From Thermoflexibacter ruber (GTDB taxonomy: Bacteria; Bacteroidota; Bacteroidia; Cytophagales; Thermoflexibacteraceae), in assembly GCF_900113045.1 (NCBI RefSeq), contig NZ_FONY01000017.1:1-64000 (forward strand): DNA of 64,000 bases. The letters are read 5' to 3'. A program made the translations under genes and the position numbers. Of the stretch, positions 1 through 64,000 are shown piece by piece. How positions within the stretch are numbered: position 1 is the stretch's first letter; each line of letters opens with the position of its first letter. Under the pieces are notes generated by a model. The model ran no database searches and was not told the origin of the DNA. It was given only the letters and a program-made list of their open reading frames with translations.

Positions 1-333
1 AAGACTAATATCTTAGCTATTGGCGATAAAGGGTATGTAGGGTTGGGAAAAAGGCTTGAGAATACACTTGATTATGAGCTAATTATACAAAATAGAGCAA
101 ACCAAGTAGCTAATACTGCTACTGAAAAAGCATTTCTTGGTATTTTTCGTAAAACCATTGAAACAGTAAACTCAATACTGACAGAGCAGTTTAACATACA
201 ATATACACGTGCAAAGAGTGCTTGGGGACTAACAAATAGAATTATCGCAAAAATAACATCCCTAACTTTTGCTATTTATTTAAACTTTATAACTCAACAA
301 CCTATCTTAGATATAAAAAACTTTATATTTTAA
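1..333 (+). CDS. IS982-family transposase, C-terminal part
   Basis: The frame is open from base 1 and ends with TAA at 331-333; the gene starts before the window. Translation from base 1 gives KTNILAIGDKGYVGLGKRLE, where GDKGYVG matches the second-aspartate region of IS982 DDE transposases. The segment FLGIFRKTIETVNSILTEQF carries the final catalytic glutamate region (R-x3-E). A hydrophobic tail follows that is usual for the family. The TTG at 43 is an internal codon and not a start. Nothing visible is broken in this part. Its role is cut-and-paste transposition, and it abuts the truncated regulator at 334. Confidence 0.85.
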   Translation, partial: KTNILAIGDKGYVGLGKRLENTLDYELIIQNRANQVANTATEKAFLGIFRKTIETVNSILTEQFNIQYTRAKSAWGLTNRIIAKITSLTFAIYLNFITQQPILDIKNFIF

Positions 334-347
334 CTAGCACAATTGGT
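1..347 (+). mobile_element. IS982-type insertion sequence, right end only
   Basis: The window opens inside a transposase gene that ends at 333. The element seems to stop about 14 bases later, near 347. Reading the neighbouring regulator gene on the minus strand, the family-like residues EDYF end at 349 and the last four codons plus the stop lie in foreign sequence (334-348). The tail ...CAATTGGT ends in GT, which agrees with the AC...GT ends known for IS982 elements. The left end and target duplication are outside the window, so the boundary is inferred. Confidence 0.7.
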
Positions 348-945
348 TGAAATAATCTTCTCCTAAGGACTGAGCGATGCGGTCAGGAAAAGGTAACATA
401 GCATTTTGGATACGCTTTGCATAGTTGATACTATCAGTAAGGTCTTCATTCTTCTTTTGCAACTCGGCAGTGCGTTCTGCTATTTTCAGTTCAAGCTCTT
501 GGTTGTAGCGAACTAATTGTTCATTTTTTATCTCTAATTCCCTATCTGCCTGATATTTGCCAAGTGCTTCTTTTACTGTCATTATCAAATCGCTCTGTTC
601 CCAAGGTTTGCTGATATAGCGGTACAGACTTGCTTTGTTTACTACATTTCCTATGGCTTCTACGTTGGCTTGCCCTGTAAGCATAATTTTCAAAGTAGAT
701 TTGGAAATAGCGTGTACTTTGATGAGCAATTCATCACCTTGCATATTGGGCATGATGTGGTCAGAAATGATGATGGGAAAAGGTGCGCCTGAAGACAAAA
801 TATTCCGAATTACATCTAAGGCTTCCTCTCCACTTTCAGTAATTTCTATAGAGTAATCTTTGCCAAATTGACCACGTAGCTGGGCTTTTAGGCTATTCAA
901 AACAAAATGTTCATCATCTACGCAGAGAATTACTGGTTTTTCCAT
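334..945 (-). CDS. Response regulator, truncated REC-coiled coil-SpoIIE phosphatase protein
   Basis: The first 125 residues are a receiver domain: acidic pair in ILCVDDE, phospho-acceptor Asp in IISDHIMP, Thr in MLTGQA and Lys in YISKPW. A coiled coil follows (about residues 130-170). The linker DSINYAKRIQNAMLPFPDRI comes next; in many Cytophagales proteins it leads straight into a SpoIIE/PP2C serine phosphatase domain. Here the reading frame runs into the insertion element and stops after 203 residues, so the phosphatase domain is absent. The product is probably a phosphorylatable stub. It lies 41 bases downstream of a second receiver protein, and the large kinase at 3408-6260 on the same strand could be its partner (inference). 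Confidence 0.85.
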   Translation of the reverse strand: MEKPVILCVDDEHFVLNSLKAQLRGQFGKDYSIEITESGEEALDVIRNILSSGAPFPIIISDHIMPNMQGDELLIKVHAISKSTLKIMLTGQANVEAIGNVVNKASLYRYISKPWEQSDLIMTVKEALGKYQADRELEIKNEQLVRYNQELELKIAERTAELQKKNEDLTDSINYAKRIQNAMLPFPDRIAQSLGEDYFNQLC

Positions 946-948
946 TCT

Positions 949-1018
949 TATTCGTGCAAATTCGTGTAATTAGTGGCTAAATATATTCATTCGTACAAAC
1001 TTGTGTAATTAATGGCTA
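949..1018. repeat. Two tandem copies of a 31-base AT-rich repeat
   Basis: Copy 1 (949-980) and copy 2 (987-1018) share the pattern ATTCGTnnAAANTnGTGTAATT followed by ARTGGCTAA, about 38 bases apart. Copy 1 lies in the spacer between the two regulator genes. Copy 2 supplies the last codons and stop of the upstream regulator. A related fragment, AGTGGCTAATTTT then TTTCGTGTAG, lies near 40464-40495, so the motif appears dispersed. Confidence 0.7.
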
Positions 1019-1397
1019 ATCCAGACCTAATCGTTTCCACTAACTCCTCCTCTTCCCAAGGCTTATAGATAAACCTATGCAAGTTTGCATTTTCTTGTGC
1101 ATTTTTTATAGCCTTTTCTGCCGCCTGCCCAGAGAGCAAGACCTTGACTATCTGAGGGAAACGCTTATGCACTGCAATTAAAAACTCATCTCCCTTCACA
1201 TCAGGCATGAGCCAATCGGACACAATAATAAGAATTTGTGTGCCATGTGCCACTAATTCCTCAATAATTTCAAAGCCCTCATCTGCACTTTCTGCAAACT
1301 CATATTGGTATTCACTACCAAAGTTTTTTCGTAACTGCCCTTTTAGACTCTCCAAAACGATTCTTTCATCATCTATACACAAAATTGCTTTTTTCAT
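987..1397 (-). CDS. Single-domain response regulator (receiver only)
   Basis: This is a stand-alone receiver domain of 136 residues. It shows ILCIDDE (acidic pair), IIVSDWLMP (phospho-acceptor Asp), LLSGQA and FIYKPW (conserved Lys), and has no output domain. I place the start at the ATG at 1397 (MKKAILCIDDE), because the longer frame from 1427 would overlap the upstream Uma2 gene and adds residues outside the domain. The stop of the Uma2 gene lies 4 bases upstream, so the two are probably co-transcribed. The last codons (encoding AINYTSLYE) come from a dispersed repeat that has run into the gene end. It probably relays phosphate from a histidine kinase such as the one at 3408-6260 (inference). 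Confidence 0.88.
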   Translation of the reverse strand: MKKAILCIDDERIVLESLKGQLRKNFGSEYQYEFAESADEGFEIIEELVAHGTQILIIVSDWLMPDVKGDEFLIAVHKRFPQIVKVLLSGQAAEKAIKNAQENANLHRFIYKPWEEEELVETIRSGLAINYTSLYE

Positions 1398-1401
1398 ATT
1401 C

Positions 1402-2097
1402 TTATTCTTCTGATAATAAAGCATCAATCACGACTTCAAAGCCAACTAAAACATCTTCTCCTGTGATAAGTTCGGAGAAAGGAATAGTTTTTAACTCTCT
1501 ATCAGGGCGATAGATATAAGTTTGCTTGTGTTGGGGGACTACTAACCATGCTAATTTTACGCCTTGTTTCATGTAAAAATCCATTTTTGCTTGTGCTTCT
1601 TCCCAATCATCATAGGTAGAAAACCACTCCACCAAAAAAGTAGGAGTAACTGTAATAAAACTTTTTTGAGGGATAAGTTTAAGTTCTGATTTTAAGATGT
1701 AGGTAATATCAGGCTCTTTTTTGCTTCCATCGGCGAACCTTACTGTGCTATTAGAATCATAAAATTGCCCTTGTTTGTTGTTTTTGATTCTATTCCAATA
1801 AAAAAGTTCATCTAAGAGATTAGATAAACCTCTTTGGTTTTCTTCATAGTTAGGCATATATTTTAAGATAAGAGAGGTATGGTTTTCAGTTTCTATTTTG
1901 AGCAAGGGATTCTCAGAGGAGAGTTTTACCAGAAAATCATCGCTGACATCTCCTAAGTCTTTGAGCGCAAGTCTGATACTTCGGCGTTTTAACCTTGCTC
2001 CATGAAAACTCAAGCTATCTGCAATGTGCCTTATTAAGGCTTCCGTCTCCGCTTGCTCTACTGCCCAATCTACTTCTTCATCTGTGAATATTTCCAT
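1402..2097 (-). CDS. Uma2 family (DUF820) putative endonuclease
   Basis: A protein of 231 residues. The core from about residue 95 to 190 matches the Uma2 restriction-endonuclease-like fold: EPDITYIL, then FLVEWFSTYDDWEEAQAKM, with D..Y..G and LAWLVVP. The pattern of an Asp, a Glu in an FxVE strand and a Lys in the helix (K-x2-F-Y) resembles the family's PD-(D/E)xK-like site. The N-terminal 90 residues are extra and unrecognised. The gene ends 4 bases before the receiver gene. Uma2 proteins are abundant in Cytophagales and cyanobacteria, often in many copies, with no settled function; a second copy lies at 50226-50876. Confidence 0.8.
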   Translation of the reverse strand: MEIFTDEEVDWAVEQAETEALIRHIADSLSFHGARLKRRSIRLALKDLGDVSDDFLVKLSSENPLLKIETENHTSLILKYMPNYEENQRGLSNLLDELFYWNRIKNNKQGQFYDSNSTVRFADGSKKEPDITYILKSELKLIPQKSFITVTPTFLVEWFSTYDDWEEAQAKMDFYMKQGVKLAWLVVPQHKQTYIYRPDRELKTIPFSELITGEDVLVGFEVVIDALLSEE

Positions 2098-2196
2098 TTG
2101 TTTGAAATATATAAATTCATATTTAACTTATCAAAAATAAGAAAAACTTTACAAAATCACCAAACTTTCCACAAACTTGATGCTTTACACTCTTAT

Positions 2197-2345
2197 TTAC
2201 CCCTCTATTGGCAGCCGTACCCAAAAGGTCGTCCTCTTGCCTATAACTTTCTCAAAGAGATAAAAAAGTAAGCATGTTTTGTAGCTCTTCTAAGTCTCCT
2301 ACTTTGGCAACTAATGCTGTGTTCTTATGCACTCAACAATACTCA
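2197..2345 (-). pseudogene. Decayed remnants of a histidine kinase tail and of a DUF433-like gene
   Basis: On the minus strand, 2260-2197 reads FEKVIGKRTTFWVRLPIEG then stop. This closely matches the last residues of the kinase at 3408-6260 (GRGTRFWVRLPIEG). The bases just beyond (2160-2196) also resemble those after the intact kinase. At 2272-2345 a second fragment reads, with one frameshift, SIVECI... and ALVAKVGDLEELQNM, matching SVGECI...ELVAKVGNLENLQNT of the gene at 3046-3327. The two pieces are in the opposite order to the intact pair, so the region is a rearranged duplicate. No open frame remains. Confidence 0.75.
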
Positions 2346-2369
2346 TTTGCAGGAGATGAACAAGTCCAA

Positions 2370-2404
2370 AAAAAACCAAAGGAGCAGACTTGCGAAGAGG
2401 TTTG
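2370..2404. repeat. Copy A of a 35-base motif shared with 6365-6399
   Basis: The stretch has the core AAAGGAGCAGACTTGCGAAG followed by AGGTTTG. A copy with a few substitutions lies at 6365-6399. This one lies just past the stop of the toxin gene; the other lies in the spacer upstream of the kinase. It is probably a dispersed intergenic repeat. Confidence 0.5.
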
Positions 2405-2432
2405 GGACTTACCCTAAATCTTACTCTTTCCT

Positions 2433-2774
2433 TTATGATTTTTTTACTAAGCTATGAATTTTTGTTTTGATGAGTTCGAAATAATCACCTTTCACCATAC
2501 TAAATTTTTTGATAATCTTGCTTTGGTGGATGGTAAAAAGTTTGTGTGCCTTTACTATGGAACTTTCAGGTAGGATTCCTATTTCTAAGTCATGATTTGA
2601 CAAATCCACTGAGTATGCATCCTTATAGTCATTGCTTGTAATCACACAAACAAGTACATCTTCAAAGGATTGATTGTAATCATTGTTTGAAACAATCAAT
2701 ACAGGTCTCTTTTTATTGTTACTCAAATCGGAGTAGGGAAAAGGTACTAATACGATTTCTCTTTGCTTATACAT
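2433..2774 (-). CDS. PemK/MazF-type toxin (mRNA interferase)
   Basis: A protein of 113 residues with the PemK/MazF pattern: QREIVLVPFPYSDLSNNKKR, then PVLIVSNN, a middle strand VLVCVITSN and a late segment SSIVKAHKLFTI. The conserved Arg after KK and the Ser/Thr in CVITS correspond to the usual catalytic positions of the fold. MazF-like toxins cut mRNA at short sites to halt growth. Its start overlaps the end of the upstream gene by 8 bases, the typical antitoxin-toxin arrangement. The family assignment is firm; activity and target are not visible. Confidence 0.88.
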   Translation of the reverse strand: MYKQREIVLVPFPYSDLSNNKKRPVLIVSNNDYNQSFEDVLVCVITSNDYKDAYSVDLSNHDLEIGILPESSIVKAHKLFTIHQSKIIKKFSMVKGDYFELIKTKIHSLVKKS

Positions 2775-2985
2775 TATCCCAAGCAGAATTTTGGCTGTCC
2801 CAAGAGTTATCTATTATACATTCTGTCAAGTCATCAGTGAAATTACCCATATAAAGACCATATTTGTCTTGAAAGAGTAAGTCTATTAACCGATTCATTT
2901 TAATAAGTAAGTCGGTATTTTTAAGTAGATTAATTTCTTCTTGCAAACTTTGGTACTCTGTAAGTGGTAGTTGGATTATTTCCAT
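2767..2985 (-). CDS. Putative antitoxin of the PemK/MazF-type pair
   Basis: A small acidic protein of 72 residues starting MEIIQLPLTEYQ. The start at 2985 is preferred over an upstream in-frame start at 3015, which would add a Lys/Phe-rich leader. The N-terminal half (QSLQEEINLLKNTDLLIKMN) looks helical and may dimerise; the C-terminal half is rich in Asp, Asn and Trp, as expected for a tail that wraps the toxin. I do not recognise the sequence family. The call rests on its size, its position just upstream of the toxin and the 8-base overlap. Confidence 0.75.
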   Translation of the reverse strand: MEIIQLPLTEYQSLQEEINLLKNTDLLIKMNRLIDLLFQDKYGLYMGNFTDDLTECIIDNSWDSQNSAWDNV

Positions 2986-3045
2986 AAAATTTTTTTCTTT
3001 CTCCAAAAATAACAAAATAGCATTTGAAAAGCAAAAGAAAAAGAA

Positions 3046-3327
3046 TCAAAGTCTTTGAAAATTTGATTCTTTTTGCAATCTCCCCAAGAAAGTAACAGTA
3101 TTTTGCAGATTTTCTAAATTTCCCACTTTGGCGACCAGTTCTATATCCTTTATACACTCACCTACACTTGATAGATAGGGAAAATGGAGGAAAAGTTCTT
3201 CTGCACCCCAGCCATAAGCTAAATGGAAAGTAATTAGCTCGGATACTTTGAGGTTGGCGCCCTTTATAATTGCCTTTTCCTCAGCATTAATAGAAAGGTG
3301 AGGATAATGTATTGCCACTTCAACCAT
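3046..3327 (-). CDS. DUF433-like small protein
   Basis: Residues 7-60 (YPHLSINAEEKAIIKGANLK, VSELITFHLAYGWGAEELFL, HFPYL) follow the DUF433 pattern: P-H-(L/I)-S, x-I-x-G, (K/R)-V-S-x-(L/I), then a short helix and PYL. DUF433 proteins are small DNA-binding-like proteins often acting as antitoxins to PIN-like toxins. The C-terminal third (IKDIELVAKVGN onward) does not match the usual ending. I chose the ATG at 3327; a frame from 3435 would overlap the kinase 3' end in another frame. A degenerate copy of its C-terminal third lies at 2272-2345. No PIN-like partner is visible here. Confidence 0.6.
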   Translation of the reverse strand: MVEVAIHYPHLSINAEEKAIIKGANLKVSELITFHLAYGWGAEELFLHFPYLSSVGECIKDIELVAKVGNLENLQNTVTFLGRLQKESNFQRL

Positions 3328-3407
3328 ATTGTTTTCTATTTTTTCAAAGATAGGAAATTTTACCCAAACATGGAGAAAATCATCAAACTTTCCACAAGTT
3401 TGGTGAT

Positions 3408-6260
3408 TTACCCCTCTATCGGCAGCCTCACCCAAAACCTTGTTCCCCTGCCTACTTCGCTTTCAAAGCCCATTTCGCCATTGTGTTTTTTCACTATTTT
3501 CTGGCATATATCCAGCCCCAAACCACTGCCTTCGCCTACGGGTTTGGTGGTGAAAAAAGGTTCAAATATCTTGGGTTTGATGTCATCAGGAATCCCCTTG
3601 CCTGTATCTGCAAAACTCACTATCAGGTTATTGTTTTCTTGCTTCATGCCTACGGTCAGCTTGCCTTTGTGGTTCATGGCTTGCAAGGCATTGTGAATCA
3701 GGTTTGTCCATACTTGGGCAAGTTCGTCGGGGTAGCACCAAAACTCAGGATTAGCCTCGTATTCTCTCTCTACTTCTACTCCTTGCTTTAAAAGGTTGTG
3801 GTACAAAGTGAGTACGGTTTCTAAGCCATTTTTCAAGGTTGCCTGTACTTTTTCGCCCAAGTGGTCTTGGCGGGCATACGTTTTCAGGGCAAAAACTACC
3901 TTAGAGGCTCTGTCCACCGCAACCTGTATGTTTTCTGTGCTTCTCTGTTGGTTTACAAGGTGATAGGCAGTTTGCAAAATCAGGCGGGCTTCCTTGTCTC
4001 TGAACAGAGGAAGAAAATCCATGTAGCCTTCGTACAAGCCCATAGCTGTTAGGTCATAAGCGATTTCATCTGCATCTGCTACGCCCAGAGGCTCTAAGTC
4101 ATCTTGCTGCTTCCTTCTGATTTGCCTTTCCTCTCTGGAAGAAACCAACTGCTTGTTAGCTAAGGCTTTGGCTACGAGGGCAAAAAAGAGGTTTTTCTTT
4201 TCCTCATCTAAGATTTCAAAGATTCTGGGCAGTTCGGTAATGGATTGGTTCAAGTCAGTAACGATATTTCCCGCAGAGGCACGGATAGCACCCAAAGGAG
4301 TATTGATTTCATGGGCTACATTGGCAACCAACTTACCCACCACAGCCAAGCGTTCCGATTGGACTAATTGGTCTTGGGTGGCTTGGAGGTTTTCCAAAGT
4401 AGTCAAGATTTCCTCTCTTTGGGTATTTATTTCTGCATTTTTGAGTTGGATTTCGTTAAAGCTTTCTGCATTCTCTAAGGCAATGGTGGTGTAAGTCGCT
4501 AAGTTTCGCAAGATGTTCAGGTGATAATCTGAATACGCATTTTTTTGGAAAGATTGTACCGTAATCAGCCCAAATACCTTGTCTTGATTTTTCATCAAGG
4601 GAAGGTAAATCAGCGATTGGGGTTCTTCTGCTGCTGTTCCGTCCTCTAAGGTAACATTATTAATGACCGTTGTTTTTCCATTTTCCTTGTCTAAGTCATT
4701 GATAAAGATTTCTTTTTTCTGCTCTATGCACTGCACCGCCCATTGTGTTTTGTCTTGCATACTGCGGCTATAGGGTAGGTAAGCTACGCCTCTTTCCATT
4801 GCCAACTCATACCTGATTTCCTGCTGATTTTCTTTGTAAATACCGATGCCAAAAATAGTAGCGTCCATGAGTTGGTTGATGCTTTGGTAGAGTTGGGCAA
4901 AAATGACTTCAAAGTTCAGGGAGGAGGTGATTTTTTTCCCAATCTCATTGAGCAGTTCTACATTCTCATACGATTTTTGCAAGCTGTCCCTTTGGGCGAG
5001 TACTTCTTCGTTGATTTGGTAGAGTTCTTCGGATTGCTGGGCAATCTCTTCGTTTTTTTCTTGTAAAAGTTGATTAGCTTGTTTTTGACGGAGGCTATTG
5101 CGGTAGGTAATGCCTAAAATAAGTAAAACGACTAAAAAGCCGCCCCCTGCTATTGCCCAATACAACCTTTGCACCTGCTTTTCTTTTTCTGTCTCAGCTT
5201 TTTCTGCCATACGCCTTTCCTCTTCCAAATTTTTCCGCACCGCTTGCATGGCTTTCTGTGCTTCGGGCTTATAAAGTTCCCTTTCTCTCAAATCTTGGTA
5301 AATAATTCTGTACTGGTAGGCTTTTTCATAGTCTTTCTTTTGGGCATACAACTCGTTTAATAGCCTGTATAAACCAGATGACGTAGGTTTATTGAAAACG
5401 GCTTTTTCTTCTGCTAATAGTGTTAATGCTAATTTTTCTGCCTCTAAAAGCTCTCCTTTATGAAGCAATATCTCGGCTTTATCCAACTTGGCATTAAATT
5501 TTTCTCTTGCACTATTAAACTTAGTAGCTAACTGCTCTAATTCGGGTAAAAAAGAGTCAGCAAGACTATCTTGTCCAAGCTGTATGTAAGTAGATACTAT
5601 ATTGGATAATACGGTAGCTAAACCTAATTCTTCTTTATTTTTTCGCCTAATGGCTTCTGCCTTTTTATAGTAGCTTAAAGAGAGTAAGCACAAGCTATCA
5701 TGTACAGCTTTATCCTTGCTAAACTCTGCTTCTCCTGCATACATAGAGCCTATGTTGTTATAAACTACGGCTAATCTCTCTTCATTTTTTAATCTAATAA
5801 ATATTTCCTCTGCTTTTTTAAAAAAAGACAGTGCTTCTTCTATATCTCCCATAGTACCACTTAGGCTTGCCAAACGAAGATATGCAAATGCTTTTTCAAA
5901 CAAATGGTTGCCCTGAGTAGCTACTTTTAGACTTTTTTGGGCATAGTGCAAAGCCGATACATAGTTGCTCTTTTCTGTTTCGCTAAAAGCAATCATGCTT
6001 AAGGCAAAACTTTCTCCTTTGGTGTATTGTAGCTTTTCCGCAAGGGCAAGTGCTTTTTGACAATAATAAATAGCAGTATCAGAACTGGAATAGATATATG
6101 CCCTTCCTAAATCAATCAAAATTTTGACTTGGTTGGTATCGGACTGGCTGGCAGAGAGCAAGCGATTCAGGCTGTCCAGGGCTTGGGCATTTTGGGCTGA
6201 GGTAGGCATCGCGCTCAAGAGAAAGAAAGCAATAATAATAGAAAGTTTAACAAGTTTCAT
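3408..6260 (-). CDS. TPR-GAF sensor histidine kinase
   Basis: A 950-residue sensor. Order: signal peptide (1-22), a TPR array (about 30-335), one membrane span (about 366-387, LYWAIAGGGFLVVLLILGIT), a coiled coil, a GAF domain (about 437-595), a HisKA helix with the H-box VANVAHEINTPLG (His near 649), and a HATPase domain with N-box NLIHNALQAM, G1 DTGKGIP, F-box FEPFFTTKP and G2 GSGLGLDI. About 130 residues of helical sequence separate the H-box from the ATPase, longer than in textbook kinases. The TPR part would be periplasmic and the GAF and catalytic parts cytoplasmic. No receiver is attached; the regulators at 334-1397 are candidate partners. A decayed copy of its tail lies at 2197-2260. 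Confidence 0.93.
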   Translation of the reverse strand: MKLVKLSIIIAFFLLSAMPTSAQNAQALDSLNRLLSASQSDTNQVKILIDLGRAYIYSSSDTAIYYCQKALALAEKLQYTKGESFALSMIAFSETEKSNYVSALHYAQKSLKVATQGNHLFEKAFAYLRLASLSGTMGDIEEALSFFKKAEEIFIRLKNEERLAVVYNNIGSMYAGEAEFSKDKAVHDSLCLLSLSYYKKAEAIRRKNKEELGLATVLSNIVSTYIQLGQDSLADSFLPELEQLATKFNSAREKFNAKLDKAEILLHKGELLEAEKLALTLLAEEKAVFNKPTSSGLYRLLNELYAQKKDYEKAYQYRIIYQDLRERELYKPEAQKAMQAVRKNLEEERRMAEKAETEKEKQVQRLYWAIAGGGFLVVLLILGITYRNSLRQKQANQLLQEKNEEIAQQSEELYQINEEVLAQRDSLQKSYENVELLNEIGKKITSSLNFEVIFAQLYQSINQLMDATIFGIGIYKENQQEIRYELAMERGVAYLPYSRSMQDKTQWAVQCIEQKKEIFINDLDKENGKTTVINNVTLEDGTAAEEPQSLIYLPLMKNQDKVFGLITVQSFQKNAYSDYHLNILRNLATYTTIALENAESFNEIQLKNAEINTQREEILTTLENLQATQDQLVQSERLAVVGKLVANVAHEINTPLGAIRASAGNIVTDLNQSITELPRIFEILDEEKKNLFFALVAKALANKQLVSSREERQIRRKQQDDLEPLGVADADEIAYDLTAMGLYEGYMDFLPLFRDKEARLILQTAYHLVNQQRSTENIQVAVDRASKVVFALKTYARQDHLGEKVQATLKNGLETVLTLYHNLLKQGVEVEREYEANPEFWCYPDELAQVWTNLIHNALQAMNHKGKLTVGMKQENNNLIVSFADTGKGIPDDIKPKIFEPFFTTKPVGEGSGLGLDICQKIVKKHNGEMGFESEVGRGTRFWVRLPIEG

Positions 6261-6364
6261 GGCGATTTGGGTTAGTAAAATTAGTTTCTCTAAAATTAAG
6301 AGAATAAATTTTTAAAAAGCAAAATTTTTGAAAAAAAGAGAAGAATGATTTGAAGTGAGTTTTA

Positions 6365-6399
6365 AAAAACAAAAGGAGCAGGCTTTGCGAAAAGGTTTG
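6365..6399. repeat. Copy B of a 35-base motif shared with 2370-2404
   Basis: The core AAAAGGAGCAGGCTTTGCGA followed by AAAGGTTTG matches the motif at 2370-2404 with a few substitutions. It lies in the spacer upstream of the kinase and downstream of the glycosyltransferase. Confidence 0.5.
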
Positions 6400-6438
6400 A
6401 TGCCCTACTTTTTATTAAGAGTATGATTGATGTACTTG

Positions 6439-7578
6439 TTACAATGTATCTGCTAACTCAAAAATCTTCCCTATCATTGTTTCCCAACTAAAACGCTTTT
6501 TTTCTAACTTAATATTCTCAGCAAATTCTTTATCCCTCTGATTATCAAAAAAATCTAATATAGCGTTTTTAATTTCTACGGATTCAGGCTTTACTACATA
6601 ACCTACTTTTTGGTGTGATACTATTTCTGCTAAGCCACCTACATTGGTTACTAAGATAGGTTTTTCAAAATGATAAGCTATTTGAGAAACGCCGCTTTGT
6701 GTAGCAGTCTTATACGGTTGCGCCACAAGGTCTGCGGCACAGAAGTAGTTGGCAACCTGCTCAGTGGGGATAAAGTGAGTATGTCTAATAATTTGATTTT
6801 CAAGTTGATACTTTGTTATTATCGCTTCGTATTTGCTCATATTTTCATAAGGCTCACCCGCAATGATGAGTTTTATCTTTCGTTTTTTCAATTCTCCCTC
6901 TCCAAAGGCTTCCAACAGCAAATCAAGCCCTTTGTAAGCACGAATCAATCCAAAAAACAAAACATATTGAAAGTCAGGGCTTAGTCCTAAGTTTTCAAGT
7001 GCTTCTTCCCTGCTGATAGGCGTGCCATAGTTGTCATAAATAGGGTGAGGGGTGTAGATTTTGGGCTTGTCTGGCTCAAAAAGGGCGATGTCATTAAGTA
7101 CGGATTTTGCCATAGCAATAAAGCCATCGCAAGATGAAAGAAAATAGCGGGTAAGCAGTTTATCACCTAACCTTTTTTCGTGGGGAATAACATTGTCGGT
7201 AATAGCGATGAACTTTGTTACATTTCTCTGACTCCAACGCATAATACGGCTAAAAGTACCTAAACAGGGTGCCATAAAAGGTAGCCAAAAGCGAAAAATA
7301 ACTATATCAAACGACTTTTTTCTGTACTCATTTCCTACCCGAAGCCAATTGAGTGGCTGGATAGAGTTAAGTTTTGGACTAATCAGTAAGGTAGAGGGGG
7401 CAGGCTCGTCAGTAAATTGGGAAGTACCCGGAAAAAGAAAATCAGGATACTGTAAGCTAAAACTTAGTATCTCTACCTGATGTCCTGCTTGTTGTAAACT
7501 TTTAGCTAACTGCTCATTAAACGTGGCAATGCCTCCCCTAAGAGGGTGAGCAGGACCTACAATAAGGATATTACTCAT
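6439..7578 (-). CDS. Glycosyltransferase, GT4-type (GT-B fold)
   Basis: A 379-residue protein opening with ILIVGPAHPLRGGIATFNEQ, the glycine-rich N-terminal loop of GT4 enzymes. The second half has the family's donor-binding features: VLFFGLIRAYKGLDLLLEAF, IIAGEP, FIPTEQVANYFCAADLVAQP, and an acidic motif ending in EKPILVTNVGGLAEIV. No membrane span or signal peptide is seen, so it is cytoplasmic and probably adds a sugar to a lipid- or protein-linked acceptor. Donor and acceptor cannot be read from the sequence. It stands alone, divergent from glyS. Confidence 0.9.
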   Translation of the reverse strand: MSNILIVGPAHPLRGGIATFNEQLAKSLQQAGHQVEILSFSLQYPDFLFPGTSQFTDEPAPSTLLISPKLNSIQPLNWLRVGNEYRKKSFDIVIFRFWLPFMAPCLGTFSRIMRWSQRNVTKFIAITDNVIPHEKRLGDKLLTRYFLSSCDGFIAMAKSVLNDIALFEPDKPKIYTPHPIYDNYGTPISREEALENLGLSPDFQYVLFFGLIRAYKGLDLLLEAFGEGELKKRKIKLIIAGEPYENMSKYEAIITKYQLENQIIRHTHFIPTEQVANYFCAADLVAQPYKTATQSGVSQIAYHFEKPILVTNVGGLAEIVSHQKVGYVVKPESVEIKNAILDFFDNQRDKEFAENIKLEKKRFSWETMIGKIFELADTL

Positions 7579-7950
7579 TACAATTCATTTTTGGTAGGCA
7601 AGATAGGCAAAAAGCAGAGAGTAAAACAAGCCTATCCGTTATTTTCACTTTAATAAATTTTATACAATTTGTAAATCTCTTTCTCTGAAAAAAATATTTT
7701 CTTAAAAAATTCCCTTTATCTTTGCAGTCCTAAAATTTTACATTAAAGCAGTTATCAATAAAAATACAAAAGGATAAATGATAGTGAATGGTAAGTAGTT
7801 ATGAATTATTAGTTATAAGTTGTGAATTAATACAAAACATTAATAATCAATGTCTTAGTAAACATTTATAGTATAAGCTAATTTTGCAGGGCTACTTAAC
7901 TACAAATAACAACTAACTATTCAACTATTTAATTATCAATTAAATCAAAC
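7579..7950. other. Spacer between divergent glycosyltransferase and glyS genes
   Basis: An AT-rich stretch of 372 bases without a credible gene. It holds the box TATCTTTG at 7717-7724, described separately. The part nearest glyS (7790-7940) is rich in short direct repeats such as TTATnAATTA and ACTA and has no clear hairpin. Confidence 0.6.
7717..7724 (+). promoter_or_regulatory. -7 box TATCTTTG upstream of glyS
   Basis: An exact match to the Bacteroidota -7 consensus TAnnTTTG. No convincing -33 TTTG is present at the usual distance. A start here would leave a leader of about 220 bases before the glyS ATG. Confidence 0.45.
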
Positions 7951-9423
7951 ATGGAACAGCAACAAGAAGGACTTTTTCAGAAAATTATTGCTCATGCCAA
8001 AGAATATGGCTTTGTTTTTCCTTCAAGCGAAATATACGACGGCTTACAAGCGGTTTATGACTATGGTCAGAACGGCGTCGAACTCAAAAATAATATCAAG
8101 CAAGCATGGTGGAAAACCATGACTCAACTTCACGATAACATTGTAGGCATTGATGCGGCGATTTTTATGCACCCTAATACTTGGGTTGCTTCTGGACACG
8201 TAGCAAGTTTCAATGACCCGATGATTGATAACAAGGACTCTAAAAAACGCTATCGGGTCGACCACCTCTTAGAAGGCAAGGCAGACCAGTTGGTGGCAGA
8301 AGGCAAGCAAGCAGAAGCAGATACACTACTGAGAAAAATGAATGATTTGCTTAATGCCAATGATTTTGATGCACTCAGAGAGTTGATTATCAATGAGAAA
8401 ATTGCTTGTCCTATCTCTGGGACGGTGAATTGGACAGAAATCCGTCAATTTAATCTGATGTTTTCTACGCAAATGGGAGCGGTCGCCCAAGATGCTGATA
8501 CTGTCTATCTGCGTCCTGAAACTGCTCAAGGTATTTTTGTAAATTTCTTGAATGTGCAGAAAACAGGAAGAATGAAGATTCCCTTTGGTATTGCTCAAAT
8601 CGGGAAGGCATTTAGAAATGAGGTAGTGGCACGTCAGTTTATTTTCCGTATGCGGGAGTTTGAGCAAATGGAAATGCAGTTTTTTGTGCGTCCCGGTACA
8701 GAAATGGAATGGTACAATTTCTGGAAAGAAACCAGAATGAAGTGGCACAGGGCGATTGGTATTCCTGCGGAAAAGTTGAAGTTCCACGACCACGAAAAGT
8801 TGGCTCACTATGCCAATGCCGCATTGGACATAGAATTTGAGTTTCCTTTTGGATTTAAAGAAGTAGAGGGTATTCACTCCCGTACAGATTTTGACTTGGG
8901 CAATCACCAAGAATTATCTAAGAAAAAACAGCAATACTATGATAATGAGGTGAATAAAAACTATGTGCCTTATGTCGTAGAAACCTCCATTGGGGCTGAC
9001 CGTACTTTCCTTATGGTTCTTTGCAATGCTTATACCGAAGAGATAGGCAAAGATGCAGAAGGCAACGAGAAGATTCGCACTTTCTTGAAGTTGCACCCCG
9101 CTCTTGCACCTATCAAGGCGGCTATTTTCCCGTTGGTGAAAAAAGATGGCTTGCCAGAGATAGCTCAAAAGATTTATAATGATTTGAAATTGGACTTTAA
9201 AGTATTCTATGAGGAAAAAGACGCTATTGGGAAACGCTATACTCGTCAAGATTTGATAGGTACGCCTTTCTGCATAGCTGTCGACCACCAAACCCTCCAA
9301 GATGAAACAGTTACAATCCGTCATAGAGATACTACGGAGCAGGAAAGAGTAAAAATCAGCGAGTTACGTAATATTATCGAGAAAGAAGTTTCCTTAAAAA
9401 GGATTTTTGAGGCAATAGTATAG
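7951..9423 (+). CDS. glyS: Glycyl-tRNA synthetase (single-chain, class II)
   Basis: A 490-residue enzyme that charges tRNA-Gly with glycine using ATP. It opens with AHAKEYGFVFPSSEIYDGLQ, typical of the dimeric eukaryote/archaea-like bacterial form. Class II motif 2 is seen as FRNEVVARQFIFRMREFEQM and motif 3 as ETSIGADRTFLMVL. The C-terminal 110 residues form the anticodon-binding domain (LAPIKAAIFPLVKK, DLKLDFKVFYEEKDAIGKRY). Length and order are normal. It is a single gene followed by a strong hairpin terminator at 9436-9478. Long frames on the other strand are shadows. Confidence 0.97.
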   Translation: MEQQQEGLFQKIIAHAKEYGFVFPSSEIYDGLQAVYDYGQNGVELKNNIKQAWWKTMTQLHDNIVGIDAAIFMHPNTWVASGHVASFNDPMIDNKDSKKRYRVDHLLEGKADQLVAEGKQAEADTLLRKMNDLLNANDFDALRELIINEKIACPISGTVNWTEIRQFNLMFSTQMGAVAQDADTVYLRPETAQGIFVNFLNVQKTGRMKIPFGIAQIGKAFRNEVVARQFIFRMREFEQMEMQFFVRPGTEMEWYNFWKETRMKWHRAIGIPAEKLKFHDHEKLAHYANAALDIEFEFPFGFKEVEGIHSRTDFDLGNHQELSKKKQQYYDNEVNKNYVPYVVETSIGADRTFLMVLCNAYTEEIGKDAEGNEKIRTFLKLHPALAPIKAAIFPLVKKDGLPEIAQKIYNDLKLDFKVFYEEKDAIGKRYTRQDLIGTPFCIAVDHQTLQDETVTIRHRDTTEQERVKISELRNIIEKEVSLKRIFEAIV

Positions 9424-9435
9424 CAAATAAATACA

Positions 9436-9478
9436 ATAAAAAAACCTCCTTCAAAATTTACTTTGAGGAGGTTTTTTG
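9436..9478. terminator. Rho-independent terminator after glyS, bidirectional
   Basis: The stem AAAAAACCTCC...GGAGGTTTTTT, extended by TTCAAA/TTTGA, closes a small AT loop. It starts 13 bases after the glyS stop and is flanked by A and T runs, so it could also stop transcripts leaving the tRNA gene on the other strand. Confidence 0.88.
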
Positions 9479-9484
9479 TTGCTG

Positions 9485-9558
9485 TGGAGCATATCGGAGT
9501 CGAACCGATGACCTTTTGCATGCCATGCAAACGCTCTAGCCAGCTGAGCTAATGCCCC
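9485..9558 (-). tRNA. tRNA-Ala, anticodon TGC
   Basis: On the minus strand the gene starts GGGGCAT, pairs with ATGCTCC at the other end and has A as the discriminator base. The G3:U70 wobble pair, the alanine identity mark, is present. The D-arm TAGCTCAGCTGGC, the anticodon loop TTTGCAT with anticodon TGC, and the T-arm with GGTTCGACTCC are all clear. CCA is not encoded. Length is 74 bases. Confidence 0.97.
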
Positions 9559-9605
9559 TTTCTTATTTGTATTGCAAAATTAGCAAGGGAAGATGAAAAA
9601 ACAAA

Positions 9606-11246
9606 TTATCTGACCAAATTCAATGCACCAGACCATTTTCTTCTGCCATTTTCTGCGGAGATAAAATAAAAATACGTGTGTGTAGGCAAGACTTGCCCGT
9701 TGTAAGTGCCGTCCCATGCTTTGGCATATCCCTGTGAATAAAATACTTTTGTTCCCCATCGGTCAAATATTTCTACCACTGCATCAGGTTGAAATAGGAT
9801 ATTTCCTATTTCCCATGTATCGTTTACTCCATCGCCGTTAGGGGTAAAACCATTAGGAATAAGCAATTCTCGCCTTACTGTAACATTCACATTATCTGTT
9901 ACCTCACAGCCTACGTCAATAGTAACTTTGACAGTGTAAGTAATACTTTCTTGAGGGGTTGCTACGGGGTTAGGAATGTAGGGATTGTCCAAGTAGGTCT
10001 TAGGCGACCATTCATACCGCAAGTGAGGAGTGCGACTATTTGGGTTTGCTTCCAAATTGGTAGTGAGGGCAACGGCAGTATTCATTAGTGCACTGAGTTG
10101 GATACTTTCTCCTAAGGTAATAGCTACATCTTCGCCTGCATACACAGGAGTAGCGGGTGGCCTGATATAGACATCTGCCTGTATCTTGGCACTCACACAA
10201 CCAAACTCTTCGTTGGCTACATAAAACGTAGTATTCCTTTTCAAGTCCTCAGTGGTGTAAGTGCTAAAATTGGCACCCTTGATAGGATAGAAGTTTGCGT
10301 CGTACCATTGGTACTTGCCTTCTTTGCCTCCTTGTGCTTTGAGTGTAACTTTGCCTTCCCCGCATCGACTTACAGGGCTACAAGTGGGAGGGGGAATCTT
10401 AGCTTTGAGGCTAACTAATACAGGTTCTGAAGTTGCAGAGGCACATTTATTGGAAATGGTTACAGTGTAGTCCCCTGGTTCAAAAGCTAACAAGGCACGG
10501 CTATTGACCGTACCTACTTTTCTGCCATTTCTTTTCCACTCATACTCTACGCCTTCTATGAAGGGAGTAGTTAGTTCTACGTAAGTTCCTTCGCAAAGAG
10601 CCAGAGAACCATTGTGCTGAACCTTAGGGACTGCAATGCTATTAGCAACGATTTGTACAGCATTAGAGGTAATCGTACACTCTGTTTGTCTATCCCTTGC
10701 CGTTACACTATACACACCCGGTTTAGAAACAGTAATGGTCTGTGTCGTTTGCCCGTCTGACCATCTAAATTCATTAGAAGAACTGATGGCTTTGAGAGTA
10801 ACGGTTTCTCCATCGCAAAGATTAGTTGAGCCTGTAACTTCAACACTTACAGTAGGTGCAGGTCTAATGATGATGTCTTTGCCATTATCTCCGTCTTCGA
10901 AATAAGGAGCTGTAGCTATTACTCTAATGCGGTATCTTTCACTTGGTACAAGCAAGATAGGTAATCTTGCTCTTACCCCTCCGCCTGTTCTTCCTATGGC
11001 ATTGGTCAATCTGCCTATGGTGCTGGCTCTGCTAAAACTTCCTCTCTCATCGCTCAACTGAACTGTAAACTCCGCAGAAACGAAGTTAGTGCTAAACTTT
11101 ACCTCTATTTCCGAACCTGCACAAATCGCAGAATTATCTACAAAGGTGTGAAGAAAATCTTTCCTTTTTTTTGAAGTACCTGAAAAAGAATCAAAAGGCA
11201 AGAAAACAGTGAATAATAGGATAGAAAGAATAGTAAGATTTCGCAT
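9606..11246 (-). CDS. Secreted Ig/PKD-like protein with type B T9SS sorting domain
   Basis: A 546-residue protein with a signal peptide (MRNLTILSILLFTVFLP...). Several repeated beta-sandwich modules follow: DNSAICAGSEIEVKFSTNF, GSTNLCDGETVTLKAISS, NGSLALCEGTYVELTTP and a further cysteine-rich module, with the spacing of Ig-like or PKD-like adhesion domains. The last 90 residues are the gliding-motility-associated (CHU_C) type B sorting domain: IPNGFTPNGDGVNDTWEI, EIFDRWGTKVFYS, WDGTYNGQ, GTY-like THTYFYFI. It should leave the cell through the type IX system and be held at the surface. It lies downstream of the giant repeat protein, separated by a terminator-like hairpin. Confidence 0.92.
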   Translation of the reverse strand: MRNLTILSILLFTVFLPFDSFSGTSKKRKDFLHTFVDNSAICAGSEIEVKFSTNFVSAEFTVQLSDERGSFSRASTIGRLTNAIGRTGGGVRARLPILLVPSERYRIRVIATAPYFEDGDNGKDIIIRPAPTVSVEVTGSTNLCDGETVTLKAISSSNEFRWSDGQTTQTITVSKPGVYSVTARDRQTECTITSNAVQIVANSIAVPKVQHNGSLALCEGTYVELTTPFIEGVEYEWKRNGRKVGTVNSRALLAFEPGDYTVTISNKCASATSEPVLVSLKAKIPPPTCSPVSRCGEGKVTLKAQGGKEGKYQWYDANFYPIKGANFSTYTTEDLKRNTTFYVANEEFGCVSAKIQADVYIRPPATPVYAGEDVAITLGESIQLSALMNTAVALTTNLEANPNSRTPHLRYEWSPKTYLDNPYIPNPVATPQESITYTVKVTIDVGCEVTDNVNVTVRRELLIPNGFTPNGDGVNDTWEIGNILFQPDAVVEIFDRWGTKVFYSQGYAKAWDGTYNGQVLPTHTYFYFISAENGRRKWSGALNLVR

Positions 11247-11381
11247 ATCACTTTCATATTTTAACGTACTCTACTTATTGTTCAGGAGTAGTGTTTAATA
11301 ATTAAGCGAAATTTACGCAGTATTTGCAAGGAAAGCAAAAAGCAAATGTATTTTTCAGTAATATTTGCTTTTTAACAAAAT

Positions 11382-11418
11382 AAGAAAGGCTGCTTGTATT
11401 TGTCAGACAGCCTTTCTT
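11382..11418 (-). terminator. Hairpin terminator after the giant surface-protein gene
   Basis: A perfect 11-base stem AAGAAAGGCTG/CAGCCTTTCTT with a 15-base loop lies 29 bases past the stop at 11447. On the minus strand it is followed by a T-rich stretch (TTATTTTGTT). Confidence 0.8.
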
Positions 11419-11446
11419 GAAAAATCTAAAGTTCAGAGATGAAAAC

Positions 11447-14400
11447 TTATTGGATTACTACTTTCCTCACAAAGTTATCCGTAGGTGTAGCTACCGAAAG
11501 TGTATATAGACCTTTGGCAAAGTTAGAAGGAACTTGGATAACTCCACCACCAAACTTAGTACGTTGGTAATATACCTCTTTGCCAAGTGCATCAACCATC
11601 TTCAGCTCGATTTCTGCACCTATCTGAGTAGGGACAATCACGTTAAAGCCTGTATTTTCATCACTTGGGTTTGGATAGATGATAAGTTCACCTCCGTCGC
11701 CTTCAAATAGGATAGCTACCACATTGGTCAAGGTTTCTGAACCATCTATATCTACTTGCAACAAGCGGTAGTAGTTCATACCCTGATGCGGCTTAGTGTC
11801 AGTAAAGAGATACTTTTGCGTAGTATTGGCATTCCCTTTTGCTACTACCTTGCCTATGGTAGTGAAGTTCTTACCATCTGTGCTGCGTTGAACGTTGAAG
11901 TGGCTGGCTCCTCTTTCTGAAATGGTTTCCCATTTTACATCTACCACTTTATTATTTCTTATTGCGTCAAAACTCAAGAACTCTACAGGTAGAATCTCAC
12001 TTGTACTTACAGGTCCAAATTTGGAGAAAGAGTTAAAGTTGTCGCGTCTGCCGGCACTGACATAACAGCTATTCGCAAAACCCCACGGAGATGCTCCATT
12101 GGTTTGTTTCATAAAGGTAATATTTGCGTTACTGCATACAAAAGCACCTGAATCTATGGCAGGAAGTATGAGATTGTAGCTCGGTCCTGTTTCTGTTACT
12201 TCTGCACCATTGGCATTCGTAGTCTTCAAATCCCAATGCCCGCCGGTACATAGGTCATAAAGGAAGCTATTATTTGCACAAGCGTCTGTTACTGTACCCG
12301 GCAAATTAGGGGTGCCTGCTGGAGTTTCCGATGCAAAATAGGTTCTCAGGCTACTTGCTGTAGTCAAAGGCTGATTCAGTGTAATCGTCAGTAATCTGTA
12401 GCCGTTAAGAGGTCCTGCGGGGTCGCTATCTCCTGCGTTGCTTTCTCCACCTACAGGGAAATCATAAGTTCCTGTATGATTTACGTTTCTTCGCAGGGTC
12501 AGATTATTACCAGTCAAGGTCGTAATGATGTAGCTTGCATCTGAGTGATTCGCAATCGCACCAACATCAGAATTGCTTACATAGACCTCCTTGGCAGGGG
12601 TTGCTAAACTTGTGAAGATGTGTCCCTTATTCAGCACTAATTGATTTTCTATTATCAAATTTCCTAATTGTAAATTGACATCTCTGGTTTCATCTTGTTG
12701 ATTGACAATGAAGTTGTTGAAAGCTTCCCTACAATCATCGCAAGCTACGGGCTGTTCTCTGTAATAAATCTGGTCGCCTACGGTAGATTTTCTAAACTCT
12801 ACTGTTCCGCTACCATGCTCAAAACTTGCTCCCGGAATACCTCCACCAAGCGTAGCAAAATCATCATCAGTCGCAATTGGAGATGAGGAACCAAAGCTAT
12901 TAAAAGTACCATAGTTGTTGTTTGTGTATCCATTTGGATATATAGTACTATTTTTACTGATACCATTAATGAACTTCTCACCACTAAACAATATATACTT
13001 CTGATTTGCGTCTAAAGTACCATTGATAATAGCTAAATCATTCCTTACATCTATGTCGTCTTCTAATTGTACCACCTGCTCTGGAGTTTTCTTTCTTACT
13101 ACAAAACTTGCAAAGCTATTGTCTTCACCTACACCATTATTGGTAAAGTTACCTATGATTTTGGCAGTGTAAGGACTTGTCCCTGTAGCTGTAAATGTAA
13201 CTGTAGCCCCTTCTTCTGCTACTAAACCTTCTTTGATAACTGGAGGGAAAGCCACATTCTTAGCATTAATAAAGTCGCCGCATACGTTCAAATTCCAACC
13301 ATTTCTAATTGTAACCTTTGCTCCATACTCTATCCTAATAGTCCTTACCTGAGCTATATTCCTCCAATTGTCATTTCTACCTGTAGGATTAGCATTTGCC
13401 CATGCAGGGTGTCCACTTCCATAAGTATCTGGCTGAGAGGTGGCACTGCTTTCTTGAATAATAGGGAAGAAGTAAGGCACACCTGTATTAGTGGAAGTGG
13501 CAGGGATAATTACATCTGAGTTACAATCCGGAATAGTACAGTTACCCCAGTTATCAGCGTTGAACCAGTCAGTATTTAAACCTCTCCACACAAACTTGTT
13601 GGCAGTAGGGAAAAAGTCAGTATTGCCATCGCAACGGTAGAACATGATGTCATCTATGGACAAGTCATTTCCTGACCTTACCGTACTGGTATTGCGTATA
13701 GATAATTCTACGGTAGAGAGTTCGCCGCTATTCCAAAGGAATGTATATTGTCGCCAAACACATCGCGTAGTATTTCCACTGAGTACAATATTATTCCCAA
13801 TTTGAGAACAGTTCGCATATACACCGTAGTTAGAAGATACATTGTTAAGGTTTACTGCCCAAAAACTAAATACATAGTCTGTATTTTTCCTCACTTTGAA
13901 TCGCTGCGACCATACTTTATTGGCGGTAAATGGACTGGCATTGGCAGTGAGAAAACGATTTCCACTGGGGGAAAAGTTACCATTAGGGTAAGTAGCGGCT
14001 GCACCTGCGGGGGTACTGCCAGAAGTTATCACCTCAAAAGGAGTACTGATAAAAGGAGGTCCTTGCGTTCCTAAGGAAGATCCCATGCCGGGTACTCCTG
14101 CTCTCCATTCTCCTGTATTATTAGTCCCACAATTAATTGGGGCAGCCCCGCCTGTGGCATTACAGAAATTAGAGTGGTAGCGTCTGGGATTATCGGTAAC
14201 AGCCCAAGTATTTTCTGGGTTCATAGAACCGCTACATACACTTGCTCTAAGCTCAGCTTCTCTACCCATATCTCTATCATAGTCATTAGGGCTTGCATTC
14301 ACATTATCAGGTACGTGAGGTGGAGTATAAGAACTATTGGAATAACCATATTCTGTGCTGAAGCCATAAGGCGTATTGAAGCGAAGTTGTGCAGTTCCCC

Positions 14401-17400
14401 CAGCTAAGTAGCCTGCGGTATAAGTTTGTACCCGTGAGTTGTAAGCGTTACCTGCGGCATTAGGGTCAGTAACAAAGTACATATCTCCTAAGGGGGCACC
14501 GTAACCTCCGTTTCCATTGTAAGGAATCACCCCTTCTGCATCATTATTATTAGGGTCGGGTAGAGCCGCAGGGAAAATTCCTGTAGTAGTCCCTACAAAG
14601 CCCGAGCCTGAAGCAGGTCCTGCCTCGAAATCCCCATTAAAAGTAATATTCTTAGGACAGGCAGAAGCCGCAGAATTTTTTGCACAACCTGCACATTCTA
14701 AGATGATTCGTACTCTTTGAGTTTCCCTTGTACCGCAACTTGTGGTATTTACTTCGCAGAACAATTCATACACACCTACTCCCTCAGGGAAATGAATACC
14801 TGCACTTGCCATCATAGAGTTATTAAACTTAGTTCCGTCAGCTTGGAAGGTAGCAGAAGTTGCTCCTACTATGTTGTAAGTGCCTCCGCCTACTTTGGTT
14901 ACTTTCCATTGGTAAGTGTTTATGCCTGAGCCATTTACCCTGAATACGTCAGTAAACTGATTGGGCGGTGTAGTGGTGATAGCTTGCGTAACCGGCAGTG
15001 AACTATCCACATCTCTTACAATACTATAAGAACGAATAGCTAAGTCATTTAAACTCCTTTCAGCCACCATAGGCGGGTCTGTACTGATTACCCTAATCCT
15101 AAAATTAGACCCCGTTGCCATGGTAGGCTGTATAGTGGCAGGGATAATCAAATTCACGCTTCCATTTAAAGAAGTAGCGGCTTTTCTACCCACCTCTGTA
15201 AAGTTTGTAAAAGAACCATCTGGAGCGGATAAGTGGAATATAAACTCATTTTTAGGATTGTAAACAAAAGAAGCAGGAGAATTAGTGCTGTAAGGGGCAG
15301 CAGTACCTCCATTAAGCGTAATGTTAAAATCTGCTCCTAAGTTGATACACAAAGGATTAGAACCCAAATTTGTTTGTGTATAAGTTCCTGTAAGAAGTTC
15401 TGCAATAGGATTGACTTTGATATTTTCCAAAGTAAAGCTACCGCTACCATTGTCGAGGATAATTTTTAGTGCATTCATAGCGGCACTGTTAGTTACTACC
15501 CCCAAAGTAGTTGCTGTATAGCGTGTAGTTCCGTTCCATACATGTACTTGGTTAGCAGGTAAGGTTACAGTAGTACCGCCATTAGGGGGGGTATAGTTTA
15601 GACTGCCCGCTGAGGTATTGATAAACCAAGTAATCGTTCTTCTGCGAGAGCCTGTATTGGGTAGAAAGTCACCTACTACCCCTGTGTTGGAAGGCTGATG
15701 AGTAATACTTACCTGATTGCTATTGCGGAAGTTAATGTCTAAACGAGCAGCTACTGTCCCGTCTATCGTGGCATTATCTCCAAAACCATTCCCTATAAGT
15801 ATCTTAGCGGCAGAGTTTGCAACTGCACTGTTTACCGCACCTACTATGTCAAATCTTACTACTGCTCCATTAGCTACATCTGGAATATTGACATTTCTTA
15901 CCGCATATACCGAACCTGCTCCTGTCCTATTGAATCTAATGTCATTCAGATGGCTCGAGGTAATCTCATTACTTCCATTATTGGAAGCTCTCATGGCATT
16001 AAACTTCCCTGAGAAGTTACTTGCCAAATACAAATCCGCAGGCGTACCCGGACCGTTGTAGCGAGAAATATCCCCATTGCCATTCGTATCTGTACTATCA
16101 TTAGGAATGTAAGAATATCTCGCACCAGTCCTAATATTTACTCTTTGGTTGAGTAACCTACCATAACGCTGACCCGCTGGACTTTCATCATTCACATTAA
16201 AGATAGTTCCATCTCCTTCCACGGATAGCAAGCCTGTTACGTTATAAAATTGTTGGTTTACATTGATAGTTTTGGTTGTATTGGCTACGGCAGAGCGAGC
16301 AGTCAAGTTGAAGTAATTGGTAGGATATACCAATTGGTCAGCACCTAAGTCGTAAACTACCGTATTGTTAGTGGCAGTAGCTACCAACTTATTGGGCTGT
16401 CCTGTAAAAGGAACAGCGGTTCCCCTATACACCAAGCCTGCATTGGTACTATTAATAAATTGGCTACCTACTGCCGCATCGGCAGAGAGCGTATTCAACA
16501 CGATGACTGCCCTTGGGGTAGTTACACTATAAGGAGCTACGGTACTAAAAACTACATTATTAGTAAGCCTTGCATTGCTTGTAATGTTTAAATCATTAGA
16601 CACAAAGAAGGGAATACTATTAATCACATTCGTAGCCGCATTAGTCAAACTCATGTTATAGAAAGTAACATTTACCAGAGGATTGGTTACTGTAGAGTTC
16701 ATTAATTGGGTCTTGTTCCCGTCGAAAAGAATAGTACTCGGCGAAGTAGCTGTAAAATTGGCAGCACCAGAACTATTATTGGCAAAATTTCCTCTGATTC
16801 TAAAATTATTTCTTGTGCTTAATGTACCTCCAGTTTTGTTATACGTAAAGTTATTGAAAATGAAGTTAGTAGAAGATGCACTGCCCTTGATAGCACCAGA
16901 CAAATTGAGCACAAATGTAATATCGCCTGTATTGGCAGTAAAGGTACCGTGGTTAATCATATCGCGACGAATGCTAATATTCGAGCCTGCATTAGGGCTA
17001 AGCGTAGCACCGTCTTCTATGACCAAATCTACGATATTGACTGAACCCCCGGAAGCAGTAGGCATTCCTATATTAGCCGTAATGGTATGCCCTGTACGAA
17101 TAATGACTGACTGCCCTTCTGCTGGGGTAACAGGTATGCCCTGTCCGGGATAAGTTGTTGCACTTATCCACTGAGACGATGCATTGAAAAACTGCCAATT
17201 ACTTACGTCACTCCAGTTTCCACTACCTAAGCTTCGATAATCTCCTAGGCTAATAAAGGTAATCGTTCCGCCCCCCACTGTATTAGTAACTGTACCTGGT
17301 CCTGGTAGGTCTGTATTGCTGGTATTATTGATAACCCCTGAAGCAATGTTAGTTACGCCCCCGCCTATAGAACTGCCCCATACTTTGAGGTTATACCCCC

Positions 17401-20050
17401 CTGCAAAGTTAAGCGTCCCGTGTACTTGTAAGGTAATGATGTCCTCAAAGGGAGAAATATCTACGTTCATGGTATGTCCCGCCTTGATACGCACAATTTG
17501 TGATGTAGAGATAGGCTTTCTCTCTCCGGGATAGTCTGTAGCTGTACCTATGAGCATGGTGAAAGCCGCATCAGAGAATATCTCCCAATCATTAGGATTC
17601 GACCAGTTGCCTGTGGCATTGCGACTTTGATAGTAGGTAGCACTTGCTAAGTAAACAAAATCTGTTTCTGTTACAGTACCACACTGCTGTCCGGTGTCCG
17701 TAACATTACGCCCGCTTATCTGAATGCTCGTAGCTGCACCATTCGTAAGCGTACCTCCGTTTTCTACATAGATATTGACGATAGTCTGGGCTGGGGTGGC
17801 ATTAAAAGTAATGTCATGTCCTGAACGAATAATGATATTTTGTCCTGGAGTAGGTGCGATTGCGCCTGGAGATTCTGGCGCAGCTATCCAAGTAGTTCCG
17901 TTGAACTTCTGCCATGAAGCTGCCGCAGACCAGTTACCTGTAGCTACGTTGGAGCGATAATCTCCTATTTTGATTTTGATAAATCGTTGGGCGCCAGTTT
18001 CTTCTGAAACACCAGTAATGGCTGGAGTGCCGTCAGGGATTAGCGTAGTGGTACCACGAATTTTAAGGTTGTGGCAAGTAGTCATGTCTATCTTGCCGCT
18101 GTACTCTATAAATAAAGCCCCTATGTCTTCTGGTGGGCTGATATTGTGCGTAACCGTATGTCCTGTCCTGACAAATACCCTTGAGTTGAAAGAAGAAGCA
18201 GAGGTAGCTCCTGGGTATTCACCTGCGGAAGTACTGTTCCAAGTAGTTCCGTCAAATTCCTGCCAAGTGGCATCTGTTCCCCAGTTTCCGCTTCCTGCGG
18301 TACGATAATCTCCTGTAGCTACGACTACATAAGTCCCTGTTCCCGACACGAAAGTACCATTGTTAGTCATGCTATTTCTGGCTCTTAAACTGTATCCCGC
18401 TGTGTTGCTAGGATTGTCTATTTCCAAAGTACCACCATTTTCTAAAAACACTCTGCCTATGTCTTCTATTGGGGTAAGGTTGAGATTGACTGTTGTGGTG
18501 GCTCTTACAAAGACTTGTTGAGTGTTGCTTAATGGGGCGGTTTGTCCGGGATAGTCGGTGGCACTGACCCAAGTAGTTCCGTTGAACTGTTGCCAAGTAG
18601 CTAAGGCACTCCAATTACCTGTCAGAGAGCGATAATCTCCATTGGCAGGAATAACTACTGCGGAAGCACAGGTAGTGCAAGTACCATTGATAACAGGGGC
18701 AGTACGAGAACGCATCGTATTCGTTCCTATGAAGTTAAGTGTTCCCCCTGCAAATATTGTTACATTTTGTGTGTCCTCAAAAGGAGTTACGTCTGCGTTA
18801 ATCGTATAACCGCTCATTATGCTTACCTTAGGAGGATTCACAGAAGTATTTTTAGCAGGATAATCTCCCGGCAATACATCTATCCAATTTGTTCCTGTAT
18901 ATTTTTCCCAAACCCTGTAATCGCTCCATGCATAGCTTGTACTACCTATCAAAGTACCAGCTCCTCCCAGAGTGCCATTATTTCTGAATACATTATTCAC
19001 GGTAAGCGTTTGGGAAGCGTTGATAGTCAGCGTTCCTCCGGTAGCTATTTCCAAATTAAAAATTCCACTTTGGGAGGCAGTTACTGTTACATTGTGTCCA
19101 TTTTGAATAAGGACTTTGCCGGAAGACATGGGGGTCTGACCGGGATAATCTGTGGCTGCTACCCAAGTAGTGCCGTTATATCTCTGCCAAGTTGCCACAC
19201 TGTTCCAGTCCCCTGAACCGTTGCTTCTATAATCTCCAATAGAATCTTTGAATATTTTAGTGCGGTAATCGCCTGCCGTACCAAAAGTAAGCTGTCCCGT
19301 AACAGTTCCGTAATTGATTACTGAACCTAAGGCAGTGATAGACTGCCCTCCACTGATAGTTAAGGAAGCAGTAATTTCTATCAATAAATTATTGATTTCT
19401 TGCGGAGTGGTAGGGGAGGTTATTGCATGACCCTTGCGGATAACTACTGTACCAGAACTCATTGGGGTCGTTTGTCCCGGGAAGTCTGTGGCAGCTACCC
19501 AAGCCGTACCATTAAACTTTTCCCAAGTAGATACGCTATTCCAGTTACCTGTACCAGTGGTTCTGTAATCTCCGATATTTACTTTTACCAACACACCATT
19601 GTTAGGCGTATAAGTACCGCAATTCAAAAACTCCCCTCTGTATCTCAAATCGTAATCACCACTAATAGTAAGCGCGCCGCTTGGGTCTATAGAGAGCGTT
19701 CCAATCTCTTCCATAGGAGTATCATCTAAGGTAACAGTATGTCCATTTTTAATAAATACTTTCGTTCCTGCGGTAGAGGCATTAAAAGCAGGATAATTGG
19801 CTGGAACCCCCCAAGTAGTACCATCAAAGCTTTGCCATGTAGCTGTATTTGTCCAGTTACCTGTGGCTACACTGCGAAAATCACCCACAGCCAAAATAAA
19901 TACTCTTCCACTATTTGGAATGTAGCTTCCTGCATTGGTAAAAGACAAAGTTTTGACGTTATAGCAACTCATGATGTTGAGCGTACCTAAGTTTTCTACT
20001 CTTATGATGACCAATCTCGTGGGTGGGTGTGCCGTCCAAATCAACTGCAT
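11447..20050 (-). CDS. Giant T9SS surface protein, C-terminal part (downstream of frameshift)
   Basis: This frame carries most of one gene whose N-terminus lies in the frame at 19959-22577; the true reading probably enters near 20011. It begins in the middle of repeat 8 and contains repeats 9 to 17 of a module of about 110 residues (GDYRS, then GNWS, TWQ-x-F-x-GTTW, YPGQ, VxIRxGHTVT, GGTLxI). Then come about 1,500 residues of further beta-rich sequence, including a lectin-like segment (NITFNGDFEAGPASG) and a second W-rich module (WRGLNTDWFNADNWGNC). The last 80 residues are a type A T9SS sorting domain (LIIYPNPSDENTGFNV ... GLYTLSV ... VRKVVIQ). The protein should be displayed at the cell surface. 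Catalytic residues were not recognised. No start codon with a signal peptide exists in this frame. Confidence 0.85.
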   Translation of the reverse strand: MQLIWTAHPPTRLVIIRVENLGTLNIMSCYNVKTLSFTNAGSYIPNSGRVFILAVGDFRSVATGNWTNTATWQSFDGTTWGVPANYPAFNASTAGTKVFIKNGHTVTLDDTPMEEIGTLSIDPSGALTISGDYDLRYRGEFLNCGTYTPNNGVLVKVNIGDYRTTGTGNWNSVSTWEKFNGTAWVAATDFPGQTTPMSSGTVVIRKGHAITSPTTPQEINNLLIEITASLTISGGQSITALGSVINYGTVTGQLTFGTAGDYRTKIFKDSIGDYRSNGSGDWNSVATWQRYNGTTWVAATDYPGQTPMSSGKVLIQNGHNVTVTASQSGIFNLEIATGGTLTINASQTLTVNNVFRNNGTLGGAGTLIGSTSYAWSDYRVWEKYTGTNWIDVLPGDYPAKNTSVNPPKVSIMSGYTINADVTPFEDTQNVTIFAGGTLNFIGTNTMRSRTAPVINGTCTTCASAVVIPANGDYRSLTGNWSALATWQQFNGTTWVSATDYPGQTAPLSNTQQVFVRATTTVNLNLTPIEDIGRVFLENGGTLEIDNPSNTAGYSLRARNSMTNNGTFVSGTGTYVVVATGDYRTAGSGNWGTDATWQEFDGTTWNSTSAGEYPGATSASSFNSRVFVRTGHTVTHNISPPEDIGALFIEYSGKIDMTTCHNLKIRGTTTLIPDGTPAITGVSEETGAQRFIKIKIGDYRSNVATGNWSAAASWQKFNGTTWIAAPESPGAIAPTPGQNIIIRSGHDITFNATPAQTIVNIYVENGGTLTNGAATSIQISGRNVTDTGQQCGTVTETDFVYLASATYYQSRNATGNWSNPNDWEIFSDAAFTMLIGTATDYPGERKPISTSQIVRIKAGHTMNVDISPFEDIITLQVHGTLNFAGGYNLKVWGSSIGGGVTNIASGVINNTSNTDLPGPGTVTNTVGGGTITFISLGDYRSLGSGNWSDVSNWQFFNASSQWISATTYPGQGIPVTPAEGQSVIIRTGHTITANIGMPTASGGSVNIVDLVIEDGATLSPNAGSNISIRRDMINHGTFTANTGDITFVLNLSGAIKGSASSTNFIFNNFTYNKTGGTLSTRNNFRIRGNFANNSSGAANFTATSPSTILFDGNKTQLMNSTVTNPLVNVTFYNMSLTNAATNVINSIPFFVSNDLNITSNARLTNNVVFSTVAPYSVTTPRAVIVLNTLSADAAVGSQFINSTNAGLVYRGTAVPFTGQPNKLVATATNNTVVYDLGADQLVYPTNYFNLTARSAVANTTKTINVNQQFYNVTGLLSVEGDGTIFNVNDESPAGQRYGRLLNQRVNIRTGARYSYIPNDSTDTNGNGDISRYNGPGTPADLYLASNFSGKFNAMRASNNGSNEITSSHLNDIRFNRTGAGSVYAVRNVNIPDVANGAVVRFDIVGAVNSAVANSAAKILIGNGFGDNATIDGTVAARLDINFRNSNQVSITHQPSNTGVVGDFLPNTGSRRRTITWFINTSAGSLNYTPPNGGTTVTLPANQVHVWNGTTRYTATTLGVVTNSAAMNALKIILDNGSGSFTLENIKVNPIAELLTGTYTQTNLGSNPLCINLGADFNITLNGGTAAPYSTNSPASFVYNPKNEFIFHLSAPDGSFTNFTEVGRKAATSLNGSVNLIIPATIQPTMATGSNFRIRVISTDPPMVAERSLNDLAIRSYSIVRDVDSSLPVTQAITTTPPNQFTDVFRVNGSGINTYQWKVTKVGGGTYNIVGATSATFQADGTKFNNSMMASAGIHFPEGVGVYELFCEVNTTSCGTRETQRVRIILECAGCAKNSAASACPKNITFNGDFEAGPASGSGFVGTTTGIFPAALPDPNNNDAEGVIPYNGNGGYGAPLGDMYFVTDPNAAGNAYNSRVQTYTAGYLAGGTAQLRFNTPYGFSTEYGYSNSSYTPPHVPDNVNASPNDYDRDMGREAELRASVCSGSMNPENTWAVTDNPRRYHSNFCNATGGAAPINCGTNNTGEWRAGVPGMGSSLGTQGPPFISTPFEVITSGSTPAGAAATYPNGNFSPSGNRFLTANASPFTANKVWSQRFKVRKNTDYVFSFWAVNLNNVSSNYGVYANCSQIGNNIVLSGNTTRCVWRQYTFLWNSGELSTVELSIRNTSTVRSGNDLSIDDIMFYRCDGNTDFFPTANKFVWRGLNTDWFNADNWGNCTIPDCNSDVIIPATSTNTGVPYFFPIIQESSATSQPDTYGSGHPAWANANPTGRNDNWRNIAQVRTIRIEYGAKVTIRNGWNLNVCGDFINAKNVAFPPVIKEGLVAEEGATVTFTATGTSPYTAKIIGNFTNNGVGEDNSFASFVVRKKTPEQVVQLEDDIDVRNDLAIINGTLDANQKYILFSGEKFINGISKNSTIYPNGYTNNNYGTFNSFGSSSPIATDDDFATLGGGIPGASFEHGSGTVEFRKSTVGDQIYYREQPVACDDCREAFNNFIVNQQDETRDVNLQLGNLIIENQLVLNKGHIFTSLATPAKEVYVSNSDVGAIANHSDASYIITTLTGNNLTLRRNVNHTGTYDFPVGGESNAGDSDPAGPLNGYRLLTITLNQPLTTASSLRTYFASETPAGTPNLPGTVTDACANNSFLYDLCTGGHWDLKTTNANGAEVTETGPSYNLILPAIDSGAFVCSNANITFMKQTNGASPWGFANSCYVSAGRRDNFNSFSKFGPVSTSEILPVEFLSFDAIRNNKVVDVKWETISERGASHFNVQRSTDGKNFTTIGKVVAKGNANTTQKYLFTDTKPHQGMNYYRLLQVDIDGSETLTNVVAILFEGDGGELIIYPNPSDENTGFNVIVPTQIGAEIELKMVDALGKEVYYQRTKFGGGVIQVPSNFAKGLYTLSVATPTDNFVRKVVIQ

Positions 20051-22400
20051 GAGAAGGGCGAATGAAAATATTAGGTGTGCCTACCATAACATTTTGACCC
20101 GGATAGTTAGTTGCACTTACCCAGTTGGTCCCGTCATATTGCTGCCAAGTGGTTAGATTAAGCCAGTTTCCTGTAAGATTGATAGTTCTGTAATCTCCTG
20201 CATTTACTTGTACGGCGGCAGAGGCACAACTGCCTCCAGTACAAGCAGTTCTATATCTTACTTTATTCCCTGAAAATACGGTGATAGAGCCACCTGTAGT
20301 ATTCAGTGTACGTACATCTTCCATAGGAGTAAGGTCAAGATTGACTGTATGCAATAATGTAACCGTCTGACCTACGACGGGTACATTTTGTCCGGGATAG
20401 TCCGTAGCAGGGCTAAAAGTAGCGGGCATACCTGTAGGAGATACCTCCCACACACTTACATCACTCCAATTCCCATTTTTTACAGTTCTATAATAAATAG
20501 CATCATAAGTAATGAAACCTGTAGGAACCACCGTAAGCGTGCCACAATTTTTAAGCGTATTTACCTTTAATTCAAAAGGAGAGTTCACCGTAACAGTCCC
20601 TCCACTTGAGATGAATACATCTCCAGAGTTATTAGGCACATTGGCATTGACTGAAACGCTATGTCCGCTTTGGATAATGACATCTCTTGTACCTACCAAA
20701 GGGTTTTGTCCGGGGTATTCTGTGGCAGCTACCCAGTTTGAGCCATCATAGCGCTGCCAAGTTCCTACTATTCCCCAATCTCCTGTTCCTGCACTCCTAT
20801 AATCACCTGCTTGGATAGTAACATACCTACCAGGTCCTACATTAAAAGTCCCATTGGAAATAAGAGATTTGAATTGAATTAGCGAACAGTTGGTGATAGA
20901 CGCACTTCCAAAGTTTTCTATAATTGTATTTCCTGCAATATTTGGCACAGAGGCATTGATAGACATGCCGTGAACACTTCTCACAAACACACGATTATTA
21001 AGGTCTGCCACTTCACCAGGGTAGTTAGTCGCTGCACTCCATGTTTTCGTTCCTGCATTAAATACTTGCCAGTTTCCCGCAGTCTGCCAGCTTCCTGAAG
21101 CAGAAGTTCTGTAATCCCCTGTAGCTAAATTAAAAACTCTGGTAGCACAATCTGGACAGGATCCTAAGATAGTAGCAGGACCTTCTCGCAAGCGAAGTAT
21201 ATTGCCTGGGTCAAAGGTCAAAGTTCCCGAAGCAGCAACTCGCAGTTTATTTAAGTCATCAAAGGGAGTAGTATTCACCAGCACGTTATGTCTTACTAAG
21301 ACTTCGCTGGTAGAGGTAGGGGCGCTTTCACCGGGATAGCCTCCACTTACCCAGTTTCCTGAAGGGGCATCATAAGTCTGCCAGATAGCTGCATCTGACC
21401 ATTCTCCGTTCATTTTGCTTCTTATTAATCCGTCTGAGCTGGCACCAAGAATTTGTAAGTTACCCGGTGTACCAATAGTACCACAGTTCACGGGAAGTGA
21501 ATTATCAGGTACTTCTAATGGATTACTCACATTTAGCGTTGCACCAACAGCTACAAATATGCCTTTGACTGTATTGGTAACTGTGTGGGCATCTACCGTT
21601 ACCGTATGCGTATTCCGAATAATGACATTTTGGTTGTTAATAGAAACATTTTGACCCGGATAGGTAGTGGTAGCAGTCCAAGCAGTACCATTGTAAGTTT
21701 CCCATGTAGCCGAAGCCGTCCAGTTTCCCGTACCCACAGAGCGGTAGTCGCCGTTTTGGAGTACCATAGTAGCTTTGGAGGAGGGTTCAGTAAAAGTGCC
21801 ATAGTTCTGCACTGTTGTCGCAGACCTTATGGCGACTCTGCTACAAGTAGAGGTAAGTGTAGAGGTATTTTGTATCACAAGTGTATCTATCGGGGAGGTA
21901 CTGGTCGTAACGTTGATAGTAACTGTATGCCCTGGTCTGATAAATACTTTTCCATAGGCGACAACGTTTTGCCCTGGATGTTCGGTAGCTGCAGACCAAG
22001 TTTTTGATGGAGCGTCATACCTCTGCCAAGTTCCAGCGGCTCCCCAGTTTCCCGTAGCAACACTTCTAAAATTCCCAGTCCCTAAGCGAAAAACACGCGC
22101 ATTGCACGAACCGCAAGTCCCATTAATTGTCAGTGTACCTCTTAACCTTAGTGTGTGATTAGTATTTAAGTTGAGCGTATTTCCTGTATTTACTACCAAA
22201 CTACCTATATCCTCATCAGGAGTAACATTAAGATTAAAATTATTTTGAATAGTAACTACCTGATTAGTTGCGGGAGCAAATTGACCTGGATACCCCTGCA
22301 TAGCGTTAGGTACTACCCAGGCAGAACCATTCCATCTCCGCCAATGAGATAGATTGTTCCAATTACCATTGTTTTGGTTTGTGCGGTAATCGCCTACAGC
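16915..22400 (-). repeat. Seventeen tandem repeats of about 110 codons in the giant surface protein
   Basis: I count 17 units beginning with G-D-(Y/F)-R-(S/T) or a variant. Each goes on with a GNW motif, a TW-x3-(D/N)GT-x-W segment, YPGQ, a VxIxxGH strand, and an (E/D)(D/E)IGxLxIxxGGTLxI strand pair. Unit length varies from about 95 to 125 codons. The pattern of alternating glycine turns and beta strands suggests a beta-helix or G8-like fold (inference). The frameshift falls inside unit 8. Confidence 0.85.
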
Positions 22401-22577
22401 CTGAGCATGTACATCTAATAAGAATGCAAAAAAGCAAATAAAGAAAGAGGCGATAGCAAAAAGTCGCCGTTGAAACTTTACAGCGTGCATAAGTCCATTC
22501 ATAATTTTTTTTAATAGATATTTTATCATAGAGCAATTCCTGTTTGAAGTATCATTTTTACAGTAAGAAAAAGACAT
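19959..22577 (-). CDS. Giant T9SS surface protein, N-terminal part (upstream of frameshift)
   Basis: An 872-codon frame with a signal peptide near its start (RRLFAIASFFICFFAFLLDV then HAQ). The first ATG at 22577 is probably not used, since a -7 box lies only about 20 bases above it; ATGs at 22529 or 22502 fit better. It contains repeats 1 to 8 of the module described for the 16915-22400 array. Coding similarity stops at DLDGTPTHEIG near 20010, after which the frame gives unrelated residues and a stop at 19959. The minus-one/plus-one neighbour frame picks up the repeat at once (IIRVENLGTLNI). The two frames are therefore one gene, either truly broken or carrying a sequencing error. If broken, this half would be secreted without a sorting tail. 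Confidence 0.85.
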   Translation of the reverse strand: MSFSYCKNDTSNRNCSMIKYLLKKIMNGLMHAVKFQRRLFAIASFFICFFAFLLDVHAQAVGDYRTNQNNGNWNNLSHWRRWNGSAWVVPNAMQGYPGQFAPATNQVVTIQNNFNLNVTPDEDIGSLVVNTGNTLNLNTNHTLRLRGTLTINGTCGSCNARVFRLGTGNFRSVATGNWGAAGTWQRYDAPSKTWSAATEHPGQNVVAYGKVFIRPGHTVTINVTTSTSPIDTLVIQNTSTLTSTCSRVAIRSATTVQNYGTFTEPSSKATMVLQNGDYRSVGTGNWTASATWETYNGTAWTATTTYPGQNVSINNQNVIIRNTHTVTVDAHTVTNTVKGIFVAVGATLNVSNPLEVPDNSLPVNCGTIGTPGNLQILGASSDGLIRSKMNGEWSDAAIWQTYDAPSGNWVSGGYPGESAPTSTSEVLVRHNVLVNTTPFDDLNKLRVAASGTLTFDPGNILRLREGPATILGSCPDCATRVFNLATGDYRTSASGSWQTAGNWQVFNAGTKTWSAATNYPGEVADLNNRVFVRSVHGMSINASVPNIAGNTIIENFGSASITNCSLIQFKSLISNGTFNVGPGRYVTIQAGDYRSAGTGDWGIVGTWQRYDGSNWVAATEYPGQNPLVGTRDVIIQSGHSVSVNANVPNNSGDVFISSGGTVTVNSPFELKVNTLKNCGTLTVVPTGFITYDAIYYRTVKNGNWSDVSVWEVSPTGMPATFSPATDYPGQNVPVVGQTVTLLHTVNLDLTPMEDVRTLNTTGGSITVFSGNKVRYRTACTGGSCASAAVQVNAGDYRTINLTGNWLNLTTWQQYDGTNWVSATNYPGQNVMVGTPNIFIRPSHAVDLDGTPTHEIGHHKSRKLRYAQHHELL

Positions 22578-22596
22578 AGCATTGAAGTAATATATA

Positions 22597-22604
22597 CAAA
22601 TATA
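22597..22604 (-). promoter_or_regulatory. -7 box TATATTTG for the giant surface-protein gene
   Basis: On the minus strand the bases read TATATTTG, an exact match to TAnnTTTG. No TTTG was found at the -33 distance. A transcript starting about 7 bases below would favour one of the later ATGs (22529 or 22502) as start. Confidence 0.45.
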
Positions 22605-23032
22605 ACGACTAATTGTATTAAACGTAGCTTAGGTATGAAGGTTAGGTTTAATGCGTTATGTAAGTTTTAATTAAAGATGAATCATATCATAAACGAATAA
22701 GACTGACAAAATCTGCAAATTCCTTAATAATATTTCTCACAATATTCACACCTAAAAAGTAAAAAAAAGCATGATTATTTACATTTAACTTTTAAAAGAT
22801 TGTTAAAATACAAAGAAAAAACAATAAAATCCAATTTGAATTTGCTGCTTTTTTCATTTTACTAAAAGATGCAGCTAAAACTTACAAGTGTGGATTAGCC
22901 TGCAATTTTGGTTTATCTGCAATTTCAATCAAATATCTACAGCCTATTAAGTGGGCTTTGATGAGTCCTTCTGCCTAAGTATAATGAGTAAAGGTAATGC
23001 TTTATTGCACATCATATTAAATTTGACAGTTC

Positions 23033-23052
23033 TTGGAAAAAATTTTTTCCAA
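23033..23052. promoter_or_regulatory. 20-base perfect palindrome upstream of fecR
   Basis: TTGGAAAAAATTTTTTCCAA equals its own reverse complement. It lies about 87 bases above the FecR start at 23139. It could be an operator for a dimeric regulator; with no loop it is not a good RNA hairpin. The A6T6 core may also simply bend the DNA. Confidence 0.4.
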
Positions 23053-23138
23053 AGTGAGTACAAAACTAATGAGGCAGCCTTTATAAGCATAAAGAATACT
23101 CAAGAACAGTTATTAAAGTGTATAAACTTTGGAATGAC

Positions 23139-24179
23139 ATGACTACAAACAACTACCAAAATTATTCATTAGAGGATTTTCTGGAAGATAAGTATTTCAG
23201 AGATTGGGTAAAGTGTCCTAATGAGCAGACTGATGAGTTTTGGAAAAGTATGCAAAAGCAATCTCCAGAAAAAGAAGCGATGATTGCTCAAGCAAGGTTG
23301 ATTTTATTGGGCTTTATGGTAGAGGAAGAAGTTGTGAGTAAAGAAAACATAGATTTATTATGGCAAAAAGTGCAACAAAAGCAAAAACTTTCAGTTTTTT
23401 ATAAAAATTCACAAAGACCTCTTTTTTCAAAGCCTTCTGCACGTATGTATAGTGTGGCGGCAAGTTTGGCTTTACTGATGGTTGTTAGCATCGTGTTTTG
23501 GTATAATTATATAAGGTTTGTACCTATCGTTTATCAAACAAAGTATGGTCAAATGCAAACGATTGTGTTACCTGATGGCTCAAAAGTAATGTTGAATGCC
23601 AATAGCCGTTTGGAGATTCATAAAGAGTGGAAAGAAACTGAAAGTAGAGAGCTTAGTTTAGTAGGAGAAGCATTTTTTGAGGTAGAAAAAAAGCCAGCTA
23701 CCGAGCAGAAATTTATAGTGCATACGGCAGATTTAGATGTAGTGGTGTTAGGGACAAGTTTTAATGTGAGTGATAGGTATGCCAAAACCAAAGTCGTATT
23801 AAAGGAAGGAGCGGTAACACTTAAACTAAATAATAAGCAAGGCGTGAGAAACGAACAGGAAATAGTGATGCAAGTAGGGGAGATGGTAGAGTTTTCTAAA
23901 AAAGAAAACAAACTCGTAAAGCAAAAAGTCAATGCGGAAAGATATGCCTCTTGGAAAGAAAACAAGTTAATTTTTGAAGATACACCCATGCGAGAGATTG
24001 CCCTCTTAATCCAAGAAAATTACGGATTAGAGGTCAGTTTCGAGGACGAATCTTTGGCGAAACGCAAAATTACTGGTACTATTCCAAGTCAGAACTTACA
24101 AATTCTTCTATCCAGTCTGGAAACCATCTTTGATGTGAAAATAACCCAAAAAAATGAAAAACTAATTCTCGGGAAGTGA
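23139..24179 (+). CDS. FecR-family anti-sigma factor
   Basis: A 346-residue inner-membrane protein. The start at 23139 (MTTNNYQNYSLEDFLEDKYF) is preferred over an ATG 21 bases earlier. Residues 1-95 are the cytoplasmic part that would hold a sigma factor. One span lies at about 102-122 (YSVAASLALLMVVSIVFWYN). The FecR domain follows (YGQMQTIVLPDGSKVMLNAN, LVGEAFFEVEK). The C-terminal domain (DTPMREIALLIQENYGLEV, GTIPSQNLQILLSSLETIF) is DUF4974/STN-like and would touch the TonB-dependent transporter. SusC starts 57 bases downstream. The expected ECF sigma gene is not beside it. Confidence 0.93.
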   Translation: MTTNNYQNYSLEDFLEDKYFRDWVKCPNEQTDEFWKSMQKQSPEKEAMIAQARLILLGFMVEEEVVSKENIDLLWQKVQQKQKLSVFYKNSQRPLFSKPSARMYSVAASLALLMVVSIVFWYNYIRFVPIVYQTKYGQMQTIVLPDGSKVMLNANSRLEIHKEWKETESRELSLVGEAFFEVEKKPATEQKFIVHTADLDVVVLGTSFNVSDRYAKTKVVLKEGAVTLKLNNKQGVRNEQEIVMQVGEMVEFSKKENKLVKQKVNAERYASWKENKLIFEDTPMREIALLIQENYGLEVSFEDESLAKRKITGTIPSQNLQILLSSLETIFDVKITQKNEKLILGK

Positions 24180-24236
24180 ACCCTTGATAGTTGTAACTTA
24201 ACAAACGAAAAATAAATTTTAACAAAACCAAATTGT

Positions 24237-27200
24237 ATGAAAATGAAAAAGCGATTACTAACAGTGCTGTGCCTTGGTGCATTGTTACTTTGGCAATCAG
24301 CAGGTTATGCTCAGGAAGTAACCTTAGCAAGGCATGATGAAAAGCCTTCTGAAAGAACCTCTTTGGTCAGGAAGCACCTCAAAGACGTGATTCAAGACCT
24401 TAAAAAGCGTTTTGACGTAGATTTTATTTACGAGAATGACATTTTAGAGGGTAAGAAAGTTACCTATACGCCTCAAAAAAACGAGCCTATTGAGCATGTA
24501 CTTGAGAATGTACTAACTTCCGTCAATTTGAGATACAAGAAGATAGACCAGAAAGTGTATGCAATTGTTTCGCAAACGATTGAGAAGAAGAATATCAACA
24601 AGTTAGATAGAGGAATAGCCTCCACATCTGAGCAGCAAGGGAAATTTTTTGCTCCTATTATTGAGCTGAATAGCTTTGACAGGAAATTTACTTTGACTCG
24701 CTTAGAAAGACGCATCTCAGGAAAGGTTACTTCTGCCGAAGATGGACAGCCCCTGCCCGGTGTAAGTATTTTACTAAAAGGAACTACTACAGGTACAGTT
24801 ACGGATTCTGAGGGTAGATATGCACTTAGTATCCCTGATGCTGGAGGCACTTTAGTATTTTCTTATGTAGGTTTCGTTACCCAAGAGATAGTGGTAGGCA
24901 CAAGTAATGAACTTAATATCACTATGGTAGCTGATGTAAGAGCCTTAGAGCAAGTAGTAGTGGTAGGTTATGGTACGCAAAAGCGTGAAGCTATTACGGG
25001 TGCTATCTCTACAGTAAGTGCAAAGGAAGTAGCGGCTCTGCCTGTGCCTAACGTAGGTGCGGCTTTGCAAGGACGTGTGGCAGGGGTTACAGTTACCAAC
25101 AATGGTGCGCCGGGCGAAGCTCCGATTGTGCGTATTCGCGGGATTGGTTCTATCACCTACGGTTCTGGACCTTTGTATGTCATTGATGGTTTCCCCACAG
25201 GTGATTTGAATAGCTTTGATACCAGAGATATAGAATCAGTAGAAGTATTGAGAGATGCAAGTGCAGCTGCCATCTATGGCTCGAGAGCTTCAAACGGAGT
25301 AATTTTGATTACTACGAAAAAAGGAAAACGCAATAGTAAACTCAATGTCAATGTAGATTCTTATTGGGGTGTACAGTCTGCATGGAGGCAATTAGACCTG
25401 CTAAATAGAGAGCAATATGTGCAGTATGCGACTGCCCTACTTACCAATGCAGGTAATGCGCTTCCTCCAAGATTTGCTAACTTTAACGAACCTATTTATC
25501 CTGGTGCTTCTCAAACTTTTGCTCAGACCAATACTGATTGGCAAGCGGAGATGTTCCGCAATGCAAGCATTAGGCAACATACGTTAACTATTTCTGGAGG
25601 GAATGACAAATCTCGCTTCTTTTCTTCTGGAGGTTATTTTAAACAAGATGGTATTATGCTTGGTACAGGCTATGAGAGGGGCAATTTCCGCTTCAACTCC
25701 GACCACCAAATTAGTAATCGTATCACTTTTGGACAAACAATTACTATTGCCTATGATAGTAGATTTAATGAAAATAGCCCCGGTGGACGTACTCAGATTC
25801 AAAACATGATGAGGATGACTCCTTATATCCCTGTGATGAACCCTACTAATGTTGGTGGGTTTGGTGGGGCAACAGGGGCTGATGCTTCTGACCCTCAAAA
25901 CCCTGTGCGTGCCGCTTTGCAAGATATTAACAATACGCAAAGAATGAAGTTGTTAGGTAATGCCTTTGTGGAGGTAGAATTAGCAAAGTTCTTAAGATAT
26001 AAGTTCACCGCAGGTTTAGACTACGTTTCTGCACGTACTTACCAATTCTCTCCTATTTATAGCGAAGGTTTTAACTCTCGAAACCCAGCTACTATCAACG
26101 ATAATAGAGATTTATTCTTTTCCCCTATTTACACCAACCAATTGACTTTTGACAAGGCTTTTGGCAAGCATAATATCAATGCGGCAGCCGTAGCTGAAAG
26201 ACAGGAGTTTACTTTTATTGGCTTAGGTACAAGTGGTCAGTTTTCCTCTAACACTATCAGAGAAATGACAGGTACTACTAACCAAACTTCCTCTGGAAAT
26301 CGTCAAGTCAATATTTTGGTTTCTTACCTTGGTCGTGTGAACTATGACTACGCAGGCAAGTACCTATTGAGTGCTTCTATTCGTTATGACGGATCTTCTA
26401 AGTTTGCACCCGGAAATAAGTGGGGGGCTTTTCCTTCTGCTTCTGTAGGCTGGCGAATAAGTCAAGAAGACTTTATGAAAGATATTTCTCAAATTTCTGA
26501 ATTGAAATTGAGAGCAAGTTATGGGACTATGGGCTTCAATGGCATAGGTAACTATGATTGGCAAGTAGCGATTAACCCAAATACTTTTGCTGTAATTGGT
26601 GGTTCTACCCAACAAGGTGCATTTTTTAACCAATTGGGAAATACAGATTTGAAATGGGAGAAAACCGAAATGACCAATATCGGCTTAGATTTGGGCTTAT
26701 TTGATAATAAATTTACCTTAGCTGCAGAGTATTACAGAAGATTGACCAAAGACTTGATATTAGCACAGCCCATTCCAAACTCATTGGGTTATTCTCAACC
26801 TCCTATAGTAAACATTGGTAGCATGGAAAATACAGGTTTAGAGTTTGTTTTAGGTTACAATAACAAGTTTGGAGATTTGACCTTCAATGCCAATGCCAAC
26901 ATTAGCTTCTTGAATAACAAAGTATTAAACTTAGCTACAGAAACCTCTTCTTTATTTGCGGGGGCTAATCCAGACTTTGGCGGTTTTGATATTACTCGTA
27001 CAGTAGCAGGTCAGCCTATCCAACATTTCTTTGGTTGGAGGAGAGTAGGTATATTCCAAAGCCAAGCAGAGATAGACGCCGCACCAAGGCAACCTAATGC
27101 ACGGCCAGGTGATATTCGTTTTGAGGACATTAATGGAGATAGGATAATAGATGCGGCAGATCGTACTATCTTAGGAAGCTACTTGCCTAAGTTTACTTAT

Positions 27201-27695
27201 GGGGCTAATTTCGCTCTAAACTATAAAGGTTTTGACTTGACTATATTCTTACAAGGAGTAGGTGGCAATAAAATCTATAATGCTAACAAGGTAACAGGTC
27301 AAGGTATGTTACGATTATTTAATGCCCAAACAGATGTGCTAAGAGCATGGACTCCAAGCAATACCAATACAGATGTGCCAAGAGCAGTAAACGGAGACCC
27401 TAATCAAAATAGTCGTACCTCAGACCGTTTTATTGAGAATGGTTCGTATATGAGAATCAAGAACCTTGTCTTGGGTTATTCTGTGCCAAGTTCTTTATTA
27501 GATTCCTTTACCAAAGGTTCTATCAAGACAGCTCGTGTATATTTCTCTGCACAAAACTTATTGACTTTTACTAAGTACACAGGTTATGACCCAGAAGTAG
27601 GTTCTCGTAATAACAATAACCTCACTAATGGTATAGATTATGGTCAGTTCCCACAAGCACGTACATTGATGTTAGGGGTGCAGTTTGGGTTTTAA
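24237..27695 (+). CDS. SusC/RagA-family TonB-dependent transporter with STN domain
   Basis: An 1,152-residue outer-membrane importer. Order: signal peptide (1-26, ending GYAQE), an STN signalling domain (about 42-110, DVIQDLKKRFDVDFIYENDI), a carboxypeptidase-regulatory-like domain (about 158-232, GKVTSAEDGQPLPGVSILLK), the SusC signature and plug (about 237-360, VVVVGYGTQKREAITGAIS ... IRGIGSITYGSGPLYVIDG ... ASNGVILITTKKG), and a long beta-barrel ending in LGVQFGF. The STN domain means it should signal to the FecR protein upstream. With SusD and the GH10 enzyme it probably imports xylan oligosaccharides (inference from context). Confidence 0.95.
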   Translation: MKMKKRLLTVLCLGALLLWQSAGYAQEVTLARHDEKPSERTSLVRKHLKDVIQDLKKRFDVDFIYENDILEGKKVTYTPQKNEPIEHVLENVLTSVNLRYKKIDQKVYAIVSQTIEKKNINKLDRGIASTSEQQGKFFAPIIELNSFDRKFTLTRLERRISGKVTSAEDGQPLPGVSILLKGTTTGTVTDSEGRYALSIPDAGGTLVFSYVGFVTQEIVVGTSNELNITMVADVRALEQVVVVGYGTQKREAITGAISTVSAKEVAALPVPNVGAALQGRVAGVTVTNNGAPGEAPIVRIRGIGSITYGSGPLYVIDGFPTGDLNSFDTRDIESVEVLRDASAAAIYGSRASNGVILITTKKGKRNSKLNVNVDSYWGVQSAWRQLDLLNREQYVQYATALLTNAGNALPPRFANFNEPIYPGASQTFAQTNTDWQAEMFRNASIRQHTLTISGGNDKSRFFSSGGYFKQDGIMLGTGYERGNFRFNSDHQISNRITFGQTITIAYDSRFNENSPGGRTQIQNMMRMTPYIPVMNPTNVGGFGGATGADASDPQNPVRAALQDINNTQRMKLLGNAFVEVELAKFLRYKFTAGLDYVSARTYQFSPIYSEGFNSRNPATINDNRDLFFSPIYTNQLTFDKAFGKHNINAAAVAERQEFTFIGLGTSGQFSSNTIREMTGTTNQTSSGNRQVNILVSYLGRVNYDYAGKYLLSASIRYDGSSKFAPGNKWGAFPSASVGWRISQEDFMKDISQISELKLRASYGTMGFNGIGNYDWQVAINPNTFAVIGGSTQQGAFFNQLGNTDLKWEKTEMTNIGLDLGLFDNKFTLAAEYYRRLTKDLILAQPIPNSLGYSQPPIVNIGSMENTGLEFVLGYNNKFGDLTFNANANISFLNNKVLNLATETSSLFAGANPDFGGFDITRTVAGQPIQHFFGWRRVGIFQSQAEIDAAPRQPNARPGDIRFEDINGDRIIDAADRTILGSYLPKFTYGANFALNYKGFDLTIFLQGVGGNKIYNANKVTGQGMLRLFNAQTDVLRAWTPSNTNTDVPRAVNGDPNQNSRTSDRFIENGSYMRIKNLVLGYSVPSSLLDSFTKGSIKTARVYFSAQNLLTFTKYTGYDPEVGSRNNNNLTNGIDYGQFPQARTLMLGVQFGF

Positions 27696-27706
27696 TTTCA
27701 TTTAGG

Positions 27707-27739
27707 TATTCCACTTCTTCTTAACTTAAAGGTGGAATA
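27707..27739 (+). promoter_or_regulatory. Stem-loop between susC and susD genes
   Basis: TATTCCAC and GTGGAATA form an 8-base stem, extended by weaker pairs, in the 153-base gap between the two genes. There is no T run after it. Such intergenic hairpins could set the relative level of the two products (inference). Confidence 0.45.
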
Positions 27740-27848
27740 TCTGAGTAAAACTGAAAGTCTAACATTCGTTAAAAAGGCAAAAAACTATAAACAAATTTTG
27801 TTACAAAAAGTATAAGCATTAAATTTAACTTACTAAATCATAGTAGAT

Positions 27849-29381
27849 ATGTTAAAAAAATATTTTTTTATTTCCATAGCTTCCTTGCTCTTGCTGGTAG
27901 CTTGTAGCAAAGGGTTAGACCAATTAGACCCTAACCGCGTAACTACGGATAAGTTCTTTTCCAATGCCAATGAGGTGACGAATGCAGTGAATTCTATTTA
28001 TGCTATTATTCAGTCCAATAGCTTGGTGGCAAGAGAATACTGGTTTTTGCACGACCTTCGCTCTGATGATGTAGCTTCTGGGGGGGGGCAGTTGGAAACG
28101 CCTCGTAATCAGTTATTGATAGGTTCTCATGACCCCAATAACTCCGTGATGAATGATGTGTGGAGAGGGCTTTATCGTGCTATTCACCGTGCTAATTCCG
28201 TTGTAGAATTTGCCCCTCGTGCTACTATGGACGACAATCTAAGAAGAAGGTTAGTAGGTGAAGCAAGATTCTGGAGAGCATGGTCTTACTTTGAGTTAGT
28301 GTCATTATGGGGAGGAGTTCCTCTTTATACAGAAACCATAAAAACTCCCGCAGGGACAGCAGGAAGAGCAACAGCTGACGCAGTTTATCAGCAAATTATT
28401 GCAGATTTGAAAGAAGCTCAGACAGCCCTGCCTGCTCGCTACGAGGGAGCAAATGCTGGGAGAGTAACTTCTGGGGCGGCGAGTGCCTTGTTAGGTAAGG
28501 TTTATATGCATCGCAACGATTACAACGCCGCAAAGACAGAGTTGCAAAAAGTGATTAGCTCAGGGGTATATAGATTGGTAGATAATTACATTGATAACTT
28601 CTTAGAAGAAACTGAACTAAATGCAGAATCAGTCTTGGAAATAGGTTATTCAAAAATCGGTGATGTAAACTGGGACGGCGATGGTAATGGTGCAGGTAAT
28701 AACGAAACCACTCCAAGAAGTCAAGAATACGCGGCGATTGGCTGGAGAAACTGTATCCCTTCTGACCGTCTCATCAATGAGTTTGAAACCGTTAAGCGTG
28801 GTGATGCCAAAGATGACCCTCGCTATCGCATGAGTTTCTACTTCTTAGGAGACAGGTTCAACAATGATAGGGATGTACTTACGAATGACAGAGTACAAGG
28901 TAATCTCTCTACAGTAGATGGAGAAAGAACCAAAGTAAGTTGGAGAAAGTATGCTGCGATGTATAAGACAGCAGATACTTATTATACTTCTGGTATCAAT
29001 ATGCGTTTGATGCGTTATGCAGAAGTACTGCTTATGATGGCTGAGTGCGAAATAGAAACAGGAAACTTAGCAGGGGCAGTGGCTTTGATGAACCAAGTAA
29101 GGGCAAGACCCAGCGTAGCTATGCCTCCCTATCCAACAGCTAAGTTCCCTACAAGTACAAAAGACCAAGTATTTGCGGCCTTGGTGCATGAGAAAAGTGT
29201 AGAATTGGGTGGAGAATGGATAAGAAATAGAGATTTATTGCGTTGGAGGGCGCAAAATAAACTCACTCGCGAACCTTTCTCTTACTTCCAAAGAAATAAG
29301 CACGAGCTACTACCTATTCCTCAGCAAGAAATAGACAATAATAGTAGAGTAGAGCAAAAAGACCAAAATCCTGGCTATTAA
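27849..29381 (+). CDS. SusD/RagB-family outer-membrane lipoprotein
   Basis: A 510-residue glycan-binding lipoprotein, partner of the SusC-like channel. The signal peptide ends in a lipobox (LLLLVAC, Cys at 19). It has the family's N-terminal LDPNRVTTDKFF, TPR-like helices (RRRLVGEARFWRAWSYFELV, SALLGKVYMHRNDYNAAKTE) and the C-terminal RYAEVLLMMAECEIETG and LVHEKSVELGGEWIRNRDLL segments. It ends HELLPIPQQEIDNN, the common SusD finish. A run of nine G at 28080-28088 encodes Gly-Gly-Gly and could slip. A strong terminator follows before the xylanase gene. Confidence 0.95.
   Translation: MLKKYFFISIASLLLLVACSKGLDQLDPNRVTTDKFFSNANEVTNAVNSIYAIIQSNSLVAREYWFLHDLRSDDVASGGGQLETPRNQLLIGSHDPNNSVMNDVWRGLYRAIHRANSVVEFAPRATMDDNLRRRLVGEARFWRAWSYFELVSLWGGVPLYTETIKTPAGTAGRATADAVYQQIIADLKEAQTALPARYEGANAGRVTSGAASALLGKVYMHRNDYNAAKTELQKVISSGVYRLVDNYIDNFLEETELNAESVLEIGYSKIGDVNWDGDGNGAGNNETTPRSQEYAAIGWRNCIPSDRLINEFETVKRGDAKDDPRYRMSFYFLGDRFNNDRDVLTNDRVQGNLSTVDGERTKVSWRKYAAMYKTADTYYTSGINMRLMRYAEVLLMMAECEIETGNLAGAVALMNQVRARPSVAMPPYPTAKFPTSTKDQVFAALVHEKSVELGGEWIRNRDLLRWRAQNKLTREPFSYFQRNKHELLPIPQQEIDNNSRVEQKDQNPGY
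28080..28088 (+). repeat. G9 homopolymer tract inside the susD-like gene
   Basis: Nine consecutive G, read as Ser-Gly-Gly-Gly-Gln at about residue 78 of the SusD-like protein. It is the longest G or C run I noticed in the window; the next is a run of 7 at 15585-15591. In the present length the frame is open. Confidence 0.9.
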
Positions 29382-29398
29382 TCTGAAAACTAAACAAC

Positions 29399-29444
29399 TA
29401 AGTAAAAACGAGTTAAGCATCATGTTTAACTCGTTTTTTACTTA
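29399..29444. terminator. Terminator hairpin between susD and the xylanase gene
   Basis: A 17-base arm (AAGTAAAAACGAGTTAA) pairs with TTAACTCGTTTTTTACTTA around a 9-base loop, ending in a T run. It lies 18 bases after the SusD stop and 60 bases above the GH10 start, so the xylanase is either read through at a reduced level or has its own promoter. Confidence 0.85.
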
Positions 29445-29503
29445 ATTTCATGAACGAGTCTTTCAAAAATTGTTTTAATCTATCAACGCCAAAAACTAAA
29501 CTT

Positions 29504-30616
29504 ATGAAAATGAACAAATTAATTATATTTTTATCGACTATATTTGCAATAATGCTTTTGAGCGTTAGTTGCAAAAAAAACATAGATACTGTTCAGAATC
29601 CAAAGCCTGATAATAGTACCCCATTTGTACCTGAGCAGACCTTGAAAGAAAAAGCCCCATTCCCCATAGGAGCATCTATTGACCCTACACATTTGAAAAC
29701 TAACTTACGCTATAAAAATGTGTTGATAAAAGAATTTAATAGCATCACTCCTGAAAATATGATGAAAATGAATATGATACAACCCGCTCCCAATCGCTTT
29801 GACTATACTAAAGCAGATGAGTTGGTAAACTTTGCTATTCAAGATAAAAAAAGAATACATGGACATGCACTTATTTGGCACGAGAGCTTACCGACATGGG
29901 TACAGAACTTTCAAGGGGATTCCCTTGCTTGGGAAAATTTATTTAAAACACATATACAAACAGTAGTAGGTTACTACAAAGGCAAATTAGCAGGTTGGGA
30001 CGTTGTAAACGAAGCAATTGGTAACGATGGAGGCACCAGAAATGATAACACTAATCAAGGCAGTATTTGGCGGAGAAAGTTAGGAGCAGACTATGTAGCA
30101 AGGGCTTTCTTGTACGCAAGGCAAGCCGATCCTGACGTGTTACTTTTTTACAATGACTATGGGCAAGAAAGCAATCCTAAAAAATTACAGGCTATTATTA
30201 GTTTAGTACAGGATTTGAAAAGACGCAATATCCCCATAGACGGCTTGGGCTTGCAGATGCACATAGACATCAATACCTCTGAGGCAGGCATTAACTATGC
30301 CATTCAAGAATCTGTAAAAACAGGTTTGAAAATACATATTTCTGAAATAGACATAGCTTTAAATCCCAGCAACAGTACTTTGGAAAAACCTACGGCAGAG
30401 ATGCTTGAGAGACAGCGACAAAAATACCTAATGGTGGTAAGAGCCTATAAAAACCTCGTGCCTAAAGCGCAGCAATACGGCATTACCCAATGGAATGTAG
30501 GTGACGCAGACAGTTGGATTCGCTCTTACCTCAAAAGAAATGATTTCCCTTTGATTTTTGATGTAAACTATGACCGTAAACCGTCCTATTATGGGGTTTT
30601 GGAAGGGTTCAAATAA
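29504..30616 (+). CDS. GH10 endo-beta-1,4-xylanase, lipoprotein
   Basis: A 370-residue enzyme that hydrolyses xylan backbones with retention of configuration. I use the ATG at 29504 (MKMNKLIIFLSTIFA); an earlier frame start at 29450 would put extra residues before the signal peptide. A lipobox (LLSVSC) predicts surface or outer-membrane anchoring. GH10 marks: FNSITPENMMKMNMIQP, HGHALIWHESLPTWV, GWDVVNEAIGNDGG (acid/base Glu in VVNEA), DGLGLQMHID, and KIHISEIDIAL (nucleophile Glu in SEIDI). ITQWNVGDADSW is the usual WG-D-SW region. No binding module is present. It follows the SusD gene and defines the likely substrate of the locus. Confidence 0.95.
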   Translation: MKMNKLIIFLSTIFAIMLLSVSCKKNIDTVQNPKPDNSTPFVPEQTLKEKAPFPIGASIDPTHLKTNLRYKNVLIKEFNSITPENMMKMNMIQPAPNRFDYTKADELVNFAIQDKKRIHGHALIWHESLPTWVQNFQGDSLAWENLFKTHIQTVVGYYKGKLAGWDVVNEAIGNDGGTRNDNTNQGSIWRRKLGADYVARAFLYARQADPDVLLFYNDYGQESNPKKLQAIISLVQDLKRRNIPIDGLGLQMHIDINTSEAGINYAIQESVKTGLKIHISEIDIALNPSNSTLEKPTAEMLERQRQKYLMVVRAYKNLVPKAQQYGITQWNVGDADSWIRSYLKRNDFPLIFDVNYDRKPSYYGVLEGFK

Positions 30617-30680
30617 AAATGCAACAAGTGGAAAATAAATGTAAATCGAGTTGCTAAAATACTCTCATAAGTAAAAATTA

Positions 30681-30720
30681 CTCTTTCTCCTCTCAGTCAG
30701 GATAGAGAGAGGAGAAAAAG
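30681..30720. terminator. Terminator between convergent GH10 and metal-binding protein genes
   Basis: CTCTTTCTCCTCTC pairs with GAGAGGAGAAAAAG (one mismatch over 14) around a 12-base loop. It lies midway between two convergent genes. The T run is weak on the plus strand, with a better pyrimidine run on the minus strand. Confidence 0.65.
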
Positions 30721-30751
30721 TATAAAAAGCATTTACCAATGTGGTAGATTA

Positions 30752-30955
30752 TTAGTTTTCTCGTGCTTTAAACCCTGCTTTTTCTATAAGTTGGATGAGT
30801 TGTTTTTTATCTATATCTCCTTTTACAGTCAGCACTTTCTCGGGGTGTTGAATATCTACTTCCCACGATTGAATATTGGTTGCTGCATTTAAAAAAGGAG
30901 TAACCTGTGCTACACACCCCATGCACTTAATATTAGTCTTTAATTTTATTTCCAT
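30752..30955 (-). CDS. Heavy-metal-associated (HMA/CopZ-like) domain protein
   Basis: A 67-residue protein that is a single HMA ferredoxin-like domain. The metal site is CMGC near residue 11, preceded by NIK and followed by VAQVTPFLNAA. The strand VEKVLTV-like HPEKVLTVKGD and helix KKQLIQLIEKAGFKA complete the fold. The start at 30955 (MEIKLKTNIKCMGC) fits the domain; an earlier start at 30982 adds nine unlikely residues. The Met usually placed before the first Cys (MxCxxC) is replaced by Ile-Lys here. It probably binds Cu(I) or a similar soft metal in the cytoplasm. No metal ATPase is next to it. Confidence 0.88.
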   Translation of the reverse strand: MEIKLKTNIKCMGCVAQVTPFLNAATNIQSWEVDIQHPEKVLTVKGDIDKKQLIQLIEKAGFKAREN

Positions 30956-31299
30956 GATTTTGTTGTTTGATGAATATTGCAATTTTTTGATGTTTCCTAA
31001 TCATTTTCAAATAGAACACAGATTTGACAGATATAATTGATTTTTACAGATAGAAAATCTGCATTTGTTCAGTCCGTTTTATCTGTGCCAAAACTTTACT
31101 TTTTCATGTTGATTTTTGCTAAAAATACAGGAAGCACCAAATCTTTTATTTGACAAAATTAATGGAATCAAGGGAGAAATTGTTTACATACTCTTAGTTA
31201 TGATGTGTAAAATTTCGTAACTGTTTAGTTAGTCCTTAATTGCACATTGATTTTGGCATTGATATACTCCCTTGCCTTGCTGGCTGGATTGGTAAAGGG
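30956..31299. other. Spacer with short inverted repeats
   Basis: About 340 bases with no credible gene. At 31017-31087 a CACAGAT...ATCTGTG pair encloses a smaller CAGAT/ATCTG hairpin (31047-31061), with the phrase ACAGAT recurring. This looks like a dispersed intergenic repeat. The end near 31250 runs into transposase wreckage. Confidence 0.45.
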
Positions 31300-32090
31300 C
31301 TAATCAAAAATCACTCATCTTGGCTGCCCTGCTCGCTGACTGCCTTTAACTCTCGTAACAGATGTGCATGGTAAAGAGCCTGTTTGCAAGCATCAAAGCT
31401 AAAATAGCTTGACCAGCAATCATGAACCACATAAACCCGCAAGAAGGGTAATAAGGACGCATCTCTTGCCAATGCCTCTTTTTTTATCAACAAAGACATA
31501 AGTCAATAACTAATTGCAAACCGTATGAAACCAATGTAACTCTCCTGCTACATGCCTTCCCGTTTCATCAGCGTGCGCCACTGCTCAGCTTTGCAAACAC
31601 ACTTTGATTTGCGCTTCTTTCGCTCATATAAACACTCATTGGCACTCACTATCGTCCCCTCATTCAAAGCATAGCCAATATATATATCGGAAAAACATTG
31701 GCTTATTTTTTGATGAGGCAAGCGATAAGCTACATTCAACAGGCTCATAAAGGTCTTGGCTCGCTGACCATACTGAACAGGGGCAGCTACCTCCCAAGGG
31801 AAACGACCTACATGTGCCTGACCACAGCAAAGCCTACAACTAATCCTATGCGCTATCACCTCTAAGCGTGTCTCGGGTATATCAAATACCTAACGACAAG
31901 TAGGCAATAACTCATACGCCTCTTGCTCACTAAACTTACGACCACAACAACGACAAGTCTCAGCATGATGCACTACCACTTCCATTGTACTCCAGAAAGT
32001 GCAGAAACGGAGTTTTCTATTCCTTAGATTACTTCTGCTACCTACACTTGGACAACCAACAACCCTAATCTCCAAATCATCAGTGGGCAG
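31300..32090 (-). pseudogene. IS66-type transposase (TnpC), decayed
   Basis: Read on the minus strand, the pieces come in order: a zinc-binding head (ETCRCCGRKFSEQEAYELLP), an in-frame stop where the family has an amino acid (LPTCR-stop-VFDIPE), a middle part (VIAHRISCRLCCGQAHVGRF, QKISQCFSDI), the catalytic HADETG with HW-F-H (GELHWFH), another stop, the segment VFVDKKRG, and a shifted frame with VVHDCWSSYFSF and HAHLLRELKAV. Two stops and at least one frameshift make it non-functional. The C-terminal catalytic Glu region and the accessory genes tnpA and tnpB are missing. Confidence 0.85.
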
Positions 32091-32116
32091 GGACTAATAG
32101 GATAAGGGTGCTTAGG

Positions 32117-32275
32117 GCAGGGACTACTTGCCTTAACTATACTGTTTCTGTGAGCTATGATAGCGGCTGTGGGCAACTACGATTACTGCCACTACCAATG
32201 GCTCAGTGGGCGTAAGAGTAGCTAACGCTTGTGATGCAGGAGGCAGTCCAGCATTCAAAACGACCTCTATTAGCT
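32117..32275 (+). pseudogene. Fragment of an Ig/PKD-like surface-protein gene
   Basis: The plus strand reads AGTTCLNYTVSVSYDSGCG, then after a one-base shift TTITATTNGSVGVRVANACD and AGGSPAFKTTSIS. This is the pattern of the Ig-like domains in T9SS adhesins (strand, TxNGxVxVRVxNACG). No start, no sorting tail and no flanking coding sequence remain. It lies between the IS66 wreck and the symporter gene. Confidence 0.65.
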
Positions 32276-32334
32276 GTTCTCCAATCTTAGCAAGTAAGCG
32301 GGGAGCAAATAAGGAAAATATAAACCTGTTATAC

Positions 32335-33891
32335 TCACTCCGCTCCTACCCCCAAGTAAGACCTGAGCTTTTCTTTCTCAAATTTTGCCTCTGCCGCTGG
32401 CTCTTTGCTCATCAAGGACACTATCCAAGCAGTGAGGAAAGAGGCAGGAATGGAAATCAGGGCTGGATTTTTTAGCGGGAAAATGGCTGTTTCGTATTTT
32501 AAAATGTCCACCATAATAGTAGGGCTAAGGATAATCAGTAAAATCGCTGAAGATGAACCAACTATGATGCTTGCCGCAGTGCCTTTGGTAGTTAATTTTT
32601 TCCATAAAATAGACAAAAGCAAGGAAGGGAAATTGGCACTTGCCGCTATGGCAAAAGCCAAACCTACCATGAAAGCGACATTTTGTCCTTTGAATATCAA
32701 GCCTAAAAGTATGGCAAAAATGCCCAAAGCCAAGGTGGCTCTTTTAGCTACTTTGACTTCGCCTGCTTCATCAGATTTCCCTTTTTTAATCACATTTACG
32801 TATAGGTCATGGGAAATCGCTGTAGCCCCAGAGAGCGTCAAACCCGCAACTACTGCCAAAATAGTGGCAAAAGCTACCGCCGCAATGAAACCTAAAAATA
32901 TACTACCTCCCACATTTTCAGAGAGTAACAAAGCTGCCATGTTGCCACCCTTGTCGAAAGTGCCAATGTTTTCCTGCCCAACTAAAACCATTGCCCCAAA
33001 GCCAATAATAAAAGTCAGAATATAAAAATATCCAATAAAACCTGTGGCAACAAAAACCGAAGTGCGCGCCGCTTTTGCATCAGGTACGGTATAAAAACGC
33101 ATCAAGATATGAGGCAGCCCCGCTGTCCCAAGCATCAAAGCCAAGCCCAAAGAAACCGCATCAAAAGGATTGCTCACATAACTCCCCGCAGAAAGTACCG
33201 TATCTGTATATTTTTCTGCCGCTTGGTTAAAAAGTTCCACAGGGCTAAATCCAAACTCTAATAAGGTCATTACTACTAAAATACTCGCTCCCCCCAGCAA
33301 TAAAACCGCCTTGATAATTTGTACCCAAGTAGTCGCTAACATGCCCCCAAATAGTACGTAAGCAATCATGACACAACCTACAATGATGACAGCCATCTCA
33401 TAGCTCAAAAAAGGGAAAAGTGTTTTTATCAAACTTCCCGCCCCGACCATTTGGGCGATGAGATAAAAGGTAATGGTCAGAAGCGTCCCGATAGAAGCCG
33501 CAATTCGAATGGGCTTTTGCTGTAAGCGGTACGCCAAAACATCGGCAAAAGTATATTTCCCTAAATTTCTTAGCGGCTCGGCGATGAGAAAGGTAATGAT
33601 AGGCCAGCCCACCAAAAAACCAATAGAATAAATCAAGCCGTCATAGCCTTTCATAGCTACCATGCCTGCTATGCCCAAAAAAGAGGCGGCACTCATGTAG
33701 TCTCCTGCCAAGGCAAGTCCATTTTGGAAGCCTGTAACGCTCCTTCCTGCGGCATAAAACTCTGAGGTAGTTTTCGTTTTCTTTGCCGCCCAGTAGGTAA
33801 TGTAAAGTGTAATAGCTACAAAAATAAAAAACATAATGACTGAAATAGGTTCAGTCTGCCCAAGTGTAGTTTGGATTTGTAGAAGGTTCAT
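32335..33891 (-). CDS. actP: Sodium:solute symporter, acetate permease (ActP) type
   Basis: A 518-residue membrane protein with about 13 hydrophobic segments. SSS-family marks include [20 protein letters not shown] and [20 protein letters not shown] near residues 45-85, [20 protein letters not shown], and [20 protein letters not shown]. These, and the lack of long extra domains, fit cation/acetate symporters rather than sugar or proline carriers. A DUF485 protein is encoded just upstream on the same strand, the yjcH-actP order known from Proteobacteria. It probably imports acetate or another short carboxylate with Na+. The stop at 32335 abuts the Ig-domain remnant. Confidence 0.88.
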
Positions 33892-33977
33892 GATATTACT
33901 TTTGACTTTGTTTGATGTTTAGAATAGTTTAGATATTTTGAGGTGGTGGCTCTGTATAATTGATTTATAAAAAACGC

Positions 33978-34280
33978 TTATATTTTCTTTTTTATCTCTC
34001 CCACAGTTTTATCGTAGCGATTATTTGCCCAATACACATAAATTCCCGTCAGAAGCCAAGAAAAAATAATGATACCTACCCCTAAAATTAAACCAATATT
34101 GATATGCAAGCCAATTTTAGTGGCTAAAAAATCTTTGGCAAAGGCAACGGCAAAGATAAAACCTAAATAAACGACTAACATCAAAGCAGTCAAAAAAAGG
34201 GCAACTGACCAACGTTGGGAAACCATTTTTTTAAATTCCGCAGATTCCAATATTTGATGTACTTGTTCTGTGCTTTTCAT
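33978..34280 (-). CDS. DUF485 membrane protein, partner of the symporter
   Basis: A 100-residue protein with two membrane spans: SVALFLTALMLVVYLGFIFA and LILGVGIIIFSWLLTGIYVY. It starts MKSTEQVHQILESAEFKKMV and ends WANNRYDKTVGEIKKK, the DUF485 pattern (WANxxYD). I chose the ATG at 34280; a longer frame from 34346 adds a lysine-rich leader not seen in the family. It lies 86 bases upstream of the symporter gene on the same strand. The family's exact role is unknown, but its pairing with ActP-type carriers is regular. Confidence 0.88.
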   Translation of the reverse strand: MKSTEQVHQILESAEFKKMVSQRWSVALFLTALMLVVYLGFIFAVAFAKDFLATKIGLHINIGLILGVGIIIFSWLLTGIYVYWANNRYDKTVGEIKKKI

Positions 34281-34357
34281 TTTCTTATTGATTTTCTTTT
34301 TCCAAATAAAAGAATCATTTAGTAAAAAAACTATTTTTGGGTTCAAAAATCAATAAT

Positions 34358-35125
34358 ATGCTTAAAAATCTTCTGCTCGGCAACAAATATTTACAACCTT
34401 TATACGAGTTTCTTTTCAAAGTAGCCCTTAAAGGCATGAACTATGATAGAGGGCATATCCCTGACCACAGCGGCGAAAGGTATGTATTAGAACTTTTGCA
34501 AAAAAATGCTCAGCAAGACAAACTCATGATTTTTGACGTAGGGGCTAATACAGGTCAGTATGCAGAAGTAGTCATCAATACCTTAAAAAAAGATTTTCAA
34601 CTTCACTCCTTTGAACCTCAAAAAGAGGCTTTTAATCAATTGAAAAATGTGAGCAATGCACCTTTCTTTTTTCCTCATCACTTGGCTGTCGGGAGCGAAC
34701 AGGGAGAATTAGAGCTATTTTACAACAGAGAAGGAAGCGTTTTTGCCTCTATGTTTCCTTCCTCTTACCAAAACTACGATATTTCTTTGGACAAATCTCA
34801 GAAAGTTCCCGTCATCAAACTTGACGACTTTTGCAAAGAAAACAATATCTATCAAATAGACTTGCTTAAAATCGATGTAGAAGGCTACGAAATAGAAGCG
34901 TTGAAAGGTTGCAAGGAACTAATAAGTGATAAAAAAGTGCAAATGATACAGTTTGAGTTTGGTATTGCCTCCATCAAAGCACGTATTTTCTTAGAAGACT
35001 TTTTTTTCCTCTTGGCTGACTATGACATTTACCGCATTTTGCAAAACGGCATTAGAAAGATTCACTACAGCGAGTACGCAGAGTTGTTTTTAACTACAAA
35101 TTATTTGGCGATAAGAAAAAAATAA
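34358..35125 (+). CDS. FkbM-family SAM-dependent methyltransferase
   Basis: A 255-residue protein. The SAM-binding motif is MIFDVGANTGQYAEVVINTL (about residues 50-70), followed by FQLHSFEPQKEAFNQLKNV, PHHLAVGSEQGELELFYN, VPVIKLDDF and IDLLKIDVEGYEIEALKG, all standard for FkbM enzymes. Its targets are usually hydroxyl groups of sugars in surface polysaccharides or secondary metabolites; the target here is unknown. I use the ATG at 34358 and not the in-frame TTG at 34337. It is convergent with the MoxR gene and ends at a shared terminator. Confidence 0.92.
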   Translation: MLKNLLLGNKYLQPLYEFLFKVALKGMNYDRGHIPDHSGERYVLELLQKNAQQDKLMIFDVGANTGQYAEVVINTLKKDFQLHSFEPQKEAFNQLKNVSNAPFFFPHHLAVGSEQGELELFYNREGSVFASMFPSSYQNYDISLDKSQKVPVIKLDDFCKENNIYQIDLLKIDVEGYEIEALKGCKELISDKKVQMIQFEFGIASIKARIFLEDFFFLLADYDIYRILQNGIRKIHYSEYAELFLTTNYLAIRKK

Positions 35126-35159
35126 ACCATTACAGGACTTAGATTCCTTGTAATGGTTT
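35124..35159. terminator. Bidirectional terminator between FkbM and MoxR genes
   Basis: AAACCATTACA pairs with TGTAATGGTTT, extended by GGA/TCC, around a short AT loop. It begins in the stop codon of the FkbM gene and ends 17 bases before the MoxR stop. Confidence 0.85.
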
Positions 35160-35175
35160 AAACTTATATTTGCAA

Positions 35176-36174
35176 CTACTTAGTGATAGCTACCTTTTTC
35201 AAAATACCGTCAATAATATCCTTAGTTGTAACGCCCTCAGCTTCAGCTTCGTAGTTAAGAATGATTCTGTGGTTGAGTACATCGTAAGCGATTTCTTTGA
35301 TATCTTCTGGAAGTACATAATCTCTGCCCTCAAAGAAAGCAATCGCCTTAGCGGCACGATTCATATTAATACTTGCACGAGGGGAAACTCCAAATTGGAT
35401 AAAGGCAGCTTCCTCATTCAATCCGTACTCTTTTGGGCGGCGAGTAGCAAAGACCAGCTCTATAATGTACCTCTCCAAAGAATCAGATATTTTAACAGCA
35501 TTAATCGCATCTCTGACTGCAAAGATTTCGCTTTTGGTTAAAACAGCATTGACATTGCTATCAAAAGTAAGATTGGACATACGACGCATGACCTCTAACT
35601 CAGACTCCTTGTCAGGATAGCTCACAAAAACCTTCATCATAAAGCGGTCTAACTGTGCTTCGGGAAGTGGGTAGGTACCTTCCTGCTCCACAGGGTTTTG
35701 CGTAGCTAATACTAAAAAGGGCTTGTCCAATTGGAAAGTAGTTTCGCCAATCGTTACCTGCTTTTCTTGCATAGACTCGAGCAGAGCGGACTGCACTTTG
35801 GCAGGAGAGCGGTTTACCTCATCTGCCAAAATCAAATTGGCAAAAATAGGTCCTTTTTTTACCTCAAACTCTGCTGTTTTTTGGTTGTAAATCATTGTCC
35901 CAATAAGGTCAGCAGGGAGTAAGTCAGGTGTGAATTGGATACGCTGAAAATCCAAGTGCAAAACTTTTGCAAGCGTATTGATAGTTAGGGTTTTGGCTAA
36001 ACCCGGCACCCCTTCCAGAAGAATATGCCCATTAGTAAATAGCCCAATCAAAAGGCGGTTAATCATGTAGCGTTGCCCAACCACTACCTTGTTCATTTCC
36101 TCATATACTTGTTGGATTCGCAAACGCAAAGCTGACGCATCTAAGGGGGCTTTACCCCATTCTATATTTTCCAT
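35176..36174 (-). CDS. MoxR-family AAA+ ATPase
   Basis: A 332-residue chaperone-like ATPase. Walker A is LEGVPGLAKTLTINTLA, Walker B LILADEVNRSPAKVQSALLE, followed by MQEKQVTIG and sensor 1 VLATQNPVEQEGTYPLPEAQ, then LDRFMMKV and the arginine-bearing SPRASINMNRAAKA. All catalytic positions are present. MoxR proteins help assemble or activate protein complexes, often with VWA-domain partners. In many Bacteroidota a DUF58 gene and the Bat operon follow it; here the next gene downstream is the convergent methyltransferase, so the partners are elsewhere or absent. Confidence 0.95.
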   Translation of the reverse strand: MENIEWGKAPLDASALRLRIQQVYEEMNKVVVGQRYMINRLLIGLFTNGHILLEGVPGLAKTLTINTLAKVLHLDFQRIQFTPDLLPADLIGTMIYNQKTAEFEVKKGPIFANLILADEVNRSPAKVQSALLESMQEKQVTIGETTFQLDKPFLVLATQNPVEQEGTYPLPEAQLDRFMMKVFVSYPDKESELEVMRRMSNLTFDSNVNAVLTKSEIFAVRDAINAVKISDSLERYIIELVFATRRPKEYGLNEEAAFIQFGVSPRASINMNRAAKAIAFFEGRDYVLPEDIKEIAYDVLNHRIILNYEAEAEGVTTKDIIDGILKKVAITK

Positions 36175-36337
36175 ATTTTAAAATTCGTATCTAAGCAATT
36201 TTGCCAATTAAATTATTTAGCCCTATTCACTTTCATTTTTAGTTCGTGAAAACAGTAGCTAAATAATACAAGCCGTAAAAATAGAAATCTAATTGCAAAT
36301 AAAGAACGATAAGTGTGTTAAGAATAGTAAAAAATAC

Positions 36338-37501
36338 TTACAAACTTTCCATCCAAGATTTGTAATACTTCCCATCATCTATTTTCATAGCTTCAGTAGT
36401 CAGTTTGAGCGGTCTAAATGTATCGACCATAACAGCTAACTCATTGGTTTCTTTCTTCCCAATACTTCTTTCCATGGCGCCAGGGTGCGGTCCGTGAGGA
36501 ATCCCGCCGGGGTGCAAAGTCATCTGTCCCTGTCCTATGTCGTTCCTACTCATAAAATCACCGTCCACATAGTAAAGCAATTCCTCTGAATCAATATTGC
36601 TATGATTGTAAGGTGCAGGAATCCCCCTTGGGTGGTAGTCATACAAACGCGGGCAAAAGGAACAAACTACAAAAGAATCTGTTTCAAAAGTTTGATGCAC
36701 AGGCGGTGGCTGGTGTACTCGTCCCGTAATAGGCTCAAAATTGTGAATAGAGAAGCCATAAGGGAAATTATACCCGTCCCAACCCACTACATCGAAAGGG
36801 TGAGTAGCATAAACAAGTTGGTGAATCAAATCCTGTTTTTTTACTTTTATCAGGAAATCTCCCTTTTCATCATGAGTTTCTAAGTCTTGGGGTAGCTTGT
36901 AATCACGCTCGCAAAAAGGAGAATGTTCTAAAAGCTGCCCAAACCAATTTCGGTAGCGTTTCGGCGTATAAATGGGCTGATGTGATTCCAAGTAAAAAAT
37001 TCTATTGTCCTGACTATCAAATTCTATTTGGTAAATCATGCCTCTTGGAATGAGCAAATAATCTCCATATTCAAAAGGAATAGTCCCCACCAAAGTTCGT
37101 AGTTTTCCAGAACCTTTGTGTATGAAAAGTAATTCGTCAGCATCAGCATTTTTATAAAAATAGCCATCCATAGATTGCTTAGGAGCCGCCACCCCAATCA
37201 GCACATCATTATTGAGCATCAAAGGCGTTCTGCTCTCTAAAAAATCCTCTTTGGGACTGACATTAAAGCCCAACATTTTGCGAGGAGTAATATTTTTCTC
37301 TACCGCAATCTCAGGTGCTACGCTGTACGCTTCCAAAATTTCCTTGACCATAGTAGGTCGGTAAGTATGGTAGAGCAAAGAAGCCATACCTACAAATCCT
37401 TCTGTGCCAAAAAGTTGTTCGTAGTAATACCCTCCATTAGGTTTTTCAAAAATGGTATGTCGTTTTTGAGGGATTTTTCCCAGCTTATGATAAATAGGCA
37501 T
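36338..37501 (-). CDS. hmgA: Homogentisate 1,2-dioxygenase
   Basis: A 387-residue cupin-type enzyme that opens the ring of homogentisate to maleylacetoacetate in tyrosine and phenylalanine breakdown. It opens MPIYHKLGKIPQKRHTIFEK and shows the family's core: ADELLFIHKGSGKLRTLVG, YGDYLLIPRGMIYQIEF, VGWDGYNFPYGFSIHNFEPI, GRVHQPPPVHQTF, HSNIDSEELLYYVDGDF and LHPGGIPHGPHPG. The His and Glu residues of the last two motifs are the Fe(II) ligands. The length is a little below the usual 430-440, as in the shorter bacterial group. No other gene of the pathway is in the window. Confidence 0.93.
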   Translation of the reverse strand: MPIYHKLGKIPQKRHTIFEKPNGGYYYEQLFGTEGFVGMASLLYHTYRPTMVKEILEAYSVAPEIAVEKNITPRKMLGFNVSPKEDFLESRTPLMLNNDVLIGVAAPKQSMDGYFYKNADADELLFIHKGSGKLRTLVGTIPFEYGDYLLIPRGMIYQIEFDSQDNRIFYLESHQPIYTPKRYRNWFGQLLEHSPFCERDYKLPQDLETHDEKGDFLIKVKKQDLIHQLVYATHPFDVVGWDGYNFPYGFSIHNFEPITGRVHQPPPVHQTFETDSFVVCSFCPRLYDYHPRGIPAPYNHSNIDSEELLYYVDGDFMSRNDIGQGQMTLHPGGIPHGPHPGAMERSIGKKETNELAVMVDTFRPLKLTTEAMKIDDGKYYKSWMESL

Positions 37502-37639
37502 ATAGTTTATTGGTTACAATTTGTAAGTTATTTTTGATGTAAAGATAGGAAATTAGCAAAAATAAAGGAAGTTTAGGCAAGATGAAGTTTTTAAAAGAAT
37601 TTTATAGGACTAACTTCTCCCATTTTTTGAAATAATATC

Positions 37640-37647
37640 TAATTTTG
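37640..37647 (+). promoter_or_regulatory. -7 box TAATTTTG upstream of the sirtuin gene
   Basis: An exact TAnnTTTG match ending 16 bases above the ATG at 37664, which would give a leader of about 10 bases. A clear -33 element at the normal spacing is not seen. Confidence 0.4.
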
Positions 37648-37663
37648 TCCAAAAGTAAAACCT

Positions 37664-38362
37664 ATGTCAAAGAAAAAATTAGTCGTTTTATCAGGGGCAG
37701 GTATCAGTGCGGAAAGTGGAATCCCTACTTTCAGAGATGCAGGAGGACTTTGGGAAGGGCATGATGTCATGGAGGTAGCCTCTCCACAAGGCTGGCGAAA
37801 AAATCCAGCTTTGGTTTTAGATTTTTACAATCAGCGAAGAAAAGCCGCCAAGCAAGCCCAACCGAACAAAGCTCACCAGATAATCAAGCAGTTAGAAGAC
37901 TACTTTGAGGTAACGGTCATTACCCAAAACGTAGATGACTTGCACGAGAAAGCAGGCTCAACTCACGTTATTCACCTACACGGCAGCCTGTTTAAAATGA
38001 GAAGTAGCTTAGATGAAAACCTAATTTTTAATATAGAAGGCGATATAAAATTGGGAGATAAATGTCCCAAAGGTTCTCAACTTCGCCCTCATATTGTTTG
38101 GTTTGGGGAGTCAGTTCCTTTGATATCTGTAGCCGCAGAGATAAGTGCAGAGGCAGATATTTTTCTCGTGGTAGGGACTTCGTTGCAGGTCTATCCCGCC
38201 GCAGGTCTGATAGATTACGTACATAGGGATACTTTGAAATTTTTGGTGGACTTGAATCCTCCTTCTGTCAGTCATATTAGAAATTTGACGGTCATTAGTG
38301 ATAAAGCAAGTTCAGGTATGGAAAAAGTCATGGAAAAACTCTTAGAGATAAAAGCCTATTAA
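37664..38362 (+). CDS. cobB: Sirtuin (SIR2-family NAD-dependent protein deacylase)
   Basis: A 232-residue enzyme that removes acyl groups from lysines using NAD+. NAD-binding marks are VLSGAGISAESGIPTFRDAG, TQNVDDLHEKAGS and the catalytic His in VIHLHGSL. The later motifs LRPHIVWFGESVP, VVGTSLQVYPAAGL and DLNPP are also present. The four zinc cysteines normally found after the catalytic His are missing: only one Cys (DKCPKGS) remains. Zinc-free sirtuins with this KGSQLRPHIVWFGE form exist in Bacteroidota as far as I recall. The gene is convergent with trkH, 18 bases apart. Confidence 0.93.
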   Translation: MSKKKLVVLSGAGISAESGIPTFRDAGGLWEGHDVMEVASPQGWRKNPALVLDFYNQRRKAAKQAQPNKAHQIIKQLEDYFEVTVITQNVDDLHEKAGSTHVIHLHGSLFKMRSSLDENLIFNIEGDIKLGDKCPKGSQLRPHIVWFGESVPLISVAAEISAEADIFLVVGTSLQVYPAAGLIDYVHRDTLKFLVDLNPPSVSHIRNLTVISDKASSGMEKVMEKLLEIKAY

Positions 38363-38380
38363 AGAAGAAGCAAGCAGTAT

Positions 38381-40192
38381 TTACCCTATGAGCAAATGCG
38401 TCTTAGGGTACTCATACGCTGTACTAACCGCTTTTTTGCTCAATGCCAAAGCCAGCGTAACCGTGCCTACCCTCCCAATAAACATGGTCATGATGATGAT
38501 AATTTTGCCTAATAATGAAAGGTCTGCTGTAATGCCCATGGACAGTCCAACCGTTGCAAAAGCAGAGATTTGCTCAAAAGCCACTTGTAAAATATCTTTT
38601 TCTGACTCTGTAATAGAAAGCAAAAAAATAGCTAAGCTATTGTAGCTCACGGCAAACATAAGCAAAGCAAAAGCACGATTAACAGCCTCTACTGGGATAG
38701 TTCTTCTTTCTATATTAATATTTTTTTGACCTGTAATGTTGGCAATAGAGGAGTATAAAATAACTACAAAAGTAGTGATTTTGATGCCACCTGCCGTAGA
38801 GCCAGACCCAGCCCCAATAAACATCATAAACATACACAAAATAAGCGTTGCATGTTGTAGCTTACTGAAATCCATAGAGTTAAACCCTGCTGTTCGCGTT
38901 ACCACAGATTGGAAAAGAGCAGTAATAAAAGCTTCTATGATGGTTCTATCTCTCAACTTCTCAAACTCAAAAATCATAAATGCTACTATCCCTGTAACTA
39001 CCAAAATAAAAGTAAAACGCAGTGTAATCCTTGTGTTGTGAGAGAGTTTTTTCCATGGAGTGATTATCCTGCTTTTGATATACTTAGGGTGGAAAACTTC
39101 TTCTATCACTGTAAATCCCAGCCCCCCTAAAATAATAAGTAAAGAAAGTACAAAATGTAATGTGTACATTCTTCCTGTTTTCATATCCTCGTCCAACATT
39201 CCCCCAGAGAAAAGGCTGAATCCTGCATTGCAAAATGCTGATATAGAATGAAATATAGAGAAAAAAACTTTCTCTCCCAAACTTTTAAACTGTTGGTCTG
39301 TGTCCCAAAGCTCCTCATCCCATGAAAAGAAAACAAGCAAAAACCCAATAAATTCTATCAAAAGCGTAATAAACACTACTTTACGCAAAAGTTGTTTGGC
39401 AGAAGCTAAATTTTCACTACTCAAAAAGTTTTGCATGATAGACTGTTGCCTTAGACTTACTCCACTTGACAAAAAACTGGAGAAAAAGGTAGCAAAAAGT
39501 ACGATGCCTAAACCTCCTAATTGAATCAAAAGCATCAGTACCAACTTACCTTTAAAAGTAAAAAAAGTAGCCGTGTCCACCACTATCAATCCTGTAACAC
39601 AAGAAGCACTCGCCGAGGTAAAAAGTGCATCTATGAAAGGCATAGACCCCTGTACCGTCATAGCGGGAAGCATAAGCAAAAAAGCTCCTCCTAAAATCAA
39701 AATCACAAAACTCATGACAAAGGTAGTTGCTGGTTTGAGTTTGAGTTCGGAAATGCGATTAGCACTTTTTGAAATTTCTAAGATAATAATGATAAATAGA
39801 AAAACACTGAGAAGATTTTGGTAGGTATTGACAGGATTGTCTATAGAAAATAGGTATAGGTAATACAAAAATAGGCGAAAACCAAACAGCCAATTAGCCA
39901 AGCCATATAAAATAATAATACTTGTCAAAAGCAGTTCTAAGCGTTCTCTATTGATAAAATCCCGTCGGTCAAAAGAAAACAGCATGCGTAGCCCAAATAA
40001 GATGACATAGATGAGAAATTGGAAATCAAATATTCTGAAAACTTCATTTGCCTCCTCATCTGAAAGCAAAAAACCGTAGCGATAGATAAGCAAAATGAAA
40101 GCAATAGAAACATTTATCTGAGATATTCTTCTGATTATCAGATTAATAATTTCGTTTCTTCTTACAATAAAAGTACCTAAGGTTTTCCACAT
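38381..40192 (-). CDS. TrkH/KtrB-family potassium transporter subunit
   Basis: A 603-residue membrane protein. The four selectivity-loop motifs are visible: SASASCVTGLIVVDT, SISAFCNAGFSLFSG, VVTRTAGFNSMD and QISAFATVGLSMG, the glycines lining the K+ filter. About 130 extra N-terminal residues form several more spans, making it longer than E. coli TrkH (about 480). This N-terminal extension is common in Bacteroidota. It needs a cytoplasmic RCK partner (TrkA/KtrA) to gate it; none is encoded in the window. Confidence 0.93.
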   Translation of the reverse strand: MWKTLGTFIVRRNEIINLIIRRISQINVSIAFILLIYRYGFLLSDEEANEVFRIFDFQFLIYVILFGLRMLFSFDRRDFINRERLELLLTSIIILYGLANWLFGFRLFLYYLYLFSIDNPVNTYQNLLSVFLFIIIILEISKSANRISELKLKPATTFVMSFVILILGGAFLLMLPAMTVQGSMPFIDALFTSASASCVTGLIVVDTATFFTFKGKLVLMLLIQLGGLGIVLFATFFSSFLSSGVSLRQQSIMQNFLSSENLASAKQLLRKVVFITLLIEFIGFLLVFFSWDEELWDTDQQFKSLGEKVFFSIFHSISAFCNAGFSLFSGGMLDEDMKTGRMYTLHFVLSLLIILGGLGFTVIEEVFHPKYIKSRIITPWKKLSHNTRITLRFTFILVVTGIVAFMIFEFEKLRDRTIIEAFITALFQSVVTRTAGFNSMDFSKLQHATLILCMFMMFIGAGSGSTAGGIKITTFVVILYSSIANITGQKNINIERRTIPVEAVNRAFALLMFAVSYNSLAIFLLSITESEKDILQVAFEQISAFATVGLSMGITADLSLLGKIIIIMTMFIGRVGTVTLALALSKKAVSTAYEYPKTHLLIG

Positions 40193-40554
40193 AGAGCCTA
40201 TTCTTGCTTGAAAGTGCTTTTATATTTTTCTCAAAGCATCAAAAGTATAAAAAATTTTAGTCTTTTCTTCTTAAATCTTTTTTTTCAAAAAGGCTTTTGA
40301 GAAACAATGTCAAAATAAGGACTAAATGTATGAAAATCACTTGTAAATGTTTACATATTTTGTACTTCTAAGTAAAATGATAGATTGCTTTTGAAACTTT
40401 TTAAGTACTTTTACCAAGAAAAATTTGTTTTTAGTCATGTAGATTTCAAAAAATCTTACTTATTTAGTGGCTAATTTTAAAAATTTCGTGTAGAAAACAT
40501 TTTATTTTAAATATTTATTAAACATTTTATTTATTTCCTAAAAACAAAAACACT
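40193..40554. other. Spacer between divergent trkH and ugd genes
   Basis: An AT-rich stretch of 362 bases with no gene. The near-palindrome TGTAAATGTTTACA lies at 40342-40355 and could be an operator. A fragment of the dispersed repeat seen at 949-1018 (AGTGGCTAATTTT, then TTTCGTGTAG) lies at about 40464-40495. Confidence 0.5.
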
Positions 40555-41871
40555 ATGAATTTAGCAGTTATTGGAACGGGATATGTAGGTTTAGTTTCAG
40601 GTACTTGCTTTGCTGAAACAGGTAATCAAGTTATTTGTGTAGATAATAATGCTACCAAAGTTGCGCGTCTGCAAAATGGTGAAATGCCAATTTACGAACC
40701 GGGTTTAGAGGTGATTTTCAACAGAAATACTAAGCAAGGACGGCTTACCTTTACTACCGATTTGGAAAGTGCGGTGAAGTCTGCTGAGGTTATTTTCTTG
40801 GCTTTACCTACCCCACCGGGCGAAGACGGCTCTGCTGACCTTTCCTACGTATTGGGCGTAGCAGAACAATTAGGTAAAATTATTGACAGCTACAAAGTAA
40901 TAGTCGATAAAAGTACCGTTCCCGTAGGGACTGCTGAGAAAGTTCATGCAGCAATCGCTAAAAACGCCAAAGTGGAGTTTGATGTAGTGTCAAATCCTGA
41001 GTTTTTGAGAGAGGGAGTTGCCGTAGAAGACTTTTTGAAACCTGACCGAGTAGTGATAGGTACTTCCTCTGACCGCGCTCGCGAAGTAATGCAACGCCTG
41101 TACGAGCCTTTTGTACGCCAAGGCAACCCTATTATATTTATGGACGAGCGTTCTGCTGAGATGACTAAATACGCAGCAAACTCTTATCTGGCTATGCGTA
41201 TTAGCTTTATGAACGAGGTAGCTAACCTATGCGAAAAAGTAGGTGCCAATGTCGACCATGTACGTAGAGGTATTGGTAGCGACAAAAGAATAGGCAATCG
41301 TTTTCTATTCCCGGGAGTAGGTTATGGTGGCAGTTGTTTCCCCAAAGATGTTCAAGCATTGCATAAAACCGCTAAAGAATACAACTATGACTTCCGTATC
41401 ATTGATTCAGTAATGAAGGTAAACCACGACCAACGCTTTATCTTATCAAAGAAAATCAAAGAATACTTCAACAATAACCTCAAAGACAAGAAGATAGCCA
41501 TTTGGGGGCTTGCTTTTAAACCTAATACAGATGATATTCGCGAAGCACCTGCACTGTATATTATAGAAGAATTGGTAGCCGCAGGCGCAACAGTAACTGC
41601 TTTTGACCCAGAAGCAATGGACAATGTACGCCAAGTCATGGGAGATAAAGTAGCTTTGACCTTTGGACATTATGATGCCTTGCACGGAGCTGACGCTTTG
41701 GCTATCATTACAGAGTGGAGCCTATTCCGCACACCCGATTTCAACAAAATGGCTCAATTAATGAAAAGTAAAGTCATTTTTGATGGAAGAAACCTTTATG
41801 GAGTAGAAACATTGGCAGAGGCAGGATGGTACTACAATAGCATAGGCAGACCGATTGTGATGCCTAACTAA
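40555..41871 (+). CDS. ugd: UDP-glucose 6-dehydrogenase
   Basis: A 438-residue enzyme that oxidises UDP-glucose to UDP-glucuronate in two NAD+-dependent steps, a precursor for surface polysaccharides. It opens MNLAVIGTGYVGLVSGTCFA (Rossmann GxGYVG). Then come ALPTPPGEDGSADLSYV, NPEFLREGVAVEDF, the catalytic cysteine in PGVGYGGSCFPKDVQAL, and the NAD-binding C-terminal domain with AIWGLAFKPNTDDIREAP. All expected residues are present and the length is normal. It stands alone, followed by a strong terminator. Confidence 0.97.
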   Translation: MNLAVIGTGYVGLVSGTCFAETGNQVICVDNNATKVARLQNGEMPIYEPGLEVIFNRNTKQGRLTFTTDLESAVKSAEVIFLALPTPPGEDGSADLSYVLGVAEQLGKIIDSYKVIVDKSTVPVGTAEKVHAAIAKNAKVEFDVVSNPEFLREGVAVEDFLKPDRVVIGTSSDRAREVMQRLYEPFVRQGNPIIFMDERSAEMTKYAANSYLAMRISFMNEVANLCEKVGANVDHVRRGIGSDKRIGNRFLFPGVGYGGSCFPKDVQALHKTAKEYNYDFRIIDSVMKVNHDQRFILSKKIKEYFNNNLKDKKIAIWGLAFKPNTDDIREAPALYIIEELVAAGATVTAFDPEAMDNVRQVMGDKVALTFGHYDALHGADALAIITEWSLFRTPDFNKMAQLMKSKVIFDGRNLYGVETLAEAGWYYNSIGRPIVMPN

Positions 41872-41897
41872 TACTTTTGCAAATAAAAATTACTTTT

Positions 41898-41933
41898 TTA
41901 CCACTATTCCCAAAAATAGTGGTAATTTTTTTT
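41898..41933 (+). terminator. Terminator after ugd
   Basis: A perfect 11-base stem TTACCACTATT/AATAGTGGTAA with a 6-base loop and a following run of eight T. It starts 27 bases past the ugd stop. Confidence 0.92.
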
Positions 41934-42197
41934 GTAAATGTTAATTTTTTCACTAACTTCATACATTGAATTAATGTCTTACCTTTCTATCAAATTCCAG
42001 TTTTAACGATACTTAATAGAACTTTTCTAAGACGAAATATTGTATTTTGCAGTTGGCATAATGCACACGGCTTGTTTATGTTAAAGAACTATAAATAATT
42101 AACAAAGTTCTTACATTCAGCAACTATTAATTCACTATAATCGTATAATATAATGACTTGAATTATAACTGTTTCTGACTTTTAAACTCTGTCTTGT
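41934..42197. other. Spacer before the T9SS-tailed small protein
   Basis: About 260 AT-rich bases. GTATTTTGC near 42050 is one base short of a -7 TAnnTTTG box. I see no gene, hairpin or clear repeat. Confidence 0.4.
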
Positions 42198-42599
42198 ATG
42201 ATAAAAAATATACTGTCTTGTATTTTAGTTATTTGCACTATTTCTGCATCGCTTGCATTGGGAGGAGAAAATCTTACTATCTTGCCTTTGCAACATAGTA
42301 CAAGCGATTATTTCTCCGATGATAAATTATTTGTCAATGAGCAAATAGACATTTCTAATATTTATCCTAATCCAGCAAACGATTTAGTAAAATTTAATTA
42401 TCATATTATAGACACCAATGCGAAGGTAAAAATTACTATTAGAAACGTTTTAGGCAGTATAGTGAAAGAGGAAGAACTCTCTCCCCAAGCACACCAATTA
42501 GAAATTTCTGTAAGTGAGTACTCCTCAGGAATCTATTTCTACACTCTATCCATTAATAATAAGAGCATTATTACTAAAAAATTCTTAGTGAGAAGATAA
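42198..42599 (+). CDS. Tiny secreted protein consisting mainly of a type A T9SS sorting domain
   Basis: A 133-residue protein. A signal peptide (MIKNILSCILVICTISASLA) is followed by about 30 polar residues and then a complete sorting domain of about 80 residues: ISNIYPNPANDLVKFNY, VKITIRNVLGSIVKEEEL, ISVSEYSSGIYFYTL and IITKKFLVRR. Almost no passenger is left. The sorting domain would send it through the type IX system to the surface, where it would be cut or lipid-linked. It precedes a lipoprotein gene by 13 bases and they are probably co-transcribed. Confidence 0.85.
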   Translation: MIKNILSCILVICTISASLALGGENLTILPLQHSTSDYFSDDKLFVNEQIDISNIYPNPANDLVKFNYHIIDTNAKVKITIRNVLGSIVKEEELSPQAHQLEISVSEYSSGIYFYTLSINNKSIITKKFLVRR

Positions 42600-42612
42600 A
42601 GCATATTTGTTT

Positions 42613-43452
42613 ATGAAGAAGTACCTAAGTTTGAGTATTTGTCTTGTAATTATAGGCTTAACTTCATGTGAAAAAGAATTTCAAAAAAAAATAGACCCCA
42701 TAGTAGGCAACTGGCATCTTAGATATATTACTTTTCAATACAGTCAAGCAAGCCCCAATACTCGCTACACCACTCATATTCTTCCTGCTGACTCAAACCG
42801 ACTCACCCTCTCCGTAGGACGATATTACGAGGCAAAAACAAATCCAAGCTACGATTTTATGTATTTCGTCCGTTTCGGTAGTACATTTCGCGAAAATAGG
42901 AGTATAAGACAAGGGGTTTGGGAGTATTATGGAGAGGTTTACAGCCCTAATAATGACCTGACCAGTGGCAAACTGGTTTTTGATAGAGGAAATGCTTTTT
43001 ATGCCAATCAAGCAGAGATTTTTTTGGACTATGATTTTAAACAAGACAGTTTACGCTTATTTTCTAATACAGCTAACTATGCAGGACTAAGCGTAGTATA
43101 TCGCTTTTTAGGAGAGCAAGAGGCACGCCGAAAACCTGAAAACACTTTTAGCTATGGATTTAGCATAGGGAGCAAGTGGGCTTTTGCTGAAGGATTTGCA
43201 AGAGCAGCAGATAGCCTGAGGTGGAGGGTGCAAAACAGTGCTTACTTAACCGTTTTAAGAGATTATTTTGTTTATTTTCGGCAGGGGGCTTATCTTTCTG
43301 ATTATGAAGATACTTACCCTACGTTTACTGCTTTTTTGCAAGGCATCAAAGAAGGTAGAAAAGGTAAGTTTCAGGAAGGTTATAATTTTGCGCTTAACCT
43401 CAAACCCAACGAGCAACCTCAATATGAAATTTCTTATTATTTCAGTAGATAA
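42613..43452 (+). CDS. Predicted lipoprotein of unknown function
   Basis: A 279-residue protein starting MKKYLSLSICLVIIGLTSCE, with a lipobox (GLTSC). I prefer the ATG at 42613 to a TTG two codons earlier. The body is rich in aromatic residues; the first part (IVGNWHLRYITFQYS, SNRLTLSVGRYYEAK) resembles the lipocalin-like strands common in Bacteroidota lipoproteins, with alternating polar and aromatic positions. I do not recognise a family. It probably forms an operon with the T9SS-tailed protein just upstream. Confidence 0.75.
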   Translation: MKKYLSLSICLVIIGLTSCEKEFQKKIDPIVGNWHLRYITFQYSQASPNTRYTTHILPADSNRLTLSVGRYYEAKTNPSYDFMYFVRFGSTFRENRSIRQGVWEYYGEVYSPNNDLTSGKLVFDRGNAFYANQAEIFLDYDFKQDSLRLFSNTANYAGLSVVYRFLGEQEARRKPENTFSYGFSIGSKWAFAEGFARAADSLRWRVQNSAYLTVLRDYFVYFRQGAYLSDYEDTYPTFTAFLQGIKEGRKGKFQEGYNFALNLKPNEQPQYEISYYFSR

Positions 43453-43464
43453 AAGTAGATTTTT

Positions 43465-44073
43465 TTAAATTGATGACTTGACTAAATTTTGCTTTTCAAA
43501 TAGTTTTTTTAGGTATTTCCCAATAATATCAAATTCTAAATTCACAACTGTACCTACACCAATTTCTTTGAAATTGGTATGCTCGTACGTGTATGGAATA
43601 ATTGCTACACTAAAACTTCCTTCTGAGGAATCTACTACTGTTAGGCTTACCCCATTGACGGCAATAGAACCTTTCTCCACGGTAAAATTTCCTTTGGAAA
43701 CCTCATAGGCAAAAGAAAAACGCCAACTTCCATGCTCACTAATTACCGAAGTGCATACTCCTGTCTGGTCGACATGCCCCTGAACAAAATGACCGTCAAA
43801 GCGACCGTTAGCAGGCATACATCGCTCTAAATTGACTATTTTACCAACTTCCCAACTTCCCAAATTAGTCTTTTGCAAAGTTTCATAGATAGCAGTAACA
43901 CAATGCTTGCCTTCGGCAACGGCAGTAACAGTCAGACACACGCCATCGTGAGCTATGCTTTGGTCTATTTTTAGCTCATGGGCAATATTTGATTCCACCC
44001 AAAAAATAATATTATCTTGTTGTTTTTCAATGCTATGTATAATACCTTCTGTTTCTATAATTCCTGTAAACAT
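43465..44073 (-). CDS. ribE: Riboflavin synthase, alpha chain
   Basis: A 202-residue enzyme that turns two 6,7-dimethyl-8-ribityllumazines into riboflavin. It has the two lumazine-binding repeats. The first begins MFTGIIETEGIIHSIEKQQD and includes SIAHDGVCLTVTAV. The second includes DGHFVQGHVDQTG and GSIAVNGVSLTVVDSSEG. The start at 44073 gives the universal MFTGI(I/V)E opening; an earlier in-frame start at 44097 adds eight residues. Other riboflavin genes are not in the window. The gene is convergent with the lipoprotein gene. Confidence 0.96.
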   Translation of the reverse strand: MFTGIIETEGIIHSIEKQQDNIIFWVESNIAHELKIDQSIAHDGVCLTVTAVAEGKHCVTAIYETLQKTNLGSWEVGKIVNLERCMPANGRFDGHFVQGHVDQTGVCTSVISEHGSWRFSFAYEVSKGNFTVEKGSIAVNGVSLTVVDSSEGSFSVAIIPYTYEHTNFKEIGVGTVVNLEFDIIGKYLKKLFEKQNLVKSSI

Positions 44074-44347
44074 TTGTTTGCTTTTTTTAGAATCCAAAAT
44101 TACAATAAATTTATTGGAGTAACAACGTGCAACCCTGATATTAGCAATAAGGAACTATTTACCAATAAAGGTCAAAGAGGTTCATTATCATCAAGTTAAA
44201 TTTTTTGATGCGTTGCTTTTTTAGAAAATAAAAATAGATATTTAGGTTTTTCCAAATAAAAATAAGTACTATATTTTTGATTCATTAGAAAATTACTAAT
44301 TTGTAGCATAGAAATTATTTTTTTCATTTATGTTATTATTTTAGTTT

Positions 44348-45196
44348 ATGTTGTTCAAAATCAAGCATACTACTCACTATCGTTATTCTTCTGAAGTATT
44401 TTTAGAGCCACACCTACTTAGGGTAAGACCTCGTACCGATGCTTATCAAACATTAAAAATATTTGATTTAGATATTCTCCCCTTTCCAAGTACTAAAAAT
44501 ATGAAGGTAGGTCTAAATAATCATAGTGATTATATGCTTTGGTTTGAAGGACATACCACTGAGTTGAAAATTGTAGCCACTTCAGTAGTTGAAACGGAAA
44601 ATTCCAATCCTTTTAATTTTATTATTTACCCTTTTACAGCTACTCAGTTGCCCATGCGCTATAATGATGCTACTCACATAGAAGTAATGCCTTTTTTGAC
44701 TCAAGTAAGTAAAGATGAAAAGGTACAAAAATTAGCCAAAGAGCTAATGTTAGATATTGATTTTCAAACACTTCCTTTTATATCTCATCTTACTCGCTAT
44801 CTGTACGACCACTTTCAGGTAGAAAAACCCAATCCATTTAGTCCTCCAGCTATGCCAGAAGTTACCTTAGAAAAAATGTCAGGTTCTTACAAAGATTTGG
44901 CTTATTTACAATTAGCCCTTTGCAGGGAAGCAGGCATAGCAGCACGCTATGTACTTGGCTATCAAGTAGATAATTTTAATTTTCCCAACTCACTTCATGC
45001 TTGGGTAGAGGTTTACCTGCCGGGAGCGGGGTGGAAAGGTTTTGATGCTACTACGGGTATGGCAATAGGTGAAAGGCACATAGCCCTTACCGCCGCCCAT
45101 GTACCATCGCTATGTAATTTAGTTACAGGAACTTATCGGGGTAATGCTTCTTCTCACTTGGATACTTCTATAGAAATAAATCATATATCTTCCTAA
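44348..45196 (+). CDS. Transglutaminase-like protein lacking the catalytic cysteine
   Basis: A 282-residue protein of the bacterial transglutaminase-like family. The N-terminal domain reads MLFKIKHTTHYRYSSEVFLE, PHLLRVRPRT. The core segment is MSGSYKDLAYLQLALCREAG then IAARYVLGYQ, followed by NSLHAWVEVYLPGAGWKGFD and ATTG. His (in HAW) and Asp (in FDATTG) of the triad are present. The triad Cys, expected in G-(S/V)-C-x-D, is Tyr here (GSYKD, codon TAC where TGC would give Cys). The protein may have lost peptidase/transglutaminase activity, or the Cys in ALC could be a stand-in, though its spacing is wrong. It is monocistronic. Confidence 0.88.
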   Translation: MLFKIKHTTHYRYSSEVFLEPHLLRVRPRTDAYQTLKIFDLDILPFPSTKNMKVGLNNHSDYMLWFEGHTTELKIVATSVVETENSNPFNFIIYPFTATQLPMRYNDATHIEVMPFLTQVSKDEKVQKLAKELMLDIDFQTLPFISHLTRYLYDHFQVEKPNPFSPPAMPEVTLEKMSGSYKDLAYLQLALCREAGIAARYVLGYQVDNFNFPNSLHAWVEVYLPGAGWKGFDATTGMAIGERHIALTAAHVPSLCNLVTGTYRGNASSHLDTSIEINHISS

Positions 45197-45235
45197 GTTT
45201 TGGAAATTTTCCATGCAAGATACTTATTAACAATA

Positions 45236-46249
45236 TTAGTTATCACTAAATCTACCCCATTCTATTTTTCGGGAGAAAAACAAAGAAATAGAATTTGCTG
45301 AGGAGAGTATAGGATTTTGCTCAAAATCAATCATACGCCGAATCTCCTCCACTAAGGGAACACTATTGGTACTGATGACTACTTTGAAACCTTGATTCAC
45401 TAAATTGCCTATAAAATTTCCTATAAATATCTGATTATCAATACTTAACCCTTTTTCTGGTTCTCTAATAATTAAGCAGTCCTTAGGCTGTGCCAAATGC
45501 CGCAAGTAAAAGCTCAGCGATGGAAAATCATGTGAGATAGTGTCCAATTTATCTGCTAAATAGACAAAAGGCGAGGTTTGCTGTGCTAAATCTTGTACCT
45601 CCTGTTCAGAACCCAAGCTAAATTTTTGCTTTGCTTGAAAAATTTGGGTTTGTAAACCTAAAAGACTATGTACTAAACTAATAAAGATATTCATACTGAT
45701 AGCACTCTGCAAACGCTCAGTAGTAAACTGGTGTTGTGGCGTAACTTCAAAACTCAACATGGGAGAGAGCGAGGGTTTGGAGGCTGTCATAAAATATCCT
45801 TTTTGCATATTGCCAAAGTGCGTTTCATAGTTAGAGAGGATAATTTGCCTTTTAATAAACTCATTATCAGCATCTATTACTATCTCTGTATTAATAAAGG
45901 ACTCTTTGAAGCCTGTAAAAATTTCTCTAATTTTTTCTCTGAGATAAGTAGTCGTAGTAGATAAAATTTGATGCTTGTATGGTAAGAAATAATTATCCAC
46001 TTTCTCTAATAGATTGATTTCTAATCTATTATTTTCCTGTAATTCCTGTACCAGTTCTTGCAAGTCTTCCCACTGAGCAAACTTAGTCAGTTCTAAGAAA
46101 AAGCTGGTATCAAAACTAAACAAATGATAAATGGTATGCGTAAGGTAAGTCTGCCAATAGTCCTGCTCTCCACAAAGCAAAATTAAATCCTTGCTCAAAT
46201 CAATTTCTGCTTGGTTGATGCTTCCTAAGTTTTTGATTTTTAGAATCAT
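45236..46249 (-). CDS. AAA-type (OLD/AAA_15-like) protein with degenerate ATPase motifs
   Basis: A 337-residue protein laid out like the SMC-related ATPases found in defence loci. Its start ILKIKNLGSINQAEIDLSKD matches their first strands. Walker A should follow but reads LCGEQDYWQTYLTHTIYHLF: the GK pair is WQ. The signature region is PSLSFYLRHLAQPKD. Walker B reads CLIIREPEKGLSIDNQ, with Arg in place of Asp but Glu kept. The switch reads VVISTNSVPLVEEI, with Asn in place of His. The middle (about 80-230) is helical and unrecognised. ATP hydrolysis looks lost. It is convergent with the transglutaminase-like gene and divergent from the restriction-modification gene, 388 bases away. Confidence 0.78.
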   Translation of the reverse strand: MILKIKNLGSINQAEIDLSKDLILLCGEQDYWQTYLTHTIYHLFSFDTSFFLELTKFAQWEDLQELVQELQENNRLEINLLEKVDNYFLPYKHQILSTTTTYLREKIREIFTGFKESFINTEIVIDADNEFIKRQIILSNYETHFGNMQKGYFMTASKPSLSPMLSFEVTPQHQFTTERLQSAISMNIFISLVHSLLGLQTQIFQAKQKFSLGSEQEVQDLAQQTSPFVYLADKLDTISHDFPSLSFYLRHLAQPKDCLIIREPEKGLSIDNQIFIGNFIGNLVNQGFKVVISTNSVPLVEEIRRMIDFEQNPILSSANSISLFFSRKIEWGRFSDN

Positions 46250-46352
46250 AGTATCACAGCATATATTAAAGTAAACATAATTTTTGCTAAAAACCTTATT
46301 TGAGCATCACACTCACAATTAGGCATTGACAAAGGTACAAAAATAATGCAGT

Positions 46353-46425
46353 AAGCCAAATTAAGCGAGTTTAGATTCCTCACTACTTATAAACAAGAGT
46401 AGGAAATCTAAGTTTTGGCTTTTTT
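46353..46425 (+). promoter_or_regulatory. Long interrupted hairpin ending in a T run, upstream of the R-M gene
   Basis: AAGCCAAA (46353) pairs with TTTGGCTT (46414-46421), and inside it TTAGATTCCT pairs with AGGAAATCTAA with one bulge. A run of six T follows. It resembles a terminator but has no plus-strand gene before it; it may end a small leader or non-coding RNA, or stop transcripts from the left. The spacer 46250-46637 holds no other gene. Confidence 0.55.
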
Positions 46426-46606
46426 ACATCTATCCAATTATGAAATAAGCAAGAATATCCGTATTAGAGAAACGAGACAAACTACTTCTAAGCAGTTCCT
46501 CTCAAAATCCTGTTCCAATATAGCCAAGAGAGTACTTTTTTCTTCTTGCAAAGATTAAAAGCGAAAATATCCCTGCCCTACTCTCCTCACTTCGTAAAAA
46601 AGTAAA

Positions 46607-46614
46607 TATCTTTG
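46607..46614 (+). promoter_or_regulatory. -7 box TATCTTTG of the R-M gene
   Basis: An exact -7 consensus box ending 23 bases above the ATG at 46638, giving a leader of about 16 bases. A -33 element is weak. This box lies downstream of the 46353-46425 hairpin, so the hairpin would not be in this transcript. Confidence 0.5.
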
Positions 46615-46637
46615 AGCCTGACTTCACGATATTTGAA

Positions 46638-49600
46638 ATGAAAATAGACTTTAAAACTTATATCCAAGAACTACAACAAGTTTCGCTTGACCAACTAACA
46701 GAACACTCCCAAAGGTCAGTTCTGGAAAATCTGCTCAAACAAGCAGCTCAGATTAACCAGACCCAGAAAATTACAGTCTTGCAAGAACCCAAACGCAAAG
46801 AAAACTACGGCTCGCCTGATTTTAAAATCTTTACGGCAAGTGCTATCATTGGCTATGTCGAGAATAAAAAGATTACGGAAAATTTGGATAGAACCTTACA
46901 AAGCGAACAGATAAAAAAGTACCGAGAATTATCAAAAAATCTACTCCTTACCAACTATATAGACTTTGTTTGGATAAGAGGAGAAAATATACAGAGCGAA
47001 AGTCTGTGTTCCCTATCGGATATTGAAAACAAAAACTACAAAGGCGATGAGGAAAAACAAGAAAAGGTAGAACAACTTTTGCTCAATTTTTTTTCGCAAG
47101 TACCTGAAAAAATAACCAATCCTGACCACTTGGCTCTTGCCTTAGCGGTGCGCTGCCGAAATTTGAAAGATTTTATCTATGATGAATTGGAAAGACAAAG
47201 CAAGCAAAACGAACAGGAAAGACTATACGACCTATACGATGCCTTTAAAAACAACATTTTTAGCGAGCTAAGCATAGCAGAGTTTGCAGATGCTTTTGCT
47301 CAAATGCTCAGCTACGGTATGTTCTTGGCAGGATTGAATGCGGATACCCAGGCAATTTCTCTGGACAGTGTAAAGAAATATATTCCTTCAAGTTTTCAAC
47401 TTATCAAGGAATTAATCCATTTTCTTGATGAATTGGAAAAACCTGAATACCAAGAAACTAAGTGGATTATTGATGAAATCATTGCTATTATCAACCACAT
47501 AGAATGGGCAACTTTTCAGCAAAATATGAGCTTTAAAAAAAGAACCTCAGAAGATTGGGACAGCGCAGACCCCTACATTTATTTTTACGAAACCTTCCTT
47601 GCCGCCTATGACTATAAGCTGCGAAAAGCCAAAGGTGTTTACTATACTCCTCCCCAAGCAGTGAATTTTATTGTGCGAGCTATTGATGAAATTTTAACGC
47701 ATACCTTCCAACTCCCTAATGGCTTAGCTGAACACAAGCAAGTAACCGTCTTGGATTTTGCCACAGGAACAGGAACTTTTTTATTAGAAATATTCAGAAC
47801 AGTATTGGAAAACTTACCCCAACAGAACCCTGAAAAAAGAAAACTACTGATTAAGGAGCATCTCTTGCAAAACCTCTACGGTTTTGAGTACCTAATTGCC
47901 CCTTATACTGTGGCTCATCTCAAACTTTCGCAGTTTTTGAAGGAAAATGGCTACGAACTCGAGGGCAAGGAGCGTCTGCAAGTATATCTGACCAATACCT
48001 TAGAGCCTGTAAATAGGCAAGTCAGAGTGCCTTTTATGCCCCAACTTTCTAAAGAAACACAGTCGGCTCAGGCTATCAAAGATAAACCAATTTTAGTTAT
48101 TACGGGCAACCCTCCTTATTCTTATGCTTCTAAAAATAATAGCCTTTGGATTAGCAATAAAATAAAGGACTATTACAAGGTAGATAGTACAAAACTCAAC
48201 GAACGCAATCCTAAGGGTTTACAAGATGATTATGTGAAGTTCATTCGTTTTGCCCAAGACAAAATGGATAGGGTAGAGCAGGGCGTAGTAGGCATTATTA
48301 CGAATCATTCTTTTTTGGACAATCCTACTTTTAGAGGTATGCGACAAAGTCTGATGAGTACTTTTAACCAACTCCATTTTATTGATTTGCATGGAAATAG
48401 CAGGAAAAAAGAAACTACTCCCGAAGGCAGAAAAGACGAAAATATTTTTGATATTCAGCAAGGCGTATGTATTTCTATTTTGGTCAAGAAAAAAGGATTA
48501 AAGAAAGGCATTTTTCATACAGATTTTTGGGGAAGTAGAAAGGAAAAACTCAAGCTCTGTGTAGAAAACTCTTTGAAAACCATTGAGTTTACTGAACTAC
48601 AGCCCAATGCGCCGTTCTACTTGTTCATACCTCAAAATCAAGCACTCAGGGAGCAGTACGAGCATTTTTGGAGCATAAAGGATATTTTTAACCTCAACAG
48701 TGTGGGGGTAGTAACGGGAAACGATGAACTATTCATAGATTTTGAGGAGAAAAATCTGCAAAAAAAGATACGAGAACGATTCAAAGAATATCACAAAGAA
48801 CTTACTACCTCCATCTTGTATCGTCCTTTTGATGTACGAAAGCTGTACTACGATGCGGACAAGATAGAGCGGTCAAGGAAAAACATAATGATTAATTTTC
48901 AAGATAAGAATGTTGCACTCATATCTGTTAGGCAGGTAGCTGAAGGCATATTCAACCATGCTTTCATAACAAGCTTTATTCCCAATTTTAGGGCTACATT
49001 AAGTAATAAAGGTGGGGCTTTTATTTTCCCTCTTTACATTCTTAAAAATGGGGTAGAAAAAACATTTTTTGGAGTAGCCGAGCCACAAGCCCCGTATGGA
49101 AATGAGAAAGAAGAAAACGGCTTTATCAAGACCGAAAATTTCACTTCTGCCTTTCGCAAGTTTATCAATCAACAATACCAAAAGCATTATAACCCTGAGC
49201 AGATTTTAGGTTATATCTATGCCATGCTGCACAGTGAAACGTACAGAACCAAGTATGCAGACTTTTTAAAGATGGATTTTCCCCATATTCCATTTACCAA
49301 AAACCAACAAAGTTTTGAGCATCTTGCAGTGCTGGGAGAGGAGTTGATAGAACGACACTTGATGCGAAAAAACTTTGCTTTCAAAGAGTTGGCAGATTTG
49401 GGGAACTACCCTGTTGAGGGCGACAATGTAGTGGTGAAACCTGAATTTAAAATCATTAACATACAAGGCAAAACCCACCAACGACTATACATCAACCCAA
49501 CGCAGTATTTTGAAACCGTACCCAAAGAGGTCTACGAGTTTTACATTGGTGGCTATCAGGTTTTGGACAAGTACCTCAAAGACAGAAAAGGAAGAAGCAT

Positions 49601-49700
49601 TGCAGAGGATTTATTTCACATGACAGAAATTATCAAAATCATATATTTCACTATCAAGCAAATGGAAAAGATTGATGAAGAAACTAAGGAGTGGATTTAG
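46638..49700 (+). CDS. Single-chain restriction-modification enzyme (type ISP/IIG, N6-adenine methylase)
   Basis: A 1,020-residue fusion. Residues 50-80 carry a PD-(D/E)xK nuclease pattern: GSPDFKIFTASAIIGYVENK, with D61, E75 and K77. A helical linker follows. The methylase has motif I LDFATGTGTFLLEIF (about 372) and motif IV ITGNPPYSYASKN (about 487), the NPPY of N6-adenine enzymes. The C-terminus (FYIGGYQVLDKYLKDRKGRS, FHMTEIIKII) is the type ISP specificity-domain ending. There is no helicase, unlike full type ISP enzymes such as LlaBIII, so it resembles type IIG. It both modifies and cuts DNA and needs no second gene. The recognition site cannot be read. Confidence 0.92.
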   Translation: MKIDFKTYIQELQQVSLDQLTEHSQRSVLENLLKQAAQINQTQKITVLQEPKRKENYGSPDFKIFTASAIIGYVENKKITENLDRTLQSEQIKKYRELSKNLLLTNYIDFVWIRGENIQSESLCSLSDIENKNYKGDEEKQEKVEQLLLNFFSQVPEKITNPDHLALALAVRCRNLKDFIYDELERQSKQNEQERLYDLYDAFKNNIFSELSIAEFADAFAQMLSYGMFLAGLNADTQAISLDSVKKYIPSSFQLIKELIHFLDELEKPEYQETKWIIDEIIAIINHIEWATFQQNMSFKKRTSEDWDSADPYIYFYETFLAAYDYKLRKAKGVYYTPPQAVNFIVRAIDEILTHTFQLPNGLAEHKQVTVLDFATGTGTFLLEIFRTVLENLPQQNPEKRKLLIKEHLLQNLYGFEYLIAPYTVAHLKLSQFLKENGYELEGKERLQVYLTNTLEPVNRQVRVPFMPQLSKETQSAQAIKDKPILVITGNPPYSYASKNNSLWISNKIKDYYKVDSTKLNERNPKGLQDDYVKFIRFAQDKMDRVEQGVVGIITNHSFLDNPTFRGMRQSLMSTFNQLHFIDLHGNSRKKETTPEGRKDENIFDIQQGVCISILVKKKGLKKGIFHTDFWGSRKEKLKLCVENSLKTIEFTELQPNAPFYLFIPQNQALREQYEHFWSIKDIFNLNSVGVVTGNDELFIDFEEKNLQKKIRERFKEYHKELTTSILYRPFDVRKLYYDADKIERSRKNIMINFQDKNVALISVRQVAEGIFNHAFITSFIPNFRATLSNKGGAFIFPLYILKNGVEKTFFGVAEPQAPYGNEKEENGFIKTENFTSAFRKFINQQYQKHYNPEQILGYIYAMLHSETYRTKYADFLKMDFPHIPFTKNQQSFEHLAVLGEELIERHLMRKNFAFKELADLGNYPVEGDNVVVKPEFKIINIQGKTHQRLYINPTQYFETVPKEVYEFYIGGYQVLDKYLKDRKGRSIAEDLFHMTEIIKIIYFTIKQMEKIDEETKEWI

Positions 49701-49793
49701 CCTTTATTAACTACTGAACTATCTATTTTAATAGGTTAGAGTTTTATACTCAATCAAAAGTGGTTTTGAAATTTTCTTTACTCCAAAGTCCCT

Positions 49794-50039
49794 GTTCTCT
49801 GACACTTCCTGTGTAAAACTTATATAAGCATTGGACTTTCATCTGCCCTTGACCAACACAGTAGGTGTGCTATTTTTGTAGAAAATAATGAATAAAACCG
49901 CGTAGCGGTGGCATATTTCATGCCTACGACCTTGCTATATGTTATATGTTGGTTGGGCTTGCTCTTTTCTACAAAGATGACAGCCCTATGGGCTTAAAGT
50001 TACATGTAGTATTGTTCATTGGAAAAAGTGTCAGAGAAC
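49794..50039. mobile_element. MITE-like element with 14-base terminal inverted repeats
   Basis: GTTCTCTGACACTT at 49794-49807 is mirrored exactly by AAGTGTCAGAGAAC at 50026-50039, enclosing 246 bases with no gene. Inside are the small palindrome ACCGCGTAGCGGT and GAAAATAATG/CTTTTCTACAAAG phrases of the kind found in short Bacteroidota repeats. No transposase of its own is present. A direct target duplication was not seen. The spacer 49701-50225 otherwise has no gene. Confidence 0.6.
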
Positions 50040-50225
50040 CCAAGTCTCTTTCTCAGCAAGAGAAAAGGATTGGAAAATCATTTTATTTGGAGTATCCTGA
50101 TTTTATTTAACTTTGGATAAATTTTAAATTGATAGAATCTTTGTAATACAAAAACAAAAAGATTTTTTTCATTTTGTTTAATTGTGATTTTTTGTTTATT
50201 TTTGGTAAAAAGAAAGCTCGAGCCT

Positions 50226-50876
50226 ATGCCTGCGATACTTGAAAGTGAAAATATCTTTACTCAAATTCCGCCTCTTGACGAAATCCAAGAGGGAGAAGTA
50301 TTTTACATGAGCGAGGAGGAGTACTTGGAACTCGTTGAAAAACATGAGGGTAGATTTCAATATGAAAACGGAAAAGTAATCCTTATGCCTTACGCACAAA
50401 AAAATCACAACATCGTTGAAGCGAATATAATAGGAGAATTATATATCGCTTTGCAAGCAAGCCCACTGATTGTTTCTACCAACGAAACGCTTATTTATGT
50501 CCCTGCTTTTGACCTCTATGCCAATCCTGATGTAGTTGTTTTCCAAGAACCTACCGAGTACAGAGAGCGTAAAAAAGGCATACAAGCTCTGCTTAATCCC
50601 GTTTGTATCATTGAAATTCTGTCCCCAAGTACAGCCCGCTACGATAGAAGCAAAAAACTCCAAATGTACCAGTCCATTCCAAGTCTTCAGCAGTACGTCA
50701 TGATTTCCCAAGAGGAAGTCCAAGTAGAAACCCTGACCAAAAACAAAGAAAGAGAGTGGGTGTACCGATTTGCTTTTGAGGCAGACCAAAGCATCAGTAT
50801 TTTAGACCACCCTATCCCTCTTTCAAAGATGTATGCCAAAGTACAATTTGAAAAAGCTAATACCACCACTACCTAA
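50226..50876 (+). CDS. Uma2 family (DUF820) putative endonuclease
   Basis: A 216-residue protein, start MPAILESENIFTQ at 50226 (an earlier frame start at 50184 is less likely). Uma2 marks are MSEEEYLELVEKHEGRFQYE, NPDVVVFQEP, CIIEILSPSTARYDRSKKLQ (the acidic and Lys positions of a PD-(D/E)xK-like site), MYQSIPSLQQYVMIS. This form is closer to the family consensus than the copy at 1402-2097. Its stop overlaps the convergent TonB-receptor stop by 3 bases. Function is unknown; members are often found near mobile DNA, and a MITE-like element lies just upstream. Confidence 0.88.
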   Translation: MPAILESENIFTQIPPLDEIQEGEVFYMSEEEYLELVEKHEGRFQYENGKVILMPYAQKNHNIVEANIIGELYIALQASPLIVSTNETLIYVPAFDLYANPDVVVFQEPTEYRERKKGIQALLNPVCIIEILSPSTARYDRSKKLQMYQSIPSLQQYVMISQEEVQVETLTKNKEREWVYRFAFEADQSISILDHPIPLSKMYAKVQFEKANTTTT

Positions 50877-53320
50877 AACTCAATGATAAAGCCCAAAGAC
50901 GGTAAAACTGTAGCTTCGTTATTGGACAAAATTAAAGGAATACCATTGGCTCCGTCAGTTCGCAAAGGATTACCGTCAGTAGTCGCAAAGGCGGAATTGT
51001 CCGCAGTGCGTTGGAAAGTATATTGCGGGAAAGCAGGTGTTTGGAAACCTAAGGCATTCTGAACATCTAAATACAAGTCAAAAGTGGCTCGGCGAAAATT
51101 CCATTTCTTATCTATGCGGAAATCAAACTGGTTAAAAGCGGTTAATCTTTCTGAATTGAGCTTTGAAAAGTCCAAAATCCCTACCCCCAAAGTTGGGTAA
51201 TTTTTCTGCGAAGCCACCAAATCAAACGGAGTCAGCGGTGCTCCACCTGCAAAGCGGTATCTCATGCCTATTTCCCAGCCTTTGTTGAATTTTTTACCAA
51301 AAAGAGCAGAAATCAAATGTCTATTGTCCCAAGCCGATGGCACTAACTTGCCGTCAAGCCCTGCAAACTGACTGCGAACAAAAGTATAAGAAAAGACTGC
51401 AAAAATATTTTTGGTAAGTTTTTGCTGGGCATAAAACTCAAAGCCGTAAGCATTGCCTATACCATTGGTGGTAACTTCTTCATTGCCAATAGCCCCAAAG
51501 TCGCCCCCTTGATTTGCCAAAGAAATGCCATCTCTGACTGAAACAGGATAATTACGATAACTTTTGTAAAATCCTTCTACGGTAAAGCGTAAGTCATCTT
51601 TGGGCAGAAATTCTAATCCGCCTACGTAATGCGTTGAATTGGTGTACTTGGCATCTTTGTTTACTAACTCGCCTTGCTCATTCCTATAACTCAAAATGGT
51701 GTAAATAGGTGTTTTGTAATATGTTCCTACTGAGGCATTAAGATTCCACTTGTCTGCCAAAGCATACGAAAGCGAAAGTCGCGGGGAAAGTGTTTCCAGT
51801 GGATTATTTCCTGTTTCGGTAAAGCTATTCATGTCTGTTCTTAGTCCCAAAGAAAGCCCTAATTTATTGTTTAGCAGACTTTTAGAAACTTGTCCAAACG
51901 CTCCATAGCGGAAAAAGTCTATGTCAGTATTGAAGTTTACGGCGATTTGCGGTTGCAAGAGTTGCCCTTGTGCATCTCTGATTTCCTTACGTATCCTATT
52001 GAAAACGTCGTTATTGAACTGCACGTATTGGGCAACTAAGCCGTAAGAAAACTTCCAACCATTTACAAATTTGTTTACATCTATACGTAGCTTATTTTCA
52101 GTTTCTTGGGAGCGGGCTTTCAAAATTCGCTTGCTTTCGTTTCCTTCGTCTTTGTCTTCAAATCTATCTAATTGATTATCAAAAGTATTTCTACTCAATG
52201 CAATATTGATGTAACCGTTATTTACTAAGCGTTTCAAAGCAAAACCTACGGTGTAGTTCCACTGATTGATGCTTGGGACTGAGCGCAAAATATACTCCTT
52301 CTCAGGAGAACTTTGTCTTGGGATAGCGAAAGTAAACTCGTCTATCGCTCCCACACCCAAAGCGGTAATGGAAGTTTTTGCATTGATTTTGTGCGTAATC
52401 TTGTACTGAAAATCCCAATAGTTAGGGCGAATAGGCAGGTCAATCGCTTGGAAAAGCAACTGCAAGTAAGACCTTCTTACTGATGCCAAATAGGTAGTTT
52501 TAGGGGAAATAGGTCCTTCAAAAGTCGTGGCTAATTCGGTGGAACTCAATCGGATATTGCCTGAGAAACGGTCAGGATTGCCTTCTCTTTGTTTGAATTG
52601 GAAGGTGGAAGCGAGAGCATTGTCGTAGCGGGCATCAAAAGCCGAAGAACTCAATTTTACGTCCTCTATGAAAGATACATTCAAAATACCTGTAGGACCG
52701 CCTGCACTTCCTTGCGTAGTAAAGTGATTGATGACAGGGATTTCTATGCCATCTAAGTAATATACATTTTCGTTTGGCGCCCCACCGCGAATCACTATGT
52801 CATTGCGAAAGCCCCCTACCGAACCACTTGTCCCACCAACACCAGGAAGTACCTGGACTACTCTTGAAATATCAAAATTGCCACCGGGGTTGCTTCTGAT
52901 TTCTTCTGTAGTCAGGCTTTGCGTGGAAAGCGGGGTAATAATGTCTGCTACTGAAGCTGATTTACTTTGCGTAGCAGTAATTTCTACTTCTTTGAGTGTG
53001 CTTACTTCTTCCTCCAATTCAAAGTTGATAATCTGTGCATTGCCCGAAGTCAAGTTGATATTGAACTTGGTGAGGGTTTTGTAGCCTACAAAACTCGCTC
53101 TGAGGTTATAACTGCCTACGGGAACTTTGTCCAATTTGTAGTTGCCGTCTGCATCGGTAGTAGTGCCTATTTGCGTGCCTTCTATCAATACAGTAACGCC
53201 AATTAAGGCTTCTTGGGTATTTTTATCTTTGACCGTACCGCGAATGATACCGACATTTTGGGCAAAACTTAGAGGTAAATAAAAGAATGATAAAATACTA
53301 AAAAATAAAAACTTTTTCAT
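50873..53320 (-). CDS. TonB-dependent receptor with carboxypeptidase-like N-terminal domain
   Basis: An 815-residue outer-membrane protein. After a signal peptide (ending LSFAQ) comes a carboxypeptidase-regulatory-like domain (GIIRGTVKDKNTQEALIGVT, FVGYKT). The plug follows (RVVQVLPGVGGTSGSVGGFR, NDIVIRGGAPNENVYYLDGI, about 150-240), then a beta-barrel to the last aromatic residue (LPSLGFIIEF). It lacks the SusC signature and a SusD partner, so it is more likely a siderophore, metal or peptide importer than a glycan importer; the ligand is unknown. It is divergent from the MarR gene, 141 bases apart. Confidence 0.93.
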   Translation of the reverse strand: MKKFLFFSILSFFYLPLSFAQNVGIIRGTVKDKNTQEALIGVTVLIEGTQIGTTTDADGNYKLDKVPVGSYNLRASFVGYKTLTKFNINLTSGNAQIINFELEEEVSTLKEVEITATQSKSASVADIITPLSTQSLTTEEIRSNPGGNFDISRVVQVLPGVGGTSGSVGGFRNDIVIRGGAPNENVYYLDGIEIPVINHFTTQGSAGGPTGILNVSFIEDVKLSSSAFDARYDNALASTFQFKQREGNPDRFSGNIRLSSTELATTFEGPISPKTTYLASVRRSYLQLLFQAIDLPIRPNYWDFQYKITHKINAKTSITALGVGAIDEFTFAIPRQSSPEKEYILRSVPSINQWNYTVGFALKRLVNNGYINIALSRNTFDNQLDRFEDKDEGNESKRILKARSQETENKLRIDVNKFVNGWKFSYGLVAQYVQFNNDVFNRIRKEIRDAQGQLLQPQIAVNFNTDIDFFRYGAFGQVSKSLLNNKLGLSLGLRTDMNSFTETGNNPLETLSPRLSLSYALADKWNLNASVGTYYKTPIYTILSYRNEQGELVNKDAKYTNSTHYVGGLEFLPKDDLRFTVEGFYKSYRNYPVSVRDGISLANQGGDFGAIGNEEVTTNGIGNAYGFEFYAQQKLTKNIFAVFSYTFVRSQFAGLDGKLVPSAWDNRHLISALFGKKFNKGWEIGMRYRFAGGAPLTPFDLVASQKNYPTLGVGILDFSKLNSERLTAFNQFDFRIDKKWNFRRATFDLYLDVQNALGFQTPAFPQYTFQRTADNSAFATTDGNPLRTDGANGIPLILSNNEATVLPSLGFIIEF

Positions 53321-53461
53321 AAAATAAGATGTTTTAATACTAATTTAGTACAAAAACATTTTTATTTGGAAAAGGTTTAAGAAAAATAGTATTTTTTTAT
53401 ACATTTAACTGTAAATTAAAGTGCGCCATCGTAACATATAACCTGTGCCTCTGGTGTACTT

Positions 53462-54184
53462 ATGGTTATTAAAAGTAACAAAAATAGAATGATGAATTAC
53501 CAACTCATACACGAATTGATAGACCAAGCAGCTGATTTTCAAAAAGAAAATCAGAAAGGAAGTTTGCAGGATTTCTCCGCTTGGCTTTCGCAAAAAATAG
53601 AAAATGAAAAGAAATGGCAAAAACAGAATGATGATAAACTGAAAGATAGTTTTCAAGATAGCGATAATCATTTTCAAAACAATGAAGAAGATTTCAAAGA
53701 GCAGGAAAACTATTCTGTCCTTGCCCTGATTACTTACCTGTATCGCTATGCGAAGCTCTATGCTAAAAAAGCCTTAGAGGAGCATCAATCTGCTTTTGTA
53801 ACTTTTGATGAGTTGGTTTATTTAATTACGCTTTATTTTAACCCAAACCCACTGAGCAAGACCCAACTCATAGAAACTAATATACACGAAAAGCCTACAG
53901 GCATGGAAATCATCAAGCGCTTGCTCAAAAACAAATTAATAGAACAGTTTGATAGCCAAGAAGATAAGCGAATAAAGTACTTGAGAGTAACCGAAAAAGG
54001 CAAAACAGAGTTTATGAAAGTCTTTGGCACGATGCGAGCTATTGCGCAGTTAGTTTCAGGAAATCTGACCAAAGAAGAAGATTATCAACTTTTTCAGTTG
54101 CTAAAAAAACTACACCTTTTCCACAATCCTATTTTCTTGCATGAAAAAGAAAAGCCTTTGCAGCAGATTTTGACAAGGGTTTAA
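53462..54184 (+). CDS. MarR-family transcriptional regulator
   Basis: A protein of up to 240 residues (231 if started at the ATG at 53489). The C-terminal 150 residues are a winged helix of MarR type: FVTFDELVYLITLYFNPNPL, SKTQLIETNIHEKPTGMEII, KRLLKNKLIEQFDSQEDKRI and LRVTEKGKTEF, the last three being recognition helix and wing. The N-terminal 75 residues are very polar and charged (HNF-x-NNEEDFKEQE region), longer than in standard MarR proteins. Divergent from the TonB-dependent receptor, it may control it (inference). The sensed ligand is unknown. Confidence 0.87.
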   Translation: MVIKSNKNRMMNYQLIHELIDQAADFQKENQKGSLQDFSAWLSQKIENEKKWQKQNDDKLKDSFQDSDNHFQNNEEDFKEQENYSVLALITYLYRYAKLYAKKALEEHQSAFVTFDELVYLITLYFNPNPLSKTQLIETNIHEKPTGMEIIKRLLKNKLIEQFDSQEDKRIKYLRVTEKGKTEFMKVFGTMRAIAQLVSGNLTKEEDYQLFQLLKKLHLFHNPIFLHEKEKPLQQILTRV

Positions 54185-54209
54185 TACAAGGTTATACTAC
54201 TTGATAGTT

Positions 54210-55526
54210 TTACTTTTCAAACTCTATGATATGCTCTGAGGCATACTCGTCGTCGCCCGGTTTGATTCGCTTTACAAAAAATCTTGCTTTTTTGCCTAAG
54301 CGTAAGCAGGTGTATTTTTCTTTGATGTCCTCTGGCGTATTTAATGGCTGTAGAGAAGGATACCACAAAATATAACCCTCTTTTTCAAAAAGTAGCTGAG
54401 GTTTTGTCCACTCCTGCGTGCTTGCTGGATTAGAAAAATCAGGATTCCTATTGAAAGAAATATATACTTGACTTCCTTGCCAAGAGGGTCCCACTACTTT
54501 TCCCATAAGCATAACCCAGCAGTTCAGATAAGTATTCCAACTCACCGAAGGTCCCCAATGAAAGCCTCCCGTAGGCGAAGAGGCAGGACCACCTCCCTCT
54601 TCAATAGGAATTTGCAGTGAAGCAATAGGTTTACCGATTCCATTGAAAGGAGCATTAAAGCCTGTGCCGTCCCACCTTTTGGCTTTGCCTTGCGGATTGT
54701 CTAAGTCTGCCAGAGCAATCCTTGCTACACTGATGCACTGCCCTGCCCATTCTGTTTGTCGGCTGTAAGTAGCTTCTTCATAGACACCAGGGTAGCCATA
54801 TTCGCCGTAAAATAGGTACAAATAATCTCCACTCGCTACGGCAGAGGGGTCGCCTACGCCGCCTGCAAAGGTATTGGAAGTATTGTGAGGTTTTAAAATG
54901 AGTCTTTCGTTGAGGTCTTCTATGAAGATGCCTTTGTTTTCCCAACTCCTGCCTCCGTCAGTAGATTTCATAATCCCGATACGACAAACTGCCGCAGGGC
55001 TGGTAGGTCCTTGCAACCCTTGTGGCCACTTTTCGTTTTTGTATCCTTGCCCTGTAAGAGAATCATAAGGATAGGTAGAGGGGTAATTTTCGTTGTGATA
55101 AACGCCGTAGAGCGTTTTTCCAGAGGGGTCTTTGGTATCTTGATAAACAGTTTCAAACCAAACCGCTCCGTGCAAGCCATCTTGCCCAACGGGTACATTA
55201 GGAGGCATTTTAGGGTCAAAAAAGCCGTCTTTCCCCTTTCTAAATGCCTCATCTGCGTTTTTTCCATCAGCAAATTTCAAATCTTTGGCATCTCCCCAGA
55301 GAGGGTCTTCGCCATATTTTCCGGGGAAAATCCTAAAAGTATCTCCTATCCACGCCTCTGCCATGTTGCAATCTACGAAGGAATTGAACGTTATTTTGTC
55401 AGCAGGAAGTAGCTTAAACTTAGGAGCGAAGTTTTCTTTCTCATGGTTTTCTTGGGAGGAGCAGGCGTAGAACCCAAAAATAGCTATGGATACGCTTATA
55501 AAAATGGTGGATTTTTTCATTTTCAT
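54210..55526 (-). CDS. Lipoprotein with beta-propeller-like (sialidase/GH43-like) repeats
   Basis: A 438-residue protein with lipobox GFYAC (Cys near 22). Repeated strands recall five- or six-bladed propeller enzymes: SPAAVCRIGIMKSTDGGRSW (an Asp-box of sialidase type, S-T-D-G-G-R-S-W), GGVGDPSAVASGDYLYLFYG, GGFHWGPSVSWNTYLNCWVM and ILWYPSLQPL. The acidic and aromatic residues of these blades could form a glycan site, but I cannot assign a hydrolase family or catalytic residues. Similar proteins are often annotated DUF4185 or hypothetical. It is convergent with the MarR gene. Confidence 0.75.
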   Translation of the reverse strand: MKMKKSTIFISVSIAIFGFYACSSQENHEKENFAPKFKLLPADKITFNSFVDCNMAEAWIGDTFRIFPGKYGEDPLWGDAKDLKFADGKNADEAFRKGKDGFFDPKMPPNVPVGQDGLHGAVWFETVYQDTKDPSGKTLYGVYHNENYPSTYPYDSLTGQGYKNEKWPQGLQGPTSPAAVCRIGIMKSTDGGRSWENKGIFIEDLNERLILKPHNTSNTFAGGVGDPSAVASGDYLYLFYGEYGYPGVYEEATYSRQTEWAGQCISVARIALADLDNPQGKAKRWDGTGFNAPFNGIGKPIASLQIPIEEGGGPASSPTGGFHWGPSVSWNTYLNCWVMLMGKVVGPSWQGSQVYISFNRNPDFSNPASTQEWTKPQLLFEKEGYILWYPSLQPLNTPEDIKEKYTCLRLGKKARFFVKRIKPGDDEYASEHIIEFEK

Positions 55527-55663
55527 ATTTCTTTACTATGATAGCAAATATAAAAAATTTCCTATATAGATGCTATTTTTGCAGATAAATTAATAGTTTG
55601 CCGATTTTATTTTGTTCTATTGTGATTTTCCCGAGAACAGTGAAAGCAAGGCAGAGCTTTCCC

Positions 55664-56608
55664 TCATAACCACTGCTTTTTCTTGAAAAAGAACAAAGTA
55701 ATGATAGAGGAAAGCACCATCAAGCCTAAGGCAAACGGATAGCCTCCCATCCAATCCAACTCAGGCATCACTTTGAAGTTCATTCCGTAAATACTCGCTA
55801 TCAAAGTAGGAGGCATAAAAATCACAGAAACTACCGTAAAGATTTTGATGATTTTATTTTGCTCAATATTGATTAGCCCCATGAAAGTATTTTGCAGGTA
55901 TTCCAAGCGCTCAAAACTAAAAGCAGAATGGTCTAAGAGAGAGCCTGTATCTTTGATGAGAATACGCAAGTCTTCATAGTTGTACGATTGGAAATATTTG
56001 CTTTTTAGCATGGCAGAGAGAACTCTTTGCTTTTCAATCACATTTTGGCGAATAAGCATGGTGCTTTCTTGGAAGTTAGCAATATCTATGATGAGTTGTT
56101 CGTCTATACTGCGTTCCAAACTTAGTTTTTTACTCATTTTGGAAATATGACGAGCATTATATTCTATAGTATCTGCATCATTTTCAATGATATGCTCAAA
56201 AAAGGAAGTTAGTACATCTATGCCGTTTTGATAATACTTGGAGTTAAGAAAAGTTTTTTGAGAGATTTCTGTAAATACAGAAAGCGAATCTTGGCGAATA
56301 GAAAAGAGCGTATTGTCCTTCAAAATGAAAGAAATAATCCCCTGCTCCACATTTGATTGTTTTTGGGAGATGCAGGTAAGGTTAATAAAAAAAGTACTAT
56401 CCACCTCAAAATAGCGAGATTGGATTTCCTCTGCTTCTTCTCTGGTCAAAAACTCTATTTGGAAAATAGATTGCAATGCCTCTAATTCGTTTGTAGAGGG
56501 TTGCAACAAATCTACCCAAATGACAGAAGTGAGGGGAATGTGCTGGAGTATGTCTAACTGATTAGATGAAATAACTTGATTTTCAAACTTATAAAAAATA
56601 GTAAGCAT
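55664..56608 (-). CDS. corA: CorA-family Mg2+/Co2+ channel
   Basis: A 314-residue protein with a large cytoplasmic N-terminal alpha/beta domain and two C-terminal spans. The pore signature YGMNFKVMPELDWMGGYPFA (GMN near 277) sits between IFTVVSVIFMPPTLIASI and LGLMVLSSIITLFFF. The final KKKQW basic tail is typical. It forms a homopentamer that lets Mg2+ into the cell. The gene is divergent from the small gene at 56675, and TATCTTTG boxes face both ways in the gap. Confidence 0.95.
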   Translation of the reverse strand: MLTIFYKFENQVISSNQLDILQHIPLTSVIWVDLLQPSTNELEALQSIFQIEFLTREEAEEIQSRYFEVDSTFFINLTCISQKQSNVEQGIISFILKDNTLFSIRQDSLSVFTEISQKTFLNSKYYQNGIDVLTSFFEHIIENDADTIEYNARHISKMSKKLSLERSIDEQLIIDIANFQESTMLIRQNVIEKQRVLSAMLKSKYFQSYNYEDLRILIKDTGSLLDHSAFSFERLEYLQNTFMGLINIEQNKIIKIFTVVSVIFMPPTLIASIYGMNFKVMPELDWMGGYPFALGLMVLSSIITLFFFKKKQWL

Positions 56609-56623
56609 ATTTTCAAAATCTCT

Positions 56624-56652
56624 TTTGCAAAGATAGGAATTTTGTATCTTTG
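56624..56652 (+). promoter_or_regulatory. Bacteroidota-type promoter for the gene at 56675
   Basis: TTTG at 56624-56627 and TATCTTTG at 56645-56652 are 17 bases apart, within the usual -33/-7 spacing range. The start codon is 22 bases below. This is the best two-part match in the window. Confidence 0.65.
56628..56635 (-). promoter_or_regulatory. -7 box TATCTTTG of corA
   Basis: On the minus strand the bases read TATCTTTG, 19 bases above the corA ATG at 56608. It overlaps the plus-strand promoter of the divergent gene, so the two may compete for polymerase. Confidence 0.5.
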
Positions 56653-56674
56653 AATTCTATTTGTCAAAGTATTT

Positions 56675-57133
56675 ATGAACTTTCAAACACAGACAGATTT
56701 TCTTTTTTTGCCCATACTTATCAAGGAAACCATTTATATTCTTGAAAAAGAGGTACAAATACTGCCAGAAGAAGGTGATATTGTTACGAAGCCTGTTTTA
56801 CCCTTTTTAGTTTTGCATGAGGAGGCAAGTCCTCTGCCTGAATCGCTTGGCGAGCAGCTTCACAATATTTTGAAAGCGATTAATATTCCTCTAAATAAAG
56901 TTGAAAAACTGCCAATTGCCACATTCCAACAAGCTATGATGAAAGATAGAGAGTTCATTTTCATATTTTCTAACCATGCACCACCTCCTTTTGTTTCTTT
57001 GGAAAAAAATAAAGTACGGAGTATTAGCCAATCTACTAAGGCTTTACTTTCTGATGCTTTAAATGATTTGATAAACGATAAGCAGAAAAAAATAGCTCTT
57101 TGGAACGAGTTGAAAAAAAATTTTCCGCAGTAA
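56675..57133 (+). CDS. Conserved-looking protein of unknown function
   Basis: A 152-residue soluble protein with no signal peptide. The N-terminal part is hydrophobic-strand rich (FLFLPILIKETIYILEKEVQ), and the middle has KDREFIFIFSNHAPPPFVSL. The helical C-terminus is lysine-rich (STKALLSDALNDLINDKQKK, LWNELKKNF). I do not recognise the family. The alpha/beta pattern with a conserved-looking FSNH-APPPF turn could fit a nucleic-acid-associated subunit, but that is only a guess. A good promoter precedes it, and its stop is 6 bases from the convergent gene. Confidence 0.7.
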   Translation: MNFQTQTDFLFLPILIKETIYILEKEVQILPEEGDIVTKPVLPFLVLHEEASPLPESLGEQLHNILKAINIPLNKVEKLPIATFQQAMMKDREFIFIFSNHAPPPFVSLEKNKVRSISQSTKALLSDALNDLINDKQKKIALWNELKKNFPQ

Positions 57134-57139
57134 AGTGAT

Positions 57140-57790
57140 TTACTTTAACCCGACTTGCTTTCGCAGTTCCGCTACTTTTTCTAATTTTAGTTTACGAAGG
57201 CGGGCTTCCTGTTCTTCTATCCATTTGATTTCATTGTATTTGCGGTCAGCGTGAACGTCATCGTAGTATCGGTAAGTTACATTGAACTTAGCAAACTCTT
57301 CTTTGAGTGCATCTTCTATAATAACAAAGTTTTCATAAATATTTTTTTTGAGTTGGACTATGTCGCTGCGTTCCTGCATGATTTGACTCTCTAAGGTAGC
57401 TAACTGCTTCATTTGCATCTCACTTTTTACGGGACGGTTTGTCCCTGCTGCCTTCGTAGGGGGTGTTTCTTTGAATAGGTCTTCTTCGCGTTCTCTGGCT
57501 CCTAAAATGGCTTCTTTCTCTGCAATGGACTGTATATAAAGTTCTTGTTTCCAAATTCCTATTTCTTCTAACTCTGCTTTGGTCATGGCAGACCATTTCT
57601 TTCCTAAGTACAAAGCCCAAAGAGTTGAGTCATTGGGATTTGTCCTCAATTTTTTCCAAATTTGCGGTTTTTTATAGGGGTCGTCTTGAACCTCTTGTGC
57701 AAAAGATGCAGAAGAAATTAAAATTAGAACAGATATAAAAAAGAGTTTAAACAAAGTATTCAAAGGAAAACACGTATTCGTACAAGTCAT
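57140..57790 (-). CDS. Secreted coiled-coil protein of unknown function
   Basis: A 216-residue protein. The start at 57790 (MTCTNTCFPLNTLFKLFFIS) gives a signal peptide ending SSASFAQ; an in-frame GTG at 57802 is an alternative. The mature part begins DDPYKKPQIWKKLRTNPNDS, followed by WALYLGKKWSAMTKAELEEI and a long charged coiled coil (QLATLESQIMQERSDIVQLK to the end). It is probably periplasmic. I do not recognise the family. Confidence 0.75.
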   Translation of the reverse strand: MTCTNTCFPLNTLFKLFFISVLILISSASFAQEVQDDPYKKPQIWKKLRTNPNDSTLWALYLGKKWSAMTKAELEEIGIWKQELYIQSIAEKEAILGAREREEDLFKETPPTKAAGTNRPVKSEMQMKQLATLESQIMQERSDIVQLKKNIYENFVIIEDALKEEFAKFNVTYRYYDDVHADRKYNEIKWIEEQEARLRKLKLEKVAELRKQVGLK

Positions 57791-58155
57791 ACTGTAAATC
57801 ACATTATAATCTACTCAAAGTTAAGTATCTATACCTAAAAAAAAGATTTTGGGTTGCACGTATATTGCTAAATTTTTGAGTAAAGCTAAGCTCATTTTAT
57901 ACATTTTACTCATAAAATTAGGCAGTTGCATACGCTATTTTTATGGATAAAACGACTACTTTGCTTGATAATCCTGCTGGTAATTAGTCTTTTAACACAA
58001 AAAAAACTGTATTTTTAACATTTTCAATACATTCAAGAGTAGAAAGCAAAATTTGTAATATTTTACTTTTTATACCCAAAACACACTTTTCAAGATTAAA
58101 TTCAAATACAATGCCATAGGGAAAGCTAAAAGGAAGGAGAAGAAAAAATCTTACT
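57791..58155. other. Spacer with an imperfect inverted repeat
   Basis: About 365 AT-rich bases with no gene. Between about 57870 and 57922, AATTTTTGAGTAAA is mirrored by TTTACTCATAAAATT. A GGGTTGCACGT phrase at 57851 also occurs, inverted, near 44125. Remains of a small mobile element are possible. Confidence 0.4.
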
Positions 58156-59514
58156 TTATCGTGCTATGATTTTCTCTATAAGCTCGATAAAATAACTACC
58201 TTTTTTACCTAACCAGTTCATTTCTCTGGTTTCATAATGCGGTAGATTGTAATACTCATCTGGGGTAAGATAGCCCATGTAGCTCCCATTAAAACTGGTA
58301 ATGATGAGTTTTTTATTTTTTTGAAGGGCTGTTTTTTCTACTATTGACATAAACTCGCCTGAAAAATCACAAGGCATTCCCAGCCATAGTATATCGCCTA
58401 TTTGCAAAATAGCGATGTAGATGTGGTGTTCGGGGTACAGGAACTTAAAAGCCCAATCCGCTAACTTGATGTTATCGCTCACTCTCACATTAGTTGCTCC
58501 AAATTCCACAGGTAGTTGTTGAACAGATAGGGGAACGGTGTCTTTCAACAGTACGCTATCAAATTGGTTTAGTAGCTTTTCTGCTAAACCCTGCCCCATT
58601 TTACCTATCCATGCTTCATTGTGCAATCCAAAATCCATAGGCGTATGGCTGGCAACCGTGCCTGCACTGAATACCGCTAAGTCGATGGATGTTTGTGTAT
58701 TCTTTTCTAAGGAATCTACTACCGCTCCTGCATAGTCCCTGCTAAAAACTTCTAACAGCCCATCTGTGCAGGTGGCATGAGCCGAGTAAGACAGCAGGCA
58801 AGCAGTTTTTCCTGAGGACTGCTGAATTTTCAAATATCTTACCCAAGTATCTAAGCGTTCTTGATGCTCGTGCAGGCGACTTTTCACAAACTCTGGGGCG
58901 TTGACTTTTCCAAAGCCGATGCGTGCAGGCAAAAGGTGATGCTGTGCCTCTTGGATAGCTAAAAAAGTTTGCTTAACAATATTTTCAGTAATCTGAGCAT
59001 CATACCCTCCTGCAATGAGCCAGCCAGCTACTCCTTTTGCCCAGCCGCCTACGCCATGATGAGTATGCGTGGCAGTAAAAAAAATATGTTCTCTTTTTAA
59101 TCCTAATTGGGCTAATTCCCCAGCTAAACGATTTACAATCAAAGGAGGGGCTATCAATAAGTCATAGGAAAGAATAACAACTTGCTTTGCATTGCTTTCT
59201 AAAACAACGGCACTGACAAACAAGGAGTCATGAATAGCTTGGGTTTTCCCCCTTGCTATGCCATATCCTGCCAAGGGAGCTAATTTTTCAGGGGTAATGC
59301 TTCGCCTTGCCCAGCCCGCTTTGAAAACAGTATTTGTATTCTGTACCGTATCAAATTGAATTTGAGAAAGTTGCTTAATGGTTTCTTTGTAATAATTGCT
59401 TTCTTGGTAAGCATCTTCTGAGGCTGTGGTGAATAGCACCAAAGCTAACAGGACAGAGAGCAATGCTACAGTAATAAAAAAGCGAAATAGTAGTTTGATG
59501 AACTTTTTTTGCAT
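58156..59514 (-). CDS. Neutral/alkaline ceramidase-type hydrolase, membrane-anchored
   Basis: A 452-residue protein with an N-terminal anchor or signal (LLFRFFITVALLSVLLALVL). The catalytic half of neutral ceramidase is clear: GWARRSITPEKLAPLAGYGI, VVLESNAKQVVILSYDLLI, FFTATHTHHGVGGWAKG (zinc His pair), SYSAHATCTDG and SRDYAGAVVDSL. The C-terminal part has MPCDFSGEF and NGSYMGYLTPDEYYNL. The enzyme cuts the amide bond of ceramides. Bacteroidota make sphingolipids, so it may act on own or host lipids. At 452 residues it is shorter than full ceramidases (about 650-700) and lacks the C-terminal domain. Confidence 0.88.
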   Translation of the reverse strand: MQKKFIKLLFRFFITVALLSVLLALVLFTTASEDAYQESNYYKETIKQLSQIQFDTVQNTNTVFKAGWARRSITPEKLAPLAGYGIARGKTQAIHDSLFVSAVVLESNAKQVVILSYDLLIAPPLIVNRLAGELAQLGLKREHIFFTATHTHHGVGGWAKGVAGWLIAGGYDAQITENIVKQTFLAIQEAQHHLLPARIGFGKVNAPEFVKSRLHEHQERLDTWVRYLKIQQSSGKTACLLSYSAHATCTDGLLEVFSRDYAGAVVDSLEKNTQTSIDLAVFSAGTVASHTPMDFGLHNEAWIGKMGQGLAEKLLNQFDSVLLKDTVPLSVQQLPVEFGATNVRVSDNIKLADWAFKFLYPEHHIYIAILQIGDILWLGMPCDFSGEFMSIVEKTALQKNKKLIITSFNGSYMGYLTPDEYYNLPHYETREMNWLGKKGSYFIELIEKIIAR

Positions 59515-59567
59515 GAGCGTAAGTCGGCAAAAATCAAGTTTAAGGAGGCACAGAAAAGTTGGGTATG

Positions 59568-60017
59568 CTATGCCAACAATGTTTTGACCATTTCAGAGAT
59601 TTTTCTGCCGTCAGCCTGCCCTGCGAGTTCCTTATTGGCTACGCCCATGACTTTGCCCATATCTTTGGCAGAAGTAGCCCCTACGCGACTAATGATTTCT
59701 TGTAGCTTAGCTTTAAGTTCCTCATCAGAAATAGCTTTGGGAAGAAACTGCTCTATCACAGCCAACTCATCTAATTCTTTTTTAAGCAAATCTTCTCTAT
59801 TTTGTTGCTTGTAAATCTCTGCGGATTCTCTGCGCTGTTTTGCCGCTTTGGTGAGTAACTTCATCTCCTCGTCTTGGGTCAGTTCTCCACTTTTCCCTTC
59901 AGCAGTTTCTGCCAACAGAATCAACGATTTGATGGCTCTTAATGCCCTTAGTGTATCTTGGTCTTTTGCCTTCATGGCATTTTTAATAGCTTCTTCGACT
60001 TTACTTTTCAAACTCAT
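59568..60017 (-). CDS. GatB/YqeY-domain protein
   Basis: A 149-residue helical protein. It starts MSLKSKVEEAIKNAMKAKDQ, with the family's LRALRAIKSLI, KQRRESAEIYKQQNREDLLK and EQFLPKAISDEELKAKLQEI, ending DGRKISEMVKTLL. YqeY is homologous to the tRNA-binding tail of GatB; its role in bacteria is unclear, perhaps linked to tRNA-dependent amidation. The ATG at 60017 is chosen over one three codons earlier. Length is standard. Confidence 0.95.
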   Translation of the reverse strand: MSLKSKVEEAIKNAMKAKDQDTLRALRAIKSLILLAETAEGKSGELTQDEEMKLLTKAAKQRRESAEIYKQQNREDLLKKELDELAVIEQFLPKAISDEELKAKLQEIISRVGATSAKDMGKVMGVANKELAGQADGRKISEMVKTLLA

Positions 60018-60065
60018 AGCATACAAAAATTAAATGTGTATATTCAAAAAATAGGATTGAGCAGA

Positions 60066-60073
60066 CAAAGATA
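60066..60073 (-). promoter_or_regulatory. -7 box TATCTTTG of the yqeY-like gene
   Basis: On the minus strand, TATCTTTG lies 48 bases above the ATG at 60017. A TTG at 60091-60089 gives a shorter than usual gap of 15 bases, so the -33 part is weak. Confidence 0.45.
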
Positions 60074-60147
60074 GAGATAAAACTAATTCAACGATAACAA
60101 GTGAGGAATAAGTAACAACTTTTTTAATAATATCTCCTGAAATGTGC

Positions 60148-60155
60148 TAATTTTG
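60148..60155 (+). promoter_or_regulatory. -7 box TAATTTTG of the DUF1684 gene
   Basis: An exact TAnnTTTG match ending 22 bases above the ATG at 60178. No clear -33 element. Confidence 0.4.
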
Positions 60156-60177
60156 GGTTTAAAATGAAAAAAGCATC

Positions 60178-60801
60178 ATGAAACTCAATCAACTTACTTA
60201 CCTGCTCGTTGCTATTGTAATAGTCGCTATTCTTATCTACACCCTTAGCGAAACAGGAGATACGCCTCAAAAATATATAGAGGAAATACAAAAGGAAAGA
60301 ACACAAAAAGACAAAGACTTTAAGAGTAATGAGAATATTTCCCCTCTTACCCCAGAAGATAGAACTAAGTTTGAAACATTGAACTACTTTCCACCTGATA
60401 TTCACTACAAGATAGAAGCCGACTTAGAAGTTTTAAACGAAGATTCGGTAATTAATATGCTTACCACAACTGGCGAAAAGCAAAAGTATGTCAGGTATGC
60501 CTACGCACATTTTAGCTTAGCGGGGCAGAAACTCAGACTGACGGTTTATAAATCTATGGAAAGGCTTACTAAGGGCATGTTGTTTTTACCTTTTAAAGAC
60601 CAAACTAACGGAAAAGAAACCTATGAGGCTGGGAGATATATAGAAGTAAAAAACACTAACGGGAGTACCATAATAATTGACTTTAATAAAGCCTATAACC
60701 CATACTGTGCTTATAATGAGGCTTATAGCTGTCCGATTACTCCCAAAGAAAATGATTTGCCTGTGAGCATATTGGCAGGGGAAAAAAATTATAAAAAATA
60801 A
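60178..60801 (+). CDS. DUF1684 domain protein, membrane-anchored
   Basis: A 207-residue protein with an N-terminal anchor (LTYLLVAIVIVAILIYTLS). The DUF1684 pattern follows: IEEIQKERTQKDKDFKSNEN, SPLTPEDRTKFETLNYFPPD, LFLPFKDQTNGKETYEAGRY, IIIDFNKAYNPYCAYNEAYS and CPITPKENDLPVSILAGEK. The paired D-F-N-x-A-Y-N-P-x-C and Y-x-C-P motifs are the family's hallmark. The family is common in Bacteroidota and Actinobacteria and has no established function. The domain should face the periplasm. Confidence 0.92.
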   Translation: MKLNQLTYLLVAIVIVAILIYTLSETGDTPQKYIEEIQKERTQKDKDFKSNENISPLTPEDRTKFETLNYFPPDIHYKIEADLEVLNEDSVINMLTTTGEKQKYVRYAYAHFSLAGQKLRLTVYKSMERLTKGMLFLPFKDQTNGKETYEAGRYIEVKNTNGSTIIIDFNKAYNPYCAYNEAYSCPITPKENDLPVSILAGEKNYKK

Positions 60802-60906
60802 TTTTTTCTTGATTATTTTGATTTTCTATTTTAAATGGCGAATTTTACTAAATATACGTAAAAATAATGGCTTTACTAAGTACAATTACTTTACTCTTTT
60901 TTCTTG

Positions 60907-60990
60907 TCCTTTGTAAAAAAGGATAGAGGGGGTTTTGTACTAAGAATGATATATCGCCTTTCTATCCTGAAAATAGAAAGGTTTTTTTTT
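60907..60990 (+). promoter_or_regulatory. Attenuator-like leader of ilvE
   Basis: CCTTTCTAT (60957-60965) pairs with ATAGAAAGG (60973-60981), followed by nine T: a strong terminator ending 31 bases above the ilvE ATG. Upstream, AGGATAGA (60920-60927) is an exact complement of TCTATCCT (60961-60968), which overlaps the first terminator arm, so the two pairings exclude each other. AGGA of that segment can also pair in a small hairpin TCCTTT/AAAGGA (60907-60922). This is the anti-anti-terminator, antiterminator and terminator logic of an attenuator. No leader peptide rich in branched-chain residues was identified. It may also be just a terminator of the gene before. Confidence 0.55.
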
Positions 60991-61021
60991 ACAACGATAC
61001 AAACCAAATCTCCAAGTATTC

Positions 61022-61912
61022 ATGTATTACAGCGAAAAAACAGTGGTCTTTTACGATGGTAAGTTCGTCAAAGCCAAACAAGTAAGTTGTAGCCCTTTTG
61101 CCCAGACTATGCACTACGGCTATGGTATTTTTGAAGGTTTACGCTCTTATCAGACCTCCAACGGAGTATCCATTTTCAATGCGAAGGCACATTTTGAGCG
61201 AATGAAGTACGCCGCTCATAAACTTTCTATTCCTTTGCTCTATTCAGTGCAAGACTTAGAAAATATTGCCTATGACCTCTTAGACCAAAACAATTTCAAA
61301 GATGCCTATATCCGCCCCTTGCTTTTTTGTCCTGACAATATGCGACTGTCCTCGAGAAGAGAATCTATTTTATTTATGGGAGCGTGGAAATGGCCGCGAT
61401 ACCACGGAAATAACTTGCTTTCTGCCTGTATATCAAGTATTGAGCGACCCAACCCTAAGTCTTGCCCAGTAGATGCTAAAATTAGTGGGCTATACGTCAG
61501 TTCTATTATGGCGACCAACGAGGCGCATCTCAAAGGCTATGACGAGGCAATCATGCTCGACCAGTTCGGTAATGTTGCTCAAGCATCAGGAGCTAATGTT
61601 TTCTATGAAAAAGAGGGAGAGTTATTTACCCCTCCCAAAGGTCATATCTTGGCTGGTATTACACGAAAGGTCATTATGGATTTGGCAAGAGAAAAAGAAA
61701 TCAAAGTAACTGAAAAACCAATCTCTCCTAAAGAACTGCAACAGGCAGACATGGTGATGCTTACAGGGACTGCCGTAGAGGTTGCCTTAGTAGGAGCGAT
61801 TGATGGAATTTCCTTCAAAAAGAATCCTAAGCATACCAAATGTGCGGAGCTTGCCGAAGCCTACTCGGACTTGGTGCATAGTGCTTACGAACCTGCTTAT
61901 ACAATTATTTAA
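61022..61912 (+). CDS. ilvE: Branched-chain amino acid aminotransferase
   Basis: A 296-residue PLP enzyme that makes or breaks leucine, isoleucine and valine. Fold-type IV marks are SPFAQTMHYGYGIFEGLRSY, FNAKAHFERMKYAA, DAYIRPLLF, the PLP lysine region DAKISGLYVSSIMATNEAH, GYDEAIMLDQFGNVAQASGA and FTPPKGHILAGITRKVIMDL, then MLTGTAVEVALVGAIDG. Length is normal. A strong hairpin with alternative pairing precedes it (60907-60990). The lipoprotein gene follows after 12 bases. Confidence 0.95.
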   Translation: MYYSEKTVVFYDGKFVKAKQVSCSPFAQTMHYGYGIFEGLRSYQTSNGVSIFNAKAHFERMKYAAHKLSIPLLYSVQDLENIAYDLLDQNNFKDAYIRPLLFCPDNMRLSSRRESILFMGAWKWPRYHGNNLLSACISSIERPNPKSCPVDAKISGLYVSSIMATNEAHLKGYDEAIMLDQFGNVAQASGANVFYEKEGELFTPPKGHILAGITRKVIMDLAREKEIKVTEKPISPKELQQADMVMLTGTAVEVALVGAIDGISFKKNPKHTKCAELAEAYSDLVHSAYEPAYTII

Positions 61913-61924
61913 TTGGAGAAGTAA

Positions 61925-63205
61925 TTGAAAAACATAAACACTAAATATTTTAAGCTATTCAAATTAGGATTAATCTTTCTAATGGTAGGCTTCTTTTTTG
62001 CTTGTAGCGAGAAAACAAATTTTATACCTTCCGAAAGTTTTAATAAGATTTACAATGAACCTTCTTTCTCCGACTTCCAAGCGATTGATATAGCACAAAT
62101 GGAAGACGGAGGTTATCTGATTTTGGGTTCTATAGAAAATAGCTTTGCAGGGCAGTCTGATGTTCCTTATGTGCTAAGAACAGACAAGGAGGGCAATTTT
62201 CTGTGGGATACTAAATTAGATGTGAGCTTGGCAGAGTACACCAATCCCATCCCCAATCTTAGGGCAAGTCAAGGGATTTTTCATTTTTTTTGTGTTAAAA
62301 AAGACGCACAGACTCCTGTTTTACTTAGAATTAATGATGCAAATAAAAAGGTAGAGCAAGTACGTGTTTATCCACAAATCGAGGGAGACTTGGTTTATGC
62401 GGGACAAGCAAAAGACAATGGCACGTTGCTGACTGTACTATCTGAAAAATGCAAACCTGATAACGACCTGCAAACTCGGAATGTAGAACTTTTTAATCTG
62501 AATACCAATTTTAATATTCAGTGGAATAAGTGTTATTCTTATTCTATTTTCATTCCACGCAACCCTGTAAGTCGGAAGGTCAATGATAACTTTTTCTGGA
62601 ACGGCAGCTTTAATGCCAACGGGAAAGATTATTATTTTGCTACATTCTTAGGGCAGGAAAACTCCTCTGTGGTGATGTTTACAGATAACCAAGGCGAAGT
62701 GAAAGGAGTTAGTTTTCTTCCTTTTGTTATTAATTCTATTTCACATATCACCAATAACCGCTTTGCCATGACTTTTGTGAGGCAGCGGGATACCAACATC
62801 ATCATTAATGCTCAGTTTGACTTAGATAATACTTCTACTCCCTCTATTTTTGGTAGCACTTTCCATGAAATCAACTCACAAGCCCGAACTATTACCAAAA
62901 AAATGAATTTAGTTAATAAGGAAGTTGTCATCATTGCAAGTACTTTGGAGAATATCCCTATCCGTGTTTACGCTTTTGATGCCCAAGTAACTACCAATGA
63001 TTTGCTGAGAGGAACGCTCACGCTTGGCAGAGTCAATCCTTATGAAATTGCTAACATTATCCCTACCACAGACGGAGGCTTGGCAATAGTAACAAATACC
63101 TTGGTAGGTGACAGATTTAGGCGCATTGCCCTTCTGAAAGTATCTGCTAACGAAACCAATAGTTTTGTCAATAGCTGCTTATCAACAGGTACATGCAAAG
63201 AATAA
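61925..63205 (+). CDS. Predicted lipoprotein, beta-propeller-like, unknown function
   Basis: A 426-residue protein that appears to start at TTG (61925), five bases after a GGAGA sequence; no ATG lies before the signal peptide. The signal ends in a lipobox (FFFACSEK, Cys near 27). The body has repeated strand patterns, for example DIAQMEDGGYLILGSIENSF, VLRTDKEGNFLWDTKLD and NIIPTTDGGLAIVTNTLVGD. The DGGY/DGGL-x-I turn is common in Bacteroidota propeller lipoproteins. No catalytic motif is seen. It is close behind ilvE and may be co-transcribed with it. Confidence 0.78.
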   Translation: MKNINTKYFKLFKLGLIFLMVGFFFACSEKTNFIPSESFNKIYNEPSFSDFQAIDIAQMEDGGYLILGSIENSFAGQSDVPYVLRTDKEGNFLWDTKLDVSLAEYTNPIPNLRASQGIFHFFCVKKDAQTPVLLRINDANKKVEQVRVYPQIEGDLVYAGQAKDNGTLLTVLSEKCKPDNDLQTRNVELFNLNTNFNIQWNKCYSYSIFIPRNPVSRKVNDNFFWNGSFNANGKDYYFATFLGQENSSVVMFTDNQGEVKGVSFLPFVINSISHITNNRFAMTFVRQRDTNIIINAQFDLDNTSTPSIFGSTFHEINSQARTITKKMNLVNKEVVIIASTLENIPIRVYAFDAQVTTNDLLRGTLTLGRVNPYEIANIIPTTDGGLAIVTNTLVGDRFRRIALLKVSANETNSFVNSCLSTGTCKE

Positions 63206-63223
63206 GGCTATAAAGTGAAGCCC

Positions 63224-63553
63224 TTACCATTTTTTAAAAACAAAAAAGACAGCTAAAAGGATTAACACAAAACCTACAATGTAGTTCCACCTCACTTGTT
63301 CTTTCAAGTAAAAAACAGCAAAGCACATAAATACAATCAAAGTGATAATCTCTTGGATTACTTTGAGTTCTGTGGCATTGAACTGTCCATGCCCTAAGCG
63401 GTTAGCAGGAACTTGGAAGCAATATTCAAAAAAGGCAATTCCCCAGCTCACTAAAATAACTTTCCACAAAACAGTTTCTTTAAATTTCAAATGACCATAC
63501 CAAGCAAAGGTCATAAAAATATTAGAGATAGCAAGTAAAATAATGGTTTTCAA
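63224..63553 (-). CDS. DUF486 family small membrane protein (DMT-like)
   Basis: A 109-residue protein of four membrane spans: KTIILLAISNIFMTFAWYGH, VILVSWGIAFFEYCFQVPAN, TLIVFMCFAVFYL and YIVGFVLILLAVFFVF. The motifs FAWYGHLK, ALFEY-like AFFEYC, QVPANRLGHGQF and LK-x-IQEIITL are standard DUF486. I place the start at the TTG at 63553, which gives the usual opening MKTIILL; the same frame extends to another TTG at 63574. No ATG is available. The family belongs to the drug/metabolite transporter superfamily; no substrate is known. Confidence 0.9.
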   Translation of the reverse strand: MKTIILLAISNIFMTFAWYGHLKFKETVLWKVILVSWGIAFFEYCFQVPANRLGHGQFNATELKVIQEIITLIVFMCFAVFYLKEQVRWNYIVGFVLILLAVFFVFKKW

Positions 63554-63694
63554 TTTTTTAGCAATTTTTATCAAAAATTCACTGCAAAATTAAGAATAAA
63601 TACGATTGAAAAATATTTTTTTCACAAACTATTTCCTATTTGACATAAAGATAAGTAATATTGTTACTAAAAAGACTGACTTTATTCTGTACCC

Positions 63695-64000
63695 ATGATT
63701 TACGACAACCACGGAAGACCGATTAACTATTTAAGACTATCTGTTACAGACCGTTGCAATTTGCGATGTTTTTACTGTATGCCTGAGGATGGGATTAACT
63801 ACTTGCCTAAAAAAGAATTATTGACCTACGAAGAGATGTTTCGTTTAGTGAAAATAATGTCAGATTTAGGGGTAAGTAAAATCAGGATAACGGGAGGTGA
63901 GCCTTTCGTAAGGCGAGAATTGATGTCTTTCTTGTGGAAAATCAGCGAATTAGGAGGAGTTGAGCAGATACACATTACGACCAACGGGGTACTTACCGCG
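63695..64000 (+). CDS. moaA: GTP 3',8-cyclase, N-terminal part
   Basis: The first 102 codons of a radical SAM enzyme; the gene runs off the window. It starts MIYDNHGRPINYLRLSVTDR, followed by the CxxxCxxC cluster motif CNLRCFYCMP and the SAM motif RITGGEPFVRRE, then HITTNGVL. Together these are typical of MoaA, which starts molybdenum-cofactor synthesis from GTP. No other molybdopterin genes are visible, though the downstream side is cut off. Confidence 0.95.
   Translation, partial: MIYDNHGRPINYLRLSVTDRCNLRCFYCMPEDGINYLPKKELLTYEEMFRLVKIMSDLGVSKIRITGGEPFVRRELMSFLWKISELGGVEQIHITTNGVLTA

Follow-up and report, generated by a model that had tools for sequence, protein, structure and literature searches.

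Positions 45236-46249 of the window (the whole 64,000-nucleotide stretch of Thermoflexibacter ruber DNA that was analysed) hold, on the minus strand, a gene that runs as one unbroken frame from its ATG to its stop codon and encodes 337 residues. The product, hereafter the pseudo-ATPase, has its origin among the OLD-ABC ATPases of the PD-T4-4_A type. Its gene is present as a single copy in the T. ruber genome (G000) and lies between a transglutaminase gene, convergent with it, and a type IIG restriction-modification (R-M) gene, which is divergent. The features of the locus are the following:

45236-46249, minus strand: coding sequence of the pseudo-ATPase, 337 residues, of PD-T4-4_A-like OLD-ABC ATPase origin (reading frame, Pfam, PADLOC, alignment, tree)
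45353-45379, minus strand: H-loop relic, residues 291-299, VISTNSVPL; relatives mostly xxSTHSDYx (alignment)
45431-45478, minus strand: Walker B and D-loop relic, residues 258-273, CLIIREPEKGLSIDNQ; relatives mostly xxIIDEPELNLHPDNQ (alignment)
45488-45550, minus strand: ABC signature helix relic, residues 234-254; the preceding beta-arm and signature, about 35 residues, deleted (alignment)
46145-46171, minus strand: Walker A relic, residues 27-35, GEQDYWQTY; relatives mostly GxNNTGKTY (alignment)
46330-46360, minus strand: possible promoter, TTTG-N19-TACCTTTG, upstream of the pseudo-ATPase gene (consensus match only)
46638-49700, plus strand: type IIG restriction-modification gene, divergent, a neighbour outside the finding and absent beside the orthologues (Pfam/PADLOC)

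The promoter call matches what we take to be the Bacteroidota consensus, and the same scan upstream of both orthologues (see below) gave no such pair. Elsewhere in the window, a very long open frame of 2867 residues occupies positions 11447-20050 on the minus strand.

An earlier note on this DNA had described the protein as OLD/AAA_15-like. The second half of that label stands: Pfam AAA_15 (PF13175) scores 41.5 bits on the window protein, above the curated cut-off of 32.1, and 31.8 bits, just under it, on one orthologue (G010). The OLD half is loose, as Pfam finds no Toprim domain in the chain, which stops about 40 residues past the switch region, and the nearest PADLOC profile is PD-T4-4_A (PDLC04033, 2.6e-30, in two stretches), followed by PDC-M47A (7.7e-27) and AriA (1.3e-11). 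No NCBIfam model scored above its cut-off on the window protein, and a sequence search of the PDB gave a best E-value of 0.79.

Two orthologues, both of 337 residues and with the same motif losses, were found in the genus, in the genomes G011 (76% identical to the window protein) and G010 (67%). We aligned the three proteins with 25 relatives and removed one long-branched row (L070), so that 24 relatives were counted; these had been picked by script for an intact Walker A and EPExNLHP, and the constancy of those columns is therefore partly by construction. In 41 columns, at least 90% of the 24 relatives share one residue. Two or all three of the orthologues keep that residue in 23 of these columns; 16 columns are replaced and 2 deleted. 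The replaced columns fall mostly in the motifs of the nucleotide site: N29, N30, G32 and K33 in Walker A, V239 and L242 in the signature helix, D262 in Walker B, H269 and P270 (the D-loop HP, now SI or YI) and H295, D297 and Y298 in the H-loop, with four further columns. In all three orthologues, G32/K33 became W/Q, D262 became R and the switch His, H295, became N, so the alignment bears out the substitutions that had first been read in the single intact frame. The claim that every catalytic motif is changed goes slightly too far: it holds for Walker A, the Walker B Asp and the switch His, but R179, the ER-motif Arg, survives in all three proteins, and E263, the Walker B Glu, in two of them, with Gln in its place in G010. 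Other kept columns include G9, G27, H251, P264, E265, Q273, T294 and S296. Compared with the relatives, the proteins also lack, besides the deleted beta-arm and signature, some 20 residues that follow the H-loop helix and a C-terminal stretch of roughly 40.

Outside the pseudo-ATPase clade, the search of the order yielded 34 distinct relative loci, namely the 24 aligned rows and 10 loci read separately (L005, L047, L050, L053, L056, L149-L152 and a decayed stump on G010:C51). All 34 have the P-loop Lys, and no other dead form was found among them. Departures were seen in some PD-T4-4_A-like proteins with intact P-loop and switch His: L056 (G087:C1) reads IIEEPE for IIDEPE in Walker B and LYPDNQ for LHPDNQ, and L149 and L152 (both G124) have ESHLTLKNQ in the D-loop for ELNLHPxNQ, without the HP. 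In the viral relatives L118 and L123, the P-loop reads SNKT, with the Lys kept.

Structure prediction suggests that the pseudo-ATPase probably still folds as an ABC head. AlphaFold2 gave a pLDDT of 34 with 3 sequences and a mean pLDDT of 64 (pTM 0.65) with 14, of which 11 are canonical relatives from viral contigs, so that the fold is lent by the canonical rows. In the 14-sequence model, 10-residue blocks had pLDDT values of 76-84 within residues 1-40 and of 72-94 within residues 221-320; residues 137-219 were of low confidence. For this model, with its pLDDT of 64 and its borrowed fold, the best VIA-align match was a retron-Eco7 chain (Z 9.8, 218 residues, rmsd 4.3). The neighbours were retron-Eco7/Ec78 effector chains and Rad50 (Z 9.5), then Septu PtuA and SMC heads, rows within 1 Z unit counting as tied (retron/Septu 9.8 to 8.6 versus Rad50 9.5). 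The retron-Eco7 chains are presumably PtuA, the name given in the Ec78 and Septu titles. Foldseek found no PDB match that reached an E-value of 0.001; Retron-Eco8 came closest, at 1.1e-3.

PF13175 and a PD-(D/E)XK nuclease are listed for PD-T4-4 in the excerpted text of one paper (PMC10952713). The ATPase gene is directly followed, or overlapped at its end, by a gene of 166-239 residues at all ten canonical loci read, and each of these partner genes matches PD-T4-4_B (eight by PADLOC scan, those of G011:C319 and G010:C46 by model search). A PD-T4-4_B gene was found beside the pseudo-ATPase gene at none of its three loci, and the genes immediately downstream in G011 (ogt, after 15 nt) and G010 (pyrE, after 21 nt) have no PADLOC match. 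The T. ruber genome holds no full-length PD-T4-4_A apart from the pseudo-ATPase and no match to the PD-T4-4_B models PDLC04037, PDLC04034 and PDLC04035; PDLC04037 is positive in G010 and G011, and PDLC04034 is silent in the controls too, so that its negative result says little. Several canonical PD-T4-4 pairs are present in G010 and in G011. More distant pairs occur in T. ruber: an AAA_15 ATPase with a 154-residue partner like PDC-M29A/B on G000:C78 (L069:1498-3332; 6.7e-30 and 3e-6), and a HEC-01-like ATPase with its partner on G000:C74, just past the window (L096:5770-7828; PADLOC 2.6e-146 and 1.1e-76). The P-loop, EEPE and NTHS of the HEC-01-like ATPase are readable.

These pairs bear on the proposal that the protein inhibits active relatives. 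As a dominant-negative or antitoxin-like regulator, the dead head would restrain a B nuclease or an active A subunit by binding to it. The canonical pairs of G010 and G011 speak for such a role, as do the distant pairs on C78 and C74 in T. ruber and the behaviour of the WonAB system in the excerpted text of its report, where inactivating the ATPase of WonA made WonB overproduction no longer toxic, an effect accompanied by loss of WonB (PMC12137116). However, T. ruber itself lacks a detected PD-T4-4 pair (with PDLC04034 uninformative), the pseudo-ATPase gene is unlinked to any such operon, and the loss of the motifs that build the dimer interface argues against pairing with an active subunit as a conventional ATP sandwich. 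Moreover, overproduction of WonB in the absence of WonA had no toxic effect and the authors ruled out simple sequestration, as far as the excerpt goes (PMC12137116), so B on its own might not require an antidote. The proposal is thus weakened, and we consider a regulator of this kind rather unlikely. It is quite unlikely, too, that the domesticated dead A subunit serves as a genome-encoded antagonist, that is, an immunity protein or decoy binding a PD-T4-4-like nuclease, an active ATPase or a phage trigger. Such an antagonist would guard the host from self-toxicity or from PD-T4-4-like systems on mobile elements, and in T. ruber it would have to target distant or incoming systems.

The divergent type IIG gene had also raised the possibility of a link to R-M systems. 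The immediate neighbours of the pseudo-ATPase gene are different at all three loci and are ordinary cell genes at two of them, encoding the Ogt methyltransferase and an ECF sigma factor in G011 and CutC and PyrE in G010. Orthologues of several neighbours are found elsewhere without a pseudo-ATPase gene: transglutaminase in G010 and G011, PyrE in G000 and G011, and, at another place in G000, the sigma factor of G011 together with the next two genes. Mobility of the pseudo-ATPase gene is not claimed, even though its loci differ and these orthologues sit elsewhere. A type IIG gene adjoins it at one locus of three and, since the neighbours differ, this link is local to T. ruber; homologues with the same substitutions do exist, in G010 and G011, but their recurrence beside R-M genes is not borne out, and a partnership with the type IIG system is rejected for want of conservation.

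The same neighbourhoods make it improbable, in our estimate, that the pseudo-ATPase still has a defence role against phages, whether as a lone sensor, an adaptor or part of an R-M-linked system. Such a role would draw support in T. ruber from the type IIG gene and from a Uma2-type putative restriction endonuclease gene just beyond it (window 50184-50876, plus strand; PADLOC PDC-S03, 1.6e-18). In G011, two of the seven scanned neighbours match PADLOC. One is an Lhr-like helicase about 3.9 kb from the orthologue, matched by several PADLOC helicase models, which by Pfam may be generic; the other is a ScaI-type restriction endonuclease 6.7 kb away (L031:8343-8990 on G011:C151; Pfam RE_ScaI, 1.7e-69). 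However, both helicases and R-M genes are widespread, so the presence of one several kilobases off is weak evidence, and none of the six neighbours scanned in G010 matches PADLOC.

The pseudo-ATPase has a narrow distribution. Some match was found in 7 of 13 genomes of the family that were searched, with full-length orthologues only in G011 and G010. Among 390 genomes of the order, 23 match at 1e-8 and only three (G000, G010 and G011) hold a full-length copy, and among 395 genomes of the phylum, a sample that overlaps the 390, G000 alone matches at 1e-13. Scanning contigs with the single protein as query revealed no further carriers; with the alignment as query, two Cytophagales metagenome contigs were recovered (JAAFJS010000234.1 and REAZ01000021.1), which we take to be the contigs of G011 and G010 and not extra cases. 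The case for conservation is made by three genomes, two of them apparently metagenome-assembled and one of these 62% complete. A phage origin and a plasmid origin were both considered and rejected: a search of viral contigs gave no relative, the phage search 3 records (19% covered) and the plasmid search 5 records (at most 35% covered).

Judged from codon comparisons, the gene is under purifying selection in the three species of the genus. NG86 dN among the three orthologues is 0.157, 0.240 and 0.203, with its lowest values across the former ABC ATPase core (residues 1-50 and 231-310); dS is saturated in two pairs, and in the third (G011-G010) it reaches 2.43, with a dN/dS of 0.084. Between G010 and G011, the pseudo-ATPases are 71.2% identical, the same value as for a canonical PD-T4-4_A pair of the two genomes, whose B partners are 86.2% identical. 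Transglutaminase (75.6%) and PyrE (75.4%) are slightly more similar. When neutral drift was simulated without indels at five distances between 0.3 and 2.4, none of the 5000 copies run per distance retained an open frame. In a tree of 28 rows, the three proteins form one clade (100/100), whose placement among the PD-T4-4_A subfamilies is uncertain. Its stem measures 2.73 changes per column, a length that is itself uncertain, versus 0.12-0.29 for the tips; a long stem with short tips would fit a burst of change followed by renewed constraint.

The view of the earlier note that a pseudo-ATPase of a defence-type family has been kept by selection is thus upheld by intact genes in all three species, and the T. 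ruber gene is no lone decaying copy, as same-length orthologues with the same losses are present in G010 and G011. A candidate second dead copy on G010:C51 proved to be a decayed canonical copy of another lineage (NNTGKTY, then stops). At this site (L032, ~6600-6950), a canonical PD-T4-4_A N-terminal stump, HNNTGKTY, is ended by stop codons, so PD-T4-4 systems do decay in the genus. That the pseudo-ATPase is a functionless remnant in slow decay is nevertheless very improbable, for although the lost catalytic motifs and partner gene, the long stem branch and the decayed copy of G010 would suit it, the gene is intact and of equal length in three species whose synonymous distances are saturated or nearly so, the sole measurable pair has a dN/dS of 0.084 and neutral drift does not hold the frame open.

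Its persistence at the same length in three related species suggests that the pseudo-ATPase probably has a non-enzymatic job. With moderate confidence, we favour the view that it is an exapted protein, most likely a non-hydrolysing ABC head that binds or regulates a partner. In the Cytophagales genus, its ancestor would have been the A subunit, an ABC-type ATPase sensor, of a two-gene anti-phage system like PD-T4-4/WonAB. The lineage would then have lost the nuclease gene, the ATP-binding motifs and the dimer-interface motifs, and the protein would have shrunk from about 420-510 to 337 residues along one long stem branch before being constrained anew. We infer that ATP binding is lost and that the protein, folded as an ABC head, acts by binding: its core fold may offer a surface to a protein or nucleic-acid partner, allowing regulation or scaffolding without an ATP cycle. 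In the excerpted WonAB report, K34A, R182A, E300A and H333A in WonA each abolish protection (PMC12137116). In the pseudo-ATPase, by contrast, the counterparts of this Lys and His are gone and that of the Glu is gone in one species, the Arg being kept (residues mapped by motif order, WonA itself lying outside the alignment). It follows that this protein should be unable to run the ATP-driven mechanism of its ancestor.

Here a defence ATPase has clearly shed both its chemistry and its effector partner while remaining under selection in three species. Identification of its partner would reveal how immune sensors are turned into regulators, and whether nuclease systems have stable antagonists encoded by bacteria themselves. 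The label 'AAA family ATPase', common for the relatives (for example among the plasmid matches), would misstate the activity of the pseudo-ATPase.

Among known systems, the A subunit of PD-T4-4 (PDLC04033) is the closest: it shares the same start and the frame formed by FYLRHLAQxxD and EPExxLxxxNQ, and canonical copies occur in the same genus. Unlike it, the pseudo-ATPase lacks Walker A, the signature, the Walker B Asp, the D-loop HP and the switch His, is roughly 80-170 residues shorter than the canonical rows and is adjoined by no B nuclease gene. WonAB, an OLD-ABC ATPase (WonA) with a PD-(D/E)xK nuclease (WonB), is related to PD-T4-4 by its authors, who describe, in the text excerpted, a family in which ABC-ATPase sensors go together with nucleases (PMC12137116). 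The OLD nucleases, Gabija GajA, PARIS AriA and Septu PtuA have an ABC-type head, which the pseudo-ATPase probably retains (AriA profile, 1.3e-11); unlike them, the pseudo-ATPase has no Toprim domain, no partner gene at its loci and no ATP motifs. Among the papers listed by literature searches, none is, judged from its title and the start of its abstract, on a dead, partnerless PD-T4-4_A or a dead WonA, and the term 'pseudo-ATPase' did not occur among the matches listed. Inactive P-loop domains in defence systems are a recognised theme and not new: in the excerpts of the respective papers, the inactive STAND protein BrxB and the inactive SF2 domain of DndH are retained defence P-loop folds without Walker motifs (PMC12839542, PMC10853773). 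As described there, these are STAND and SF2 folds and parts of multi-gene systems, whereas the pseudo-ATPase is of the ABC type and stands with no conserved neighbour.
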